Assembly (NCBI RefSeq): GCF_004005495.1
Contig: NZ_RZYA01000017.1
Coordinates: forward strand, 1-64,000
Length of the DNA stretch: 64,000 bases
Direction: 5' to 3'
DNA from: Streptomyces antnestii
GTDB taxonomy: Bacteria > Actinomycetota > Actinomycetes > Streptomycetales > Streptomycetaceae
A program made the translations under genes and the position numbers. The notes below the pieces were generated by a model. The model saw nothing but the letters and a program-made list of their open reading frames with translations. It was not told the DNA's origin and did not search any database. Below are positions 1 through 64,000 of this stretch, in pieces (within the stretch, counting starts at the first letter, position 1; every line of letters starts with the position of its first letter).

Positions 1-101
1 GCCAGGGCGGCCCGAAGAAGGGGCCGCGGCAGGTGCTCGACATGGTGGCCACCATCGTCGGCCACCGGCCACCCGCGGTCGCCCGCCGCGGACTGGCCTA
101 A
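1..101 (+). CDS. C-terminal end of probable dihydropteroate synthase (FolP2-type), partial
   Basis: Only the last 33 codons (frame from base 3, TAA stop at 99-101) lie in the window, so the domain is outside view. Codon third positions are almost all G or C, which supports real coding on this strand. The tail contains RQVLDMVATI followed by GHRPPAVARRGLA, which I recognise from memory as the usual C-terminus of Streptomyces FolP2-type dihydropteroate synthases; these belong to the folate enzyme family, although FolP2 itself may not be catalytic. The residues just before this block do not match my recollection, so the assignment is tentative. It converges on the LOG-family gene. Confidence 0.5.
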   Translation, partial: QGGPKKGPRQVLDMVATIVGHRPPAVARRGLA

Positions 102-180
102 CGCCCGCACCCACCCGAGGCCGGAGGTCGACGCAGCCGCTCCCGAAGCCAGGCATGGTTGCCACCCTCGCCGGCACCGG

Positions 181-204
181 CCCTCGGCGGTCACCCGCCG
201 AGGG
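181..204. terminator. Bidirectional hairpin between convergent genes
   Basis: A perfect 10-bp inverted repeat (CCCTCGGCGG / CCGCCGAGGG) with a 4-nt loop sits between the folP2-like stop and the LOG stop. It has no U-tract, as is usual for Streptomyces. Its symmetry would serve both converging genes. Confidence 0.75.
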
Positions 205-233
205 CGCTCTCGTAGGGGCCTGGCCTCAGGGTC

Positions 234-983
234 CTACTTGCCGACCTCCTTGGTCACCAGGGCGATCGCCTCTTCCACGTCGTCCGTGACGTGGAAGAGG
301 AGCAGGTCGGCCGGGGAGGCCTTGCCCTGGGCGATGACCGTGTTCTCCAGCCAGTCGACCAGGCCGCTCCAGTACTGCGTTCCGAACAGGACGATCGGGA
401 AGCGGGTGACCTTGGTGGTCTGGACGAGGGTGAGCGCCTCGAAGAGCTCGTCCAGCGTTCCGAGGCCGCCCGGCAGGACCACGAAGCCCTGCGCGTACTT
501 CACGAACATCGTCTTGCGGACGAAGAAGTAGCGGAAGTTCAGGCCGAGGTCGACGTACTGGTTGAGCCCCTGTTCGAAGGGCAGCTCGATGCCGAGGCCG
601 ACGGAGATGCCCTTCGCCTCGACGGCGCCCTGGTTGGCGGCCTGCATCGCGCCGGGCCCGCCGCCCGTGATGACGGCGAACCCGGCCTCGACGAGCGCCC
701 GGCCGATGGCGACTCCCGCCGCGTACTCCGGCGAGTCCGGATGCGTGCGGGCCGAGCCGAAGACGCTGATCGCGGGCGGAAGTTCGGCGAGCGTGCCGAA
801 ACCCTCGATGAACTCCGACTGGATGCGCAGGACCCGCCAGGGATCGGTGTGGACCCACTCGGAGGGACCTTCGGAGTCGAGGAGGCGCTGGTCGGTGGTG
901 CCGGGCTGGACCTGTCCGCGACGGCGGACCACCGGGCCGAGCCGCTGCTCCTCGAAACCCTTCCTGCCCTCGGGGTTGCTCAT
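234..983 (-). CDS. TIGR00730 / LOG-family Rossmann-fold protein (probable nucleoside 5'-monophosphate phosphoribohydrolase)
   Basis: This 249-residue cytosolic protein has the two signatures of the LONELY GUY/PpnN group: GGGPGAMQAANQG at about 107-119 and PGGLGTLDE at about 171-179, which supplies the catalytic Arg/Glu region. Family members hydrolyse the N-glycosidic bond of nucleotide monophosphates, including cytokinin nucleotides; older databases call them 'lysine decarboxylase', which is wrong. The first 50 residues are a charged extension before the Rossmann core. The ATG at 983 follows a GGAGGGAG ribosome-binding site. It lies 73 bp downstream of dapE on the same strand, an association also seen in mycobacteria (Rv1202 dapE, Rv1205 LOG). 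The in vivo substrate is not deducible. Confidence 0.9.
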   Translation of the reverse strand: MSNPEGRKGFEEQRLGPVVRRRGQVQPGTTDQRLLDSEGPSEWVHTDPWRVLRIQSEFIEGFGTLAELPPAISVFGSARTHPDSPEYAAGVAIGRALVEAGFAVITGGGPGAMQAANQGAVEAKGISVGLGIELPFEQGLNQYVDLGLNFRYFFVRKTMFVKYAQGFVVLPGGLGTLDELFEALTLVQTTKVTRFPIVLFGTQYWSGLVDWLENTVIAQGKASPADLLLFHVTDDVEEAIALVTKEVGK

Positions 984-1056
984 TCGCTGCTCCCTCCACT
1001 GCGTACGTGGAGCAAGGGTAGGTCTACGCGGGTTACGCGCGGGGGACCTCGGAGTG

Positions 1057-2136
1057 TCAGGCCGTGAGCCAGGCGCGCAGGCGCTCCTCCGCGGCGAGGA
1101 TCTTGGCCGTGTCCACCCGCTCGTCGACCTTGTGGGCGAAGAGCGGGTCGCCGGGTCCGTAGTTCACGGCGGGCACGCCGAGCGCGCTGAACCGGGAGAC
1201 GTCCGTCCAGCCGAACTTGGGTCGCGCCTGGCCGCCGACGGCCGCCATGAAGGCCGCGGCGGCCGGGTGGTCGAGGCCGGGGCGGGCGCTGCCGGTGTGG
1301 TCGTCGACCACGTACTCGTCGATGTCGCAGCCGGCGAAGAAGTCCCGGACGAAGTCCTCGGCCTCCTGCTCGCTGCGGTCGGGCGCGTAGCGGAAGTTGA
1401 CGGTGACCGAGCAGGTGTCGGGGATGACGTTGTTGGCGACGCCGCCCTCGACGCGTACGGCGTTGAGTCCCTCGTGGAACTGAAGCCCGTCGACGAGGGG
1501 CTTGCGGGGCTCGTACGCGGCGAGGCGTTCGAGGATCGGGGCGGCCTTGTGGATCGCGTTGGAGCCCATCCACGCGCGCGCGGAGTGCGCCCGCTCACCC
1601 TTGGTGGTCAGGATGACGCGCAGGGTGCCCTGGCAGCCGCCCTCGACCTCGCCGTCGGTGCCCTCCAGGAGGATGGCGAAGTCGCCCTCCAGCCAGTCGG
1701 GGTGGGCCTCGGCCACATGTCCCAGGCCGTTGAGGTGTGCGGCGACCTCTTCGTTGTCGTAGAAGACGAAGGTGAGATCGCGGTTGGGCTCCGTGACGGT
1801 CTGTGCGATGCGCAGCTGGACCGCGACGCCCGACTTCATGTCGCTGCTGCCGCAGCCCCACAGGAGGCCGTTCTCGTCGAGCCGCGACGGCACGTTGTCG
1901 GCGATCGGCACCGTGTCGATGTGCCCGGCGAGGATGACCCGCTCCGCGCGGCCCAGGTTCGTGCGGGCCACGACGTTGTTGCCGTACCGGTCGACCGTGA
2001 GGTGCGGCAGGGCGCGCAGGGCGCTCTCGACGGCGTCCGCGAGGGCCTTCTCCTGCCCGCTCGGCGACGGGAAGTCGACCAGCTGGGCGGTGAGCAGAGC
2101 GGCGTCCTGGGTGAGGTCAAGGGCGGTGAGGTCCAT
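1057..2136 (-). CDS. dapE: Succinyl-diaminopimelate desuccinylase
   Basis: This M20-family metallopeptidase of 359 residues removes succinate from N-succinyl-LL-diaminopimelate to give LL-DAP, the precursor of lysine and of the LL-DAP in Streptomyces cell wall. The metal-binding set is visible: GHIDT (His72), SSDMKSG (Asp99, the bridging ligand) and the DNEE pair (Glu129/Glu130), with the dimerisation insert in the middle. Length fits actinobacterial DapE. The ATG at 2136 begins MDLTALDLTQ. The gene starts 63 bp from the divergent lysozyme-like gene, so the two probably share a promoter region. dapC, the preceding transaminase step, lies about 2 kb away. A related M20 aminoacylase is the only realistic alternative. 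Confidence 0.93.
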   Translation of the reverse strand: MDLTALDLTQDAALLTAQLVDFPSPSGQEKALADAVESALRALPHLTVDRYGNNVVARTNLGRAERVILAGHIDTVPIADNVPSRLDENGLLWGCGSSDMKSGVAVQLRIAQTVTEPNRDLTFVFYDNEEVAAHLNGLGHVAEAHPDWLEGDFAILLEGTDGEVEGGCQGTLRVILTTKGERAHSARAWMGSNAIHKAAPILERLAAYEPRKPLVDGLQFHEGLNAVRVEGGVANNVIPDTCSVTVNFRYAPDRSEQEAEDFVRDFFAGCDIDEYVVDDHTGSARPGLDHPAAAAFMAAVGGQARPKFGWTDVSRFSALGVPAVNYGPGDPLFAHKVDERVDTAKILAAEERLRAWLTA

Positions 2137-2199
2137 GGCGTCGACCCTAATGCCCGGTGGCCGCGGGTCCTGTCTGCGGCCTCCAGTACCTTGTTACGC

Positions 2200-3156
2200 G
2201 TGCCTGAGCCCCCCACCCTCGTCCGGCGCGGCCGTCTCCTCCGTATCGGGGGGGCCGTCGTGGTGCTGCTCGCTGTCGCCTCGTATCTGGTGGTGCAGTA
2301 CGTCTCGGGCGGCAGACCGGCCCCGCGCTGCGCGGTGGTGTCGGGGAACGGCGACGGGGCGTCCTACCGGTTCACGGCCGAGCAGGCGGTGAACGCGGCG
2401 ACGATCTCCGCCGTCGGCACCTCGCGCGGCATGCCCGAGCGGGCCGTCACGATCGCGCTCGCGACCGCGCTCCAGGAGTCGGGGCTGCGGAACATCCACC
2501 ACGGCGACCGCGACTCGCTCGGCCTGTTCCAGCAGCGCCCGTCGGAGGGCTGGGGCACGCAGGCGCAGATCATGGACCCGGTGTACGCCGCGGGGCGGTT
2601 CTACGCGCATCTGGACCGGATCCCGGGCTATTCGCGGCTGCCCCTGACGGTGGCGGCGCAGCGGGTGCAGCGCAGCGGCTATCCGCAGGCGTACGCGAAG
2701 CACGAGCCGGACGCCACGCTGCTCGCCGCGGCCCTGACCGGGCGGTCGGGTGCCTCGCTGACCTGTGAGGGGCGGCCGAGCGGTACGGAGGGCAGGAAGC
2801 CGGGCGATCCGGCGAAGGTGCGGGCGGCGCTGGTGCGGGACTTCGGGCCCGGGGTGGCGCCGGTCGCGGGCCGCGGGCCGCGCGAGGTGAGCGTCCCGGT
2901 GCCGGCCACGATGGACTCGGCCGAGGGCGGCGAGCGGCAGCGCGGCTGGGAGCTGGCGCACTGGGCGGTGGCCAACTCGTCGGCGCTGCACATCGAGCGG
3001 GTGTCGTACGCGGGCCGCGTGTGGACGGCGGGCGACGCCGGGGGCCGGTGGAGCGCGTCGGCACATAAGGCCTCGGCGGGGAAGGATTCGGCAGGGAAGA
3101 CCTCAGCGCGGGACGAAAAGGGCGTCGGCGAGGTCCGGATCGTGACCGCGCAGTAG
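2200..3156 (+). CDS. Membrane-anchored lysozyme-like protein (commonly mislabelled 'heavy metal transporter')
   Basis: About 318 residues. An N-terminal hydrophobic anchor lies at roughly residues 13-32, and the rest should be extracytoplasmic. The core (roughly 50-180) reads as a lysozyme/transglycosylase-like fold: ALATALQESGL with a plausible catalytic Glu, then DRDSLGLFQQRPSEGWG and GYPQAYAKHEP. There is no metal-binding CXXC or HMA motif, so the 'heavy metal transporter' label carried by many homologues (from memory) is not supported. The C-terminal third is low-complexity with K/S/A repeats. The start is uncertain: GTG 2200 gives MPEPPTLV, and an in-frame TTG lies at 2191; neither has a strong ribosome-binding site. 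A role in peptidoglycan turnover is inferred. Confidence 0.72.
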   Translation: MPEPPTLVRRGRLLRIGGAVVVLLAVASYLVVQYVSGGRPAPRCAVVSGNGDGASYRFTAEQAVNAATISAVGTSRGMPERAVTIALATALQESGLRNIHHGDRDSLGLFQQRPSEGWGTQAQIMDPVYAAGRFYAHLDRIPGYSRLPLTVAAQRVQRSGYPQAYAKHEPDATLLAAALTGRSGASLTCEGRPSGTEGRKPGDPAKVRAALVRDFGPGVAPVAGRGPREVSVPVPATMDSAEGGERQRGWELAHWAVANSSALHIERVSYAGRVWTAGDAGGRWSASAHKASAGKDSAGKTSARDEKGVGEVRIVTAQ

Positions 3157-3455
3157 TGCGGTTGATAGCTCGATCGGGTCACAGCCGTCACGCGGGGGCG
3201 ACGGACCGCACGGCTCTTCGCAGGACTACGGCATATGCGGGAATTCCCTTGTGCGCAAAGGGGCGTACGCGTTTTACGGCACCGCCGAGCGTGTGGCGTT
3301 TGCCCGTTTTTCGCCGCAGATGATAATGCGACGCATTGCCAACTCTTTACGTTGCGTGAGCGAAACCTTCGCGAGCTTCGAGCGGTAGTCACTGCGTCCG
3401 AGGGCCGGGCACCCGGCCCCGGACATCACCGTTGACTTCCGTCTAAGGAGCATCC
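3157..3455. other. Intergenic region with no gene, probable promoter of the small secreted protein
   Basis: About 300 bp, locally less GC-rich than the surroundings around 3285-3375, as expected for a promoter. No convincing -35/-10 pair or sigma-R type site could be fixed by eye. A 66-codon ORF here (3235-3435) has poor codon use and is not called. Confidence 0.4.
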
Positions 3456-3920
3456 ATGTCCCTCCCCCTGACCCGCCGGATCGCCCGTGCCGCGCTGCTG
3501 ATCGCAGCGGGAGCGGCTCCCGTGGTCGGAGCGGCCGGATCCGCGAGCGCCGTAGACCTCCCGGCCGCCACCCCGAACCTGGGCGGCCTCACCGCGCTCG
3601 ACGGCGCGCACCTCGGCAACACCGTCGACGGCGCGGCCCGGAACGTGAGCGGACTCGCGGGCGAAGCGGGCAGCAAGGCCGTGAAGAAGGCTGTGCCGAC
3701 CGCCGGCAAGGCCGTGGGCAAGAGCGCCAAGAAGGCCACCCCGGCCGCGCAGAAGGCGGCCGGTGACGTCGCGGGCAGCGCCGGTGACGTGGTCGGCCAG
3801 ACGGCGGGCACGGCCACCGGCGGCGGCCTCCCCACCGACACGCTGACCAAGGGCGGCCTGCCGACCGGCGCGCTTCCCGCCACCGGCCAGCTGCCCACGC
3901 AGGGCCTGCCGCTCGGCTGA
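3456..3920 (+). CDS. Small secreted Ala/Gly/Lys-rich protein of unknown function
   Basis: A 154-residue protein with a clear Sec signal peptide: basic RRIARAALL start, hydrophobic core, and a likely AxA cleavage (SASA-V) near residue 32. The mature chain is low-complexity: Ala/Lys segments such as KAVKKAVPTAGKAVGKS, then Gly/Thr/Leu-rich repeats of the type GGLPT near the end (TKGGLPTGALPATGQLPTQGLPLG region). No catalytic motif is visible. The ATG is preceded by AAGGAG at ideal spacing. It is a single-gene unit closed by a very strong hairpin. A surface or matrix-type role is only a guess. Confidence 0.8.
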   Translation: MSLPLTRRIARAALLIAAGAAPVVGAAGSASAVDLPAATPNLGGLTALDGAHLGNTVDGAARNVSGLAGEAGSKAVKKAVPTAGKAVGKSAKKATPAAQKAAGDVAGSAGDVVGQTAGTATGGGLPTDTLTKGGLPTGALPATGQLPTQGLPLG

Positions 3921-3946
3921 CCAGCACCCGGCCGTAGGTGAGAAAA

Positions 3947-3985
3947 GGGGCGGGGAGCCTGTCGGACCGACAGGCTCCCCGCCCC
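3947..3985. terminator. Strong hairpin terminator, 19-bp perfect stem
   Basis: GGGGCGGGGAGCCTGTCGG and its exact complement are separated by one base (3966), so the real loop opens a few pairs. It lies between the secreted-protein stop (3920) and the convergent dapC stop (4024) and can act in both directions. Confidence 0.85.
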
Positions 3986-4000
3986 CTTCGCTGTACGCGC

Positions 4001-4024
4001 GGACGCGGGGACGCGGGGACGCGC
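4001..4024. repeat. 8-bp tandem repeat abutting the dapC stop
   Basis: Three copies of GGACGCGG/C end at the last base of the dapC stop codon (4024-4026 on the minus strand). It is one of several stop-proximal tandem repeats in this window. Confidence 0.8.
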
Positions 4025-5127
4025 TAGCTCAGCCGCTCCACCGCGGCGGCCACGCGCTCGTCGCTCGCCGTCAGGGCCACGCGGACGAAGCGGTCGCCGG
4101 CCGGACCGTAGAAGTCGCCGGGGGCCACCAGGATCCCCAGCTCGGCCAGATGCGCCACGGTGTCCCAGCAGGACTCGTCGCGCGTCGCCCACAGGTAGAG
4201 GCTCGCCTCGCTGTGCTCGATGCGGAAGCCGTGCTTGACCAGGGCGTCGCGCAGGGCCGTGCGGCGGGCGGCGTAGCGCCCGCGCTGCTCCTGTACGTGC
4301 TGGTCGTCGCCGAGCGCCGCGACGACGGCCGCCTGCGTCGGGGCGGACGTCATCATGCCGCCGTGCTTGCGGATCTGGAGCAGCTCGCCGAGGACGGCGG
4401 CGTCACCGGCCAGGAAGGCGGCCCGGTAGCCCGCGAGGTTCGACCGCTTGGAGAGCGAGTGGACCGACACGATCCCCTCGTACGAGCCGCCGCAGACGTC
4501 CGGGTGCAGGACGGATACCGGGTCGGCCTCCCAGCCGAGCTCGATGTAGCACTCGTCGGAGAAGACGAGGATGCCGTGCTCGCGCGCCCAGGCGACGATC
4601 CGGGTCAGCTCGTCCTTGGACAGGACGCGGCCGGTCGGGTTCGAGGGCGAGTTGAGCCACAGGAGCTTGATCCCCGCCGGGTCGAGCTCCGTAGGGTCGT
4701 TGTACGCGATGTGGTCCGCGCGGGCCAGGCGGGCGCCGACCTCGTACGTCGGGTAGGCGAGGCGCGGGTAGGCGACCTTGTCACCGGGGCCGAGGCCCAG
4801 CTGAGTCGGGAGCCAGGCCACGAGTTCCTTGGAGCCGACGATCGGCAGGACGTTGTGGTGGGTGAAGCCGCGTGCGCCGAGGCGCCGCTCGCTCCAGCCC
4901 ACGAGGGCGTCCCGCAGCTCCGGCGTGCCCCACACCGCGGGATAGCCCGGCGAGTCCGCGGCCGCGATCAGCGCTTTCTGGATCAGCTCGGGCACCGGGT
5001 CGACCGGCGTGCCGACGGACAGGTCGACGATGCCTCCCTCATGGGCGGCGGCCGTCTTCTTGTACGGCTCGAGCTTGTCCCAGGGGAACGTGGGGAGGCG
5101 GTCGGAGACTGCGGACACCTGACTCAC
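4024..5127 (-). CDS. dapC: Succinyldiaminopimelate transaminase (fold-type I PLP aminotransferase)
   Basis: A 367-residue class I/II aminotransferase. The PLP-binding lysine lies in SVHSLSKRSNLAGYR, substrate/PLP contacts in NSPSNPTGRV and FSDECYIELGW. The N-terminus (PWDKLEPYKKTAAAHEGGIVDLSVGTPVDPVP) is the pattern of actinobacterial DapC enzymes, which convert N-succinyl-2-amino-6-ketopimelate to N-succinyl-DAP. It starts at GTG 5127 behind GAGAGAA. The preceding gene on the same strand is the ferredoxin; an 18-bp hairpin in the gap suggests partial transcriptional separation. Together with dapE about 2 kb away it marks a lysine/peptidoglycan locus. Another aminotransferase specificity cannot be excluded by sequence alone. 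Confidence 0.88.
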   Translation of the reverse strand: MSQVSAVSDRLPTFPWDKLEPYKKTAAAHEGGIVDLSVGTPVDPVPELIQKALIAAADSPGYPAVWGTPELRDALVGWSERRLGARGFTHHNVLPIVGSKELVAWLPTQLGLGPGDKVAYPRLAYPTYEVGARLARADHIAYNDPTELDPAGIKLLWLNSPSNPTGRVLSKDELTRIVAWAREHGILVFSDECYIELGWEADPVSVLHPDVCGGSYEGIVSVHSLSKRSNLAGYRAAFLAGDAAVLGELLQIRKHGGMMTSAPTQAAVVAALGDDQHVQEQRGRYAARRTALRDALVKHGFRIEHSEASLYLWATRDESCWDTVAHLAELGILVAPGDFYGPAGDRFVRVALTASDERVAAAVERLS

Positions 5128-5160
5128 TTCTCTCGTACGTGCATGCGTACCCGGGCCAAC

Positions 5161-5202
5161 GCCTCGGTCCCGTACGGCGGGTGTGCCGTACGGGACCGAG
5201 GC
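5161..5202. terminator. 18-bp perfect hairpin between ferredoxin gene and dapC
   Basis: GCCTCGGTCCCGTACGGC and its exact complement flank a 6-nt loop (GGGTGT). It lies in the 95-bp gap downstream of fdxA and upstream of dapC on the minus strand, so it probably ends the ferredoxin transcript or attenuates read-through into dapC. Confidence 0.75.
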
Positions 5203-5222
5203 GGCGCGATGTGCTTGCCCGC

Positions 5223-5543
5223 TTACTGGTTCTGCGGCGAAAGCGCGGCGATGAAGGGGTGGTCACGCTCGATCAGGCCGAGCTTGCTTGCGCCGCCGGG
5301 CGAACCGAGCTCGTCGAAGAACTCGACGTTCGCCTTGTAGTAGTCCTTCCACTCTTCGGGAGTGTCGTCCTCGTAGAAGATCGCCTCGACCGGGCAGACC
5401 GGCTCACAGGCTCCACAGTCGACGCATTCGTCCGGGTGGATGTACAAGGACCGGGAGCCCTCGTAGATGCAGTCGACCGGGCACTCCTCGATGCACGCCT
5501 TGTCCTTCACGTCGACACAAGGCTGCGCGATGACGTAGGTCAC
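5223..5543 (-). CDS. fdxA: 7Fe ferredoxin ([3Fe-4S][4Fe-4S])
   Basis: A 106-residue low-potential electron carrier of the Azotobacter/Mycobacterium FdxA type. Cys9, Cys17, Cys21 and Cys25 form the first cluster motif (CxxxxxxxCxxxCxxxC) and Cys40, Cys43, Cys46 and Cys50 the second (CVDCGACEPVCP). The long acidic C-terminal extension typical of the actinobacterial group is present. The start is GTG 5543 (MTYVIAQPCV) because GAGGAGGAA sits just upstream; a longer reading to 5633 has atypical sequence. The divergent acetyltransferase starts about 140 bp away. Redox partners are not visible here. Confidence 0.93.
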   Translation of the reverse strand: MTYVIAQPCVDVKDKACIEECPVDCIYEGSRSLYIHPDECVDCGACEPVCPVEAIFYEDDTPEEWKDYYKANVEFFDELGSPGGASKLGLIERDHPFIAALSPQNQ

Positions 5544-5684
5544 GCTGTCGTTCCTCCTCGATAGGGCGCGGCGGGCCGATCTGCGGCTCCGTCCACGTGG
5601 CGCGCGGGAGCGCGGCGTCGTCGATGCCCGCACCTAGTATCTCCGTTCTTGGGCATGATCCGAACAGGAGGGGTGGACCGAGCT

Positions 5685-6698
5685 GTGGAATTCACTGCGG
5701 GCGGACGGCTCGAGCTTCGCTTGACGGCCGCTGACGTGGGAAAACGTGTGTCTGTGCGGCGCCTGACAGCAGGCGGCGCGCCGGGTGCGAAGTTCACGGA
5801 CACGGTCGGGGTTCTCACATCGTGGAACGAAGGTGTGCTGCGTATCACACGGCGGGACGGCTCGGAGGTCCAGATTCCGGAATCCTCGCTGGTCGCGGGC
5901 AAGGTCGTGCCGTCCGCTCCGGCCCGGCGCCGGGGGCCCGCCGCCTCGTACGAGGAGCTGGCGCGGGTCGCCGCGCGGGCCTGGCGGCCGGTGGAGAGCG
6001 AGCGGCTCGGGGACTGGGAGCTGCGGGCCGCCGACGGGTTCACGCGGCGGGCCAACTCGGTGCTGCCGCTCGGTGACCCGGGGCTCCCCCTCGACGAGGC
6101 GCTCGCGCGCGTCCGTGCCTGGTACGGGGAGCGCGGGCTGCCCGCGTACATCCAGACGGCGACCGGCGCCGAGGGCACGCAGGAGCTGCTGTGCGCGGAA
6201 CTCGAGGCGCGGGGCTGGGTGCGTGAGGTCAGCGCGGAGATGTGGGTCGGGGGGCTCGCCCCGGTCGCGGACGGCGAGGACCCGGGCGGGCGCGTCACGC
6301 TGTCGCGGGAGCCCGACGAGGCGTGGCTCGGCCGGTACCAGCGCAAGGGCGCGAGCGGGACGGCGCTGCGGGTGCTGACCTCTGGGCCTTCGGTGTGGTT
6401 CGCGACGGTGCCCGGCGAGGGCGGGGTGCCGGCCGCGATCGGGCGGTGTGTCGTGGACGGGCGGTGGGCCGGCTTCGCGGCGGTCGAGGTGGATCCGACG
6501 CTGCGGCGCCAGGGCCTCGCGTCTGCCGTGATGACCGCGCTCGCGCGCCGCGCCCTGGAGGAGGGCGCGTCGGCGGCCTGGCTGCAGGTGGAGAACGACA
6601 ACGGCGGGGCGCGGGCGCTCTACGAACGGCTGGGTTTCGCCGCCCACCACACGTACCACCACTACCGTGCCCCGGATCCGGCGGCAGACTGGAAGTGA
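5685..6698 (+). CDS. GNAT acetyltransferase with N-terminal SH3-like domain (Rv0428c-like)
   Basis: About 337 residues. The N-terminal 70 residues (LTAADVGKRVSVRRL ... TDTVGVLTSWNEG) resemble the SH3-like barrel of the Rv0428c group. The C-terminal half (about 215-330) is a GNAT fold with the acetyl-CoA loop RRQGLASAVM and the late NDNGGARALYERLGF motif. Acceptor substrate is unknown; 'histone acetyltransferase' in databases rests on one mycobacterial study. Start choice is uncertain: GTG 5685 lies 13 nt after AGGAGG; GTG 5673 is too close to it, and TTG 5649 or ATG 5655 lack a site. The stop codon opens a run of degenerate 12-14-bp repeats. Confidence 0.85.
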   Translation: MEFTAGGRLELRLTAADVGKRVSVRRLTAGGAPGAKFTDTVGVLTSWNEGVLRITRRDGSEVQIPESSLVAGKVVPSAPARRRGPAASYEELARVAARAWRPVESERLGDWELRAADGFTRRANSVLPLGDPGLPLDEALARVRAWYGERGLPAYIQTATGAEGTQELLCAELEARGWVREVSAEMWVGGLAPVADGEDPGGRVTLSREPDEAWLGRYQRKGASGTALRVLTSGPSVWFATVPGEGGVPAAIGRCVVDGRWAGFAAVEVDPTLRRQGLASAVMTALARRALEEGASAAWLQVENDNGGARALYERLGFAAHHTYHHYRAPDPAADWK

Positions 6699-6744
6699 AC
6701 CCGGAAATGCGAACCGGAAAGTGAACCGGAACGGTGAGCCGGAG
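6695..6744. repeat. Degenerate 12-14-bp tandem repeat containing the acetyltransferase stop codon
   Basis: Four imperfect units of the type GTGAACCGGAA follow one another; the first contains the TGA at 6696-6698. The repeat fills half of the gap before the SirB1-family gene. Confidence 0.7.
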
Positions 6745-6792
6745 AACGGGTTCCGGCCACCGTCGATCGCCTTGAGAGGGCACGAGGCGCGT

Positions 6793-7635
6793 ATGTCCCC
6801 CCACATGTCACACCGGTCCGAGCGGCTGCGCCGGCGGTTCGCCGAGGAGGCGCGGGCGGAGCGGCCCGATCTGTCGCAGCTGTGCCTGCTGGTGGCCGCC
6901 GTGGCGGACAGTTCGCTCGACGAGGCGGGCATGGACGCCGTCCAGATGGATCTCGACCGGCTCGCCGGGCGGCTGCCGTTCCGGCCCGGCGGCCCGCGGG
7001 ACTGGGCGGCGGCGCTCGCGGAACTGCTGGGCACGCGCTGCGGGTTCCACGGCACCGCGGGTGACTACCAGCGCCTGGAGTCGTCGCTGCTGCATGAGGT
7101 GGTGCGCCGCGGGCGCGGGCTGCCGATCCTGCTGTCGGTGGTGTGGATAGAGGTCGCGCGGCGGGCGGGGGCGCCGGTGTACGGGGTGGCGCTGCCGGGG
7201 CACTTCGTGGTCGGTTTCGGGCCGACGCGGGACCAGGTGCTCGCCGACCCGTTCGACGGGGGCCGGGTGCTGACCGGGGAGGACGCGGAGCTCCTGGTGG
7301 CCGGGGCGACGGGGGCGCCCCTCGACGAGTCGATGCTGCGCCCGGCCGATCCGCTGGACGTCGTGCTGCGGATCCTGAACAACATCCGGGCGTGGGCGGC
7401 GACGCGGCCCGAGCGGGCGGACGTGGCGCTGTGGGCGGTCGACCTGTCCCTGCTGCTGCCGTCGCACCCGGCCCGGCTGCGCTACGAGCGGGCCCAACTC
7501 CTGGTCAACAGCGGGGACTTCCTCACGGGCGCGCTGGAGCTGGACGCGTACGCGGAACTCGTCGGCGTGGTCGACGAGGGCGCCGCCGAGCGGATACACG
7601 GGCAGGCACGGGCGGCTCGCGCCATGCTCAACTGA
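6793..7635 (+). CDS. SirB1-family transglutaminase-like protein
   Basis: A 280-residue cytosolic protein. The central region matches the SirB1/transglutaminase-like family: GRGLPILLSVVWIEVARRAG, then VYGVALPGHFVVG, where the conserved His sits. The usual catalytic Cys of papain-like transglutaminases is not evident, as is typical for this group, so catalysis is doubtful. The C-terminal 80 residues are helical and TPR-like (LRYERAQLLVNSGDFLTGALELDAY). ATG 6793 gives MSPHMSHRSERL; a second ATG at 6805 is also possible. The preceding acetyltransferase is co-oriented, 94 bp away. The stop is inside a perfect-period 14-bp triplet repeat. Function unknown. Confidence 0.82.
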   Translation: MSPHMSHRSERLRRRFAEEARAERPDLSQLCLLVAAVADSSLDEAGMDAVQMDLDRLAGRLPFRPGGPRDWAAALAELLGTRCGFHGTAGDYQRLESSLLHEVVRRGRGLPILLSVVWIEVARRAGAPVYGVALPGHFVVGFGPTRDQVLADPFDGGRVLTGEDAELLVAGATGAPLDESMLRPADPLDVVLRILNNIRAWAATRPERADVALWAVDLSLLLPSHPARLRYERAQLLVNSGDFLTGALELDAYAELVGVVDEGAAERIHGQARAARAMLN

Positions 7636-7672
7636 CCTTGGAAAACTGACCTTGGAGAACTGACCTCGGAAA
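7631..7672. repeat. 14-bp tandem repeat x3 including the SirB1-family stop codon
   Basis: Units ACTGACCTTGGAAA, ACTGACCTTGGAGA and ACTGACCTCGGAAA lie head to tail; each contains TGA, and the first TGA (7633-7635) is the gene's stop. Confidence 0.9.
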
Positions 7673-7694
7673 GCCGCGCGTCGAGGAAGTGGGG

Positions 7695-8309
7695 CTACAG
7701 CCAGCCCTTCTCCCGCGCGATCCGTACCGCCTCTGCCCGGTTGCGGACGGCGAGTTTCTGGATGGCCGTCGAGAGGTAGTTGCGGACCGTGCCCTGGGAC
7801 AGGTGCAGGGCCGCCGCCAGCTCGGCGTTGGTGGAGCCGTCGGCGGCGGCGCGCAGGATCTCGCGTTCGCGGTCGGTCAGCGGGTTGGCTCCCTCGGCGA
7901 GTGCGGCGGCCGCGAGCGTGGGGTCGATGACCCGCTCCCCGGCGAGCACCTTGCGTACGGCTTCGGCGAGTTGGGCCGCGGGGGCGTCCTTGACGAGGAA
8001 CGCGTGGGCGCCGGACTCCATCGCCGTACGGAGATAGCCGGGGCGGCCGAACGTGGTGAGGACGACGACCTTGAGGGCGGGCAGGTGCTCGCTGAGCTGG
8101 GCGGCGGCCTCGATGCCCGTCATGCCGGGCATCTCGATGTCCAGGAGCGCCACGTCGGGCCCGTGCGCGCGGGCCGCCGCCAGGACCTCGTCACCGCGCG
8201 CCACCTGGGCGACGACCTCGATGTCGGGTTCGAGGCCGAGGAGCGCCGCGAGGGCCTCCCGCACCATCGACTGGTCCTCCGCGAGCAGGACCTTGATCTG
8301 AGCGCTCAT
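7695..8309 (-). CDS. NarL/LuxR-family response regulator (DesR-like)
   Basis: A 204-residue two-component regulator. The receiver domain spans about 1-120, with acid pocket Glu11/Asp12, phospho-acceptor Asp57 in LLDIEMPG, and Lys in FLVKDAP. A LuxR-type HTH lies at about 138-200 (LTDREREILRAAADGSTNAE). ATG 8309 overlaps the sensor kinase stop by 4 nt (ATGA), implying translational coupling. It is the last gene of the ABC-2 exporter operon. By analogy with DesR and linearmycin-type systems it should activate the exporter genes; the palindrome at 11220-11233 is a candidate site. Confidence 0.95.
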   Translation of the reverse strand: MSAQIKVLLAEDQSMVREALAALLGLEPDIEVVAQVARGDEVLAAARAHGPDVALLDIEMPGMTGIEAAAQLSEHLPALKVVVLTTFGRPGYLRTAMESGAHAFLVKDAPAAQLAEAVRKVLAGERVIDPTLAAAALAEGANPLTDREREILRAAADGSTNAELAAALHLSQGTVRNYLSTAIQKLAVRNRAEAVRIAREKGWL

Positions 8310-9481
8310 GCGCCGGATCCTACGGAGCCCACCGGGACGCGGGCCACCAGCAGGAACCCGCGGCCGTGGGCGGGCGCCGCCGTCAGGTCGCCGCCGACGC
8401 CCTCGATGCGTTCGCGCAGGCCCGTGAGGCCGTTGCCGGGGGCACCGGTGCCGCCGGCGGCCCCGGACCCGTCGTCCTCCACGGTCAGCTCCACGACGGG
8501 GCCGTCCAGGGTCTGGCGGCGTTCGACGGACACCGTGCAGCGGCGGGCGCCGCTGTGCCGTACGGCGTTCGTGACGGCCTCGCGCAGGGTCCAGGCGAGG
8601 GCGGCCTCCTGTTCGGCGGGCAGGCCGTCGGGGGCGTCCGGGGGGACGTCGGCCTCGATGCCCGCGGCGGACAGGGCGGCGCGCGCTCCGGCCAGTTCGG
8701 CGGCGAGGCGCGGGCGCCGGTAGCCCGTGACGGCCTCGCGGACGTCGACGAGTGCCTGGCGGCTGACCTGTTCGATGTCGGCGACCTCCTTGCCGGCCCT
8801 CTCGGGGTCGCCGGGGAGCATGCGGCCGGCGAGTTCGCTCTTGAGCGTGATGAGGGACAGGGAGTGGCCGAGGAGGTCGTGCAGGTCGCGGGCGAGGCGC
8901 AGCCGCTCCTCGTTGGCCGCGAGCTGGGCGACGGTGGCGCGTGCCCTGCGCAGTTCGACGGTCGTGCGCACGAGTTGCCGTACGCCCGTCATCGCGAAGC
9001 CGCCGAGGAGTGCGGGCACCACCAGGCCGAGGTCCCCGCCGCGGCCGAGCGGGACGCTCAGGAGGACCATCCCGGCGGTGACCGCGAGGATCGACCAGCG
9101 GGCGTACCGCATGGGCAGGACGGCTCCGCAGGACACGGAGACGTAGACGAACAGGACGAGCCAGGGGGCGCCGAGCGTGAGGGACATGACGAGGGCGACC
9201 GCGGCGAGCGCCCCGAGGATCGCGGCGAGCCGTCCCAGGCGCATGGCGCGGGCCGTATGGCGGAAGACGAGGACCAGGTAGACGCCGACGAAGGAGACCA
9301 GGCCCAGCCAGCCGAGGGCGGTCGCCCAGGCCGTGTGCCCGCCGTCGAGCAGGTCCTCGATCGGGTTGCCCATGAAGACCAGCCAGATGCCGATCCACAG
9401 CAGCTTGCGCAGGGCCTCGCGGCGGTTGCGGGGCGACTGCCCCATGCCGGTGAGCCGGATCTCGTCGGCCGGCGCCGTCAT
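8306..9481 (-). CDS. HisKA_3-type sensor histidine kinase (DesK-like)
   Basis: A membrane kinase of about 391 residues. The N-terminal half holds five or six hydrophobic segments between residues 28 and 165 with very short loops, typical of intramembrane-sensing kinases. The phosphorylated His201 lies in LARDLHDLLGHSLS. The ATPase domain follows with REAVTNAVRHS (N box), DDGSG and GLTGLRERI. ATG 9481 begins 5 nt after the permease stop; an in-frame GTG at 9490 overlaps that stop. It partners the adjacent response regulator. The signal is unknown; membrane-active compounds exported by the linked ABC-2 transporter are plausible. Confidence 0.93.
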   Translation of the reverse strand: MTAPADEIRLTGMGQSPRNRREALRKLLWIGIWLVFMGNPIEDLLDGGHTAWATALGWLGLVSFVGVYLVLVFRHTARAMRLGRLAAILGALAAVALVMSLTLGAPWLVLFVYVSVSCGAVLPMRYARWSILAVTAGMVLLSVPLGRGGDLGLVVPALLGGFAMTGVRQLVRTTVELRRARATVAQLAANEERLRLARDLHDLLGHSLSLITLKSELAGRMLPGDPERAGKEVADIEQVSRQALVDVREAVTGYRRPRLAAELAGARAALSAAGIEADVPPDAPDGLPAEQEAALAWTLREAVTNAVRHSGARRCTVSVERRQTLDGPVVELTVEDDGSGAAGGTGAPGNGLTGLRERIEGVGGDLTAAPAHGRGFLLVARVPVGSVGSGA

Positions 9482-9486
9482 GCCGT

Positions 9487-10227
9487 TCACGCCTTCAGGG
9501 TGTCCTTCCGGTACAGCCAGGCCGCGCCGCCCGCGAAGACCAGGAAGTAGGCGACGATCAGGACGACGTCCTTGGCGTGCGGGGCGTTGCCGAGCTCGAT
9601 GGCCTGGCCGAGGGCAGCGTACGCGTGGGTGGGCAGCCAGGAGGCGATGTTCCGCAGCCACTCGGGGAAGCCGGCCGAGGGGAACCACAGGCCGCCCAGG
9701 ATCGACAGGCCGAAGTAGACGATCATCGTGATCGGGCGGACGGCGTCGCCGGTCGCGAGGTAGCCGATGGCGACGCCCAGCGCGGCGAAGCAGAGGCTGC
9801 CGGCCCAGATCGCGCCGACGAGGGCGAGCCACTGCCAGGCGTCGAGGCGTACGCCCTTGGTGACCGCGGCGACGACGAAGACCACGACGATGGACGGCAG
9901 GCTGACCACGGCGGCACTGGCGGTCTTGGCGAGGACGTAGCCGCGCCCGGGGAGCGTGGTGAGGCGCAGCTGGCGCACCCAGCCGCTCTCGCGTTCCTTG
10001 GCGATGCGTTCGCTGTTGCCCATGAGGACGGCGGTCAGGGCGCCGAAGGACGCCATGGACACCATCATGAACGCGGCGAGGTTCAGGCCGGTGCCGGCGA
10101 CCTTCGTCGAGCTGTCGGAGCTGCCCGCGATGAGCAGGAACAGGACCGACGGATAGACGACGGAGAAGAACAGGAACTTCTTGTTGCGCAGGGCGCGGGT
10201 GATCTCCAGCTTGATCAGGCTGTTCAT
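9487..10227 (-). CDS. ABC-2 type permease
   Basis: A 246-residue integral membrane protein with six hydrophobic segments, an N-terminal amphipathic start (LIKLEITRALRNKKF), and the ABC-2 central element ERESGWVRQLRLTTLPG. It forms an efflux-type transporter with the ATPase encoded immediately upstream. Its ATG overlaps the ATPase stop by 4 nt, and its stop is followed closely by the kinase start. Drug, lipid or lantibiotic export is usual for this arrangement; the substrate cannot be read from sequence. Confidence 0.93.
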   Translation of the reverse strand: MNSLIKLEITRALRNKKFLFFSVVYPSVLFLLIAGSSDSSTKVAGTGLNLAAFMMVSMASFGALTAVLMGNSERIAKERESGWVRQLRLTTLPGRGYVLAKTASAAVVSLPSIVVVFVVAAVTKGVRLDAWQWLALVGAIWAGSLCFAALGVAIGYLATGDAVRPITMIVYFGLSILGGLWFPSAGFPEWLRNIASWLPTHAYAALGQAIELGNAPHAKDVVLIVAYFLVFAGGAAWLYRKDTLKA

Positions 10228-11159
10228 GACGTCCTGGTCTCCGACCTGGCCTCTTCGGCCGTGGTGATGGCTACGAAGGCCTGCTCGAGGCCGAGGCCCG
10301 CGACCTCCAGGTTGCGGGGGTACAGGCCGAGTCCGTACAGGGCGTGCACGGTGGCGTCGGCGTCGCTCGACTGGAGGCGGACGGTGCGTCCGGACACGTC
10401 GGCGGCGGTGAGGAACGGCAGCGCGCGCAGGGCCTGTTCGTCGATGTCGCCGTCCAGGTCGAAGGCGACCTTGCGGGCGCCCGCCTTCGCCTTGATCTCG
10501 GCGGCGGTGCCGTCGGCGAGGAGGCGGCCGCGGTGCAGGACGAGGACGCGGTCGGCGATCGCGTCGGCCTCTTCGAGGTAGTGCGTGGCGAAGAGGACGG
10601 TGCGGCCCTGGTCGGCCTGTTCGCGCATGGTGGCCCAGAACGCGTGGCGGGCCGAGACGTCCATGCCGGTGGTCGGCTCGTCGAGCACGATGAGGTCGTT
10701 GGCGCCGGCGGTGGCGAGGGCGAAGCGCACGCGCTGCTCCTGGCCGCCGGACAGCTTGTTGACCTTGCGGTCGGCGATCTGCGTGATGCCCGCCCGGGAC
10801 AGGACGTCGTTCGCCCTGTACGGCTTCGGGTGAAGGGCGCAGGCGAGCTCGACCAGCTCGGCGACGGTGACCTCGTCCATCAGGCCGCCGCTCTGCAGCA
10901 TGGCGCCGACACGGCCCTGGACGATCGCGTCGCGGGGGCCGGCGCCGAAGACGCGGACGGTGCCGGTGTCCGCCGGGCGCAGGCCCAGGAGGAGGTCGAG
11001 GGTGGTGGACTTGCCCGCGCCGTTGGGGCCGAGGAGGGCGACGGTCTCGCCCGGGTGGAGGGCCAGGGTGAGCCCGTCCACGGCCTTGACGTCCCCGTAG
11101 CTCTTGCTCACCCGCTCGAAGCTGACCACGTCGGTGGCCTTGGCTGTCGTCGTTGTCAT
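10224..11159 (-). CDS. ABC transporter ATP-binding protein (DrrA/CcmA-type exporter)
   Basis: A 311-residue ATPase with Walker A GPNGAGKST (about 44-52), signature LSGGQEQRV, Walker B LIVLDEPTTGMD and switch His in FATHYLEEAD. A C-terminal extension of about 80 residues is typical of DrrA-type exporters. I chose ATG 11159 because GGTGG precedes it; an ATG at 11168 would add MGG. First gene of the exporter/two-component operon; all four genes overlap or nearly touch, so they are surely co-transcribed. Confidence 0.95.
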   Translation of the reverse strand: MTTTTAKATDVVSFERVSKSYGDVKAVDGLTLALHPGETVALLGPNGAGKSTTLDLLLGLRPADTGTVRVFGAGPRDAIVQGRVGAMLQSGGLMDEVTVAELVELACALHPKPYRANDVLSRAGITQIADRKVNKLSGGQEQRVRFALATAGANDLIVLDEPTTGMDVSARHAFWATMREQADQGRTVLFATHYLEEADAIADRVLVLHRGRLLADGTAAEIKAKAGARKVAFDLDGDIDEQALRALPFLTAADVSGRTVRLQSSDADATVHALYGLGLYPRNLEVAGLGLEQAFVAITTAEEARSETRTS

Positions 11160-11219
11160 GCCACCCATCGTGGCGGGCGGGGGCGGGGGCCCGGCAGTGT
11201 CGGCAGGCGCATGTCCGGG

Positions 11220-11233
11220 ATGACAGATGTCAT
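11220..11233. promoter_or_regulatory. Perfect palindrome ATGACA-GA-TGTCAT upstream of the ABC/two-component operon
   Basis: A 6-2-6 perfect inverted repeat 61 bp before the ATPase start, flanked by two direct copies of ATGTCCG (11211-11217 and 11232-11238). The location fits an autoregulatory site for the operon's LuxR-type regulator; that link is inference. Confidence 0.55.
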
Positions 11234-11245
11234 GTCCGCGGATGC

Positions 11246-11284
11246 CGGATCGGGCGGGCCCCCCGAGGGGACCCGCCCGATCCG
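11246..11284. terminator. 13-bp stem terminator downstream of the peptidoglycan-binding-like gene
   Basis: CGGATCGGGCGGG and its exact complement enclose a 13-nt loop that itself contains CCCC-GA-GGGG. It lies 16 bp past the stop of the minus-strand gene ending at 11300, and upstream of the ABC operon start. Confidence 0.8.
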
Positions 11285-11299
11285 TGCCGTGTGTACCGC

Positions 11300-13330
11300 C
11301 TAGTTGGGGTTGGTCTGGATGACCCCGATGCGCTCGGCGGGCGTCTTGCCCTTCAGTGCCATGCGCATCACGCCGACCACGTCCTCCGGCGTCACCGGCG
11401 TCTTCTTGCCGTTGGCACGGGTGATCAGGACGCCGTCGAACGTGTTGCCGTACAGCTTCTTCAGCGCCGGCAGGTCATAGACGTCGACGAGCTTTCCGTC
11501 GATCGCCTTGACGCCGAGGATCTGCGGCAGCGACTTGGCCGGGCCGAACGGGATCTCCTTGCCGCCCGCCTTGATGATGACGTTCGCGGACATTGCCGGC
11601 TCGGCGAACTCCTTCATCATCCGGTCGACCTCTGCGTTCGAGACGGTCGGCGTGCGGGTCGTCGTCGCCATCGGCACAGGCCGGGACACGCCCGTCTCGA
11701 CATGGGCGCGGTACGCCTCCTCGACGGACGAGGAGGACCGGGCGACGTCGATGCCCTTGCCGGTCCTGCCGTACACGGCGACGGCCTTGCCGGGCACGAA
11801 CTTGATCGTGCCGTCGCCCGACGAGGCGCCGCCCGCGGCCCGTTCCAGGGCGGCCTGCAGCTTCTCCTCGTCGACGGGCATGACCGGGTCGACGACGCGT
11901 TCGTTGCCGAACAGCGAGCCGATCACGGAGACCGGGTTGTAGTCGCTGCCCGCGGCGGCGGCCACGGTCGCCGTGCTGTCCAGGCTGAGGCCCGCCTGGT
12001 CCGGCTTGAGGGCCACGGACTTGCCGTCGACCGACAGCTGGAGGGGTTCGGTGGTGCGCTTGCCGAACGCGGCGTCCAGCTTGGCCGTGGCCTCGTCCCG
12101 CGTGCCGCCGCCGATGTCGACGCCGAGCACGGTGGTGCCCTTGGGCACGTCCGCGTGGTTCATCAGCAGACCGGCGCCGTACGCGACACCGGCGAGGGCC
12201 ACGACGCCACCGCCCAGGAGGACGAGCTTGCTGCGGCCCTTCTTCTTGCGGGGCCCGGCGGACGGGGCGCCCTGGCCGACCGGGTCGGGCAGCTTCGGCG
12301 GGGTGTGCGGCCCCGCGCCGTCCGCACGCGGTCCGGCGGCGAACGGCGCGTTCGGGCCGCCGAGGCCGGGCGGGACGACCGGGATGCCGCTGGTCAGGGT
12401 GTCGCCGGAGACCTGGCCCGACCCGCTGCCGGAGCCCGGTTCGGGCGCGGGCTTCTGCGGGGTGAGGATCGCGGTGTCGTCGCTCATCTGCGGCGGCCGG
12501 TGACCGCCGGGGGCGGCGGGACCCGCGGGACCCTGGGGACGCGTCATCGGGCTGTCGCCGCCGGCGGGCCCCGTCGTCGGACCGGTCGGCCCGTTCGGCC
12601 CGGTGGGCCCGTGCGGACCGTTCGGGCCGCGCGGGGGGACGCCGGGGCCGGTGCCGTCGGCGTTCCCGGAGAAGTAGGGCAGGTCGCCGCGGTGCGGGTC
12701 ACCGGAGTTGCCCGGCCGGGGCGGCTGGTTCTGCCCGGAGGCGCCGAGCGGTCCGGCCTCGACCGCGCCGGACGCGTCGAAGGCACCTGAGCCGCCTGCG
12801 CCGGACGACGGGCCGGGCACCGCACCGGAGTTGCCCGCACCCGGGCCGGTGGCGGACGCGCCCGCGCCGTTCGCCGAGGCACCCCGCGGGGGCGGTCCCG
12901 ACTTGCGCGGCGCGAACCAGTCGCTCGCCTTCTCCTCGCCGCCCTGGCCGGCCGGCGCGGCATTCCGGCCGTCACCCGAAGGAGCGGTACGGGAAGCCGG
13001 GTCGGTGGGTCGCACCGGCAGCGGGGGCGGCGTCTCGGCCGGGGCGGTGGCGTCCCGGGCTCCGGGTCCCGCGTTCACGTCGCTCATGGGCGTACGCATC
13101 ACGACGGGCGGGATGGGGCGCGAGCCGGGGATGTTGATCCGGATCCGCGTCGTCAGCGTGGTCTCCGTCTTGCGCTCCTCCGGGGCCGGGCGGCCGTCGG
13201 CGGACTGCCCGGCGTCGCCGGGCGTTCCGTCGCCCTGCGCGGGGGTGCCGTACGGAGGCGTTCCCGAGGGGTAGGCGGCACCGCCGCGCCCCTGGGGCCC
13301 GGAGGACGAACTGTCAGTTTCACGGCTCAA
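11300..13330 (-). CDS. Membrane-anchored peptidoglycan-binding-like protein with long disordered cytoplasmic region
   Basis: A 676-residue protein in three parts. Residues 1-360 are Pro/Gly/Ala-rich and probably disordered. KKKGRSK precedes one transmembrane helix at about 368-390. The extracellular part (about 395-676) carries two regions like the putative peptidoglycan-binding domain PF12229 seen before VanW domains (GTTVLGVDIGGGTRDEATAKL; VDVYDLPALKKLYGNTFDG). The VanW domain usually found after these is absent. The apparent start is TTG 13330 (MSRETDSSSS) behind GGGAGAA. Topology N-in/C-out suggests a cell-wall sensing or anchoring role; nothing shows its partner. Confidence 0.78.
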   Translation of the reverse strand: MSRETDSSSSGPQGRGGAAYPSGTPPYGTPAQGDGTPGDAGQSADGRPAPEERKTETTLTTRIRINIPGSRPIPPVVMRTPMSDVNAGPGARDATAPAETPPPLPVRPTDPASRTAPSGDGRNAAPAGQGGEEKASDWFAPRKSGPPPRGASANGAGASATGPGAGNSGAVPGPSSGAGGSGAFDASGAVEAGPLGASGQNQPPRPGNSGDPHRGDLPYFSGNADGTGPGVPPRGPNGPHGPTGPNGPTGPTTGPAGGDSPMTRPQGPAGPAAPGGHRPPQMSDDTAILTPQKPAPEPGSGSGSGQVSGDTLTSGIPVVPPGLGGPNAPFAAGPRADGAGPHTPPKLPDPVGQGAPSAGPRKKKGRSKLVLLGGGVVALAGVAYGAGLLMNHADVPKGTTVLGVDIGGGTRDEATAKLDAAFGKRTTEPLQLSVDGKSVALKPDQAGLSLDSTATVAAAAGSDYNPVSVIGSLFGNERVVDPVMPVDEEKLQAALERAAGGASSGDGTIKFVPGKAVAVYGRTGKGIDVARSSSSVEEAYRAHVETGVSRPVPMATTTRTPTVSNAEVDRMMKEFAEPAMSANVIIKAGGKEIPFGPAKSLPQILGVKAIDGKLVDVYDLPALKKLYGNTFDGVLITRANGKKTPVTPEDVVGVMRMALKGKTPAERIGVIQTNPN

Positions 13331-13506
13331 AGCAGGTTCTCCCGGTTGGCTCCGCCGCCCGTCTCGACCTCACGCGGGCTGCTCGGCGGCGCGCACCACC
13401 ATACTGGCCGCGGCCGGAACGCATCCGGTGACCGCCGACGAAATCCGTGCGGGACACGGGCCGGTGACCCCGTCCATGATCCACGGGGAACGCCCCAAGT
13501 GGTACG

Positions 13507-13992
13507 TCACTTCCCAAGTCGGGCGGCGGGCCCCTGTGGTTGCCCCGGCAGGCCAAGGGTGGCGCAGATCACAGCGACGGCCATTCCGCCGAGGAGGAAG
13601 ACGTACGAGCCGGTGCCCGCACCGAAGACGAAGTCGCCCTCGGGGCGGGTCGAGGTGAGCAGGATGACCGCGACGAACCAGCCGGCGGCGGGCGCGACGG
13701 CCCCTCCCCTGGTGCCCGTCAGGCGCGCCCCGCCGAGGAACGCGCCGGCCGCGCCGAGCAGGGCGAGCAGCAACCCGCCGGGAAACCAGCCGCCTTGGAC
13801 GAGCGACCCGGCCACCCCGACGAGGGCGCCGAGCACGAGGAGTCCGAGGTACGCGGCGAGACGCCCGGCACCGAGCCCCGTCCCGGCCGTCCGGACAGGA
13901 GCGGCCGGGGGCTTCGCGGCGCCGCTCGACGCCGCCGCTCGGCCCGACCTCGCCGGGTTGCCCGACTTGCCCGACTTGCCCGCGCCACTCAT
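13507..13992 (-). CDS. DUF6113-type small integral membrane protein
   Basis: A 161-residue protein with a polar S/G/A-rich N-terminus of about 40 residues, then four hydrophobic segments (AAYLGLLVLGALVGVAG; FPGGLLLALLGAAGAFLGG; AAGWFVAVILLTSTR; YVFLLGGMAVAVICATLG) with GDFVFGAGTGSY between the last two. It resembles the DUF6113 proteins that follow mshB in Streptomyces (from memory). ATG 13992 is joined to the mshB stop through a duplicated 20-bp junction. A role tied to mycothiol is possible only by neighbourhood. Confidence 0.75.
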   Translation of the reverse strand: MSGAGKSGKSGNPARSGRAAASSGAAKPPAAPVRTAGTGLGAGRLAAYLGLLVLGALVGVAGSLVQGGWFPGGLLLALLGAAGAFLGGARLTGTRGGAVAPAAGWFVAVILLTSTRPEGDFVFGAGTGSYVFLLGGMAVAVICATLGLPGQPQGPAARLGK

Positions 13993-14028
13993 CACGCCAC
14001 CACTCCCGTCATCACGCCACCACTCCCG
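13989..14028. repeat. Perfect 20-bp tandem duplication spanning the mshB stop / DUF6113 start
   Basis: TCATCACGCCACCACTCCCG occurs twice in a row. Each copy carries the TGATG stop/start overlap; mshB ends in the right copy and DUF6113 starts in the left one. Between them runs a six-codon mini-ORF whose TGA overlaps the DUF6113 ATG. Confidence 0.95.
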
Positions 14029-14905
14029 CGAACAGGTCCGTCTCGTACGGCGTCGCGGCCTCGCCCCGCGCCAGCTCGTAATACTCCACGTCGAAGACCG
14101 GCTGGGCGAGTTCGTTCGACAGGACGAAGACGGGTTCGCCGCCGGGCGCGATCTCCACCTGGGTCGCGTGCGCGGCCATCGCGGCGGTCTTGGCCGCGGC
14201 GAACGCCCGGCCGTCGATCTCGGCGGTGACGCGCGCGTCGTCGACGACGCCCGGCACGTCACCGATCGAGGCCATGGCCGCGTACGGGGTCGGGCCGAGG
14301 GCACCGGCCAGCCACCGGAAGCGCTCCTCGGCCACGGACCGGGGGACCCGGTTCCAGTAGATCTTCGCGACGGTGTGGGGGTCGCCGAGGTCGCGGCGGA
14401 ACGCCGGCTCGGCCGCGAGGTCCGCCGCGCGCATGGCGACGCGGTGGGCCTTGATGTGGTCGGGGTGGCCGTAGCCGCCGTCCGGGTCATAGGTGACGAG
14501 GACCTGGGGGCGTACCTCGCGGATGACCTCGACCAGGTACGCGGCGGCCTCGTCGAGGTCGGCGGACCAGAAGGCGCCCGGCCGGTTGTTCTGCTCGGCG
14601 CCCATCATCCCGGAGTCGCGGAAGCGCCCCGGGCCGCCGAGGAAGCGGTGGTCGGTGACCCCGAGCTCCTTCATGGCGGCGGTGAGCTCGCCGATGCGGT
14701 GCGGGCCGAGGATGTCCTCGCGGTCCGGGGCGAGGTGCGCGAGCCGGTCCGGGATGACCTCGCCCTCCTCACCGAGCGTGCAGGTCACCAGGGTGACGTG
14801 GGCTCCGTCGGCCGCATACCTGGCCATGGTGGCACCATTGTTGATCGACTCGTCGTCGGGGTGCGCGTGCACGAGGAGCAGACGCCGGTCGGGCAGTTCC
14901 GTCAT
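14012..14905 (-). CDS. mshB: N-acetyl-glucosaminyl-inositol deacetylase (mycothiol biosynthesis)
   Basis: This 297-residue zinc deacetylase removes acetate from GlcNAc-Ins, the second committed step of mycothiol synthesis, in the cytosol. The zinc-binding AHPDDE motif is at 14-19 (His15 and Asp18 ligands, Asp17 base) and the third ligand is in GYGHPDH (about 145-150). [13 protein letters not shown] matches the MshB lid region and separates it from the related Mca amidase. Start ATG 14905 has no good ribosome-binding site; the DNA just upstream is occupied by a MITE-like element, so its promoter may have been altered. The stop region is duplicated. Confidence 0.93.
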
Positions 14906-14959
14906 ACGCCCAGCCTAGGACGTGTTTCGAAAGTCCCGCCGGGCCGCCCCGGACCGCTG

Positions 14960-15150
14960 GGGCGTGTCCGGCGGATCAGGGTCGGACAGGTCGCGGCGAC
15001 TGGTGCGGTGCATCGCAAGGCGCCGGAGCGTCCTGACAGCGGAGCTGTCCGGACGTTTCGGCAACGCGGCGGGGTGCCGTGCGCATGGGGGCACCTCCCA
15101 GCGGTAGCTGGGGGAGTCGCGGCCCCGGCCATGATCCGCCGGACACGCCC
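14960..15150. mobile_element. MITE-like element, 191 bp, with 19-bp perfect terminal inverted repeats
   Basis: GGGCGTGTCCGGCGGATCA at the left end and its exact complement at the right end bound a non-coding 191-bp segment. It contains a GACAGC-GGA-GCTGTC hairpin and CTCCCAGC-GGTA-GCTGGG. I recall these strings as common intergenic repeats in Streptomyces, but this needs a search. The right terminus shares its last base with the stop codon of the next gene. No transposase is present. An adjacent 40 bp (14920-14959) may be a second decayed end. Confidence 0.75.
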
Positions 15151-15344
15151 TAGAACTTCATCCCGCCGAGCATGCCCGCGACGTTCGTCGTGAGCTCGCT
15201 GATGGTGGGCGCGATGGAGGAGCTCGCGAGGTAGAACCCGAGCAGGACGCAGACGATCGCGTGTCCGGCCTTGAGACCCGACTTCTTGATCAGAATGAAG
15301 ACGATGATCGCGAACAGCACCACTGCCGAAATCGAGAGTGCCAC
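15150..15344 (-). CDS. Small two-helix membrane protein, unknown function
   Basis: A 64-residue protein with two hydrophobic helices (ALSISAVVLFAIIVFILI and AGHAIVCVLLGFYLASSSIA) separated by KKSGLK, and a short C-terminal tail (NVAGMLGGMKF). GTG 15344 is chosen over ATG 15374 because AAGGGAGG lies 9 nt before it and inside the longer reading. Similar tiny membrane proteins are common in Streptomyces chromosomes and plasmids; I know of no function. Its stop codon abuts the MITE-like element. Confidence 0.72.
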   Translation of the reverse strand: MALSISAVVLFAIIVFILIKKSGLKAGHAIVCVLLGFYLASSSIAPTISELTTNVAGMLGGMKF

Positions 15345-15510
15345 AGCGGTCCACCTCCCTTGATCCGAGTCCAACTGCCGTACGCCACGCGGTAACCCGA
15401 CCGGTTCCCACCCACGCGGCGCTATGGATCATAACTATCCGACGCGCCGCATGAGTCGGTGCATCGCAGCAAGGGGGGCGCACGGTGGCACGGCCCCATA
15501 GGGTCGGGGG

Positions 15511-17634
15511 ATGACCACCGAGCCTGTTTCCTTTCCGCGCCGGCACGCCCGCACCCAGCGCTTCACGCTGGGCGCACCACGGGCGTTCACGGTGGCGCCC
15601 GACGGCGAGCGCGTCGTCTTCCTGCGGTCCGGTTCCGGTACCGATCGCGCGAACGCGCTGTGGGTCCTGGAGGTGGCGTCCGGCGAGGAACGGGTCGCCG
15701 CCGATCCGCGGGTGCTGCTGGGCGGCGCCGAGGAGGATCTGTCGGACGAGGAGCGCGCGCGGCGCGAGCGCAGCCGCGAGGGAGCCGCGGGCATCGTCGG
15801 CTACGCGACGGACGCGGCCGTGGAGCTGGCCGCGTTCGCGCTGTCCGGGCGGCTCTTCACCGCCGAGCTCCGTGCGGGCACGACCCGTGAACTCCGGGTT
15901 CCCGGCCCCCTGATCGACCCGCGCCCCTCGCCGGACGGCCGCCATGTCGCGTACGTGTCCGGGGGCGCGCTGCGTGTCGTCGGCGCGGACGGCGAGGGCG
16001 ACCGGGCGCTCGCGGCGCCGGACGGGGACGAGGCGTCGACGGTGACGTACGGGCTCGCGGAGTTCGTCGCGGCCGAGGAGATGGACCGCTCGCGGGGCTT
16101 CTGGTGGTCGCCCGAATCGGACCGGCTGCTCGTGGCCCGGGCGGACGACGCGCCCGTGCGGCGCTGGTGGATCGCGGATCCGGCCCACCCGGACCGCGAG
16201 CCCGCCCGCACCGCGTACCCGGCGGCGGGCACGCCCAACGCGGAGGTGCGGCTCTTCGTCGTGGGTCTGGACGGGGCGCGCACCGAGGTGACGTGGGACC
16301 GGGCGAGGTACCCGTATCTGGCGCGGGTGCACTGGTCGGCGGACGGGGCGCCGCTGATCCTCGTGCAGGCGCGTGACCAGCTCAGCGAGCTGTACCTCGC
16401 GGTGAACGTCGACGACGGTTCGACGCGGATGGTGCACGCCGACGAGGACGGGCAGTGGCTGGAGCTGTTCCCCGGTGTGCCGTCGTGGTCGCCGAGCGGG
16501 CAGCTCGTGCGGATCGCGGACGAGGGCGGGGCGCGGGTCCTCGCGGTCGGTGAACGGCCGCTGACGGGGCCGCAGTTGCATGTGCGGGCGGTCCTGGACG
16601 TCGGGGAGAGCGACGTGCTGATCTCGGCGTCGGCGGGCTCGGCGGCGGTGGACCGCGAGACCGGCGAGGTGCACGTGTACCGGGTCAACGAGCTGGGTGT
16701 GGAGCGCGTCTCGGACGAGCCGGGCGTGCACTCCGCGGTGCGCGCGGGCGGCGTGACCGTCCTGGCGTCCACGCGCACCGACGAGCCGGGCACCCTGGTG
16801 CGGGTCCTGCGGGACGGCAAGCACCTCGCGACGGTCGCCTCGCACGCCGAGCGTCCATCGCTGAGCCCCCGCCTGACCCTCACTGAGGCGGCCGGAATCC
16901 CGTGCGCCGTCCTGCTTCCGTCCGCGTACCGGCAGGGCGACGGCCCGCTGCCGGTGCTGCTCGACCCGTACGGCGGCCCGCACGGGCAGCGGGTGGTCGC
17001 CGCGCACAACCCGCATCTGACGTCGCAGTGGTTCGCGGACCAGGGCTTCGTGGTGGTCGTCGCGGACGGCCGCGGCACCCCGGGCCACTCCCCCGCCCGG
17101 GAGAAGGCGATCCACGAGGACCTCACGCTCACCCTCGACGACCAGGTCACGGCGCTGCACGCGCTCGCCGACGTCTTCCCGCTCGACCTGAACCGGGTGG
17201 CGATCCGGGGCTGGTCGTACGGCGGTTATCTCGCGGGGCTAGCGGTCCTGCGCCGCCCCGACGTGTTCCACGCGGGCATCGCGGGCGCCCCGGTCACGGA
17301 CTGGCGGCTCTACGACACGCACTACACGGAGCGCTACCTGGGCGACCCGAAGGCGTCGCCCGAGGTGTACGCGAAGAACTCGCTGGTCACCGACGACGGT
17401 CTGGCCGAGGCGGCGGACCAGCACCGGCCGCTGATGATCGTGCACGGCCTGGCCGACGACAACGTGGTCGTGGCGCACAGCCTGCGGCTGTCGTCGGCGC
17501 TCCTCGCCGCGGGCCGGCCGCACGAGGTGCTGCCGCTGTCGGGCGTGACGCACATGACGCCGCAGGAGCGGGTCGCGGAGAATCTGCTGCTGCTCCAGGT
17601 GGACTTCCTGAAGCGCTCGCTGGGACTGGCCTAG
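15511..17634 (+). CDS. S9 family peptidase (dipeptidyl aminopeptidase/prolyl oligopeptidase type)
   Basis: A 707-residue soluble serine peptidase without signal peptide. The N-terminal two thirds is a beta-propeller of the DPP-IV type (repeated WSPDG-like strands, e.g. FWWSPESDRLLV and PSWSPSGQLVRI, with the NAEV segment). The alpha/beta hydrolase domain follows with Ser569 in GWSYGGY, Asp649/650 in HGLADDN and His681 in GVTHM. It probably trims peptides with Pro or Ala at P1. The neighbouring oligopeptide importers make peptide catabolism a sensible setting, although they are on the other strand. Start ATG 15511 follows GGGTCGGGGG. Confidence 0.92.
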   Translation: MTTEPVSFPRRHARTQRFTLGAPRAFTVAPDGERVVFLRSGSGTDRANALWVLEVASGEERVAADPRVLLGGAEEDLSDEERARRERSREGAAGIVGYATDAAVELAAFALSGRLFTAELRAGTTRELRVPGPLIDPRPSPDGRHVAYVSGGALRVVGADGEGDRALAAPDGDEASTVTYGLAEFVAAEEMDRSRGFWWSPESDRLLVARADDAPVRRWWIADPAHPDREPARTAYPAAGTPNAEVRLFVVGLDGARTEVTWDRARYPYLARVHWSADGAPLILVQARDQLSELYLAVNVDDGSTRMVHADEDGQWLELFPGVPSWSPSGQLVRIADEGGARVLAVGERPLTGPQLHVRAVLDVGESDVLISASAGSAAVDRETGEVHVYRVNELGVERVSDEPGVHSAVRAGGVTVLASTRTDEPGTLVRVLRDGKHLATVASHAERPSLSPRLTLTEAAGIPCAVLLPSAYRQGDGPLPVLLDPYGGPHGQRVVAAHNPHLTSQWFADQGFVVVVADGRGTPGHSPAREKAIHEDLTLTLDDQVTALHALADVFPLDLNRVAIRGWSYGGYLAGLAVLRRPDVFHAGIAGAPVTDWRLYDTHYTERYLGDPKASPEVYAKNSLVTDDGLAEAADQHRPLMIVHGLADDNVVVAHSLRLSSALLAAGRPHEVLPLSGVTHMTPQERVAENLLLLQVDFLKRSLGLA

Positions 17635-17640
17635 AAAGGC

Positions 17641-17676
17641 GACCGGCCGGGGCGACATGGCGCGCCCCGGCCGGTC
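17641..17676. terminator. 14-bp stem hairpin after the S9 peptidase
   Basis: GACCGGCCGGGGCG and its exact complement enclose an 8-nt loop, 6 bp after the peptidase stop. The converging oligopeptide operon ends at 17798. Confidence 0.85.
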
Positions 17677-17797
17677 CACGGCACCCGCACGGCCGTACGC
17701 TGTTCAGTGTGCCGCGTTCACATATCGGTGTCGCGACGGCCAAGTTGCCTGGGTGTTAACGCAGTTGGTGCTGATTTGCCCCGACACGTACGCGCGC

Positions 17798-18835
17798 CTA
17801 CTCGGTGGGCACGACGTGTTTCTCCTCGGCGAAGAAGCAGGCCGAGTCGTGCTGGGCCGGGGTCTTCTCTCCGATGCGGAGCACGGCGGGCACTGCCAGC
17901 TCCGGGACCTCCAGGGCGCACCGCTCCTGCGCCTTCCAGCAGCGGGTGCGGAAGCGGCAGCCCGAAGGGATGTTGGCCGGGGAGGGCACGTCTCCGCTGA
18001 GGATGATCCGTTCGCGGTGCTCGCGCGCCTCCGGGTCGGGGACGGGGACGGCGGACAGGAGCGCCTGCGTGTAGGGGTGGGTGGGGTGTTCGTAGATCTC
18101 CTCGTCGGTGCCGATCTCGACGATGCGCCCGAGGTACATGACGCCGACCCGGTCGGAGATGTGCCGGACGATGGACAGGTCGTGGGCGATGAAGACGTAG
18201 GACAGGTCGAACTCGTTCTGGAGGCTGTCGAGCAGGTTGACGACCTGTGCCTGCACGGAGACGTCCAGGGCGGAGACCGGCTCGTCGGCGACGATGATCT
18301 CGGGGCGCAGGGCGAGGCCGCGCGCGATGCCGATGCGCTGGCGCTGGCCGCCGGAGAACTGGTGCGGGTAGCGGTTGATGTACTCGGGGTTGAGGCCGAC
18401 CACGTCGAGGAGGTCCTGGACCCTGCGGCGCCGGTCTCCCTTGGGGGCCACCTCGGGGTGGATCTCGTACGGCTCCCCGATGATGTCGCCGACGGTCATG
18501 CGGGGGTTGAGGGACGTGTACGGGTCCTGGAACACCATCTGGATGTTGCGGCGTACGGCTTTGAGGGCGCGCCCCGACAGCTTGGTGACGTCCTCGCCCT
18601 TGTACTTGATCTGACCGGCGGTCGGCCGCTCCAGGTTGACGAGCATCTTGGCGACGGTCGACTTGCCGCAGCCGGACTCGCCGACGATGCCGAGGGTCTC
18701 GCCCTGGCCGAGCGCGAAGTCGACGCCGTCGACGGCCTTGACCGCGCCGACCTGCTTCTTGAACAGGATTCCCTGGGTGAGCGGATAGTGCTTGACCAGG
18801 CCGCTGACCTCCAGGATGGGTTCACTGGCCGGCAT
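17798..18835 (-). CDS. Oligopeptide ABC importer ATPase (OppF/DppF-type)
   Basis: A 345-residue ATPase with Walker [10 protein letters not shown], signature FSGGQRQR, Walker [13 protein letters not shown] and switch His in FIAHDLS. The C-terminal domain has the oligopeptide/dipeptide signature [16 protein letters not shown] followed by C-x(5-6)-C, which in this family can bind an Fe-S cluster. Its start overlaps the upstream ATPase gene by 14 nt. Last gene of the first five-gene peptide importer; equivalent by position to SCO5121 from memory. Confidence 0.93.
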
Positions 18836-19802
18836 CGAGCGTCTCCTTCCAGAAGTGGCAGGCGCTCCGGCGGGTCGGGCTCACCTCGTAGAGCGGGGGG
18901 ACGTCCGTGCGGCACACGTCCTGGGCCATCGGGCAGCGCGGGTTGAAGGCGCAGCCGGGCGGGATGTGCATCAGGTTGGGCGGCAGGCCCTTGATCGCGT
19001 ACAGCTCCTGGCCCTTCTGGTCGAGGCGCGGGATCGATTCGAGCAGGCCCTTGGTGTACGGGTGGGCGGGGCGCTTGTAGATCTCGTGCACGGGGGCCGT
19101 CTCGACGATGCGGCCCGCGTACATGACGGCGATCCTGTCGGCGACGTCCGCGACGACGCCCAGGTCGTGGGTGATGAGGATGAGGCCCATGCCGAGTTCG
19201 CGCTGGAGCTCGGCGAGCAGGTCCATGACCTGGGCCTGGACGGTGACGTCGAGGGCGGTGGTGGGCTCGTCGGCGATGATCAGGTCCGGTTCGAGGGCGA
19301 GCGCCATCGCGATCATGATGCGCTGGCGCATGCCGCCGCTGAACTGGTGCGGGTACTGGCCGACGCGCTCCTGGGCGGCCGGGATCCTGACCCGGTCCAT
19401 CAGCTCGACGGCCTTGGTCCTGGCGTCCTTGCGGGACATTCCCTGGTGGACGGTGAACAGCTCGCCGATCTGGGCGCCCACGGAAAGCACGGGGTTGAGG
19501 GAGCTCAGGGCGTCCTGGAAGATCATCGCCATCTTGGCGCCGCGGACCTTCCTGCGCTCCTCCTCCTTGAGCTTCAGCAGGTCCTTGCCCTGGAAGACGA
19601 TCTCGCCGCCGGCGATCTTCCCCGGCGGCATGTCGAGGATGCCCATGATCGCCTGCGCGGTCACGGACTTGCCGGACCCGGACTCGCCGAGCACGGCGAG
19701 GGTCTCGCCCTCGTCGACGGTGTAGTTGACGCCGTTGACCGCCTTGGCGACCCCCTCACGCGTACGGAACTCCACCTGCAGATCGCGTACTTCGAGCAGC
19801 AT
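18822..19802 (-). CDS. Oligopeptide ABC importer ATPase (OppD/DppD-type)
   Basis: A 326-residue ATPase: Walker [10 protein letters not shown] (note Val where Thr is usual, common in OppD), signature FSGGMRQR, Walker [13 protein letters not shown], switch LITHDLG, and the C-terminal peptide-transporter signature LMHIPPGCAFNPRC. It pairs with the OppF-type subunit to power peptide uptake. Start ATG 19802 is 6 nt below the stop of the preceding permease. Confidence 0.93.
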   Translation of the reverse strand: MLLEVRDLQVEFRTREGVAKAVNGVNYTVDEGETLAVLGESGSGKSVTAQAIMGILDMPPGKIAGGEIVFQGKDLLKLKEEERRKVRGAKMAMIFQDALSSLNPVLSVGAQIGELFTVHQGMSRKDARTKAVELMDRVRIPAAQERVGQYPHQFSGGMRQRIMIAMALALEPDLIIADEPTTALDVTVQAQVMDLLAELQRELGMGLILITHDLGVVADVADRIAVMYAGRIVETAPVHEIYKRPAHPYTKGLLESIPRLDQKGQELYAIKGLPPNLMHIPPGCAFNPRCPMAQDVCRTDVPPLYEVSPTRRSACHFWKETLDAGQ

Positions 19803-19808
19803 GGGCGC

Positions 19809-20822
19809 CTACCTCAGCTTGGGGTCGAGGGCGTCGCGCACCGCGTCGCCGAGCATGATGAACGCGAGCACGGTGACGGCGAGGGCACCCGCGGGCCACA
19901 GCAGCATGTGCGGGGCGTTGCGGATGTACGGGGACGCCGCGGAGATGTCGATGCCCCAGCTGACGGTGGGCGGCTTCAGGCCGACGCCGAGGTACGAGAG
20001 CGTCGCCTCCAGGGCGATGTACGTGCCGAGGGCGATGGTGGCGACGACGATGACCGGGGCGACCGCGTTGGGCAGGATGTGGCGCAGCATCATCCGGGAG
20101 TTGGAGGCGCCGAGGGCCCGCGCCGCCTGGACGTAGTCGTTCTGTTTGGCCGTGATGACGGAGCCGCGGGCGATGCGGGAGAGCTGCGGCCAGCCGAGCA
20201 GCACCATGAACCCGATGACCGGCCAGACGGTGGAGCTGGTGACCACGGACAGGAGCACCAGGCCGCCGAGGACGACGGGGATGGCGAAGAAGACGTCGGT
20301 GATGCGGGACAGGATCGCGTCCCAGGATCCGCCGAAGAACCCGGCGAGCCCGCCGAGGACGCTGCCGAGGAGGGAGACGCCGATGGTGGCGCAGACGCCG
20401 ACGGTGACGGAGGTGCGGGCGCCGTACACGGTGCGGGTGTAGACGTCGCAGCCCTGGCCGTCGAAGCCGAAGGGGTGGCCCGCCTGGGAGCCTTCCTGGG
20501 CCTTGGCGAGGTCGCAGGACAGCGGGTTGCCGGAGGCGATCAGCGAGGGCCAGAGCGAGATGAAGACGAGGAAGACGATGATCAGGCCCGAGATGATGAA
20601 GATCGGGTTGCGACGCAGATCGCGCCAGGCGTCCGACCAGAGGCTGCGCGGCTTGCCCGCAGGACCCGTGCCCTCGGGACCGCCGGGCGTCTTCTCCAGC
20701 GTGGTCCCCTCGCTCGTGGCGAGGTCCATGGCGCCGCCCGCGCCGGTCGCGGCGATGGCCCCGTCCTCCGGGGCGCGGCCCCCGCCCGACAGGTAGGGCT
20801 CCGGCGGCTGGGGTTCAGGCAT
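19809..20822 (-). CDS. Oligopeptide ABC importer permease (OppC/DppC-type)
   Basis: A 337-residue permease. A polar N-terminus of about 75 residues precedes the first helix (IFIISGLIIVFLVFISLWP). The BPD_transp_1 core carries the EAA loop with ARALGASNSRMMLRHILPN. A conserved periplasmic segment with two cysteines (NPLSCDLA ... GQGCDVYTRTVYGARTS) is typical of this subfamily. The start overlaps the upstream permease by 8 nt. Five to six transmembrane helices. Confidence 0.93.
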   Translation of the reverse strand: MPEPQPPEPYLSGGGRAPEDGAIAATGAGGAMDLATSEGTTLEKTPGGPEGTGPAGKPRSLWSDAWRDLRRNPIFIISGLIIVFLVFISLWPSLIASGNPLSCDLAKAQEGSQAGHPFGFDGQGCDVYTRTVYGARTSVTVGVCATIGVSLLGSVLGGLAGFFGGSWDAILSRITDVFFAIPVVLGGLVLLSVVTSSTVWPVIGFMVLLGWPQLSRIARGSVITAKQNDYVQAARALGASNSRMMLRHILPNAVAPVIVVATIALGTYIALEATLSYLGVGLKPPTVSWGIDISAASPYIRNAPHMLLWPAGALAVTVLAFIMLGDAVRDALDPKLR

Positions 20823-21738
20823 AGCGGATCCTCGGGTCGAGTACGGCGTACAGGAGGTCGACGATCAGGTTGGCCACCAGGAAGACGAGGACGAGGACCG
20901 TCACGAAGCCGACGACGGTCTGGGTGTTCTGCCGGAGAATGCCCTGGTAGAGCTGGTAGCCGACGCCGTGGATGTTGAAGATCCGCTCCGTGACGATGGC
21001 GCCGCCCATCAGGGCGCCGATGTCGGTGCCGATGAACGTGACGACCGGGATCAGTGAGTTGCGCAGCAGGTGCCGGGTGATGACGCGGTGCCGGGGCAGG
21101 CCCTTGGCGATGGCGGTGCGGACGTAGTCGGCGCGCCGGTTCTCCGCGATGGATGTCCTGGTGAGCCGGGTGACGTACGCGAGGGAGACCGAGGCGAGCA
21201 CGAGGCCGGGGACGATCAGTTCGGAGAACGTCGCCTCGGTGGACACGGCGGGTTTGATGAGCCCCCATTCGACGCCGAGCAGGAGCTGGAGCAGCAGGCC
21301 GGTGACGAAGGTCGGGACGGAGATGACGACCAGGGTGAGCAGCAGCACGCTGGTGTCGACGGGGCGTCCGCGGCGCAGGCCCGTGACGACGCCGAGCGTG
21401 ATGCCGATGATGATCTCGAAGAGGATCGCCACGATGGTCAGGCGGATCGTCACGGGGAAGGCCGCCGCCATCAGTTCGGTGACCTTCTGGCCGTTGAACG
21501 CGGTGCCGAAGTCGCCGGTGAAGACGTTCCCCATGTAGGTCAGGTACTGCTGCCAGACGGGCTTGTCGAGGCCGAACTCCTGCTTGAGCTGGGCTGCCGT
21601 GGCGGGGTCGCAGGCCCGCTCGCCGCACAGTCCCGCGACGGGGTCGCCCATCACGTTGACCATCAGGAAGATGAGCAGCGTCGCGCCGAAGAAGACCGGG
21701 ATCATCTGCAGCAGACGCCTGATCACATAACGTCCCAT
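20815..21738 (-). CDS. Oligopeptide ABC importer permease (OppB/DppB-type)
   Basis: A 307-residue permease with six predicted helices. The N-terminus MGRYVIRRLLQMIPVFFGAT is the classic OppB start. The EAA loop is seen at YVRTAIAKGLPRHRVITRHLLRN. A two-cysteine insert (LCGERACDPATAAQL) lies between helices one and two, as in other Streptomyces peptide permeases. It follows the binding-protein gene by 63 bp. Confidence 0.93.
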   Translation of the reverse strand: MGRYVIRRLLQMIPVFFGATLLIFLMVNVMGDPVAGLCGERACDPATAAQLKQEFGLDKPVWQQYLTYMGNVFTGDFGTAFNGQKVTELMAAAFPVTIRLTIVAILFEIIIGITLGVVTGLRRGRPVDTSVLLLTLVVISVPTFVTGLLLQLLLGVEWGLIKPAVSTEATFSELIVPGLVLASVSLAYVTRLTRTSIAENRRADYVRTAIAKGLPRHRVITRHLLRNSLIPVVTFIGTDIGALMGGAIVTERIFNIHGVGYQLYQGILRQNTQTVVGFVTVLVLVFLVANLIVDLLYAVLDPRIRYA

Positions 21739-21801
21739 ACGGGGCTCCCGAATCGGGGGGAGCGGCCGCCCGTCAGAGGCCGGGCGGCCGTTCCCCGGAC
21801 G

Positions 21802-23430
21802 TCACTTGACCTTGATCTGGTTGTAGACCGGGACGCTGAACGGGTTCAGGGTGACGTTGGTGACGTTGTCGGAGTAGCCGGCGCTGCCGTTCTGGTACCA
21901 GAGCGGAATGGCGGCCATGTTGTCCCGTACGACGCCCTCGGCCTGCTGGAACAGCTTCACTGCCTTGGTCTTGTTGGACTCGGCGTTGGCCTGGTTGACG
22001 AGCTTGTCGAACTGCTTGTTGGACCAGTGGCCGTCGTTGGACGAGGCGTTGGTGTAGTACAGCGGCTGCAGGAAGTTCTGGATGAGCGGGTAGTCCATCT
22101 GCCAGCCGGCGCGGAACGGGCTCGACATCTTCTTCTGCGTGATCTTGTTGCGGAAGTCGGCGAAGGTGCCGGTGGGCAGGCCGACGCAGGCCCTGTCGTT
22201 GCCGAGCGCGTTGTTGATGCTGTTGCAGACGGCGTCGACCCACTCCTTGTGGCTGCCGGTGTCGGCGTTGTAGCCGATCTTCACCTGGCCGCCGGGGAGG
22301 CCGCCGCCCTGCTTGACCAGCTTCTTGGCCTCACTGGGGTTGTATTCGCAGCTGCTGCCGCACAGGCCGTCCTGGAAGCCGCCGTCCTTGCCGAGGACCG
22401 GCGAGGTCCAGTCCGTGGCCGGGGTGCGGGTCTTCTGGAAGATCGTCTCGGTGATCTGCTTGCGGTTGATCGCCATGGACAGGCCCTTGCGGACCTTGTA
22501 ACTGTCCGGCTTGTTCCACGCCGGGTCGTAGAACGGGAAGGCGAGCGTCTGGATGATGCCGGCCGGAGTGTTGATGTACCGGCCGCCCAGGTCGGCGCTG
22601 ACGTTCTTGAGCTGCGCGGCGGGGACGTCGTCGACGAGGTCGAGGTTGCCGGCCGTCAGGTCGGTGTACGCCGTGTTGTTGTCGGTGTAGACCTTCAGGT
22701 CCACGCCGCCGTTCTGCGCCTTGTCGGTCCCCGGGTACTGGTCCCACTTGCGCAGGGACATCTGGGAGCCCTTGGTGTAGCTGTGGATCGTGTACGGGCC
22801 GTTGCCGATCGGCTTGCTCACCCAGGCGGAGTGGTTGGTGAAGAAGGCCTTGGGGAGCGGCGAGAAGGCCGCGTAGCCGAGGGTGTCGGGCCACAGCGAG
22901 AACTTCTGGCTGAGCTTGACCGAGAAGGTGAGGGGGCCGGTGACCTTGAGCCCGGACAGGTTGGTGGCGCTCGGGGTGCCGGTGTCGGGGTGGACCTTGG
23001 TGTAGCCCTCGATCTGGCCGAAGAAGTAGGCGTTCTTCTGGTTGTGCTTCAGGTTCGCGCCGTAGTTCCAGGCGTCCACGAAGGACTGCGCGGTGACCTT
23101 CTCGCCGTTGGAGAACTTCCAGCCGTCCTTGACCGTGATGGTGAAGTTGACCGAGTCCTTGGTGTCGATCTTGTCCGCCAGCATGTTCTCGGCGGCGCCC
23201 GTCTTGGGGTTGTAGCGCTTCAGGCCACGGAAGAGCATGTCGAGGACCTTGCCGCCCTGCACCTCGTTGGTGTTCGAGGGTTCCAGGGGGTTCTGCGGGT
23301 CACCCCAGGACGAGCGGACGATCCCTGAGCCGTTGCCGCCACCGCCGCCGCCCCCACCACCACAGGCCGACGCCGACAGGGCGACGGCCACCGCGCATGC
23401 GGCCCACTTGGCGTGCGTGGCTCCACGCAT
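21802..23430 (-). CDS. Oligopeptide-binding lipoprotein of the first importer
   Basis: A 542-residue SBP_bac_5 protein. The lipobox is LSASAC with Cys23, followed by a run of nine glycines coded by a GGN tract, an unusually long flexible tether. The ligand-binding fold begins at GIVRSSWGDPQNPLEPSN and includes the WKFSNGEKVTAQSFVDAW element typical of oligopeptide-binding proteins. Start ATG 23430 follows AGGAGG. First gene of the operon; by position equivalent to SCO5117 from memory. It would deliver peptides to the OppB/C-type permeases. Confidence 0.93.
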   Translation of the reverse strand: MRGATHAKWAACAVAVALSASACGGGGGGGGGNGSGIVRSSWGDPQNPLEPSNTNEVQGGKVLDMLFRGLKRYNPKTGAAENMLADKIDTKDSVNFTITVKDGWKFSNGEKVTAQSFVDAWNYGANLKHNQKNAYFFGQIEGYTKVHPDTGTPSATNLSGLKVTGPLTFSVKLSQKFSLWPDTLGYAAFSPLPKAFFTNHSAWVSKPIGNGPYTIHSYTKGSQMSLRKWDQYPGTDKAQNGGVDLKVYTDNNTAYTDLTAGNLDLVDDVPAAQLKNVSADLGGRYINTPAGIIQTLAFPFYDPAWNKPDSYKVRKGLSMAINRKQITETIFQKTRTPATDWTSPVLGKDGGFQDGLCGSSCEYNPSEAKKLVKQGGGLPGGQVKIGYNADTGSHKEWVDAVCNSINNALGNDRACVGLPTGTFADFRNKITQKKMSSPFRAGWQMDYPLIQNFLQPLYYTNASSNDGHWSNKQFDKLVNQANAESNKTKAVKLFQQAEGVVRDNMAAIPLWYQNGSAGYSDNVTNVTLNPFSVPVYNQIKVK

Positions 23431-23546
23431 GAACTGCCTCCTAGGAATACTTCCGGGTCCGCGCCTTTACGGCACTTAGGCCCAAATATCACCTTTGGCA
23501 GCACATGACGCATTTTCAGCCAGTCCGTACGAGCGCATGAACAGCG

Positions 23547-23583
23547 ACGGCCCGCCACCGGTGCGTCACCGGTGGCGGGCCGT
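23547..23583. terminator. 17-bp perfect hairpin ending the bldK operon
   Basis: ACGGCCCGCCACCGGTG and its exact complement around a 3-nt loop, 20 bp after the bldKE stop. It separates bldK from the next minus-strand importer, which therefore needs its own promoter between 23431 and 23546. Confidence 0.88.
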
Positions 23584-23602
23584 CAAGGGAGAACCCCGAA
23601 CG

Positions 23603-24730
<1,128 letters not shown>

Positions 24731-24755
24731 GGTTGTTGCCCCAGTCGCCGGTAGG

Positions 24756-25817
24756 TCAGCCCAGCCGGGGCTGAATCGTCTCGATGAAGACCTGCTGCTT
24801 CTGATCCGCCGTCAGATGGCAGGCGGAGCCGCGTCCCGCGGGCAGCTCGGGCCGGTCTTCCTTGCAACGGCCGCCGTCCACCTTGTCGGTGAAGGCGCAC
24901 CGCGGGTGGAAGGCGCAGCCGCTCGGCGGGTTGAGCAGCGACGGCGGCGAGCCGGGGATCGGCAGCAGCGGCTCGTTGACGTCCGAGTTGAGGCGCGGCA
25001 TGGAGCCGAGCAGTCCCCAGGTGTAGGGGTGTTCGGGCGCCTTGAGGACCTCGCGCACGGAGCCGCGCTCCACGGCCCGGCCCGCGTACATCACGAGCAG
25101 GTCGTCGGCCATGTTCGCCACGACGCCCAGGTCGTGGGTGATCATGATGATCGCGGAGCCGAACTCCTGCTGGAGGTCCTTGAGCAGGTCGAGGATCTGC
25201 GCCTGCACGGTCACGTCGAGCGCGGTGGTCGGCTCGTCGGCGATCAGCAGGTCGGGGTTGCAGACCAGGGACATGGCGATCATGGCGCGCTGGCGCATAC
25301 CGCCGGAGAACTGGTGCGGGTAGTCGTCCACCCGCTGCTTCGGGTGGGGGATGCCCACCTTCTCCAGCATCTGGATGGCCCGGTCGCGGGCCTCCTTCTT
25401 GCTGGCCCCGGTGTGCTTGCGGAAGGGCTCCGAGATCTGCCGGCCCACCGTGTAGTACGGGGAGAGCGCGGTCAGCGAGTCCTGGAAGATCATCGCCATC
25501 TTGTTGCCGCGGAGCTTCTCCAGCTCGGGCTCGGTGGCGGTGAGCAGTTCCTTGCCGTCGAGGACGATCTCGCCCTCGACGTTGGTGTTCTTCCGGTTGT
25601 GCAGGCCGAGCACGGTCAGGTTGGTCACCGACTTGCCGGAGCCCGACTCGCCGACGATGCCGAGCGTCTTGCCGCGCTCGAGGTCGAAGGAGAGCCCGTC
25701 CACAGCCTTGACGATGCCGTCCTCGGTGGAGAACTGCACCTTCAGGTCGCGTACCGAGAGGAACGCGTCGCCGCCGGTGGGGGCCGGAGCGTTCTCGGTC
25801 TTGGTGAGTGTGGTCAC
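24756..25817 (-). CDS. bldKD: BldK oligopeptide importer ATPase (BldKD-like)
   Basis: A 353-residue OppD-type ATPase: Walker [10 protein letters not shown], signature FSGGMRQR, Walker [13 protein letters not shown], switch MITHDLG, and [13 protein letters not shown] plus a later Cys in the peptide-importer domain. The gap from bldKC is only 10 nt, which indicates translational coupling. It works as a heterodimer with BldKE. Confidence 0.88.
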
Positions 25818-25827
25818 GGTCGTTCTC

Positions 25828-26805
25828 CTAGGACAGACGCACGCGCGGGTCGACGACGGCGTACAGAGCGTCCACGACGATGTTGCAGACGATGATGAAG
25901 GCGGCGCTGAGGATCATGACGCCCATGAGGACGGGCAGGTCCTTGCCGACCACCGAGTCACGGGCGAGCCGGCCCATGCCCGCGAGGCCGAAGGTCAGCT
26001 CGGTGACCATGCCACCGCTGAGCAGACCGCCGATGTCCATGCCGAGGATCGTGATGATCGGGATGAGCGAACCGCGCCAGGCGTAGCGGAAGAACGTGTA
26101 GCGGCTGCTCATGCCCTTCGCCCGGGCGGCGCGGACGTGCTCCTCCTGGAGCTGCTCGATCATCGAGGAGCGGGCCATACGCGTGTAGTTGGCCGTGAAG
26201 ATCGTCGCCATGATGATCCAGGGGATCAGCAGGCCCATGAACCAGCCGAAGGGGTCATCCGTGAGCGGCACGTACTTGGGCTTGTCCAGCCAGCCCGTGC
26301 TGAAGACGAGGAGGCCCATGACGACCGGGCCGATGAAGTAGATCTGGAACGAGCTGGTGACCAGCGAGGCGCCGCTGAAGGTCTTGTCGAGCCAGGTGCC
26401 GCGGAAGCGGGCGGCCAGCAGGCCGGCGCCGAGACCGGCGGCCAGGAAGACGATGAGGGAGCCGAAGGTGAGGGACAGCGTCAGCGGGAGACGGTCCATC
26501 ATGGTGCTCCACACCATCTGGTTGTTGCGGAACGAGACGCCGAAGCAGGGTGCGCTGCAGTGGCCCACGCCGAAGTCACGTCCGACGAAGATGCCGGAGA
26601 GGTAGTCCCAGTACTGGACGGGCACCGGCTTGTCGAGCCCGAGGTTCTTGTGAATGAGCGCCAGCGCATCCGGGGTGCAGTTCTTGCCACATGCGAGCAT
26701 CGCCGGGTCCTGTGGGATGGCGAAGTACATGAAGTACGTGAAGGCGCTGATCAGCAGAAGGATGAGTGCTGCGCCGAGCGTCCGGCGTATGAGAAATCGA
26801 AGCAT
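25828..26805 (-). CDS. bldKC: BldK oligopeptide importer permease (BldKC-like)
   Basis: A 325-residue OppB-type permease with start MLRFLIRRTLGAALILLLIS, six helices, EAA loop RAARAKGMSSRYTFFRYAWRG and a periplasmic two-cysteine element (LACGKNCTPDAL) plus a second pair around GHCSAPCFG. It lies 109 bp downstream of bldKB; the gap holds a strong hairpin. Confidence 0.88.
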   Translation of the reverse strand: MLRFLIRRTLGAALILLLISAFTYFMYFAIPQDPAMLACGKNCTPDALALIHKNLGLDKPVPVQYWDYLSGIFVGRDFGVGHCSAPCFGVSFRNNQMVWSTMMDRLPLTLSLTFGSLIVFLAAGLGAGLLAARFRGTWLDKTFSGASLVTSSFQIYFIGPVVMGLLVFSTGWLDKPKYVPLTDDPFGWFMGLLIPWIIMATIFTANYTRMARSSMIEQLQEEHVRAARAKGMSSRYTFFRYAWRGSLIPIITILGMDIGGLLSGGMVTELTFGLAGMGRLARDSVVGKDLPVLMGVMILSAAFIIVCNIVVDALYAVVDPRVRLS

Positions 26806-26860
26806 GGCAGTGAGCTGCTCTCAGGACGGCGGCGGTGGGAGGCCTGGAGGGGGTCCGGCG

Positions 26861-26898
26861 CCCGGGGGTGAGGGCACCGCCGCGCCCTCACCCCCGGG
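26861..26898 (-). terminator. Intra-operon hairpin between bldKB and bldKC
   Basis: CCCGGGGGTGAGGGC and its exact complement enclose an 8-nt loop, 16 bp after the bldKB stop. It likely attenuates or processes the transcript so that the binding protein is made in excess over the permease and ATPases. Confidence 0.8.
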
Positions 26899-26914
26899 AA
26901 CTGCCTTGAACCGA

Positions 26915-28711
26915 CTACTTCTTGAGGAAGACCGCGGTCGGGTCGGTGTAGCTCGTCACCGTCGAGTACCGCAGGCCACCGACGTTGGAACCGGCGATCT
27001 GGAACACCTTGGTGTAGTAGATCGGGGCGGCCGGGTTGATCTTGGTGCTGATGTACTCGGAGAGCTTGCCGTACTCCTTGGCGCGCTCGGCGGAGTCAGA
27101 GATCGCCTGGATGCGGGCGAGCTCCGCGTTCACGTGCTTGTCGTTGGTGTGCGAGTAGTTCGACGAGCCGTCCTGGATCTGCGCACCGTCGAAGGACGGC
27201 GGGAAGACGGTGTTGCCGTCCGCCCAGTCCTGGCCCCAGCCGGTCATGTAGAGGTCGAGGCCGTTCTTGACCTTGCCCATCTGCTCGTACCAGGTCGCGG
27301 CGTCGATCTCCTTCTTCTGGATGTCGAGGCCGATCTTCTTCAGGTTGTTGATGATCAGGTTCGCCTGAGTGGTACGGACCGGGGTGTTGGCGTACGCGTA
27401 GACGAGCTTCTTGCCCTTGGCGCCGGCCTCGTCGATGAGCTTCTTCGCCGCGGCGATGTCACCGTTGGGCTTCTTGGTGCGGTTGAACGGGTCGAACTTC
27501 TTGTCGTAGCCCGGGGTGGTGGGCGACATCAGGCTGGTCGCGGGGTCGCCGCCGTAGGCACCACCGTCGGCGTGGCCGGCCGCGTTGGCCGGGATCGCCA
27601 GGGCGATGGCGTCACGGATGCGCTTGTCCTTGACGCGGTCCATGTTGAAGTTCAGCTGCCACACGTACGGGGCGTAGCCCTGCACGGTGCGCTTCATCAC
27701 GGCCTTGTCGGTCGTGATCTTCTGCAGCTGGGTGGCGTCGATCTGGCCGGAGAACATGATGGCGTTCTTGGCCTCGGCACGGTCGGCCAGGATCGTCTTG
27801 GTCTGCGTGGCCTTGTCCTGGTTGTAGTCGATGTTGAAGCCATCGACGTACTGGTGACGCATCGGGTCCGTCTTCGGGTCCCAGCCGGGGTTGCGGACCA
27901 GCTTCAGGCTCTTGCCCGACTTGTACTCGGAGATCTTGTACGGGCCGGTGGCGACGGGCGCCTGGTCGTACTTCTCCTTGGTGTCCGTCTTCTCCGGGAC
28001 GACCGCGTAGGCGGCCATGGCGAGCGCCTGCGGGGCGTCGCTGTGCGGCTTCAGGAAGTGGAAGACGACGGTCTGGTCGTCCGGGGTCGCGATGACCGAG
28101 TCGGGCAGGTGCTTGCCCTTGTACGGACCGGTGTACGCCTTGCGGTACTTGGTGCCCTCACCGGACAGCCACTGCTGGACGTAGGTCGGGCCGTCCGTCT
28201 CGAAGGAGGCGTACAGGCGCTCGAAGCTGTGACGGATGTCGGCCGACGTGATGACGTGGCCGTTCTGGTCCTTGACGCCCTTCTTGAGCGTGTAGGTCCA
28301 GGTCTTGCCGCCGTCCGAGGACTTGCCGGCGTCCGTGGCGAGGTCGCCGACGACCGTCTGGTCGCCCTTGTCGTCCTCGACGTACGTGGTCAGGCCGCGG
28401 TAGAGGAGCTTGGACAGGAGACCGGCGTCGGAGACGTAGATCTGGCCCGGGTCGAGGTGGGAGAAGTCGGTCTCCTGGTAGACCTGGATGGTGCCGCCCT
28501 TGCGGGACCCCGGAACCTCCTTGGCGGGACCGACGGACTGCGCGGCGGTGCCGATGACGACCGGCTTGGCCTGCGCGAGGGCGTCCGTCTGGGACTTGCC
28601 CACGTTCTTGTCGCCGCCCTTGGAACCGGCGCTGCAGCCGGTGAGTGCCAGCGCGCCGGCGGTCACCGCGACGACCGTTGCCTGCGCCGTGCGCGTACGA
28701 AGGATGCTCAT
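26915..28711 (-). CDS. bldKB: BldK oligopeptide-binding lipoprotein (BldKB-like)
   Basis: A 598-residue SBP_bac_5 lipoprotein, close to the 600 residues of S. coelicolor BldKB. Signal peptide, then lipobox LALTGC with Cys26. GGTIQVYQETDFSHLDPGQIY starts the fold, and KKGVKDQNGHVITSADIRHSF is the conserved peptide-binding-protein element. ATG 28711 (MSILRTRT) is selected because AGGTGG precedes it; an upstream in-frame reading to 28765 lacks a site. It captures extracellular peptides, including in S. coelicolor the developmental signal, for import. Confidence 0.9.
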   Translation of the reverse strand: MSILRTRTAQATVVAVTAGALALTGCSAGSKGGDKNVGKSQTDALAQAKPVVIGTAAQSVGPAKEVPGSRKGGTIQVYQETDFSHLDPGQIYVSDAGLLSKLLYRGLTTYVEDDKGDQTVVGDLATDAGKSSDGGKTWTYTLKKGVKDQNGHVITSADIRHSFERLYASFETDGPTYVQQWLSGEGTKYRKAYTGPYKGKHLPDSVIATPDDQTVVFHFLKPHSDAPQALAMAAYAVVPEKTDTKEKYDQAPVATGPYKISEYKSGKSLKLVRNPGWDPKTDPMRHQYVDGFNIDYNQDKATQTKTILADRAEAKNAIMFSGQIDATQLQKITTDKAVMKRTVQGYAPYVWQLNFNMDRVKDKRIRDAIALAIPANAAGHADGGAYGGDPATSLMSPTTPGYDKKFDPFNRTKKPNGDIAAAKKLIDEAGAKGKKLVYAYANTPVRTTQANLIINNLKKIGLDIQKKEIDAATWYEQMGKVKNGLDLYMTGWGQDWADGNTVFPPSFDGAQIQDGSSNYSHTNDKHVNAELARIQAISDSAERAKEYGKLSEYISTKINPAAPIYYTKVFQIAGSNVGGLRYSTVTSYTDPTAVFLKK

Positions 28712-28812
28712 GGAGTTAGATCCACCTGCCTGTGAGTAGTGATCCTTTGGTGCTGCCTGGCGCATCCGGTATGGCCGGCGCCCGGGTGGCAGCTACCCCC
28801 TGGGGGAGTGGT

Positions 28813-29844
28813 TCAGCGCCCCGTCTTGGGATCGAACGCGTCCCGGACGGAGTCCCCGAGGAGGTTGAACGCCACGAAGAACACGACCATGGCGATACCC
28901 GGGAAGAACATGTAAGTCGGGTCCTGCTCGTAGATGTTGGCGCCGGTGGCGAACATCAGGCCCCAGTCGGGGGTCGGGTCCTGGTAACCGACACCGACGA
29001 ACGAGAGGAAGGCGACCGAGAGGATGGTGCTGGGGAGCAGATAGGTGCCCTGCACGATGATCGGCGTGATCAGGTTGGGCAGCAGCTCCTTGCGGATGAT
29101 CCGCCAGGGCGAGGCGCCGGCGACCTTCGCGGCCTCGACGAACTCGCGCTCACGCAGGGACAGCGTGACGGCGCGGACCAGGCGGGACAGGCTCATCCAG
29201 GTGAGGAGCCACATCACGCCGAGGATGGCGAGGAAGCGGATGTAGACCGGGGTCTCCTCGTCGGGAGCCACGAACACCGTGACCACGACGGGCATCACCG
29301 CGACCATGAACAGCTGGCTGGGCAGCGCGAGCATGAAGTCGGTCAGACGCCCGAGCCAGTAGTCGATCTTGCCGCCGAAGTACCCGGAGACCAGACCGAT
29401 GAGCACGCCCACGATGACGATGCCGATGGTGGCGAGGAGCGCGGTGTAGAGCGACGTACGCATGCCGTAGAGCAGGTAACTGAAGACGTCGCGCCCGTAG
29501 TTGGGGTCGATGCCGAACCAGTGCTCGGGCGACATGCCGCCGTTGGGGCCGGCCGGCAGGTTGAACTCGTTGAGGAGTGTGGGGTCGTCCTGGCCGTAGA
29601 ACTCGTAGGGGTCCTTGCCGTAGAGCTTCGAGATGAGCGGCGCGGCCGCCGATATCACGAAGAAGAACAGCACGATCCAGGCGGAGACGACGCCCGTCCT
29701 GTCCCGCTTGAAGCGGAGCCACATGAGGCGGCCGGGCGAACGGCCCTGAACCGTCTCGTTCTTCTTTCCGGCGCCCTTCGGCTCCGGCTCTTTGTCCAAG
29801 GCGGAAGAGGTCTCGGCGCCCTCAATCTCGATTGGACTCGTCAT
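28813..29844 (-). CDS. bldKA: BldK oligopeptide importer permease (BldKA-like)
   Basis: A 343-residue OppC-type permease. About 45 polar residues precede the first helix ([20 protein letters not shown]). The core carries the EAA loop [20 protein letters not shown] and a sequence [26 protein letters not shown] typical of OppC. First gene of the operon, unlike most Opp operons where the binding protein comes first; this order is the bldK hallmark. The gap to bldKB (about 100 bp) has no strong hairpin. Confidence 0.88.
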
Positions 29845-30086
29845 GATTCGTCCATTTCACAGGTGTTGGAGGTCGTCGGCACACGGCGGGCTCCTCCCTG
29901 TGGGAACGGAGCACCGGACCGACAGCCGTCGCACGGCGTACGCCACTCCAGTTGGATTTGCCACCAGGGGGTACGACGACCTACGGGCGGTACACGGCAA
30001 CCCAAGGCCGGATGCGCGCGGTTGAAGCTACGACTGGGGTGAACCCACCCCGGGGGGAGCCTGGCCCGACCGGGCAGGCCGAGCCG

Positions 30087-30200
30087 TCAGAGACTGTCGC
30101 GGCGCTTGAGCGCCGTGCCGGTCACGGGGCTACTGCCCGCGAGTCCTCTACCTGCCATCAGGGACGACGCGACCCATATGGCGCTTGTGGCACCTCGCAT
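30087..30200 (-). pseudogene. Short ORF resembling the 5' end of a peptide-binding-protein gene (relic or leader)
   Basis: The ATG at 30200 follows an excellent GAGGAGGAA site and opens a 37-codon ORF beginning MRGATSAIWVASS. The binding protein encoded at 21802-23430 begins MRGATHAKWAACA, so the first dozen residues match closely. After that the similarity stops, there is no lipobox Cys, and the ORF ends at 30087. The simplest reading is the decayed start of a lost binding-protein gene in front of bldKA. A translated leader peptide is the alternative. Confidence 0.5.
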
Positions 30201-30502
30201 GGGTTCCTCCTCATGAGTCCACTTTTGTTCACTACAAGTGGAGACACTCTCCATCCTGCCGACACCCCTGACGGCGAGGATCGATGGTGCCTCAGTGTGC
30301 TCGCGAGTCGGCACTCCCCACAGTGCGTGACCCATTGACCCGAGCTCTACGCGCTCAACTATCTGGCATGAGAATCGGGCCGACCACAGTGTTTTGGTCT
30401 CGGTTCGATCACACCTGATGCGTACTTAGCCCAAAATCCGGACAAACAGATCCGAGATAGATCCCTGCGAAACGGACTCGTTACACATCTATCGGTCAGT
30501 GA

Positions 30503-30519
30503 CGTCCGGATTCCGGACG
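30503..30519. promoter_or_regulatory. Palindrome CGTCCGGA-T-TCCGGACG in the bldK upstream region
   Basis: Perfect 8-1-8 symmetry about 660 bp upstream of bldKA and about 150 bp from the typA terminators. A further half-site (AATCCGGAC) occurs near 30435. Could be an operator; the cognate regulator is unknown. Confidence 0.4.
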
Positions 30520-30674
30520 GTTGCCAGGGGAAAACGAGTTGCACATCACGCGCCCCTGAGCAGGGCCGTGGAAAGACTCCCGGCGGGCCGGTCAACGCGC
30601 GTGGACTACGCGGGAACGCGTCCAGGATGCCACGAGGGTAGTGAAGTACCACCTGGTGCGGGCGACGATCCTGT

Positions 30675-30711
30675 AAAAAATGTCCTGCGCCGGACCTCCG
30701 GCGCAGGACAT
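30675..30711 (-). terminator. Intrinsic terminator with U-tract downstream of typA
   Basis: On the minus strand a 15-bp perfect stem (ATGTCCTGCGCCGGA and complement) is followed at once by TTTTTT. A classic rho-independent terminator, which is uncommon in this GC-rich genus. Confidence 0.9.
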
Positions 30712-30719
30712 ACGACGAA

Positions 30720-30748
30720 GGCCCGGACCCCCTGAGGGAGTCCGGGCC
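30720..30748 (-). terminator. First of two tandem terminator hairpins after typA
   Basis: GGCCCGGAC and GTCCGGGCC flank a CCC/GGG-containing loop, 15 bp past the typA stop. It precedes the U-tract terminator. Confidence 0.75.
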
Positions 30749-30762
30749 CAACTGTCGCGGGA

Positions 30763-32670
30763 TCAGCTGTGCTTGGCGCGCGAGGCCGAGCGGCCGCGCT
30801 CCTTCTGGTCCAGGACGACCTTACGGATGCGGACGGCCTCCGGGGTCACCTCGACGCACTCGTCGTCGCGGCAGAACTCCAGGGACTGCTCCAGGGAGAG
30901 CTTGCGCGGCGGGACGATCGCCTCGAACGAGTCGGCCGACGAGGACCGCATGTTCGTGAGCTTCTTCTCCTTGGTGATGTTCACGTCCATGTCGTCGGCG
31001 CGCGAGTTCTCGCCGACGATCATGCCCTCGTACACCTCGGTGCCGGGGTCGGTGAACAGCACGCCGCGCTCCTGGAGGTTCGTCATCGCGAACGCGGTGA
31101 CGGCACCGGCGCGGTCGGCGACCAGCGAGCCGTTGTTACGGGTCGTCAGCGTGCCGAACCACGGCTCGTGGCCCTCGTGGATGGAGTGGGCGATACCCGT
31201 ACCGCGGGTGTTCGTCAGGAACTCGGTACGGAAGCCGATGAGGCCACGCGACGGAACGACGAACTCCATGCGGACCCAGCCGGAGCCGTGGTTCGACATG
31301 TTGTCCATGCGGCCCTTGCGGACACCCATGAGCTGCGTGACCGCGCCCATGTGCTCCTCGGGGACGTCGACCGTGAGGCGCTCGACGGGCTCGTGCGTCT
31401 TGCCGTCGACCTCGCGGGTGACGACCTGCGGCTTGCCGATGGTCAGCTCGAAGCCCTCGCGGCGCATCTGCTCGACCAGGATCGCCAGGGCCAGCTCACC
31501 GCGGCCCTGCACCTCCCAGGCGTCGGGGCGCTCGGTGTCGAGGACGCGGAGCGAGACGTTACCGATCAGCTCGCGGTCGAGGCGGTCCTTGACCTGGCGG
31601 GCGGTGACCTTGCGGTCCTTGACGGCGGACTTGGCGCCGGCGCCCTTGCCCGTGCCGCCACGGCCGACCAGCGGCGAGGTGTTCGTACCGATGACCATGG
31701 AGATGGCCGGCTCGTCGACCGTGATCAGCGGGAGGGCGACCGGGTTCTCCGGGTCGGCCAGCGTCTCGCCGATCATGATGTCCGGGATACCGGCGACGGC
31801 GCAGATGTCACCGGGGCCCGCGACCTCGGCGGGCTTGCGGGTGAGCGCCTCGGTCATCATCAGCTCGGTGATGCGGACGTTCGAGATGGTGCCGTCACGC
31901 TTGATCCACGCGACCGTCTGGCCCTTGCGCAGCTCGCCCTGCTCGACGCGCAGGAGCGCGATACGGCCGAGGAAGTTGTCGGCGTCCAGGTTGGTGACGT
32001 GCGCCTGGAGGGGGGCCTCCTCGTCGTACGTCGGGGCCGGGACGTGCTCCAGGATCGTGGAGAAGAACGGCTCCAGGCTGGTGGAGTCCGCCGGGACCGT
32101 GCCGTTCTCCGGCTTGGTCAGCGAGGCGATGCCGTCACGGCCGCACGCGTAGACGATCGGGAACTCGATCTGGTCCTCGTCGGCGTCCAGGTCGAGGAAG
32201 AGGTCGTACGTCTCGTTGACGACCTCGTCGATCCGGGAGTCCGGGCGGTCCGTCTTGTTGATGCACAGGATGACGGGCAGACGCTGCTGGAGCGCCTTGC
32301 GCAGCACGAAGCGGGTCTGCGGGAGCGGGCCCTCGGACGCGTCCACGAGCAGGACCACCGCGTCGACCATCGACAGACCGCGCTCGACCTCGCCACCGAA
32401 GTCGGCGTGGCCCGGGGTGTCGATGATGTTGATCGTGATGACGTCGCCGCCATCCTTCGGGTGGTACTTCACCGCCGTGTTCTTGGCCAGGATCGTGATG
32501 CCCTTCTCACGCTCCAGGTCGTTCGAGTCCATCATGCGGTCGTCGAGGGACTCGGCGGCGTGCGCGGCGAACGAGCCGGCCTGCTTGAGCATGGCATCGA
32601 CGATGGTCGTCTTGCCGTGGTCGACGTGGGCGACGATGGCGACGTTACGGATGTCGTGGCGCGTGGCCAT
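30763..32670 (-). CDS. typA: Ribosome-associated GTPase TypA/BipA
   Basis: A 635-residue translational GTPase, the normal family length. G1 is AHVDHGKTT near residue 11, G3 DTPGHADF, G4 NKTD; then domain II, EF-G-like domains III and V, and the BipA-specific C-terminal domain. It binds the ribosome and assists 50S assembly and stress adaptation. Start ATG 32670 (MATRHDIRNVA) is set by homology; the ORF remains open about 80 codons upstream but that stretch is untypical. GGGAG lies 11 nt before the start. Monocistronic, with tandem terminators. Confidence 0.96.
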   Translation of the reverse strand: MATRHDIRNVAIVAHVDHGKTTIVDAMLKQAGSFAAHAAESLDDRMMDSNDLEREKGITILAKNTAVKYHPKDGGDVITINIIDTPGHADFGGEVERGLSMVDAVVLLVDASEGPLPQTRFVLRKALQQRLPVILCINKTDRPDSRIDEVVNETYDLFLDLDADEDQIEFPIVYACGRDGIASLTKPENGTVPADSTSLEPFFSTILEHVPAPTYDEEAPLQAHVTNLDADNFLGRIALLRVEQGELRKGQTVAWIKRDGTISNVRITELMMTEALTRKPAEVAGPGDICAVAGIPDIMIGETLADPENPVALPLITVDEPAISMVIGTNTSPLVGRGGTGKGAGAKSAVKDRKVTARQVKDRLDRELIGNVSLRVLDTERPDAWEVQGRGELALAILVEQMRREGFELTIGKPQVVTREVDGKTHEPVERLTVDVPEEHMGAVTQLMGVRKGRMDNMSNHGSGWVRMEFVVPSRGLIGFRTEFLTNTRGTGIAHSIHEGHEPWFGTLTTRNNGSLVADRAGAVTAFAMTNLQERGVLFTDPGTEVYEGMIVGENSRADDMDVNITKEKKLTNMRSSSADSFEAIVPPRKLSLEQSLEFCRDDECVEVTPEAVRIRKVVLDQKERGRSASRAKHS

Positions 32671-32887
32671 ATTGCGGCGTACTCCCGGAGTGAGTGGACG
32701 GCTGCGCGTACGTCTCTTCGTACGCGCGCCCTGCCGGGCTGGACACGCCACGGCCTCACCCCATCGTACGGGGCTCCGGCCGAGGTGGCCTTCTCGGGCC
32801 GTGGGGTGAGCAATGCACAGTGAGTGAACAGCGGGCGCGGGCGTGGGGGACGCCCCGAGGAAACCGCAGGTCAAGTGGTGTAACGAA

Positions 32888-32918
32888 CCTTGCCCGCCGG
32901 ACGGGCCGGCGGGCAAGG
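32888..32918 (-). terminator. 13-bp hairpin downstream of the peptide-binding lipoprotein
   Basis: CCTTGCCCGCCGG and its exact complement around a 5-nt loop, about 90 bp past the stop at 33007. Confidence 0.75.
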
Positions 32919-32956
32919 GACTTGAGCTGGATCTGAGCTAATTGATCTTGAGCGGT

Positions 32957-32995
32957 GCGATGTGCGTCACGTCAAGACGCGATGTGCGTCACGTC
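32957..32995. repeat. 17-bp direct repeat with 22-bp spacing
   Basis: GCGATGTGCGTCACGTC occurs at 32957-32973 and 32979-32995. The 22-bp period puts both copies on the same DNA face. They lie just 3' of the lipoprotein stop and about 290 bp upstream of typA. Confidence 0.8.
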
Positions 32996-33006
32996 CAGGG
33001 CGCCGC

Positions 33007-35382
33007 TCAGCCCTCCGACCGCGCCTCGGAGGGGCTCGCGGCCGGCGAGGAGGCCGGCGCGGACCCCTTCTTGGACCCCGGCTCGGCGCCCGGCCGCGCG
33101 TTGGGCTTCAGGAAGCCCATGTCCTCGTACGCGGGCTCCTGGAAACCGAAGGCTCCCGCGTTGGCGAGGTTGCGGCGGGCGGCGACCAGCTCCGGGCGCT
33201 GATAAAGAGGAATCGATCCTGCAGCGGCCCAGATACGGGCGTCCGCCTTCTTGACCAGGGAGCGCTCCTCGCCCTCGTCCAGCGTCGAGATCGCCTGGTC
33301 GAAGAGCTGGTCGATGTGGTCCGTGCCGACCCGGGTGTAGTTCTGCTCGATCGTGAGCGAGCCGTCGGCGGCGGGCACCGGCTTGGCGTAGATCGGCCGG
33401 GCGTCGGTGGCCGGGAAGGCCGAGGCGGGCCACGAGTAGAGCGCCAGGTCGTACTGACCGGACGCGATGTGGTCCTTGAAGTAGCTGTCGCCGGCGACCT
33501 TCGCCGTCTCCGTGCGGATGCCGATCTTCTGCAGCATCTGCGAGATCTTGTCGGCGACCGTGCGCAGCGAGTCCGAGCCGGGACCCGACGGGAGCACGAA
33601 ACGCAAGGTCAGGGGCTTGCCGTCCTTGGCGAGCGGACCCGCGGGGGCACCGGCGGCCGGCGCGGCCGTCCCCTTGGGGGCGTACGCGCCCGGGGCGCCG
33701 CCCTGGCCGGCGGCCTCCTTCGCGTACTGCCTGCCGTCCTGCGGGGCGGCGGCCTGCTCCTCCTCCTTCTTCCGCTCCTTGTCGGCCGCGCGCAGCTTCT
33801 GCGCGTCGGCCTGGTGCAGGAGCGCCGCGTACTGGACAGCGGCGGTGCGTCCGGGGGCGAGCGGCGGTGCCTGCCGGTCGCCGGGCTTCTGGTCGGTCTC
33901 GCCGACGATGTAGGTGCCGTCGCCGCCCTTGTCGGACTCGGTGTCGGACTTGCTGCCGGCCGTCTTCGGCTTGGGCGTCGCGTTGTCCTTCTTCAGCGGG
34001 CCGCCGGGCACCCAGCCCGCGTCCGCGAGCAGCGCCCGCGCCTCGGTGGTGTTCTGGTCGCCGAGGGCCCCGCTGTTGTCCGCGTACATCTGCTGCCCGG
34101 CCAGGGCGAGGTGGCTGCCGACCGGCCGCGCGGGCAGGCCGAGCGGCTTGAGGACGACCTCCGCGAGCTTTTTGCGGTCGATGGCGCGGGCCACGGCGCG
34201 GCGCACCCGCTCGTCGGCCAGCGGACCCTCGGAGCCGTTGAGGGCGAGCTGCGTGTAGGCGGGTTCCAGGGACTTGCGGACGACGTAGCCGTCCAGGTTC
34301 GCCTGTTCCTTCGCGTACTTTCTGAGCGCCTTGCCGGTCTTCTCGCGGGCCGCGATCTCCTCGTCGGCCGCCTTCTGGTCGTCGCCGTGCACGACGGCCC
34401 AGGACCGCAGGGCCTGCGCGGGCGTGCGGCCGGCGCCGGAGCCCTGGGCGAGCGGGCCCGACGCGCCCTTCCCGCGGCCGGCGGCCGCCACGCGGGACGC
34501 GTCCTCGGGGTCGATGGCGGCCAGGTCGAGCGTGCCCGCGGCGAGCGCGGCGGCCCGCTTGTCGCGGGCAACGGTCTTCAGGACGATCTTGTCCAGCTTG
34601 GGCTGGCGGCCCCACCAGCGCGGGTTCCGCACCAGCGTGACGTCCTTGGCATCACGGTCGATCTCCTTGATCGAGAACGGGCCGGCGGTGACCTTCAGCC
34701 CTCGCCGGGTCCCCTCGTTGAAGGCGTCCGGGGTCCCCATGACGTCCTTGGGGTACAGCGGCGAGAACAGCGAGCGCCAGTCCGCGTACGGCTTGGCGAA
34801 GGTGACCTGCACCTCCAGGTTGTTCTTGCCGCGCTCGATCTTCTCGATGCGGTCGTAGCCGGCGTTGTGGGCCGTCCAGAACGCGGAGTCCTTGCCGGAC
34901 AGGGCGCGCCACTGGGCGGCGAAGTCGGCGGCGCCGATCTCGCGGCCGTCGCTCCACACCGCCTGCTGGTTGAGCTTGTACAGGACGACCTGCTTGGGCT
35001 CGGTCTTGATGACCTCGGCCTTCTCCAGGTAGTCCGCGTCCCGCTTCGGCCGGCCCTGGCTGTCCATCCGGTACATCGAGGGGAGCACGGCACCGGCGAT
35101 ACGGGAGGTGCCCGCGTCGGCGTCGGACTGGAAGGAGTTGAGCGTCCCCGGCAGGGCGTCGAGCGCCCAGCGCAGAGTGCCGCCGTCGGCGACATCGGCG
35201 CGCACCGCGGGCGCGATGTCCTGGCGGGCTGCCGGGCTGCTGGTCTGGTCGTCGTCCGAGCCACCGCAGCCGGCCAGGGCCGTCACGGTGAGCGCCCCCG
35301 ACACGAGGAACGCGGCCGAGCGCAGGACGGGACGCCGCGCGGGACGCCTGGCGGGGCGCGATGTGGCGCCGTCATGGGACAT
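33007..35382 (-). CDS. Large peptide-binding lipoprotein (ABC transporter family substrate-binding protein)
   Basis: About 791 residues, much longer than the 540-600 of standard SBP_bac_5 proteins. Lipobox ALAGC gives Cys39 after a basic signal peptide. The fold begins at GGTLRWALDALPGTLNSFQ, and conserved elements (AVWSDGREIGAADFAAQW) are present. The excess lies in a charged, low-complexity insert in the second half (Lys/Glu/Ala/Gly-rich, around residues 440-600) and a C-terminal S/A/P-rich tail. GGAGG sits 8 nt before ATG 35382; a GTG at 35385 is adjacent. There are no transporter genes next to it, so it may feed another permease or act as a sensor. Confidence 0.88.
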   Translation of the reverse strand: MSHDGATSRPARRPARRPVLRSAAFLVSGALTVTALAGCGGSDDDQTSSPAARQDIAPAVRADVADGGTLRWALDALPGTLNSFQSDADAGTSRIAGAVLPSMYRMDSQGRPKRDADYLEKAEVIKTEPKQVVLYKLNQQAVWSDGREIGAADFAAQWRALSGKDSAFWTAHNAGYDRIEKIERGKNNLEVQVTFAKPYADWRSLFSPLYPKDVMGTPDAFNEGTRRGLKVTAGPFSIKEIDRDAKDVTLVRNPRWWGRQPKLDKIVLKTVARDKRAAALAAGTLDLAAIDPEDASRVAAAGRGKGASGPLAQGSGAGRTPAQALRSWAVVHGDDQKAADEEIAAREKTGKALRKYAKEQANLDGYVVRKSLEPAYTQLALNGSEGPLADERVRRAVARAIDRKKLAEVVLKPLGLPARPVGSHLALAGQQMYADNSGALGDQNTTEARALLADAGWVPGGPLKKDNATPKPKTAGSKSDTESDKGGDGTYIVGETDQKPGDRQAPPLAPGRTAAVQYAALLHQADAQKLRAADKERKKEEEQAAAPQDGRQYAKEAAGQGGAPGAYAPKGTAAPAAGAPAGPLAKDGKPLTLRFVLPSGPGSDSLRTVADKISQMLQKIGIRTETAKVAGDSYFKDHIASGQYDLALYSWPASAFPATDARPIYAKPVPAADGSLTIEQNYTRVGTDHIDQLFDQAISTLDEGEERSLVKKADARIWAAAGSIPLYQRPELVAARRNLANAGAFGFQEPAYEDMGFLKPNARPGAEPGSKKGSAPASSPAASPSEARSEG

Positions 35383-35437
35383 CACGGGTACCTCCGGGGC
35401 TAGCCCGGCCGCCCGCTTACCAGGACCGGGCCGGGTT

Positions 35438-35470
35438 TGATCACGTTTGGCGGTATATGGAGCTGATCAC
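35438..35470. promoter_or_regulatory. Two TGATCAC sites upstream of the binding-protein gene
   Basis: TGATCAC at 35438-35444 and 35464-35470, each with a TGATCA palindrome, 26 bp apart, 56-88 bp upstream of the lipoprotein start. Spacing near 2.5 turns weakens a simple dimer-pair model. Confidence 0.4.
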
Positions 35471-35560
35471 ATCTATCGCCCCACTGAAATCGACGGGTCC
35501 AGCACGTCGTCGGCGACACGGCGAAAGGCGCCCCGAACCCCACTCGTGCGGCGCAATGTG

Positions 35561-35640
35561 CGCCCCCCCCAGGGGCGCGGGGAACTGCGCGACCAGCCCC
35601 CCACATCCCCGCACCCGCCGACGAAACCCCCGCCACCCGG
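35561..35640. repeat. Probable dispersed Streptomyces intergenic repeat
   Basis: CGCCCC..GGGGCG hairpin followed by GGGAACTGCGCGACCAGCCC and a GC-rich tail. I recall this string as very frequent between Streptomyces genes; frequency must be checked by search. Confidence 0.5.
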
Positions 35641-35783
35641 CCCCTGAGGCGCCGCCGGTCAGGGGGCGCACGCCACCCCGCGCAACAGCAATCCGCGCAG
35701 ATCCCTTCACAAGGTAAGATGTGACGCGCGACACTCGCAGGCGCATGAGCATCTCCGCCGAACCAGCGGAAGCGAGGCAAGTC

Positions 35784-36071
35784 ATGTCCGTGAACGACGA
35801 CTTGACGGCAGCGGATCGCTGCCTCGATGAGCTGCGCCGGACCGTGGAGCGCCTGGAGCGGCAACTCGGCGGCGGCCTGGACGTCCGGCGCGTACGCACC
35901 GACACCGACCATCTGCGCGAGAGCGTCGCCCTGCTGCGGGCGGCCTCGGCCGCCCCCGCACCGCCGCGCCGGCCCGAACCCGTACCCGTCCCCGAGACCC
36001 CGTACGACAGCTCGCTCTGGACCGACTCGGACGACGAAGGACTCGGCGCCCGGGACCGGCACGCCCCCTGA
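35784..36071 (+). CDS. Small coiled-coil protein at the head of the succinate dehydrogenase operon
   Basis: 95 residues. The first 65 form an amphipathic helix pair (LTAADRCLDELRRTVERLER ... DTDHLRESVALLRAA), the rest is Pro-rich and acidic. No known catalytic motif. ATG 35784 has GAGG at good spacing; an upstream ATG at 35745 in the same frame is possible. It ends 20 bp before the Sdh membrane anchor, so it is probably co-transcribed and may aid complex assembly; that is only inferred from position. Confidence 0.75.
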   Translation: MSVNDDLTAADRCLDELRRTVERLERQLGGGLDVRRVRTDTDHLRESVALLRAASAAPAPPRRPEPVPVPETPYDSSLWTDSDDEGLGARDRHAP

Positions 36072-36091
36072 CCCTCTGAGCGGAGGCTTCG

Positions 36092-36925
36092 TTGGCCACC
36101 GGCACGGAACCCCATCCCCCGAGCAGCGCCGGCGCGCAAGGCGTCCGGGACAGGTCGCGCGCCACGATCGCGGCCGGACACCTGCGCACCGACCGCTGGT
36201 GGCTGGCGCCCGCCGGCACCGCCGCGGGACTGCTCGCCTTCGTCGTCTACTCGACCTGGCGGGCCTTCGCAAACGCGGACTACTACCACGCGCCGTACGT
36301 GTCGCCGTTCTACTCCCCGTGCCTCGCGCAGAACTGCAAGCCGATGCACGCGGGCCCCAACTGGGAGATCTTCGGCCCCTGGTGGGGCCTGTCCCCGGCC
36401 CTGCTCATCCTGATCTTCCCGCTCGGCTTCCGGCTGACCTGCTACTACTACCGGAAGGCCTACTACCGCGGGTTCTGGGCGTCACCGCCCGCCTGCGCGG
36501 TCCCGGAACCCCACAAGAAGTACACGGGCGAGACCCGCTTCCCCCTGATCCTGCAGAACGTCCACCGCTACTTCTTCTACGCGGCGCTCGTCGTGGCGGG
36601 CATCCTCACGTACGACACCGTTCTCTCGTTCCGCAACGAGAAGTACGAGTGGGGCCACATGGGCCTCGGCACGCTCGTCTTCCTCCTGAACATCACGCTG
36701 ATCTGGGCGTACACCCTGTCCTGCCACTCGTGCCGGCATATCGTCGGCGGCCGCCTCAAACACTTCTCGAAGCATCCCGTGCGCTATCGGCTGTGGGGGT
36801 GGGTGAGCAAGCTGAATGGACGTCACATGCTGCTCGCCTGGGCCTCATTGGTGAGCGTCGCGCTCGCCGATTTCTACGTGTACCTGCTCGCCTCTGGCGC
36901 CTTCGACGATCCGAGGTTTTTCTGA
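36092..36925 (+). CDS. sdhC: Succinate dehydrogenase/fumarate reductase membrane anchor (mycobacterial Sdh1-like)
   Basis: A 277-residue protein with five hydrophobic helices. It resembles the Rv0249c-type anchor. Several histidines near helix ends (NVHRYFFYA, WGHMGLG, SCHSCRHIVGG) are good heme b or quinone-site candidates. A loop contains two cysteines (SPFYSPCLAQNCKPMH). The start is TTG 36092 behind GGAGG (GCGGAGGCTTCG). Its stop TGA is followed directly by the flavoprotein ATG. It would pass electrons from the soluble subunits to menaquinone. Confidence 0.88.
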   Translation: MATGTEPHPPSSAGAQGVRDRSRATIAAGHLRTDRWWLAPAGTAAGLLAFVVYSTWRAFANADYYHAPYVSPFYSPCLAQNCKPMHAGPNWEIFGPWWGLSPALLILIFPLGFRLTCYYYRKAYYRGFWASPPACAVPEPHKKYTGETRFPLILQNVHRYFFYAALVVAGILTYDTVLSFRNEKYEWGHMGLGTLVFLLNITLIWAYTLSCHSCRHIVGGRLKHFSKHPVRYRLWGWVSKLNGRHMLLAWASLVSVALADFYVYLLASGAFDDPRFF

Positions 36926-38863
36926 ATGTCTGTGGTGGAGCGGCAGCAGTGGGACGTCGTCGTGGTGGGCGCGGGCGGCGCGGGCCTGCGGGCGGCGATC
37001 GAGGCGCGTGAGCGCGGCGCGCGGACCGCGGTGATCTGCAAGTCCCTGTTCGGCAAGGCGCACACCGTGATGGCCGAGGGCGGCATCGCCGCGGCCATGG
37101 GGAACGTGAACTCCCATGACAGCTGGCAGGTCCACTTCCGGGACACGATGCGCGGCGGCAAGTTCCTCAACCAGTGGCGCATGGCCGAGCTGCACGCGCG
37201 CGAGGCACCCGACCGGGTGTGGGAACTGGAGACGTGGGGCGCGCTCTTCGACCGGACCGCGGACGGCCGGATCGCGCAGCGCAACTTCGGCGGGCACGAG
37301 TACCCGCGCCTCGCGCACGTCGGTGACCGCACGGGCCTGGAGTTGATCCGCACGCTCCAGCAGAAGATCGTCGCGCTCCAGCAGGAGGACTTCAAGGAGT
37401 ACGGCGACTACGAGGCCCGCCTGAAGGTATTCCAGGAGTGCACGGTCACGCGCGTACTGAAGGACGGCGAGGTCGTCTCCGGCACGTTCTGCTACGAGCG
37501 CGAGAGCGGCCGCTTCTTCGTCCTCGAAGCCCCGAGCGTGGTGCTGGCGACGGGCGGCATCGGCAAGTCGTTCAAGGTGACGTCGAACTCGTGGGAGTAC
37601 ACGGGCGACGGGCACGCCCTTGCCCTGCTCGCGGGCGCGCCCCTGCTGAACATGGAGTTCGTGCAGTTCCACCCGACGGGCATGGTCTGGCCTCCGTCGG
37701 TGAAGGGCATCCTCGTCACCGAGTCGGTCCGCGGCGACGGCGGAGTGCTGCGCAACTCCGAGGGCAAGCGGTTCATGTTCGACTACGTCCCCGACGTCTT
37801 CAAGGAGAAGTACGCCGAGTCGGAGGCCGAGGGCGACCGCTGGTACGACGACCCGGACCACAACCGGCGCCCGCCCGAGCTGCTGCCCCGCGACGAGGTG
37901 GCGCGCGCCATCAACTCCGAGGTGAAGGCGGGCCGCGGCTCCCCGCACGGCGGTGTCTTCCTCGACGTCTCGACGCGCATGCCGGCCGAGCGCATCCGGC
38001 GCCGACTGCCGTCCATGTACCACCAGTTCAAGGAGCTGGCGGACGTCGACATCACGGCCGAGCCGATGGAGGTCGGCCCGACCTGCCACTACGTGATGGG
38101 CGGCATCGCCGTCGACTCGGACACGGCGGCGGCGCACGGGGTGCCGGGCCTGTTCGCGGCCGGTGAGGTCGCGGGCGGCATGCACGGCTCGAACCGCCTC
38201 GGCGGCAACTCCCTGTCCGACCTCCTCGTCTTCGGCCGGCGCGCCGGACTGCACGCGGCCGAGTACGCGGCGCGGCTCTCCGCGGGGAACGGGCGCCCCG
38301 TCGTCGACGCGCCCCAGGTCGACGCGGCCGCGGCGGAGGCGCTGCGCCCGTTCTCCGCGGAGGGCCCGGCCGACGGGGGCGTCGCCGAGAACCCGTACAC
38401 CCTCCATCAGGAGCTCCAGCACGCCATGAACGACCTGGTCGGCATCATCCGCCGTGAGGAGGAGATGACCGAGGCGCTCGACCGGCTCGCCGCGCTGCGG
38501 CTGCGGGCGCGGCGGGCCGGGGTCGAGGGGCACCGCCAGTTCAACCCGGGCTGGCATCTCGCGCTCGACCTGCGCAACATGCTGCTCGTCAGCGAGTGCG
38601 TGGCGCGGGCCGCCCTTGAGCGCACGGAGTCGCGCGGCGGCCACACCCGCGAGGACCACCCGACGATGGACCGCGCCTGGCGCCGCACGAACCTGCTGTG
38701 CCAACTCGTCGACCCCACAGGAGGGTTGGCGGCCACGGACCCGGTCCGCGGCCAGATCGACCTCGTCCGCGTCACCACCGAACCCATCCGCCCGGACCTG
38801 CTCGCCCTCTTCGAGAAGGACGAGCTGGTCAAGTACCTCGCCGAAGAGGAGCTGTACGAGTGA
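36926..38863 (+). CDS. sdhA: Succinate dehydrogenase/fumarate reductase flavoprotein subunit
   Basis: A 645-residue FAD subunit. The dinucleotide fold VVGAGGAGLRAAIEA is near the N-terminus; the covalent-FAD His is expected in KAHTVMAEGG; the active site shows HPTGM and RGDGGVLRNSEGKRF; a second FAD segment is GSNRLGGNSLSDLLVFG. It oxidises succinate to fumarate in the TCA cycle. ATG follows the anchor stop with no gap, and its stop overlaps the iron-sulphur gene start by 4 nt. Confidence 0.95.
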   Translation: MSVVERQQWDVVVVGAGGAGLRAAIEARERGARTAVICKSLFGKAHTVMAEGGIAAAMGNVNSHDSWQVHFRDTMRGGKFLNQWRMAELHAREAPDRVWELETWGALFDRTADGRIAQRNFGGHEYPRLAHVGDRTGLELIRTLQQKIVALQQEDFKEYGDYEARLKVFQECTVTRVLKDGEVVSGTFCYERESGRFFVLEAPSVVLATGGIGKSFKVTSNSWEYTGDGHALALLAGAPLLNMEFVQFHPTGMVWPPSVKGILVTESVRGDGGVLRNSEGKRFMFDYVPDVFKEKYAESEAEGDRWYDDPDHNRRPPELLPRDEVARAINSEVKAGRGSPHGGVFLDVSTRMPAERIRRRLPSMYHQFKELADVDITAEPMEVGPTCHYVMGGIAVDSDTAAAHGVPGLFAAGEVAGGMHGSNRLGGNSLSDLLVFGRRAGLHAAEYAARLSAGNGRPVVDAPQVDAAAAEALRPFSAEGPADGGVAENPYTLHQELQHAMNDLVGIIRREEEMTEALDRLAALRLRARRAGVEGHRQFNPGWHLALDLRNMLLVSECVARAALERTESRGGHTREDHPTMDRAWRRTNLLCQLVDPTGGLAATDPVRGQIDLVRVTTEPIRPDLLALFEKDELVKYLAEEELYE

Positions 38864-39630
38864 GTTCGTACGACGCGCGTTTCAGGGTCTGGCGCGGGGA
38901 CGCCGGCGGCGGCGACCTGGCGGACTTCTCCGTCGAGGTGAACGACGGCGAGGTCGTCCTCGACATCATCCACCGGATCCAGGCGACCCAGGCGTCCGAC
39001 CTGGCGGTCCGCTGGAACTGCAAGGCGGGCAAGTGCGGTTCGTGCTCGGCGGAGATCAACGGCCGGCCCCGCCTGATGTGCATGACCCGCATGTCGGTCT
39101 TCGACCGCGAGGACGTCATCACGGTGACGCCGCTACGCGCCTTCCCGGTGGTCCGGGACCTGGTCACGGACGTCGGCTTCAACTACACGAAGGCCCGCGA
39201 GATCCCGGCCTTCGTACCGCCCTCCGACCTCGGCCCCGGCGAGTACCGCATGCAGCAGGAGGACGTGGACCGCTCGCAGGAGTTCCGCAAGTGCATCGAG
39301 TGCTTCCTGTGCCAGGACACGTGCCACGTGGTCCGCGACCACGAGGAGAACAAGACCGCCTTCGCCGGTCCGCGCTTCCTGATGCGCGTCGCCGAACTCG
39401 ACATGCACCCCCTGGACGCGGCGTCGTCCTCCGGCCTGGACCGCAAACGCACCGCCCAGGAGGACCACGGCCTCGGCTACTGCAACATCACGAAGTGCTG
39501 CACGGAGGTCTGCCCCGAGGGCATCCACATCACGGACAACGCCCTGATCCCCTTGAAGGAGAGGGCAGTTGACCGCAAGTACGACCCGGTGGTGTGGCTG
39601 GGGGATCGGATCAGGCGACGGAAGGGGTGA
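38860..39630 (+). CDS. sdhB: Succinate dehydrogenase/fumarate reductase iron-sulphur subunit
   Basis: A 256-residue protein with a ferredoxin-like [2Fe-2S] motif (CKAGKCGSC then C about 12 residues on) and two further cysteine clusters, CIECFLCQDTC and CNITKCCTEVCP, for the [4Fe-4S] and [3Fe-4S] centres. It relays electrons from FAD to the anchor. The GTG at 38860 overlaps the flavoprotein stop (GTGA), the coupling usual for this operon. The ORF extends upstream but in non-coding-like sequence. Confidence 0.94.
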   Translation: MSSYDARFRVWRGDAGGGDLADFSVEVNDGEVVLDIIHRIQATQASDLAVRWNCKAGKCGSCSAEINGRPRLMCMTRMSVFDREDVITVTPLRAFPVVRDLVTDVGFNYTKAREIPAFVPPSDLGPGEYRMQQEDVDRSQEFRKCIECFLCQDTCHVVRDHEENKTAFAGPRFLMRVAELDMHPLDAASSSGLDRKRTAQEDHGLGYCNITKCCTEVCPEGIHITDNALIPLKERAVDRKYDPVVWLGDRIRRRKG

Positions 39631-39659
39631 GCCACGGCCGCTGTGCCAGACTGCGGCGC

Positions 39660-40559
39660 ATGCGGAATTCTGCGGGGCCTCTCGGGGCGGTTGTGCTCGC
39701 CGGAGTGATGGCGGCCGGGGCGACGGGCTGCTCGTCGGATGACGGCGGCAGCGGGTCACACCTGACGCGGGCACTGAGAACCCTCCCCGCGTCGGCCGAC
39801 CGCGAAGGCGTCACCTACATCGACGTGCCGACAGCACGGAAGCTGTGCGCGAAGGACCGGAAGCAGTACATGGTCCTGTGCGGCCTCGGCATCCAGGAGC
39901 TCACCGAACTCGGTTACCGGGGTGGCTCGTTGAAGGGCGATTGGGGCTTCGACGACAAGGACGTAGACACGTCACTCATGGTGGGCAACGGTTCGTCACG
40001 CCTGGCCGGAAAGTTCGACACGGAGACCATCAGCCGCGCCATGAAGAAGCGGGGCTACCGGGCCGCCACCCATGACGGAGACGTCAGCCTGCGCAAGTCG
40101 GGCGCCACCGCCGTCGACGTCTCCGGCACGGTCCGTGTCACGCATCAGTCCAAGTCCCCGAAGCTCACCCTCACCACGCCGGACAGAACGCTGGCCGACG
40201 ACGAGGCGTACGCGACGGTCAGCACATGCATGGGGGACGCGTACGAGGCGACGTTCTACGGAAAGCGGAAGACTTCCCACAGCGTCGTACTGTCCGGAAT
40301 CGGTGGCCGCCTCGCCGATGACGGCTCGTCGTCGGAGAAACTCTGCGCACTGACGTCCTCCAGGAAGGCCGCCGAGAAGACGGCGACCGCACTGCGCAAG
40401 GAAACCGAACCCGGGAGGGCGTACGCGGGCACGAAGGTGACCGTGGGCGGGGGCGACACACCGCTGGTGACGATGAGCTGGAAGAACAGCCGGGAAATGA
40501 GCCATCGGCCGATGGCCAACAATCAGACGCTCAGCCTGCCGTACGCGATGATCAAGTGA
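39660..40559 (+). CDS. Hypothetical lipoprotein
   Basis: A 299-residue predicted lipoprotein: hydrophobic signal, then lipobox GATGC with Cys24 and a Ser/Asp/Gly linker. The mature part shows no recognised domain; it has three or four cysteines (KLCAKD, MVLCGLG, STCMGD, KLCAL) that could form disulfides outside the cell. Codon bias is weaker than that of the sdh genes. ATG 39660 lacks a strong ribosome-binding site; an upstream in-frame start at 39594 overlaps the sdhB end. Function unknown. Confidence 0.75.
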   Translation: MRNSAGPLGAVVLAGVMAAGATGCSSDDGGSGSHLTRALRTLPASADREGVTYIDVPTARKLCAKDRKQYMVLCGLGIQELTELGYRGGSLKGDWGFDDKDVDTSLMVGNGSSRLAGKFDTETISRAMKKRGYRAATHDGDVSLRKSGATAVDVSGTVRVTHQSKSPKLTLTTPDRTLADDEAYATVSTCMGDAYEATFYGKRKTSHSVVLSGIGGRLADDGSSSEKLCALTSSRKAAEKTATALRKETEPGRAYAGTKVTVGGGDTPLVTMSWKNSREMSHRPMANNQTLSLPYAMIK

Positions 40560-40591
40560 CGCCCAGGCACAGCCGGCCCGGCCGCTCGGGG

Positions 40592-40903
40592 TCAGGCGGC
40601 GGGTTCCGTGCGGTCGTGGCCCTGGCGCTGGGCAAGCATCTGGCAGGCCATGCCGCCGAGGAAGAGGCCCGTACCGACCACGAACACGGCATCGATCGCC
40701 ATGTCCGAGTGGGCGACGGGGTACAGCGAGGGAACGGCCATGCCCAGAGCCATCACGATCGCTCCGGCCCCCCACAGCCTGGGCCGCAGGACGCGCCTCC
40801 CCACCCAGGGCGGCAGCACCCGCCCGGTCCTGATCGCCACGACCCCCGACACGGCGACCAGCACCCACAGTGCGGCTGCGACGCCTACGAGATACCAGTG
40901 CAC
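40592..40903 (-). CDS. Small integral membrane protein, unknown function
   Basis: 103 residues with three hydrophobic helices (YLVGVAAALWVLVAVSGVVA; LWGAGAIVMALGMAVPSLYP; AIDAVFVVGTGLFLGGMAC) and a polar tail. GTG 40903 (MHWYLVG) is chosen because GGAAGGG lies 7 nt before it. Longer readings run into the duplicated Rpn-like sequence. No family recognised. Confidence 0.7.
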   Translation of the reverse strand: MHWYLVGVAAALWVLVAVSGVVAIRTGRVLPPWVGRRVLRPRLWGAGAIVMALGMAVPSLYPVAHSDMAIDAVFVVGTGLFLGGMACQMLAQRQGHDRTEPAA

Positions 40904-40952
40904 CGGGAAACCCTTCCGCTGAGCGAAGCCAACCGTTGGCTCGAGGCCCGCC

Positions 40953-41219
40953 CTAGACCTCCCGCTCCTCCCCATCTTCCCGGAACAGCTCCTCGGTGTC
41001 AGCGGCCGTGACGGCGAGGTCGAGCCAGCGGTTGAGGGTGTCGGGGTCGGTGCAGGACGCGATGCGCTCCCGGGCGGCCTCGGAGACGGGGACGGCGCGC
41101 GCCTCCAGCACACGGAGGATCGAACCGGCTTGCCCCTCGGCCCTGCCTTCCGCAATACCCTCGGCCTTGCCTTCCAGGTACGCCTCTTCCCGGTACGATC
41201 CCCGTCCCGGGAAACGGCA
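40953..41219 (-). pseudogene. Duplicated C-terminal end of the adjacent Rpn-like gene
   Basis: Directly after the stop of the Rpn-like gene, the same reading frame continues for 88 codons to a TAG at 40953. It repeats the gene's own tail: REEAYLEGKA..., GQAGSILRVLE, AVPVSEAARERI, DPDTLN-WLDLAVT. Matching positions are offset by 258 bp (86 codons). The unit lacks the nuclease core and has no start codon with a binding site. It looks like the original 3' end left behind by a tandem duplication. Confidence 0.85.
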
Positions 41220-42116
41220 TCAGCTCTCCGGGTCCTCGGCGAACAGTTCCGCGCTGTCCGTCACCGTCACGGCGAGGTCGAGCCAGTGGTTGAGGGTGTC
41301 GGGGTCGTTGCAGGACGTGATGCGCTCCCGGGCGGCCTCGGAGACGGGAACGGCGCGCTGCTCCAGCACGCGGAGGATCGAACCGGCTTGCCCCTCCGCG
41401 GTGCCCACGGCCTTGCCCTCCAGGTAAGCCTCCTCGCGGAACGTGCCCCGGCCCGGGAAGTAGGTGACGAACGTCATCAGCTCTCTCCATGTCGCTCTGG
41501 CCGGGGTGTCCCCCAGGCCGATGTCCAGCATTTCGGAGTAGTACTCGGCGGACCTCTCGTCCGTCGCCCGCAGGGCACGAGCCAGGGCCTCAAGTATGGC
41601 CGGAGCATCCCTGCTGCGGCCATGCGTCATGGCCGAGAATGTCGCCATTGCCAGATCTCGTGCCGCCACCGACGCATCGGTGATCACCGGCACGTTGTCG
41701 GGGCCCAGGACCAGCGGGTGCGTGCTCTGCGCCGTCCATCCGTCGACGCCGCAGGTGAAGGGCCCGCACGCCCAGCTCGCTGTGGACCGCTCCTGGCAGA
41801 CCACCAGGAGCAGTACCAGTAGGTCGTACTTCGCCTTCAGATACGCGACGTAGTACGCCCAGCTCGACCCCTTCCTCTCGTCGCGCCGCCCCTGCGCCTC
41901 GATGGCGAGCAGGAACGCCTCCCCTTCGGACGGTTCGATCCGCAGCACGCTGTCCACCCGGCGTTCGAGGGGACGGATCTCCGTCACGTCGGCGGCGAGT
42001 ACTTCCACCACCGCTTTCGCGGGGATGGGAACACCCAGGAGCCCGAACACGGGCGTGAGGATCTCTGGTCGGTCCTGGAAGATCCGATGAGAGGCCTCGT
42101 GTGGCGATGTGACCAT
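41220..42116 (-). CDS. Rpn-like PD-(D/E)XK family protein
   Basis: 298 residues. The N-terminal half looks like the Rpn/YhgA-type nuclease-like fold (putative transposase family): LRIEPSEGEAFLLAIEAQGRRDERKGSSWAYYVAYL has the E-x-Q and downstream Arg/Tyr arrangement. The C-terminal part holds the EGKA/EGQA repeats and a helical tail typical of the large Streptomyces copy group. GTG or ATG near 42116 (MVTSPHEASHR). Its present stop arises at the junction of a 3' duplication (GAGAGCTGATG occurs both inside the gene and at the stop). DNA cleavage activity is plausible but unproven. Confidence 0.75.
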   Translation of the reverse strand: MVTSPHEASHRIFQDRPEILTPVFGLLGVPIPAKAVVEVLAADVTEIRPLERRVDSVLRIEPSEGEAFLLAIEAQGRRDERKGSSWAYYVAYLKAKYDLLVLLLVVCQERSTASWACGPFTCGVDGWTAQSTHPLVLGPDNVPVITDASVAARDLAMATFSAMTHGRSRDAPAILEALARALRATDERSAEYYSEMLDIGLGDTPARATWRELMTFVTYFPGRGTFREEAYLEGKAVGTAEGQAGSILRVLEQRAVPVSEAARERITSCNDPDTLNHWLDLAVTVTDSAELFAEDPES

Positions 42117-42190
42117 GGGAGGAACCTAAGCGGCTCGGGCGGCGCGATGGCCGGGTGACGGGAAGGGATCACGCTTTCGAGTAACTGCCT

Positions 42191-42616
42191 TCATGCGGTT
42201 GCCAGTTCGCACCAGACGTATTTGCCCGTGTCCCCCGTGCTCGTGAGCGGGTACCAGCCCCAGCCGTCCGCACAGCCGCGTACGAGCGTGAGCCCGCGCC
42301 CCGCTTCCGCGTCGGCGGCTGCCACATGCAGAGGGGGCGTGGGTGGAGTCGGGTCCGCGTCCCATACGCCGATACGGAGGATCAGGCCGGTCCAGCGCAG
42401 CCTGAGCGCGGCGGGGCCCTTGGTATGACGCAGCGCGTTGGAGACCAGCTCGGCGGCCAGCAGTTCGGCGACCTCCGCGATGCGGGGCAGGTCATGGGCC
42501 GTAAGGATCAGCCGCAGGGTGCGGCGGCTGATGGGGATCGCGCGGGCATCGTGCGGGATGTAGAGCGTGTACTCCCACGGTTCGGCTTCGCCGTCGGGGC
42601 TGCGGCTTTCGGGCAT
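42191..42616 (-). CDS. RsbW-like HATPase_c_2 serine kinase / anti-sigma protein
   Basis: 141 residues with the ATP-binding features of the anti-sigma kinase group: N box ELVSNALRHTKGPA, then GVWDADP, GRGLTLVRGCADGWGW. It starts with a charged region and ATG 42616. It is divergent from an XRE/DUF5753 regulator and a DUF397 gene, the three-gene arrangement called the whiJ/abaA type in Streptomyces. In those sets this protein is thought to act in the regulatory switch. A palindrome lies in the shared promoter region. Confidence 0.88.
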   Translation of the reverse strand: MPESRSPDGEAEPWEYTLYIPHDARAIPISRRTLRLILTAHDLPRIAEVAELLAAELVSNALRHTKGPAALRLRWTGLILRIGVWDADPTPPTPPLHVAAADAEAGRGLTLVRGCADGWGWYPLTSTGDTGKYVWCELATA

Positions 42617-42748
42617 GCGGGACTCCTGGTCAGGGAGGGTGAGTTCGGGCGAACGGTGGCCTTGTCACCGACGTCATGGCATGACGGGGTGGTGCACTTC
42701 CGGTGACCCGGGGTACCAGCATGTATGGGATACGTCACTGACAGTAGA

Positions 42749-42762
42749 GACTAAGGTTAGTC
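42749..42762. promoter_or_regulatory. Perfect palindrome GACTAA-GG-TTAGTC in the whiJ-like divergent promoter
   Basis: 6-2-6 symmetry, 86 bp before the XRE gene and 133 bp before the anti-sigma gene, in an AT-richer stretch with TAAGGT inside it. Good candidate for autoregulation by the XRE protein. Confidence 0.5.
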
Positions 42763-42847
42763 CGACGCAACCCGTTGTCGTACTCTTGTCACCCACAGCG
42801 GTGAACAACTGCCTTATCTGTGACTGGTGTTGAACAAGGGGGTGCGC

Positions 42848-43696
42848 ATGCCTCGGAAACAGCCGACGGCCCGCCAGGAGCGACTCGGCCGCGAGCTGCG
42901 CAAGTTGCGCGAGGCCGCCGGACTGACAGCTCGCGAGGCCGCACGGCTGCTCGGTGCGGTCCCAGTAACGATGAGCCAGATCGAGTCCGGAGTCGCCGGT
43001 GTCAGTGAAACCCGGGTGCGACGGCTGGCGGCTCACTACGACTGCGCGGACGCCGAGTTGATCGACGCCTTGGTCGAGATCGCCACGGACCGTACGCGCG
43101 GCTGGTGGGAGGACTACCGCGACGCGCTGTCGCCCGCCTTCCTGGACCTGGCCGAACTGGAGCATCACGCCACCTCCATGCAGGTGATCGGCACCGCCCA
43201 CGTACCCGGGCTGCTGCAGACCGAGGATTACGCCCGCGCCGTACTCGCCTACCGGGTCCCGGAGCTCCCGGAAGCCGAGTTGGCGCCGAGGGTGGCGCAC
43301 CGGATGCGGCGGAGATCCGTCCTCTCCCGCGAGGGAGCAGCACCGTTCGAGGCCGTAATTCACGAGTCCGTACTGCGAACGCGCGTCGCGGACCGCCGGG
43401 TAGCCCGGGAACAACTCGTCGAACTCCTGGCCCAGTCGGAACGACCGAACATCACTCTCCGGGTGATCCCGTTCGATGTCGACGGCTTCGGCGGTGCGAG
43501 CTCGATGATGCTTTACACGGCGGGGCGGGTGCCCGCATTGGACACCGTTCAGCGGGACGCGCCCTACGGATCTGTCTTTCTGGACGCCGCCGCTCAACTC
43601 CTGGCCATGCGAACACTCTTCCGTAAGGTGGAGTCTGTAGCGCTCGAGCCCGCCGAGTCGCGGGACTACATCCACCGCCTCGCGAAGGAACTGTGA
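42848..43696 (+). CDS. XRE-family regulator with DUF5753 (WhiJ-like)
   Basis: 282 residues. The N-terminal HTH_31 domain (RQERLGRELRKLREAAGLTA ... VPVTMSQIESG) is followed by DUF5753 (HATSMQVIGTAHVPGLLQTEDYARAVL ... EAVIHESVLR ... ITLRVIPF). These regulators pair with DUF397 proteins and influence development in Streptomyces. ATG 42848 has AAGGGGG at good spacing; a TTG at 42827 is less likely. The DUF397 gene follows after 3 bp. Confidence 0.93.
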   Translation: MPRKQPTARQERLGRELRKLREAAGLTAREAARLLGAVPVTMSQIESGVAGVSETRVRRLAAHYDCADAELIDALVEIATDRTRGWWEDYRDALSPAFLDLAELEHHATSMQVIGTAHVPGLLQTEDYARAVLAYRVPELPEAELAPRVAHRMRRRSVLSREGAAPFEAVIHESVLRTRVADRRVAREQLVELLAQSERPNITLRVIPFDVDGFGGASSMMLYTAGRVPALDTVQRDAPYGSVFLDAAAQLLAMRTLFRKVESVALEPAESRDYIHRLAKEL

Positions 43697-43699
43697 GTC

Positions 43700-43891
43700 A
43701 TGGTCCAGTGGCAGAAGTCCTCGTTTTCCGGACCCGGCGACGGCAACGAATGCGTGGAACTTGCCGATGCTGACGGCACGCTGCTCGTGCGCGAAAGCGA
43801 TGACCCCGACATAGAACTGACCGCGGCCCCTGCCGCGCTCGCGCAGCTCCTCCTCGGCGTGAAGTCCGGGCGAATCGGATCCGTCCGCTGA
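43700..43891 (+). CDS. DUF397 protein
   Basis: 63 residues, the family's normal size: WQKSSFSGPGDGNECVELA near the N-terminus and VRESDDPD in the middle. DUF397 proteins are always found next to DUF5753 regulators and probably bind or antagonise them. It starts 3 nt after the regulator stop, so translation is coupled. Its stop overlaps the inferred CTG start of the next gene. Confidence 0.93.
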   Translation: MVQWQKSSFSGPGDGNECVELADADGTLLVRESDDPDIELTAAPAALAQLLLGVKSGRIGSVR

Positions 43892-44391
43892 CCCCCGGCG
43901 ACGTACGGATCGCCGCGTGCCGTGAAGGCGACCTCGTCGCTCTCGACCGTCACCTTCCCTCCCCCTCCCACCCCCGCCGCTACACCCGCCAGCTCGCCGG
44001 GCTCGGGACCCTGCTGGTCGCCTGGGACGGTGGACAGCCCGTCGGGCACTGCGAGGTGCGGTGGGACGGGTGCGCCGCCGCGGAGGTGCGGGGCGTGGTC
44101 GGTGACTGTCCCGAGGTCAACGGGCTCTTCGTGTGGCCCGAGAGCCTGCGCCGCCACGGCATCGGCACCGCCCTCATCACCACCGCCGAGGACCTCGTAC
44201 GCGACCGGAGCGGCCCCCGCATCGGGCTCGGCGTCAAGGACGGGAACACGCGCGCCGCCGCCCTCTACGTCCGGCTCGGCTACCGGCCCGCCGTCCCCCG
44301 CTACCTCGACCGGTGGTCGTACGTGGACCAGGACGGCCGGATGCATGACAACGCCGACCCGTGCGCCTTCCTGGTCAAGGAGTTGGGGTGA
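43888..44391 (+). CDS. GNAT acetyltransferase with apparent CTG start
   Basis: About 167 residues. The conserved reading starts at CTG ACC CCC GGC (43888), overlapping the DUF397 stop (CTGA). It continues VRIAACREGDLVALDRHLPS, GTLLVAWDGGQPVGHCEVRW, then RRHGIGTALITTAED (acetyl-CoA loop) and NTRAAALYVRLGYRP. The first standard start, GTG 44056, would delete the first third of the fold, and the frame has no ATG, GTG or TTG back to the stop at 43801. Weak GGAT precedes the CTG. Substrate unknown. Confidence 0.72.
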   Translation: MTPGDVRIAACREGDLVALDRHLPSPSHPRRYTRQLAGLGTLLVAWDGGQPVGHCEVRWDGCAAAEVRGVVGDCPEVNGLFVWPESLRRHGIGTALITTAEDLVRDRSGPRIGLGVKDGNTRAAALYVRLGYRPAVPRYLDRWSYVDQDGRMHDNADPCAFLVKELG

Positions 44392-44467
44392 CGCCGACGC
44401 CTCCTCCCCGGGCCGTGTGGGGGCGCCCCGGTCGCGGACCCCCGGAACCGGTCATACGCTCCCAACT

Positions 44468-46081
44468 GTGACGCCGCTTCCGAGCACGCTCTGCTGGGGC
44501 CTCTGGGTCCTGCCGCCCGGCGCCACCGTCCGCGTCGCCGGCGTCTCCGTCACGCTCGCGGGCCGCTCCGAGCCGAGCTATACCGCCGCTGACCTGGTGC
44601 TGCCCCTCCTCGCGGCGGGCGGGGCCGTCACGGTCGCGGCCCTCACGTACACCCGCCGCAAGAGGCGTACGAACACCCGCACCACCCCCGGCGGCGGCCC
44701 TCACGTCATGTCCCTGCCCGAGCTCGACCGGCAGGCCAGGCGGCTGCTCGTGGAGAGCGACGACGCGATCCTCACCAGCACGGAGGAACTCGGCTTCGCC
44801 GCAGCCCAGTTCGGCGACGCGGCCGTCAAGCCGTTCACCGAGGCCGTGGCGTACGCGCAGGGCGAGTTGAGCGCCGCGTTCCGGCTGCGCGCGCAGCTCG
44901 ACGACATCCGCCGGGGGGACGACGTGTCGAAGCGGCGGACGCTGGACGAGATCGTCAGCCGCTGCACCGAGGCGGGGCGCAGGCTCGACGCCGAGGCCGC
45001 GGACTTCGACGGGCTGCGGGCCCTGGAGCGCACCGCGCCCGACGCCCTCGCGCACGCGGAGGCCGTCGCCGGTGAGCTGGCCGCCCGTACCGCCACCGCC
45101 GGAGAGACCCTGACGGCACTCGGCTCCCGTTACGCGCACTCCGCCCTGCTGCCCGTGGAAGGCCACGTCGGGCAAGCCAGGGACCGCCTGGTGTTCGCCA
45201 CGACGAACCTCGGCCGGGCCAGGGACTGCACAGGATCAGGCGACAACGAGCGCGCGGCCGTGTTCCTGCGGGCCGCCGAGTCGGCCCTCGATCAGGCCCG
45301 CATCTTCCTGGACGGCGTCGACCGGCGCCGCCGTGAGCTGGCCGAGGCCGACGAGCGGTTGCCCGGCGCGCTCGCCGAGGCCGACACCGACATCGCGGCG
45401 GCACGCGCGCTCCCGCACCTCACGGGGGATCTGCGGGGGCACGTCATCGGCATGGAGAGCGTCGCCGTGCGCGTGCGCGGGGCGATGGCCGCCGGTCCGC
45501 ACGATCCTCTAGACGCGCTGCGGCGGGTGACGGAGGCCGCCGCGGCGCTCGACGCGTCCTTGGGAGAGGTCAGCAAACGCGAGGCCGGCACTGAGCGGGC
45601 CCGCTCCCTGCTCGGCCGGGCGGAACTCACCGCCCGCAGCAGCGTCGCCGCGGCGTCGGACTTCGTCTGCACGCACCGCCGGGCCGTGGGCAGCGAGGCC
45701 CGCACCTGGCTCTCCGAGGCGCGACGGCATCTGGAGAGCGTACGGACGGCTACGGCTACGGCTACGGCTACGGCTACGGCTACGGCTACGAACGGGGATG
45801 CGGCCGCCGCCGCACCGGCCGCCACACCTGCCTCCGCCCTGGCCGATGCCCAGCGGGCCGACGCGCTGGCCCGGGAGGCACAGCGGCTCGCCGAGCGGGA
45901 CGTGCGGGCCTTCGGGAATCCGTATGGGGAGGGCGGCGGGCAGGGCACCGGGGGCGCGGTGCTCGGCGGGATCGTCCTCGGCGAGCCGGAAAGCGGGGCC
46001 GGCGGTGGGCCCGGGAGTTTCGGCGGGAGCGAGACCCGTGGCCGCAGGGGCGGCGGGCGGTTCCAGGGGGACACCCCCTGA
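44468..46081 (+). CDS. TPM-family protein lacking its TPM domain
   Basis: About 537 residues from GTG 44468. One transmembrane helix (LVLPLLAAGGAVTVAALTY) is followed by RRKRR and a long helical region of about 350 residues (LPELDRQARRLLVESDDAI, LGFAAAQFGD, FATTNLGRARD, DALRRVTEAAAALD). This is the C-terminal part of Streptomyces YgcG-like TPM-domain proteins, but the signal peptide plus 150-residue TPM domain expected before the helix is replaced by about 35 residues. A Thr-Ala microsatellite and a Gly-rich tail follow. Coiled-coil or membrane-scaffold function is possible. Confidence 0.75.
   Translation: MTPLPSTLCWGLWVLPPGATVRVAGVSVTLAGRSEPSYTAADLVLPLLAAGGAVTVAALTYTRRKRRTNTRTTPGGGPHVMSLPELDRQARRLLVESDDAILTSTEELGFAAAQFGDAAVKPFTEAVAYAQGELSAAFRLRAQLDDIRRGDDVSKRRTLDEIVSRCTEAGRRLDAEAADFDGLRALERTAPDALAHAEAVAGELAARTATAGETLTALGSRYAHSALLPVEGHVGQARDRLVFATTNLGRARDCTGSGDNERAAVFLRAAESALDQARIFLDGVDRRRRELAEADERLPGALAEADTDIAAARALPHLTGDLRGHVIGMESVAVRVRGAMAAGPHDPLDALRRVTEAAAALDASLGEVSKREAGTERARSLLGRAELTARSSVAAASDFVCTHRRAVGSEARTWLSEARRHLESVRTATATATATATATATNGDAAAAAPAATPASALADAQRADALAREAQRLAERDVRAFGNPYGEGGGQGTGGAVLGGIVLGEPESGAGGGPGSFGGSETRGRRGGGRFQGDTP
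45748..45789. repeat. GGCTAC hexanucleotide x7, in-frame
   Basis: Seven perfect copies inside the TPM-family gene encode a (Thr-Ala)n stretch. The 6-bp unit keeps the frame, so copy number can vary without a frameshift. Confidence 0.95.
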
Positions 46082-46104
46082 CTGCCCACCCGCCCGGCAG
46101 GGAC

Positions 46105-49080
46105 TCAGTACAGGCTGAGCAGCGCCTCCGTCGGGTCGACGGCCGTCGAGTCGCCGTCCGGCAGCGGGAGTTCGAACCAGACCGTCTTCCCGCGCGGTGT
46201 CCTGCGCGAGCCCCAGGAGGCGCTGAGCAGACCGACGAGCTGAAGCCCGCGGCCGCCCTCGTCGGTGTCGCGGGCGCGGCGGCGGCGCGGCTGGACGAGG
46301 CCCGCGTCCCACACCTCGCACACGAGGGTGCGGTCGAGCAGCAGCCGTAGCCGGATGTCGCCCTCGCCGTACCGCAGCGCGTTGGTGACCAGCTCGCTGA
46401 CGAGGAGTTCGGTGGTGTCGACGAGCGCGTCCAGGTCCCAGCGGGTGAGCCGGTCACGGGTGAGCTCGCGGGCGCGGCCGACGGACTTGGGCTCGCGCGG
46501 CAGTGTCCAGTCGCCCACCGCCTCCGCGGGAAGCCCCTGGACGCGGGCCATGAGGAGCGCGATGTCGTCCTCGCCGTGGTGCGTGTCGAGGGTGTTCAGG
46601 ACGTGGTCGCACACGTCTTCGAGGGCGGGCGAGGGGTCGTCGAGGGCGCTGCGGAACGCGGACAGGCCCTCGTCGAGCGGATGGTCGCGGGACTCGACGA
46701 GCCCGTCGGTGTAGAGGGCGAGGAGGGAGCCCTCGGGCAGCTCGACCTCGACCTCCTCGAAGGGCTCACCGCCGACGCCGAGCGGCATCCCCGGCGGTAC
46801 GTCGAGCATGAGCGCGCCCTCGCCCGGCTCGACGAGGACGGGCGGCAGATGGCCCGCGTTGGCGAAGGTACAGCGGCGGGTCACGGCGTCGTAGACCGCG
46901 TACACGCAGGTGGCGAGGTAGACCTCGGAGAGGTCGGCGTCCCCGGGTCTGCGGGCGGCGCGGGTGGCCTGCTGGACGCCGCCGCGCGGGCCGACGGCCG
47001 CGGAGGACGGGCCGCCGGGCGCGCCTAGGCCGCGGGCGATCTCGTCGAGCGCGGAAAGCACCTCCGCGGGTTCGAGGTCGAGGAGCGCCAACGTCCGTAC
47101 GGCGGTGCGCAGTTCACCCATGGCGACGGCGGCGCGCAGGCCGCGTCCCATGACGTCGCCGACGACGAGGGCGGTCCGGTGGCCGGGCAGCTCGATGACG
47201 TCGAACCAGTCGCCGCCGACCTCGGTCGCCGCGTTGCCCGGCAGATAGCGGCAGGCGATGTCGAGGCCGGACGCCTCGGGGTCGTCCGGCGGGAGCAGGG
47301 ACCGCTGGAGTATCAGGGCGCGTTCGTGCTCGCGCCGGTAGAGGCGGGCGTTGTCGATGCAGACGGCGGCGCGGGAGGCGAGTTCGACGGCGAGGGCGCG
47401 GTCACGGTCGTTGAACGGCTCGCTGCCCTTCGTACGGGCGAAGCGGGCGAGGCCGACGACGGTGTCGTGCGCGACCATCGGCACGGCGAGCGTGGACTGG
47501 ATGAGGGTAACGGCCGCCGCGGGGACGAACTGGGGGCGGGCGGTGCGCAGGGCGTCCGCGCAGGGCGAGTTGAAGGAGTAGCGGTGGACGGCGCCGACGT
47601 CGACGGCACCGTCTCCGCCGGTCGCTTCGAGGTAGGGCACGTCGGCGACGGCGCTCGCGGCGGCGACCCTGCGCAGTTCGGCGCTGCCGTCGGCGAGGCT
47701 GCGGCTGTTGAGCGCGGACTCGTCGCCGGCGAGGAGGCCCTGGTAGAGGTCGACGGAGGCGAGGTCGCAGAAGCCGGGGACGACGACGTCGAGGAGTTCG
47801 CGGGCGGTGGTCTCCAGGTCGAGGGAGTTGCCGATGCGGGCGCCGGCCTCGTTGAGGAGGGCGAGGTTGCGGCGGGCGTGGGCGGCCTCGCGGGCGGCGG
47901 CGTGGCGCCGGGTGACGTCGGTGGCGAGCCCGGCGACGCCGATGGGGCGGCCGCTGCCGCTGTGCACGCGGTAGAGGTTGATCGACCAGTGGCGGCGCTC
48001 GGCGGAGTCGGGCGCGGGCCCGACGAGCTGCATGTCGGTGACGGCCTCGCCGGTCTCCAGGACACGGCGCAGGGCGGCCTGGACGCGGTCGGCCTCGCCG
48101 CGCGGCAGGTAGTCGTGGACGGTGCGGCCGCGGTGGTCGTCGGCCCGGCCGCCGAAGACCGCGGCGAAGGGCCGGTTGGCCCGCTGCACCTTGAGGTCGG
48201 TGCCGAACAGCAGGAAGCCGAAAGGAGATTGGCCGAAAATGGCCTGCGAGGCCGCGAGGTCGGTCTCGATGCGGCGCAGGGCCCGGACGTCGACGACGAT
48301 ACAGACGGCGGCGCGCTCGCCGGACTCCGTCTCGGTCGGCATCACATAGACCTCGGCGATCCCCTCGGTCACATGCGGTGCGCCTCGGCGCGGCCGGGCG
48401 ACGTACGTCTCGCCGGCCTGCGTTGCCCTGCCGGAGTACGTCTCGCCGGCCTGCGTTGCCCTGCCGGAGTACGTCTCGCCGGCCTGCGTTGCCCTGCCGG
48501 AGTACGTCTCGCCGGCTTGCGAGGTCCTGGCGGAGTACGCCTCACCGGTCTGCGAGGCCCCGGTCACGTGTGCCTGGCCGGGCTGCGGCTGCGGCGCTCC
48601 GGACCACGCGTCGCGCTCGGCCGACGGCCGGGGGACGTCGGGGCGCTCCGAGGCGGGGCCGCCGGGCGCGTCCGCCGACGGGTCGGGCGACGGGTCGGGG
48701 GACGGGGTAGGCGACGGGTCGATCGACGGGTCGGCCGGCATCCGGAAGGGGACGACGCCCGTCCACTCACGGCCGTCCAGGATCTCCGCCATCTTGCGGT
48801 GCCCGCGCTCGCGCAGCTCCGCCGGGACGAACGCCTCGATGGGGTCCTTGCCGATGGCCTCCCGCGCGGTGACGCCGAAGAGCTGCGCCGCGCGCCGGCT
48901 CCACTGGTCGATGAGGCCGTCGGGGCCGATGGAGAAGGAGGCGACCTTGATGTAGTCGTACATGGAGCCGGGCGGACTGCTCTGCCAGGTCTCGGCCCGG
49001 GGCGCGTCTGCAGCGTCCCGCGCGGCCGCCCGGTCCGAGGCACCCTCGGACGACGTGGCCTTCGCTGGTATCTCGCTCAC
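46105..49080 (-). CDS. SpoIIE-type PP2C phosphatase with PAS, GAF and HATPase domains
   Basis: About 991 residues. Order: PAS (about 40-110, FSIGPDGLIDQWSRRAAQLFG); a Pro/Asp- and repeat-rich linker; a second PAS (FGQSPFGFLLFGTDLKVQ); GAF (ARIGNSLDLETTARELLDVV ... ALAVELASRAAVCIDNARLY); SpoIIE phosphatase (GGDWFDVIELPGHRTALVVGDVMGRG ... YTDGLVESR, GEDDIALLMARV); and a C-terminal anti-sigma kinase domain (ELLVSELVTNALRYGEGDI, GRGLQLVG). Such proteins control anti-sigma/anti-anti-sigma partners. I choose GTG 49080 because GGAGGGG precedes it; GTG or ATG at 49122 adds 14 residues. Regulation of sigma-B-like pathways is inferred. Confidence 0.92.
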   Translation of the reverse strand: MSEIPAKATSSEGASDRAAARDAADAPRAETWQSSPPGSMYDYIKVASFSIGPDGLIDQWSRRAAQLFGVTAREAIGKDPIEAFVPAELRERGHRKMAEILDGREWTGVVPFRMPADPSIDPSPTPSPDPSPDPSADAPGGPASERPDVPRPSAERDAWSGAPQPQPGQAHVTGASQTGEAYSARTSQAGETYSGRATQAGETYSGRATQAGETYSGRATQAGETYVARPRRGAPHVTEGIAEVYVMPTETESGERAAVCIVVDVRALRRIETDLAASQAIFGQSPFGFLLFGTDLKVQRANRPFAAVFGGRADDHRGRTVHDYLPRGEADRVQAALRRVLETGEAVTDMQLVGPAPDSAERRHWSINLYRVHSGSGRPIGVAGLATDVTRRHAAAREAAHARRNLALLNEAGARIGNSLDLETTARELLDVVVPGFCDLASVDLYQGLLAGDESALNSRSLADGSAELRRVAAASAVADVPYLEATGGDGAVDVGAVHRYSFNSPCADALRTARPQFVPAAAVTLIQSTLAVPMVAHDTVVGLARFARTKGSEPFNDRDRALAVELASRAAVCIDNARLYRREHERALILQRSLLPPDDPEASGLDIACRYLPGNAATEVGGDWFDVIELPGHRTALVVGDVMGRGLRAAVAMGELRTAVRTLALLDLEPAEVLSALDEIARGLGAPGGPSSAAVGPRGGVQQATRAARRPGDADLSEVYLATCVYAVYDAVTRRCTFANAGHLPPVLVEPGEGALMLDVPPGMPLGVGGEPFEEVEVELPEGSLLALYTDGLVESRDHPLDEGLSAFRSALDDPSPALEDVCDHVLNTLDTHHGEDDIALLMARVQGLPAEAVGDWTLPREPKSVGRARELTRDRLTRWDLDALVDTTELLVSELVTNALRYGEGDIRLRLLLDRTLVCEVWDAGLVQPRRRRARDTDEGGRGLQLVGLLSASWGSRRTPRGKTVWFELPLPDGDSTAVDPTEALLSLY
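48404..48568. repeat. 33-bp tandem repeat x5 in the phosphatase linker
   Basis: Units begin at 48404, 48437, 48470, 48503 and 48536. The first three are essentially identical; the last two diverge. Each codes for an 11-residue unit of the type TQAGETYSGRA. A neighbouring 12-bp Asp/Pro-coding repeat lies near 48674-48735. Confidence 0.95.
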
Positions 49081-49471
49081 GCGAACCGTCCCCTCCAGCT
49101 CACCGCGTCCGGCACCGGTCACCGGGGCGGCTGCCCGCAGTATCCAGCACTACGGAGCCGCGCAACACGGTGTTCACGATCACACCACGGTCCTGACGCT
49201 TTTTGGCCCGTCCGCGCATAACAGGACGGCAACCAGGATCACGTCCGATCCGTACCCGGTCTTCGCTCGTACGCCCCTCGGTCTCCCCCGGCTTTTCCTC
49301 GCCTTTGCCCTCGCCTGTACCCCTCGCCTTTGCCCCGCCCTTCGCCGATCGGATCAGCGTGCTTCCCTTCGCCGCTCCCCTTCTCCTAACCGGCGAGGGT
49401 TCCTCTTAACCGGCGAGGCACGATCGGACCGGCGAGGCACGATCGGAAACGGCAGGCGCGGCGGCGGCGCG
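49081..49471. other. Repeat-rich intergenic region between the phosphatase and the anti-sigma kinase
   Basis: 390 bp with no gene. It holds CTCGCCTTTGCC-type short repeats near 49297-49350 and a 20-bp triple repeat at 49387-49446. Confidence 0.55.
49387..49446. repeat. 20-bp tandem repeat x3, 3' of the anti-sigma kinase gene
   Basis: Units share ACCGGCGAGG; the second and third also share CACGATCG. The array ends 25 bp beyond the stop at 49472. Confidence 0.8.
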
Positions 49472-49876
49472 TCAGTGCCGGGCGGGCAGGGTCAGCTCGA
49501 ACCAGACCGTCTTGCCCGTGTCGTCGGGCCACGTCCCCCAGCGCCGCGCGGACCCCGCGACCAGCTGGAGCCCCCGCCCGCTCTCCTCCTCGGGTCCGGC
49601 GACGCGCTCGCACGGCGGATCCGGAAGGGGATCGGAGACTTCCACCCGCAGGGTGTCCGCCGGATCCGACGAACGCACGAGGCGTACGCCGATGGGGCCG
49701 GAGGCGTGCCGGAGCGCGTTGGTCACCAGCTCGCTGACGAGTAGTTCGGTGACGTCTTCGAGCGATTCGAGCCCCCAGGCGCCGAGCTGACCGCGGACGG
49801 CGGCACGGGCGGAGCGGACTGTGCCCGGCTCCTCGGGGAAGACCCACTCGGCACACTCCCCGTCAGTGTCGATCAC
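49472..49876 (-). CDS. RsbW-like HATPase_c_2 protein
   Basis: 134-137 residues with ELLVSELVTNALRHASGPI (N box), a VSDPLPDPP segment and GRGLQLVAGSARRWG. It is the stand-alone form of the domain that ends the adjacent SpoIIE-type phosphatase, so they may act in the same partner-switching pathway. GTG 49876 (MIDTDGECAEW) is preferred because GGGAA lies 9 nt before it; GTG 49885 is directly adjacent to that site. Confidence 0.88.
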   Translation of the reverse strand: MIDTDGECAEWVFPEEPGTVRSARAAVRGQLGAWGLESLEDVTELLVSELVTNALRHASGPIGVRLVRSSDPADTLRVEVSDPLPDPPCERVAGPEEESGRGLQLVAGSARRWGTWPDDTGKTVWFELTLPARH

Positions 49877-50080
49877 GCGGATCACTTCCCAGAGAGCAGT
49901 TGAACCCCGTCCACCCCTTCGGACCGAGTCCGATTTCGTAGGGTTAATCGGGATATACCCGGGCAGGGGCGCGCACTACCGTCCCGGACGAACACTCCCC
50001 GAACGAACGACCGCGCCGGGTCACCGGCGCATCGGGCCTCACCCGTCCGGCATCGGTTCAACGGGGCATCGGTCACCGGC

Positions 50081-50479
50081 TCAGCGCGGTGCGAGCGCCG
50101 CCAGTACCGCACGGACCGCGGGAACGTCCTGGTCCAGCCAGTCCACGGACCAGATCTCGTCGGGGCCGAGCCAGCGCAGCTCGTCGTGGTCCTCCAGGGG
50201 GCGCGGCCGGCCTGACAGGCGCCGCGCGGTCCACACCCGCAGCACGTATCCGGGCTTCAGCGGCCACTCCCCCGGTACGCGCTCCACGAGCTCGGCGCCG
50301 ATGCCGAGCTCCTCGCGCAGTTCCCGCACGAGAGCCCGCTCCGGATCCTCGCCGGGTTCGACCTTGCCGCCGGGCAGTTCCCAGCGGCCGGCGAGCTCGG
50401 GGGGCGCACTGCGTCGCGCGGCGAGCAGACGGCCGCTCTCCTGGAGCGCCGCCGCGACGACGACGGTCGGTTCGGTCAT
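50081..50479 (-). CDS. Nudix hydrolase (MutT-like)
   Basis: 132 residues. The full Nudix box is present: GGKVEPGEDPERALVRELRE then ELGI, matching GX5EX7REUXEEXGU. GRWELPGG before it and a Trp-rich C-terminus resemble MutT (8-oxo-dGTP or CTP pyrophosphatase) proteins. Substrate is unproven. ATG 50479. It lies 49 bp downstream of a small SPOR-like gene, after a hairpin. Confidence 0.92.
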   Translation of the reverse strand: MTEPTVVVAAALQESGRLLAARRSAPPELAGRWELPGGKVEPGEDPERALVRELREELGIGAELVERVPGEWPLKPGYVLRVWTARRLSGRPRPLEDHDELRWLGPDEIWSVDWLDQDVPAVRAVLAALAPR

Positions 50480-50508
50480 ATGGCGGAGCCTACGGCTCCG
50501 GGCGTGGG

Positions 50509-50529
50509 GGCCGGCGCGCGGCGCCGGCC
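50509..50529. terminator. 9-bp GC hairpin after the SPOR-like gene
   Basis: GGCCGGCGC, 3-nt loop, exact complement, ending on the stop codon of the gene at 50529. Confidence 0.7.
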
Positions 50530-50702
50530 TACGCCTGGCCCAGGCGCTCGACCCAGTAGAGCTGCTTGTGCCCGCGGTCGTCGAGGCTGTCCGCTATCTG
50601 CTGGGCTTCCGCCCTGGTCGCGTACCTGCCGACGCGATAGCGGTTGCCGTTGTCGTCCTGGCGTATGACGAGCCACGGAAGTGTGGTCGTGCTGTCGCTC
50701 AT
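50529..50702 (-). CDS. Small SPOR-like domain protein
   Basis: 57 residues (MSDSTTTLPWLVIRQDDNGN...). It reads as a single SPOR-like repeat: YRVGRYATRAEAQQIADSLD ... YWVERL. No signal peptide, so if it binds denuded glycan it would need a route out; more likely it is a cytosolic derivative of the fold. ATG 50702 has GGAGGGG at good spacing. Longer readings run through the NCS1 terminator and are rejected. Confidence 0.8.
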   Translation of the reverse strand: MSDSTTTLPWLVIRQDDNGNRYRVGRYATRAEAQQIADSLDDRGHKQLYWVERLGQA

Positions 50703-50844
50703 CGCGCCCCTCCGCTCCCCGACCCCGACTCGCACAGCGCCCCGCTTTCTGAGGAAACCCCACTCCGCATATGCCCGAGCGTACGCCTGACCTTCACGCA
50801 GCGGATACGGATTGGCACAAAGAGATACGCAACCAGCCAACTCA

Positions 50845-50876
50845 CAGGGGGCGCACTCGGAAGAGTGCGCCCCCTG
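50845..50876 (-). terminator. 14-bp perfect hairpin downstream of the NCS1 permease
   Basis: CAGGGGGCGCACTC, GGAA tetraloop, exact complement, about 75 bp past the permease stop. Confidence 0.88.
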
Positions 50877-50892
50877 GACGTTCACTTGGGCA

Positions 50893-50928
50893 TTCCCAGG
50901 ACGATTCCCTGGGCGTTTCCCTGGGTGT
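50893..50928. repeat. 12-bp tandem repeat x3, 3' of the NCS1 permease
   Basis: TTCCCAGGACGA, TTCCCTGGGCGT and TTCCCTGGGTGT lie in a row, ending 23 bp beyond the stop codon at 50952. Confidence 0.88.
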
Positions 50929-50951
50929 TCTGTGGCCAGTGGCCCCGGCTG

Positions 50952-52640
50952 TCAGCCCGTACGCACCGTCGGCATCGGCATGAGCACCGGGCCGCTGTGC
51001 GGGTCCTTACGGCACACGTCACCGCACTCGGCGTCGAGCGAGCAGCACAGCGAGCAGATCGGCCCCACCTGGACCGGGCAGTCCGCGATGTCGGGCAGTT
51101 CGTACGCCGTCTCGCAGACACTGCAGGTGTGGGTCGCCGTGATGTCGGCGACGTCGACACCGGGGCCGTTCACGGGGTTGGGCCTGGCGAGGTAGTACCT
51201 GCCCTTGGTGGCCCAGGCGATCAACGGGCAGAGAGTCAGGGCGAGTCCGGCCGCGATGAACGTCGAGAAGGCTTCGGCGTACGCTCCGAACACCCCGAAG
51301 AAGGCAACGATCGAGACGGCCGACGCGATCACCATGGCGCCGAAGCCGGCCGGGTTCACGGCGTACAGGTACGCCCGCTTGAACTCGATGTACTTCGGGC
51401 TCCAGCCGATCCGCTTGTTGATGACGAGGTCGGCGGCGACGGCCGCGATCCAGGCGATGCCCACGTTCGAGTAGAAGCCGAGCAGCTTGTTCAGGGCCGC
51501 GAACATGTTCATCTCCATCAGCGTGAGCGCGATGGCGAGGTTGAGGAAGATGTACCAGACCCGGCCGGGGTGGCGGTGGGTGACGCGGGAGAAGAAGTTC
51601 GACCAGGACAGCGAGCCGCTGTAGGCGTTGGTGACGTTGATCTTGATCTGGGAGACGACCACGAAAAGCGCGGCGGCGGGCAGCGCGACGGAGCCGAGCC
51701 ATGGCTTGAGGGCCTCGACCTGCGGCGCGATGGGTTCGAGGGCGTGGGTCCTGCCGACCGCTTCGAGGGCGACGAAGGCCAGGAGCGCACCGCCGAGCTG
51801 CTTGGCGGCGCCGATGATCACCCAGCCGGGCCCGGCCGCGAGAACGGCCAGATTCCACCGCTTCCGGTTCTGCTCGGTCCTGGCCGGCATGAAGCGCAGA
51901 TAGTCGGCCTGCTCGCCGATCTGCGCGATGAGGGAGAGCGCGACGCCCGTGCCGAGCCCGAAGCCGAGCCAGGAGAACCCGCTGCCCGCCCCCTCGGTGC
52001 CGCCGAAGTGCGTGAACGCGCCGAAGGCGCCCGGCGAGTGGAAGGCCAGGATCACGAACGGCAGCACGAGCCCGACGAGCCAGAGCGGCTGCGTCCACGC
52101 CTGCACCTTGGCGAGCGCGCCCATGCCGCGGAACACGATCGGGATGACGATGAGGGTCGTCAGCAAGTAGCCCACCGGCAGCGGGAGTCCGACGACCTCG
52201 TGCATCGCCTGCGCCATGATCGAGCCTTCGAGCGCGAAGAAGATGAAGGTGAACGAGGCGTAGATGAGGGACGTCAGCGTCGAGCCGAAGTAACCGAAGC
52301 CCGCACCCCGGGTGATGAGGTCCATGTCCAGGCCGTACTTGGCGCAGGCCCGGGCGATGGGGATGCCGGTCAGGAAGATGATCGTCGCCGCGCACAGGAT
52401 CGAGGCGAGCCCGCTGGTGAAGCCGTACGTGAAGACGATGGAGGCGCCGATCGCGAAGTCGGCGAGGTAGGCGATGCCGCCGAGCGCGGTGGACGCGACC
52501 ATGACCGGGGACCAGCGCCGGTAGGAGTGCGGGGCGTAGCGCAGCGAGAAGTCCTCGCGGCTCTCGTCCGCGGCGAGCCTGGCGTAGCTGCGCCGCGGCG
52601 GCGGCGCGGCCTCCGTGTCACGGGTGACCGTGTCCGTCAT
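50952..52640 (-). CDS. NCS1-family purine/cytosine permease with cysteine-rich C-terminal module
   Basis: 562 residues. Twelve transmembrane helices with NCS1 features (SYRRWSPVMVASTALGGIAY, GGFGYFGS-like segment, INVTNAYSGSLSWSNFF). After the last helix about 75 residues follow, with CSVCETAYELPDIADCP, ICSLCCSLDAECGDVC: nine or more cysteines in pairs, a likely zinc or iron-sulphur site on the cytosolic side. I recall the same module between an NCS1 domain and a histidine kinase in hybrid kinases of proteobacteria; no kinase follows here. GntR regulator upstream on the same strand. The solute could be a purine, pyrimidine or allantoin. Confidence 0.88.
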   Translation of the reverse strand: MTDTVTRDTEAAPPPRRSYARLAADESREDFSLRYAPHSYRRWSPVMVASTALGGIAYLADFAIGASIVFTYGFTSGLASILCAATIIFLTGIPIARACAKYGLDMDLITRGAGFGYFGSTLTSLIYASFTFIFFALEGSIMAQAMHEVVGLPLPVGYLLTTLIVIPIVFRGMGALAKVQAWTQPLWLVGLVLPFVILAFHSPGAFGAFTHFGGTEGAGSGFSWLGFGLGTGVALSLIAQIGEQADYLRFMPARTEQNRKRWNLAVLAAGPGWVIIGAAKQLGGALLAFVALEAVGRTHALEPIAPQVEALKPWLGSVALPAAALFVVVSQIKINVTNAYSGSLSWSNFFSRVTHRHPGRVWYIFLNLAIALTLMEMNMFAALNKLLGFYSNVGIAWIAAVAADLVINKRIGWSPKYIEFKRAYLYAVNPAGFGAMVIASAVSIVAFFGVFGAYAEAFSTFIAAGLALTLCPLIAWATKGRYYLARPNPVNGPGVDVADITATHTCSVCETAYELPDIADCPVQVGPICSLCCSLDAECGDVCRKDPHSGPVLMPMPTVRTG

Positions 52641-52790
52641 GGGGGCTCCTGTCGTCCGGCCGGATGCGGGTACGGACGGAAGTTAGGAGCCGTGCATGAC
52701 AACGCGGGGCGGCCGGTGATTGCGCCGGCGTTACGGGAGGCGTCCGCGGGTTAAGTCGCCGTCACGCACCCCGGACAGGGCGTTCGCGTA

Positions 52791-52856
52791 TCGGTCACCT
52801 CACCGGCAGGTGTCTGTCATCTCACCGGCAGGCGTCGGTCATCTCACCGGCAGGTG
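52791..52856. repeat. 22-bp tandem repeat x3 covering the GntR stop codon
   Basis: TCGGTCATCTCACCGGCAGGTG and two near copies. The right-most copy contains the last codons and TGA (52839-52841) of the GntR gene; the others are untranslated duplicates of the same 3' end. Confidence 0.95.
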
Positions 52857-53591
52857 GTACGCGATCCGGTAGCGGTCGGCGGGGACGACGACGTCCGCCG
52901 TCTCGACGGGTCTGCCCGACGCGAAGTACGTGCGCTGGATGACCAGGACGACATGGCCGGGCACCCCGCCGAGCGCCAGGAGTTCCTCGGCGAGGCCGGG
53001 GCGGGCGGCGACCTCCTCCGTCACGTTGTCCACGATCACGTCGATGGCGGCCATGCGCTCGACGACGCCGCAGCCGCCGAGAGGGCCCTCCTCGGGGAGC
53101 ATCACGGGCGTGCGCCCGGTCACCGCGAGGGGTTCCCAGGAGGTGGAGAGCATCATCGCCTCCCCCGCGTCCCGGTAGACGTACTTCGTGCACATCACGC
53201 GGTCGCCCGCGCGGATGCCCAGGCGCTCGGCGATGGCGCTGCTCGCCTCGGCCTGCTCGCTGCGGGAGTCCCAGGTGCCGCGCGCCGCATCGTCGGCCTG
53301 CTCCTGCCTGAAGGGGGTGGAGCCGCTGGTCGGCCGGTACCCGGAGCGGGCGATGCGTCTGGGGACCGGGGTCTCGCGCACGTAGGTGCCCGATCCGGAG
53401 CGCCCCTCGACGAGCCCTTCGGCCATCAGGACCTTGCGCGCCTCCAGGGCGACAGTGTCCGAGACCCCGTACTCCTCGCGGATCCTGGCCTGTGAGGGGA
53501 GACGGGTGTGGGGTGGCAGCGATCCATTGACGATCTTCTGCCGAAGATCACCCGCGACGCGCAGATACGCCGGCTGCTCACCGAATGTCAC
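52839..53591 (-). CDS. GntR-family regulator with UTRA domain (HutC-type)
   Basis: 250 residues. Winged HTH at about 5-75 (YLRVAGDLRQKIVNGSLPPH ... LPSQARIREEYGVS), UTRA effector domain at about 100-245. It begins with ATG 53591. It lies about 200 bp upstream of the NCS1 permease on the same strand, so it may regulate it, or the divergent GH65 gene 243 bp away. An ATCACT-CGA-AGTGAT palindrome lies in the divergent gap. Confidence 0.9.
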   Translation of the reverse strand: MTFGEQPAYLRVAGDLRQKIVNGSLPPHTRLPSQARIREEYGVSDTVALEARKVLMAEGLVEGRSGSGTYVRETPVPRRIARSGYRPTSGSTPFRQEQADDAARGTWDSRSEQAEASSAIAERLGIRAGDRVMCTKYVYRDAGEAMMLSTSWEPLAVTGRTPVMLPEEGPLGGCGVVERMAAIDVIVDNVTEEVAARPGLAEELLALGGVPGHVVLVIQRTYFASGRPVETADVVVPADRYRIAYHLPVR

Positions 53592-53688
53592 TGGCTGTAC
53601 TCCCTCTAACCCCGTGGCGATCCGTCAGATTGACAGACAGCAACAGAGTCGCAACCGTGGGTTGTACACCGCAAGCAAAGGCCAAAGA

Positions 53689-53703
53689 ATCACTCGAAGT
53701 GAT
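53689..53703. promoter_or_regulatory. Palindrome ATCACT-CGA-AGTGAT between GntR and GH65 genes
   Basis: Perfect 6-3-6 symmetry about 98 bp upstream of the GntR start and 131 bp upstream of the GH65 start. Candidate GntR operator or dual control site. Confidence 0.45.
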
Positions 53704-53833
53704 GACAAGTGCCGCGGCAAGCCTTTACGCAGGGACTTTCTCCAGGTAAGCGAATCCTTACACCCCCGCCATCCGTGGGACCTCCGGCGCGGGGCGCCCC
53801 GCTCCCGTCCGCGACCGCCCGCATCGTCGGTGC

Positions 53834-56515
53834 GTGACCCGATCACGACGATCCCCCGCCCGCCTCACCGTCCTCCTCGCCCTCGCGGCACTCGGGGCCT
53901 CCCCGGGCGCGGCCCTGGCGACGCCCCGGCCCGGCCCGCCCGCCACGGCACCAACACCGGCACCGGCCGGCAGCTCCACGGTCGCGGGTACAGGCACAGC
54001 CGACGCCTGCACCCGTGACCCCGCCTGGGCCCCGGCCACCACCCGGCCCGACCCCGCGAACACCTACCACGCGTACACCGGCAACGGATATCTCGGCGTG
54101 CGCGTCCCCCCGTCCGGCGCGGGCTACGCCGAGCCGGGCGACCGGACCGGGTGGCCGCTCTACACGCCGCGCTACGACGGGGCGTTCGCCGCCGGCCTCT
54201 ACGCGCGCGGGCCGGAGAACACCGCGCACCGCGAGGCCGTCGCCGCGCTGCCGAACTGGACGGCGCTCGACCTGACGGTGGGCGACGAGACGTACGGTCC
54301 TGACAGCCGGATCTCTGGCTACCGGCAGACCCTCAGCCTGCGCTGCGGATTCGTCCGTACGTCGCTGACCTGGGAACACAAGGGCGGCCGGCGCACCGAC
54401 CTGACGTACGACGTGCTGACCGACCGCTCGCACGCGCACACGGGGGCCGTGCGGCTGCGCGTCACGCCGCGCTGGAGCGGCGAGGCGACCGTCACCGACC
54501 GGATCGACGGGCGCGGCGCCCGCAGGATCGCCCCGACCGGCGGCGGGCCCGCGGGCAAGCGCACGATGGCGGTGGGTTTCCGCACGGACGGCACCCGCAC
54601 GGACGGCGTCGTCGCCTCCACGCTGCGCGCCCCCGGCCGCACCCACGCCGCCCGCCCCACCGGCACACTGACGGCCCGCCAGTCGGCTTCCTTCTCCGTC
54701 GACTCAGGCCACACGTACACCGTCACCAAGTACATCGGCGTGGACACGGCGCTCACCTCCCGCACCCCGCACGCCTCGGCCGTCGGCGCCTCGCAGCGGG
54801 CGGCCGCGGCCGGGTGGGCCGAGCTGACGCGTGAACACACCGCGGCCTGGCGGAAGTTGTGGACGTCGGACATCGAGGTGCCGGACCGGCCCGAGCTCCA
54901 GCTCCAGGCGCGCGCCGCCCGGTACGGGCTCCTCTCGTCCGTGCGCGCCGGCGGCCGCGACAGCATCGCGCCCGCCGGGCTCACCAGCGACGCGTACGCG
55001 GGCATGGTCTTCTGGGACGCGGAGACGTGGATGTTCCCCGCGCTGCTCGCCGACCGGCCCGACCTGGCGCGCCCCGTCCTCGAATACCGCTACCGCACGC
55101 GTGAGGCCGCCGCCGAGAACGCCCGCAAGACGTCGGTCAAGGGCCTCTTCTACCCGTGGACCAGCGCGAGCCGGGGCGCCCTGTGGACGGAGTGCCAGAG
55201 CTGGCAGCCGCCGCACTGCGTCACCCAGAACCACCTCCAGGGCGACATCGCGCTCGCCGCCTGGCAGTACTACCTGGCCACGGGCGACCACGCCTGGCTG
55301 CGCTCACGCGGCTGGCCGCTGCTCAAGGGCCTTGCCCAGTACTGGAGTTCACGCGTCACGAAGAACGCCGACGGCTCGTACTCCATCAAGGACGTCGCAG
55401 GCCCCGACGAGTACAGCAACGGCGTCGACGACGGTGTCTACACCAACGCCGTCGCGGCCACCGCCCTGCGCTCCGCCGCCCGCGCCGCCCGCCTCGTGGG
55501 AACGGCTCCCCCGGCGGACTGGACGACGATCGCTGACAGGCTCCGCATCCCCTACGACACCAAGCGCAAGGTCTTCCTCCAGTACGCGGGCTACGACGGG
55601 TCGACGATCAAGCAGGCCGACGCGGTCCTGCTGCTGTATCCGCTGGGCTGGAAGCCGATGCCGAAGGGCGCGGCGGCGGCGACCCTCGACTACTACGTCG
55701 CGCACACCGACCCGGACGGGCCCGCGATGACGGATTCCGTGCACGCGGTGGCCGCGGCGTCGGCCGGGGAGCCGGGGTGCGCCACGTACACGTTCCTGCG
55801 GCGGGCCTCGAAGCCGTTCTTCCGTGGGCCGTTCGGGCTGTTCTCGGAGGCGCGGGGCACGAAGGCGGGGTCGAGTGATCCGCTCGCGGGCACGCCGGCG
55901 CAGGACTTCCTGACCGGGAAGGGCGGCTTCCTCCAGGTGTTCACGCACGGCCTGACCGGCCTGCGCCTCCAGGAGGACGCCCTGCGCCTCGACCCGTCGC
56001 TGCCGCCCCAGCTCGGCAGGGGTGTGACGCTGCGGGGCCTGACGTGGCGCGGGCGGACGTACGACATCGCGATCGGGCCGCGGCGCACGACGGTCCGGCT
56101 GACCGCGGGCGAGCCGTTCCCTGTCGTCACGCCCGCGGGACGCGCCACCGTCGACCGCGGCGGGCTCGTCCTGCGCACCCGCCGCCCGGACCTCGAACCC
56201 ACCTCCGACCTGGCGCGCTGCCGCCCGGCGAAGGCGACGTCCGAGGAGCCGGGCCTGTACGCGGAAGCGGCCGTGGACGGCAATCCGGTCACCGCCTGGC
56301 GCCCGGCGACCGCGCACGCCTCCCTCACGGTCGACCTCGGCCGGTCGCGGCCGCTGTCCGGGGTGGACGTCACGGGCACGCGCGCGTACGCGGTGACGAC
56401 GTCGGCGGACGGGGCGCACTGGCGGGCCTTCACGCCGGGGCGCGCGGCCCGGTACGTGCGGCTCACCGAGAACGGCGCCAAGCCCGAGCCCGTCAAGGAG
56501 TTGAGGGTGAGATAG
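53834..56515 (+). CDS. Secreted glycoside hydrolase family 65 (acid trehalase-like) with C-terminal F5/8-type domain
   Basis: 893 residues. Signal peptide with AxA cleavage (GAALA-TP). A Pro/Ala/Thr linker leads to the GH65 N-domain (TYHAYTGNGYLGVRVP), helical linker, and an (alpha/alpha)6 barrel with FWDAETWMFPALL, GPDEYSNGVDDGVYTNA (Glu526, likely general acid) and LQEDALRLDPSLPP. A beta-sandwich of about 120 residues ends the protein (GNPVTAWRPAT, RYVRLTENG), consistent with a carbohydrate-binding module. It resembles fungal acid trehalases, thus hydrolysis not phosphorolysis. GTG 53834 is inferred; the ribosome-binding site is weak. Confidence 0.9.
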   Translation: MTRSRRSPARLTVLLALAALGASPGAALATPRPGPPATAPTPAPAGSSTVAGTGTADACTRDPAWAPATTRPDPANTYHAYTGNGYLGVRVPPSGAGYAEPGDRTGWPLYTPRYDGAFAAGLYARGPENTAHREAVAALPNWTALDLTVGDETYGPDSRISGYRQTLSLRCGFVRTSLTWEHKGGRRTDLTYDVLTDRSHAHTGAVRLRVTPRWSGEATVTDRIDGRGARRIAPTGGGPAGKRTMAVGFRTDGTRTDGVVASTLRAPGRTHAARPTGTLTARQSASFSVDSGHTYTVTKYIGVDTALTSRTPHASAVGASQRAAAAGWAELTREHTAAWRKLWTSDIEVPDRPELQLQARAARYGLLSSVRAGGRDSIAPAGLTSDAYAGMVFWDAETWMFPALLADRPDLARPVLEYRYRTREAAAENARKTSVKGLFYPWTSASRGALWTECQSWQPPHCVTQNHLQGDIALAAWQYYLATGDHAWLRSRGWPLLKGLAQYWSSRVTKNADGSYSIKDVAGPDEYSNGVDDGVYTNAVAATALRSAARAARLVGTAPPADWTTIADRLRIPYDTKRKVFLQYAGYDGSTIKQADAVLLLYPLGWKPMPKGAAAATLDYYVAHTDPDGPAMTDSVHAVAAASAGEPGCATYTFLRRASKPFFRGPFGLFSEARGTKAGSSDPLAGTPAQDFLTGKGGFLQVFTHGLTGLRLQEDALRLDPSLPPQLGRGVTLRGLTWRGRTYDIAIGPRRTTVRLTAGEPFPVVTPAGRATVDRGGLVLRTRRPDLEPTSDLARCRPAKATSEEPGLYAEAAVDGNPVTAWRPATAHASLTVDLGRSRPLSGVDVTGTRAYAVTTSADGAHWRAFTPGRAARYVRLTENGAKPEPVKELRVR

Positions 56516-56595
56516 CCCCTAGGCGACCCGGCCTCTGGGGAGGGCGGAACCCTGGGGAGCGGGACCCGAACCCCGGGGGAACGGAGCATGTGAAA

Positions 56596-56642
56596 GGCCG
56601 CCGGGCGGCGCGCGGCCCCACACCGCGCGCGGCCCGGCGGCC
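56596..56642. terminator. 20-bp near-perfect hairpin between GH65 and the symporter
   Basis: GGCCGCCGGGCGGCGCGCGG pairs with CCGCGCGCGGCCCGGCGGCC with one or two mismatches around a 7-nt loop. It can serve both convergent genes. Confidence 0.75.
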
Positions 56643-56662
56643 GGTCTGTCGGACCCGGCCGG

Positions 56663-58114
56663 TCAGCCGGCCTCGGCCGGGACCGGGGTGTTCGCCTCGG
56701 CCGGGACCGGGGCGGCGGAGCGGGACCCGGCCACCAGCTGGGCGACGGCCGTGACCACCAGGTTCGCGACGAGGGCGATGAGCCCGGTGTCGAAGGTCCC
56801 GACGTCGACGCCGCCGAAGGTGAGCCAGATCAGGACGCCGACGCCGGTCAGGATGCCGAGCAGTGCGGGCACGGCACCCAGGCGGACCTTCTTCGCCAGG
56901 CCCATGACGATGGCCGGGGCGAGCTGGGTGAGGCCTCCGTAGGTGAGCAGGAGCAGGTCGGACAGGAGTCCGGGCCTGGTCAGGCCGAGGGTGAGGGCGA
57001 GGACCGCGGCGGCGATCACGCACAGGTGGTTGGTGCGCAGCTGGGCGCGTTCGTTGCCGACGCTGAACAGATTGCGGGACAGCAGGCTGGAGATGCCCAC
57101 GACGATGGCGGCGGACGGCACCATCGCGGCCGAGGCGGCGGCGACCGCGACGACGCCGACGAGCCAGCCGGGCAGGGTCTGGCCGGCGAGGGTCAGGGCG
57201 ACGGCGTTCGGCGCCGAGCCGGGCTTGACCAGCAGAACTCCGGCGAAGCCGACGATGACGGGGAGGCCGAGGGCGATCTGATAGAGCGGCAGCCAGACCG
57301 CGTTGCTGCGCAGGGTGCGTCCGCTGCCGGCGGCGAGCACGGGCGGCCACAGGTGGGGCAGGGTGCCGAGTCCGCCGCCGAGGGCGGAGATGATGACGGC
57401 CGTGATGAAGAAGGTGGAGTCGTAGCCTTCCTGATGGAACGTCAGGAGATTCGGGTGGGTGTTCCGTATGGTCTCGAAGAGGCCGCCGATGCCGCCGTGG
57501 ACGGTGAGCGCGATGCCGACGACCAGGACGACGAGCCCGATGATCATCAGGGCGTCCTTGAGGTAGGCGACGCGGGCGATGCCGCGGATGCCGGACCACA
57601 GGACGAAACCGACGGTGAGGACGGTGGCGAGGACCATGCTCAGGTTGCCGCCCGTGCGGCTGCCGGTGGCGAGCTGCACGATCAGGCCGAGGCCGGTGAT
57701 CTGGAGCTGGAGGTAGGGCAGCAGGAAGACGGCGCCGACGACGGCGACGACCTTGCCGAGCAGGGGGCTGCGGAAGCGGTCGGCGAGGTAGTCGGCCTGC
57801 GTCAGGTAGCCGCCCTTGCGGCCCAGTTCACGCATCCGGGGCGTGGTGAAGTACTGCAGGGTGAAGTTGATCGAGAGGTAGCAGAGCGCGAAGGCGGCGG
57901 CGACGCCTCCGCCGAAGGCGATGCCGGCGAGACCGAGGAAGCTGAAGGTCGTGAACGCCTCGCCCGCCTGGAGGAACCAGGTGGTGAATGTGGAGAACTT
58001 GCGCTTCCCCACGGTCCATTCGCCGAATTCGCCGCGGCTCGGCCTGCGCCCGGTCATACCGACGACGGCGATGGTGACGATGCCGACCAGAGTGATGGCC
58101 ATGGTGGTGTTCAT
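56663..58114 (-). CDS. Sodium:solute symporter (SSS family)
   Basis: 483 residues with 12-13 helices. MGR-EFGEWTVGKRKF and FLQAGEAFTTFSFLGLAG are the typical SSS N-terminal elements; GGLGTLPHLWPPVLAAGSGR is the sodium/substrate helix region. It is paired with DUF3311, a small protein that accompanies such symporters. ATG 58114 overlaps the DUF3311 stop by 4 nt. The last residues (PVPAEANTPVPAEAG) come from an in-frame 24-bp repeat. Substrate unknown; the amidase suggests an amide or urea-like solute. Confidence 0.92.
   Translation of the reverse strand: MNTTMAITLVGIVTIAVVGMTGRRPSRGEFGEWTVGKRKFSTFTTWFLQAGEAFTTFSFLGLAGIAFGGGVAAAFALCYLSINFTLQYFTTPRMRELGRKGGYLTQADYLADRFRSPLLGKVVAVVGAVFLLPYLQLQITGLGLIVQLATGSRTGGNLSMVLATVLTVGFVLWSGIRGIARVAYLKDALMIIGLVVLVVGIALTVHGGIGGLFETIRNTHPNLLTFHQEGYDSTFFITAVIISALGGGLGTLPHLWPPVLAAGSGRTLRSNAVWLPLYQIALGLPVIVGFAGVLLVKPGSAPNAVALTLAGQTLPGWLVGVVAVAAASAAMVPSAAIVVGISSLLSRNLFSVGNERAQLRTNHLCVIAAAVLALTLGLTRPGLLSDLLLLTYGGLTQLAPAIVMGLAKKVRLGAVPALLGILTGVGVLIWLTFGGVDVGTFDTGLIALVANLVVTAVAQLVAGSRSAAPVPAEANTPVPAEAG
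56671..56712. repeat. 18-bp repeat with 24-bp period at the 3' end of the symporter gene
   Basis: CCTCGGCCGGGACCGGGG at 56671-56688 and 56695-56712, a few codons before the stop (56663-56665). The period is a multiple of three, so the duplication adds eight residues in frame. Confidence 0.9.
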
Positions 58115-58362
58115 GCGGCGGCCTCCTCGTACGGGGTGTGCGCCTCGTGGTCGTCGTCCTCGTCCTCGTCCTCGTCGGTGTGGTGGACGAGGTGTTCGAC
58201 GAGCGCGAGCGACGCCGTCGTACCCGCCGTCCAGATCAGGCACCAGGCGAGGACCGAGGGGATGCCGAACCAGAGGTGCGGGCCGTTCACGAAGGGCAGG
58301 AACGGTGTGCTGAGGAAAGCCACTACGGGCACTACGGCCCAGAGCGCGTGCGGTTTTCTCAT
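58111..58362 (-). CDS. DUF3311 small membrane protein
   Basis: 83 residues with two helices (ALWAVVPVVAFLSTPFLPFV and GIPSVLAWCLIWTAGTTASL) and the conserved VNGPHLWFGIPSV loop; DUF3311 genes stand next to SSS symporters. The C-terminal tail is a run of Asp/Glu from a GTCCTC-type repeat. Start ATG 58362; stop overlaps the symporter start. Confidence 0.9.
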   Translation of the reverse strand: MRKPHALWAVVPVVAFLSTPFLPFVNGPHLWFGIPSVLAWCLIWTAGTTASLALVEHLVHHTDEDEDEDDDHEAHTPYEEAAA

Positions 58363-58389
58363 CGGGGCTCCATTCGGGGCTCCATACGG

Positions 58390-59850
58390 CTACGGGAGGG
58401 AGGGGCGGCGGCGTCCGTGCCCGGTGGCGGCCTCGTAGGCGGCACCGGTCTCGAGCACGGTCCTCTCGGCGCGGGGCGGACCCACGATCTGAAGGCCGAC
58501 GGGAAGCCCGGCATGGGTGAAACCGGCGGGGACGGAGAGGGCGGGTGAGCCCAGAACGGTGACGAAGTACGCGGAGCGCATCCAGTCGAGGTAGGTGTGC
58601 TGCGGCTGTCCGTCGATGTCGGTGGGGTATTCCGACTCGACGGCGAACGGGGTGACCTGGCTGACCGGGGCGATCAGCACGTCGTACCGCTGGAAGAAGG
58701 CGGTGGCGGCGAGGTGGATACGGGCGTGCCCGGTGCGGGCGCGGACGAGGTCGGCGCCGGTCAGCCGGCGGCCCTCCTCGATGTTCCAGACGAGGCTGGG
58801 CTTCAGGGACGCGCGGTCGCTGTCGAGCAGCGCGCCGAGACCGTGGTTGAACTCCTGGGCGCGCAGCGTGCGGAACACGTCCTCGGCGCCGTCCAGGTCG
58901 GGGCAGTCCTCGGTGACGACGCAGCCGAGGTCCTCGAAGACCCTGGCCTGACGCTCGACGACGTCACGCACGTCGCGGGCGACGGGGACCCGGCCGCCGA
59001 GGTCGGGGGCGAACGCCACGCGAAGGCCGGCGATGTCCCGCCCGAGCGGTGCGCGGAAGCCGGCGCCGGGCTCGTCGAGCGAGATCGGGACGCGCGGGTC
59101 GGGCCCGGCCATGACGGACAGCAGCAGCGCGGTGTCGGCGACGGTGCGCCCCATGGGCCCGGCGACGCCCATGGTGTCCCACAGGTTGCCGGCGGGGTGC
59201 GAGGGGACGCGGCCGGGGGTGGGGCGCAGGCCGACGACGTTGCAGAAGGACGCCGGGTTGCGCAGCGAGCCGCCCATGTCGCTGCCGTCGGCGATGGGCT
59301 GGAACCCGGCGGCGAGCGAGGCCGCGGCCCCACCACTGCTGCCCCCCGCGGACCGTGCCCTGTCGTACGGGTTCCTGGTCGCCCCGAACACGCGGTTGAA
59401 CGTGTGCGAACCGGCCGCGAACTCGGGGACGTTCGTCTTGCCGATCCGGATGGCGCCCGCGCCCTGGATGCGCCGCACGAGGAGCTCGTCCTCGTCGGGG
59501 ACGTGCTCGGCGAAGAGGGGCGAGCCGTGCGTGGTGCGCATGCCGCGGGTGGCGTGGGTGTCCTTGAAGGCGATGGGCAGTCCGTGCAGCGGCCCCAGGT
59601 CCTCGCCGCGCGCCTGCCGCTCGTCGGCGGCCGCGGCGGCGGCCAGCGCGCCCTCGGGGTCCAGGGTGACGATCGCGTTGACGGCGGGGTTGTGCCGTTC
59701 GATGCGGTCGAGGTGGGCCTGGACGACCTCGCGCGCCGAGAGCTCGCCGCCGCGGATGCGGGCCGCGAGGTCGACGGCGTCGAGTGAGCAGAGCTCGTCC
59801 GACGTGCGCGCGGCGGGGCTGGTCTCGACGGGGCCGGGGGCAACGGTCAT
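58390..59850 (-). CDS. Amidase (amidase signature family)
   Basis: 486 residues. The Ser-cisSer-Lys triad is visible: Lys in IAFKDTHATRG, cis-Ser in GGSSGGAAASLA, nucleophile Ser in SDMGGSLRNPA. It hydrolyses an amide to acid plus ammonia. ATG 59850 is preceded by an AT-rich promoter-like region with a 16-bp palindrome. It is the first gene of the amidase-DUF3311-symporter unit, so uptake and cleavage of the same solute is likely. Confidence 0.9.
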   Translation of the reverse strand: MTVAPGPVETSPAARTSDELCSLDAVDLAARIRGGELSAREVVQAHLDRIERHNPAVNAIVTLDPEGALAAAAAADERQARGEDLGPLHGLPIAFKDTHATRGMRTTHGSPLFAEHVPDEDELLVRRIQGAGAIRIGKTNVPEFAAGSHTFNRVFGATRNPYDRARSAGGSSGGAAASLAAGFQPIADGSDMGGSLRNPASFCNVVGLRPTPGRVPSHPAGNLWDTMGVAGPMGRTVADTALLLSVMAGPDPRVPISLDEPGAGFRAPLGRDIAGLRVAFAPDLGGRVPVARDVRDVVERQARVFEDLGCVVTEDCPDLDGAEDVFRTLRAQEFNHGLGALLDSDRASLKPSLVWNIEEGRRLTGADLVRARTGHARIHLAATAFFQRYDVLIAPVSQVTPFAVESEYPTDIDGQPQHTYLDWMRSAYFVTVLGSPALSVPAGFTHAGLPVGLQIVGPPRAERTVLETGAAYEAATGHGRRRPSLP

Positions 59851-59920
59851 GGCAGTCCTAGGGCAGTGCAGGCACGGAGGGCGTCACCGCGATGGGCCGG
59901 CCGGGGCCGGGGCGCGACGC

Positions 59921-59936
59921 GTGTGGTGCACCACAC
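59921..59936. promoter_or_regulatory. 16-bp perfect palindrome GTGTGGTGCACCACAC upstream of the amidase
   Basis: Full self-complementarity, 71 bp before the amidase ATG. TTGACT in the same orientation lies about 18 bp before it (about 59954-59959), so the palindrome overlaps where a -10 element would be. Strong candidate repressor site; the TGGTGCACCA core resembles GntR/FadR-type operators. Confidence 0.65.
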
Positions 59937-60022
59937 TGGAGCTGCTGACCTTTTCAGTCAACACTTTGGGCTATATGAATTTTTAAGACGCTAGCTCACT
60001 AACGCTGAAGATTTCAGTCGTG

Positions 60023-61090
60023 TTACGCAGCGTGGCTGGAACTGGGAAACTCGACACCGCTGCGCTTGAAGGCATCGACGACCAGATGGGACTGCACGGC
60101 CTCCACGTGCCGCACCCACGGCGCGGACGTCAGGAACTCGTGCAGCGCGGCCTTCGACGGCTGCGTCACGTCGACCAGGAGCTGGTGCTCCCCCATCACG
60201 ACGGCCGCGTACCGCACGAGCGGCGACTCCACGAGCAGCCGGCCCACCTTCTCGACCTCGTCGGGCCGGGTCCTGATCCACAGGAGCGCCTCGACCGGCA
60301 GACCGAGCAGCGCGGGCTCGACGACGGCCCGGATACTCACGACTCCTTCCCGCGTCAGCATCTCCACACGGCGGCGCGCGGTGGCCACGGACATCCCGGC
60401 GACGGCCGCCAGGTCCTCGTGCGTACGCCGCCCGTCCTCGGCGAGCGCCCCCAGGATCGCCAGCTCCTCGGGCCCGACCTCCACGTCCGGCGGAACAGGT
60501 TCTCCCACGGTCCCGGACGGCCCGCCGAGCGCCTCGACCTCCCCGGCGTCCAGGATCCCGGGCGACCACTCGTGCACCGTCCGGAAATACCGCAGCACCG
60601 GCGACACGCTCTGCGAGACGAGGCCCGGCAGCGCCGGCACCTCGTCCAGCATCAACGGCCCCAACCGCCCCGGCGGACACTGCAGTTCGGCCACACAGTC
60701 GACAGGGCCGGCGAGCGCGTACGAGAAGATGCAGTCCGCGCGCCGCGCCGCCGCCACAGCGGCGTCCCGCACCGTGCCCGGCCGGCACGTCATCCGCAGG
60801 ATCACGGTCTCGCCCCGCATGACGAGCCCCCGCACGGCGACGTCCCCGCTCTCCAGCAACCGCAGCCCCCGCCGCGCCACCTTCCGCTCCGGCTCCCCCA
60901 GCGCCCCAGCGATCCGCCGCCACGAGGCCCGCCCGTCGATCTGCAGCGCGGCGACGATCCGCCGGTCCAGCGCGTCAAGAGCCCCGGCACCGGGAACGAG
61001 GGGCACCCCCGGATGCGTGGACGGCCGCAGAGCGGGTCCTCCGGCCGGTCGTACGGAGGCGGTCAGGTGGTCCGGTACAGGGTGCGTCAC
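60023..61090 (-). CDS. Lrp/AsnC-family regulator with two HTH and two RAM-like halves
   Basis: 355 residues, twice the usual Lrp size. HTH one: DALDRRIVAALQIDGRASWRR; HTH two: GPEELAILGALAEDGRRTHED; each followed by a ligand-binding-like half (VILRMTCRPG..., ALLWIRTRPDEV...). Fused tandem Lrp proteins occur in actinobacteria. GTG 61090 is the start. It lies directly upstream of the amidase operon on the same strand and may regulate it, possibly through the palindrome at 59921. Confidence 0.88.
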   Translation of the reverse strand: MTHPVPDHLTASVRPAGGPALRPSTHPGVPLVPGAGALDALDRRIVAALQIDGRASWRRIAGALGEPERKVARRGLRLLESGDVAVRGLVMRGETVILRMTCRPGTVRDAAVAAARRADCIFSYALAGPVDCVAELQCPPGRLGPLMLDEVPALPGLVSQSVSPVLRYFRTVHEWSPGILDAGEVEALGGPSGTVGEPVPPDVEVGPEELAILGALAEDGRRTHEDLAAVAGMSVATARRRVEMLTREGVVSIRAVVEPALLGLPVEALLWIRTRPDEVEKVGRLLVESPLVRYAAVVMGEHQLLVDVTQPSKAALHEFLTSAPWVRHVEAVQSHLVVDAFKRSGVEFPSSSHAA

Positions 61091-61225
61091 GGAACGACCC
61101 TAACGATGCGGGAGCCGCGACCGTCGGCCACCGCCCGGATCCTGGCCCGCCCACGCTGCCCCCCGTCCGCCGGCAGGCCCCGCTGCCTTCCCACACCGCC
61201 GGGTCGCCGGCGCGGGAAAGACCAA

Positions 61226-61251
61226 GGGCCCGACTCCGAAGAGCCGGACCC
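61226..61251 (-). terminator. 11-bp hairpin with CGAA tetraloop downstream of ychF
   Basis: GGGCCCGACTC pairs with GAGCCGGACCC with two G-U pairs or mismatches, 39 bp past the ychF stop. Confidence 0.7.
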
Positions 61252-61289
61252 TCTCTGACCTGCACGTCTGCCAGGTCATCGGCGTGGTG

Positions 61290-62378
<1,089 letters not shown>

Positions 62379-62460
62379 GTTGCGACTTCCCGTACGTGAG
62401 GATGGAGGGCACCCCAGTCTACGGCGTGCCGGGCCACCCCCCGGGCGACGTATCGAACGC

Positions 62461-62478
62461 TTGGCCAAGGTCGGCCAA
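62461..62478. promoter_or_regulatory. Inverted repeat TTGGCC-N6-GGCCAA between ychF and DUF6542
   Basis: Perfect 6-6-6 symmetry in the 151-bp divergent gap, 83 bp from ychF and 52 bp from the DUF6542 start. Regulator unknown. Confidence 0.4.
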
Positions 62479-62529
62479 ACCGCGTGTCCCGCGACCTATT
62501 CCACACATAACCCGACCTAAGTTGGTGGG

Positions 62530-63198
62530 GTGGAACAACCCCGCCGCACGCCGCCGCGCCCCCCGCAGAACCGGCCCCGCCGCACGCCGCCGCTCCCGCC
62601 GCAGGCGACCGGCCCGGGTTCCGGCTCCGGTTCCGGTTCACGCCCCGGCACCGTCTACCGGGCGTCCGGCAAGCGCGGCGGCAAGGCGCCGCGCCCCGTC
62701 TCACCGCTCGTCCTCACGCTGCGCCGCTTCCCGAACCCCCGCCTCACCGGCCTCGGCAGCGGGCTGTTCTGCGCCGCCACGATGCTGGCGCTCGCCTTCC
62801 TGGACGCTCTGCTGTTCGACGGCTCGATCGGCGTGTACGGGGTCCTGTTCGTGCTGGTCAGCGCGCTCACCGCGATGTGGGTGCGGCGGGCCGACCTGGT
62901 GACCGCGCCCGTCGCCGTACCGATCGCCTTCGCCGTCGGGATCCTGCCCGTGGCCGACGGCTCGGGCGGGCTCGGCGGGCAGCTGATGGGCCTGGTCACA
63001 GCCCTGGCCATGCACGCGGGCTGGCTGTACGGCGGCACGCTCGTCGCCGGGCTCGTCGTCACCGTCCGTGGCGTTCGCCACATGGCGCGCCGCGCGGCAC
63101 GCCGGCGCTCCCTGGCTCTGGCCCGGGCCGGCTCCCCCTCGGGGACGGACCCGGCGACGGCCACCTCCGCTCCCCACCCCCGACGCCGCACGGCGTAG
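62530..63198 (+). CDS. DUF6542 membrane protein
   Basis: 222 residues. A Pro/Arg/Gly-rich N-terminus of about 60 residues, four helices between about 75 and 180 (LGSGLFCAATMLALAFLDALL; VYGVLFVLVSALTAMWVRRA; APVAVPIAFAVGILPV; GGTLVAGLVVTVRGVRHM), then a basic tail. Matches my memory of DUF6542 proteins next to ychF and ppgK in Streptomyces. GTG 62530 has only GGTGGG upstream. Its TAG stop begins a tandem repeat of stops. Confidence 0.82.
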   Translation: MEQPRRTPPRPPQNRPRRTPPLPPQATGPGSGSGSGSRPGTVYRASGKRGGKAPRPVSPLVLTLRRFPNPRLTGLGSGLFCAATMLALAFLDALLFDGSIGVYGVLFVLVSALTAMWVRRADLVTAPVAVPIAFAVGILPVADGSGGLGGQLMGLVTALAMHAGWLYGGTLVAGLVVTVRGVRHMARRAARRRSLALARAGSPSGTDPATATSAPHPRRRTA

Positions 63199-63228
63199 GC
63201 GTAGGCGTAGGCGTAGGCGTAGGCGTGA
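63193..63228. repeat. GCGTAG hexanucleotide x5 plus GCGTGA: a ladder of in-frame stop codons
   Basis: Five perfect units and one variant start at the last sense codon of DUF6542. The unit is 6 bp, so TAG recurs in frame at 63196, 63202, 63208, 63214, 63220, then TGA at 63226. Confidence 0.97.
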
Positions 63229-63248
63229 ACGTCGCTCGGGGCACGCTG

Positions 63249-64000
63249 TCAGTGCGCCGACCGCCGCTGCGCCGTCATCGCCGCGCCCACGATCCCCGCG
63301 TTGTTCTGGAGCTGGGCCGGGGCGATCTCCGCCTTGATGTGCTTGATCAGCGGCAGGAACCTGTCGGCCTTGCGGCTGACGCCGCCGCCGATGATGAAGA
63401 GTTCCGGCGAGAACAGCATCTCGACGTGCGCCAGGTACTTCTGGACGCGGTGCGCCCAGTGCTCCCAGCTCAGGCCGTGGTCGTCCTTCGCCTTCGTCGA
63501 GGCGTGCTTCTCGGCGTCGTGGCCGTGCAGCTCCAGATGGCCGAGCTCGGTGTTCGGGACGAGTTCCCCGTCGACGAAGAGGGCGCTGCCGATGCCCGTA
63601 CCGAACGTGAGGAGCAGGACCGTGCCCCGGCGGCCGCGGCCCGCGCCGAAGTGCATCTCGGCGACGCCCGCCGCGTCCGCGTCGTTGAGGACCGTCACGG
63701 GGAGCCCGTCGAGCCGCTCGCTCAGGAGGGCGCGGGCGTCGACGTCGATCCATGACTTGTCGACATTGGCCGCCGTACGGATCGTGGCCCCGCCGTTCAC
63801 GACACCGGGGAACGTGATGCCGACCCGGTCGGGCCGCTCACCGAAGTGCTCCACGACCTGCCTGACCCCGTCGGCCACGCCATCGGGCGTGGCCGGGTTC
63901 GGGGTCAGGACCTTGTACCGCTCCTGTGCCAGGTCTCCGCGGTCCAGGTCAACGGGAGCGCCCTTGATCCCTGATCCGCCGATGTCCACACCGAAGATCT
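63249..64000 (-). CDS. ppgK: Polyphosphate glucokinase, N-terminus cut by the window edge
   Basis: About 250 residues visible, only the first few missing (expected M[11 protein letters not shown]). ROK family: phosphate loop [22 protein letters not shown], catalytic-site region [12 protein letters not shown], then [14 protein letters not shown] and [11 protein letters not shown], where Glu binds glucose. [18 protein letters not shown] near the end is typical of PpgK. It phosphorylates glucose with polyphosphate or ATP. Stop at 63249, 20 bp past the stop ladder of the convergent DUF6542 gene. Confidence 0.93.

Follow-up and report, generated by a model that had tools for sequence, protein, structure and literature searches.

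Genes of the rpn family in Escherichia coli make the protein RpnS from an internal start; this protein inhibits RpnL, a toxic nuclease (Zhong et al. 2023, PMC10327210). According to that report, partner specificity is set by how many four-residue repeats there are, as tested for RpnC, and separate rpnS genes appeared downstream of rpnC and of rpnE in independent events. The product of the gene downstream of rpnE, ypaA, was detected (PMC10327210), though the RefSeq annotation lists ypaA as a pseudogene. In E. coli MG1655 (L195, 1905-3002), ypaA begins 12 nt past rpnE and lies in frame across its stop, and its repeat part exceeds that of the rpnE tail by four residues. Here we describe a Streptomyces locus that is, in our judgement, likely to be an RpnL/RpnS-like unit, in which a second copy of the tail would be an in-place duplicate of S that has lost its start and is probably a decaying spare.

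The locus lies in a 64-kb stretch of DNA, called the window below, from a draft genome of 8.93 Mb in 71 contigs. At least 181 of 295 genomes of the genus, the source genome counted, match its RpnL-like gene, and the 25 named loci recovered by one pattern scan are all from Streptomyces. Among the matches listed, the closest relative of the window locus is L033, at 71% protein identity, with nothing nearer. Loci for comparison were taken from the best matches in the 295 genomes, with eight candidates scored in each, and from the pattern scan, and form a non-random sample; L076–L083 were picked for hints of extra tails. We examined 146 loci, with L002–L010, L012–L031 and L057–L075 omitted as shorter records, mostly of places already covered. 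Once eight duplicates, two genes cut by contig ends and two orphan tails (L084, L085) had been dropped, 134 distinct loci including that of the window were left. The codon alignment excluded L056, whose frame differs, and included in part the genes with a broken 5' end (e.g. L078 and L138). The features of the gene and of its predicted nuclease domain are as follows.

41220-42116, minus strand: RpnL-like gene, an ORF of 298 aa with its TGA stop at 41222-41220.
41502-42116, minus strand: predicted N-terminal PD-(D/E)XK nuclease domain and the helical part that follows it (residues 1-205), from invariant columns and VIA-align rows.
41952-41954 and 41898-41900, minus strand: invariant D55 and E73 in an alignment of 75 proteins.
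41892-41894 and 41871-41873, minus strand: invariant Q75 and K82 in the same alignment.

Across the 75 aligned proteins, D55, E73-x-Q75 and K82 showed no variation. The 298-aa protein was modelled with AlphaFold2 at a mean pLDDT of 85.9, and residues 1-141 of the model were compared with known folds by VIA-align. The best row was a P. abyssi repair endonuclease (Z 7.4), followed by EndoMS (7.1), PaqCI (6.6) and, lower down, McrBC chain M (6.2), Card1 (5.4) and FokI (5.2); no fold match reached Z 8, and a best Z of 7–8 is usual where a model has no clear match. The nuclease rows for these residues, in the Z range 4–7, were mutually consistent, and most of the matches are enzymes that we take to belong to the PD-(D/E)XK class. 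Other rows paired the helical part of the model with unrelated proteins, and a Foldseek search with the 298-aa model returned nothing at E < 0.001. From its modelled fold, the window gene is predicted to encode a PD-(D/E)XK nuclease.

No family in Pfam, NCBIfam or PADLOC names the window protein; the sole row of its Pfam scan was HTH_31 (E 0.54), and NCBIfam gave none. The NCBIfam model TIGR01784 (Rpn family recombination-promoting nuclease) weakly matched 11 of the 75 proteins (best E 3e-4) and the Pfam model PF14261 (DUF4351) weakly matched 8 (best E 0.019), while PF04754 was absent from their Pfam matches. By the sequence models of the Rpn family (TIGR01784 and PF04754) the window protein is thus not a member; it shares with that family a PD-(D/E)XK nuclease domain, as judged from the invariant residues and a predicted fold at middling Z. 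Aligned by hhalign with E. coli RpnA/RpnE, the family profile gave an E of 0.0035 but a probability of 9.3%. A profile of the 75 proteins found nothing credible among solved structures, and the RpnA-S structure (PDB 7th0) was missing from its match list. For the tail itself, the 88-aa sequence of copy 2 had no Pfam match at E 0.1 and the source genome no match to PF14261, and neither gave the sequence match expected of a stand-alone PF14261 (DUF4351) tail. NCBIfam FliH models matched up to 17 of the 75 proteins (best E 1.2e-8), presumably because of charged repeats. Carriage by a phage or plasmid was considered and set aside: a scan of viral contigs, sensitive to close relatives alone, gave no relative, and a plasmid collection gave two distant records, from Nocardia and Nonomuraea, at 31–35% identity. 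Going by the model, the window protein would act like an Rpn nuclease; by sequence it is not placed in the Rpn family.

In the adjoining part of the window, 42191-43891, the minus strand has a weak match to HATPase_c_2 that lies under the Pfam cut-off. The plus strand encodes an HTH/DUF5753 regulator and, after it, a small ORF of 63 aa that we presume to resemble DUF397 proteins.

Beyond the nuclease part, the locus holds two tails and two copies of a putative start signal, all on the same strand.

41475-41489, minus strand: putative internal start TGG AGA GAG CTG ATG, with the Shine-Dalgarno (SD) sequence GGAGAG and the ATG at 41477-41475.
41220-41477, minus strand: gene within the gene for a predicted 85-aa RpnS-like tail protein (coding 41477-41223, then the stop), from the conserved internal start.
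40953-41219, minus strand: second tail copy (copy 2), 88 codons and TAG (40955-40953), open and in the gene's frame past its TGA.
41139-41150, minus strand: additional four-residue repeat of copy 2 (EGRA by DNA alignment), missing from the gene's own tail (copy 1).
41218-41229, minus strand: putative start signal of copy 2, a GGAG SD with an ATG (41220-41218), repeating 41475-41485 exactly.

The frame beyond the TGA is open for 88 codons (41219-40956) and, as a preliminary description of this DNA had claimed, repeats the tail of the gene. The direct repeat (40968-41162 and 41226-41420) covers 195 nt at 84% identity with an offset of 258; as protein, copy 2 is 81% identical to copy 1 (E 3.7e-33), and the repeat is far beyond chance. 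The 258-bp, in-frame offset given in that description holds for the tail core and is not uniform, falling to 246 ahead of a 12-nt insertion and to 257 at GAGAGCTGATG. The insertion is the extra repeat of copy 2, a gap of 12 nt in the DNA alignment and of 4 aa in the protein alignment, whose exact position among the repeats is ambiguous. We found no further copy of the gene or its tail in the source genome at E <= 0.001.

Within the 64 kb of the window, the element GAGAGCTGATG is found at exactly two places, 41218-41228 and 41475-41485. The preliminary description had rightly placed it at the junction and inside the gene; its reading as mere microhomology was not supported, since the element belongs to a conserved ribosome-binding site and start. 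Judged by codon conservation across relatives (below), GAGAGCTGATG is part of the Shine-Dalgarno/ATG site inside the gene. The gene's TGA is the cTGAtg of copy 2 read in a different frame, which agrees with the earlier proposal that the duplication created the present stop. Copy 2 is without 11 nt directly past its ATG, and for this reason the shared ATG is not in register with the tail of that copy: it overlaps the stop as TGATG, lies one base off the tail frame and opens into an unrelated 73-aa frame. Both tails are also covered by an ORF of 163 aa in a different frame (40999-41490, minus strand), probably a by-product of high GC content.

Between copy 2 and copy 1, dN/dS is 0.39 and dS 0.38; with 84% identity, this dS indicates that the duplication is not recent. 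When 15 relatives were used to polarise the differences, 11 of 23 changes on the copy-2 branch proved synonymous, with 6 differences left unpolarised. The corresponding test for constraint, a weak one, gave p 0.015–0.055, varying with the assumed synonymous fraction, and on the copy-1 branch 5 of 14 changes are synonymous, which is not significant. Our reading of these sequences is that copy 2 was once used as a second S and later lost its start. The genome is a draft of 71 contigs, in which a mistake in sequencing or assembly could give the appearance of a frame break.

Copy 2 might instead still be translated as a second S, by ribosomes that finish at the TGA, restart at the overlapping ATG and slip +1 in the first few codons, or from a start elsewhere. 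The past constraint on copy 2 and its intact frame beyond the start region would suit this, as would the TGATG overlaps at L168 and L247, in both of which the start shares the frame of the tail. However, copy 2 has no listed in-frame ATG or TTG, its only GTG lies 108 nt in without an evident SD, and the other 20 tail-only copies require no slip, so that we consider continued translation unlikely. Loss of the start remains our preferred reading of copy 2.

Across the loci compared, a second tail downstream on the same strand, the counterpart of the separate rpnS gene that is sister to the upstream tail in RpnL/RpnS systems, was present in 32 of the 134 loci, or in 28 of 126 without the eight loci chosen for hints of extra tails. 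The preliminary description had called for this comparison of tail copy number, and would have counted against a duplication the short form without a second tail. We found the short form in 102 of the 134 loci; it does not argue against duplication, and shows that the copy is an addition in some lineages. A DNA tree built from 168 tails placed 15 of the 35 downstream copies (14 loci) exclusively with their own upstream tail; the protein tree did so for 12 of 35 (11 loci). The window copy did so in both, as sister of copy 1 with support of 0.986 (nucleotide) and 0.914 (amino acid), and the description of an Rpn-like nuclease gene with its own tail duplicated in place was thereby upheld. Since a number of downstream copies cluster with their own upstream tails, in-situ duplication has recurred. 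The copied segment begins just upstream of the internal SD in several loci (L136, L184) and extends further upstream in L158 and L179.

These data also bear on a different origin for copy 2, as the remnant of a tandem full-length paralogue whose nuclease part was deleted. Arrays of rpn genes formed by tandem duplication have been reported (PMC10327210), L045 has a second, broken full-length copy nearby, and orphan tails occur (L084). We nevertheless hold this origin to be quite unlikely: copy 2 is closest to its own copy 1, there is no trace of an N-domain in 1.5 kb downstream at L001, and the copied part, where it does not reach further as in L158 and L179, starts just upstream of the internal SD. 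A copy of the tail and its start signal, made in place, accounts for the locus better.

That the tail has a start signal of its own is indicated by the codons used at the internal site. In the codon alignment of 133 loci, that of the window included, the Arg codon that forms the SD is part of a Trp-Arg pair directly ahead of the tail and is AGG or AGA in 110 of 110 cases. These codons make up 12% of Arg codons in these genes and 42% in the next best of 35 Arg columns; in three other genes of the window they account for 9 of 193. Three codons past the Trp-Arg pair, the start column is ATG in 89 of the 133 aligned genes. Where it encodes Val, the codon is GTG in 29 of 29 (background 38.5% of Val codons; next best of 49 Val columns 84%), and where it encodes Leu, TTG in 4 of 5 (against a background of 5%). 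One of these three codons stands exactly at the start column in 122 of 133 genes and within -1 to +4 codons of it in 133 of 133, compared with a mean of 26% and a maximum of 78% in 44 control windows. A strict SD-plus-start pattern was found in 103 of 133 genes at the internal site and in 9 of 133 at the next-best column. The 133 loci are related and taken from best matches, and their codon counts are non-independent draws. We read 14 additional loci by eye, five of them from other genera, after two repeats of earlier loci had been removed; all 14 have the internal site, and the Arg codon is AGG or AGA in 12 of 12.

From the conservation of AGG/AGA, GTG and TTG and the single-column peak of the SD-plus-start pattern we infer an internal SD and start codon. 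At the level of sequence, the conserved codon pattern is the mark of a ribosome-binding site with its start codon and goes beyond a protein motif alone. An internal start yielding a C-terminal tail, as in RpnL/RpnS, is thus indicated by codon conservation in 133 and 14 loci, and a tail protein of 85 aa is very probably a second product of the window gene, in the manner of RpnS from the rpn genes of E. coli. In the AlphaFold2 model, this tail is a long helix with four-residue repeats followed by short helices. It is very unlikely that the codon bias reflects some other constraint and that the tail protein does not exist: the Arg codon, the Val codon and the spacing converge at one site, where the SD-plus-start pattern stands at 103 against 9 of 133, and the bias is kept in other genera and found with most of the well-preserved duplicated tails.

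To compare tail-only copies with their genes, we used 20 of the 32 loci with a downstream tail (21 copies) and set aside nine loci with an extra N-domain and three whose four copies are decayed or divergent (L107, L113, L182). All well-preserved copies except that of the window (20 of 21) have a start no more than three codons from the homologous place; the others without a listed start are the L107 copy and the third L113 copy, both from the decayed or divergent group. The proposal in the preliminary description that ribosomes pass the TGA and yield a long protein with two tails is extremely improbable, for although the frame is open and aligned over the TGA for 88 codons and 7 of 10 downstream copies with a fused domain are in the gene's frame, tail-only copies occur in all three frames (5 of 25 in that of the gene, 14 and 6 in the other two) behind TGA, TAG or TAA, the well-preserved ones have starts of their own, and E. 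coli ypaA, in frame across the rpnE stop, is yet reported as a separate gene (PMC10327210).

The fused ORFs, of 116-155 aa, join a tail to an unrelated three-helix N-domain and were seen in L035, L037, L040, L108, L110, L111, L112, L117 and L122, with orphans in L235 and L236. At six of the nine loci a TTG lies 3 nt past the nuclease stop; with the copies mostly in frame and a TTG near the stop, read-through is possible at these loci. The helical N-domain was modelled with a pLDDT of 85.7; Foldseek found no credible PDB match for it (best E 2.8), and a 501-base stretch from one domain-fused ORF had no match in the plasmid collection. The product might serve as a third component, or as an antitoxin in modified form.

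Other arrangements were observed singly. L076 (G003:C13, 1306-2063) carries three tails in a row, its own and two downstream copies that are ~305 nt apart and almost identical to each other. In L084 an orphan tail (1480-1693 on the reverse complement) lies just ahead of the gene beginning MSIIGVGIDVAE, at the position that holds the complete gene in L044, L049 and L056, and looks like a relic left after the nuclease part was lost. The nuclease domain is divided between two frames, or interrupted by a stop within its frame, in L045, L079, L133, L144, L078 and L138, which suggests that the nuclease is inactivated now and then.

The two tails of a locus differ in units of four residues. In 21 pairs, all 19 gaps were of 4, 8 or 12 residues, which fits the earlier suggestion of tail diversification, and among internal tails of different loci with identity >= 60%, 727 of 936 gaps were multiples of four. 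The repeat regions of FPG-type tails fell into one length class modulo 4 in 73 of 76 cases; the 52 tails of the other type fell into two classes (21 and 31), with an ambiguous anchor. As in RpnL/RpnS, the first tail helix thus contains four-residue repeats in variable number. Repeat number differed in 19 of 21 own upstream/downstream pairs and in 770 of 903 pairs (85%) of internal tails from different loci with 60–90% identity; at identity >= 90% it differed in 4 of 6 cross-locus pairs and in 7 of 7 own pairs. We considered a selected mismatch between own tails and rejected it for now, as cross-locus tails differ about as often, and for the same reason the mismatch within pairs is explained by fast repeat turnover.

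Taken together, the observation of the preliminary description is confirmed and its interpretation supported in part. We regard the conserved internal start, the duplication in situ and the frame break as established at the level of sequence, and propose the following model. The full-length gene would encode the PD-(D/E)XK nuclease (L), and the internal ribosome-binding site and ATG (41475-41489) would give the 85-aa tail-only protein (S). S most likely pairs with the identical tail on L via the four-residue-repeat helix and may keep the nuclease inactive until, for example, phage infection; toxicity, inhibition by an antitoxin and phage defence are here proposed. The S module would then have been copied in place with its start signal, whose cTGAtg now stops the long gene. 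Copy 2 would have been translated separately, as a second S, while evolving under constraint; it would have come to differ by one four-residue repeat and since have lost a working start in the source genome, its ATG being one base off the tail frame. Because the ATG is out of frame, copy 2 is probably a decaying spare tail, presumably silent at present, that may still be able to recombine with the tail of the gene itself.

More tentatively, and as less likely than not, we suggest that Streptomyces holds widespread nuclease genes with an internal antitoxin, whose start-plus-tail cassette is repeatedly copied in place, changes quickly in repeat number, at times becomes fused to a new helical domain and is able, by recombination, to take the place of the nuclease tail. 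If so, a change in repeat number would shift partner specificity, by the rule found in E. coli, and the window would represent one stage of a cassette cycle.

The codon-level data are evolutionary evidence that, throughout a large actinobacterial family, one gene is nested inside another, and they extend the RpnL/RpnS idea past the species tested in the published study (PMC10327210). Loci with internal and downstream tails of mixed ages provide material on how an antitoxin embedded in a toxin is freed, diversified and lost. They also advise caution, since a tail repeat past a stop codon can be a separate gene rather than a read-through product.

Among known nucleases, EndoMS, PaqCI and McrC share the predicted PD-(D/E)XK fold of approximately residues 1-141, at Z below 8; we know of no intragenic inhibitor in enzymes of their type. 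TIGR01784 and PF14261 weakly match some of the 75 proteins and leave the window protein unmatched. The main text of the E. coli study does not mention Streptomyces (PMC10327210), and a literature search by title and abstract opening found nothing on such genes in that genus. The window locus differs from E. coli RpnL/RpnS in that its family is actinobacterial and too distant in sequence for Pfam or NCBIfam or for a confident profile match, and in that the ATG of its second copy is out of frame; the system here is known from sequence, that of E. coli from experiment as well. It resembles the E. coli systems, as far as these are described in that report, in having a PD-(D/E)XK N-domain and an internally started tail (both predicted here), in carrying repeats in the first tail helix, 8–20 residues past the start in E. 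coli and 19 in the window, and in a second tail gene directly downstream, as in rpnE-ypaA and rpnC-S, with independent origins in several lineages. As in rpnE-ypaA, the two tails of the window differ by four residues. Thus the kind is already known, its layout being shared by E. coli rpnE-ypaA; what is new is an actinobacterial family whose window member no Pfam or NCBIfam family names, codon-level evidence for the internal start, recurrent duplication and variants with a fused domain.
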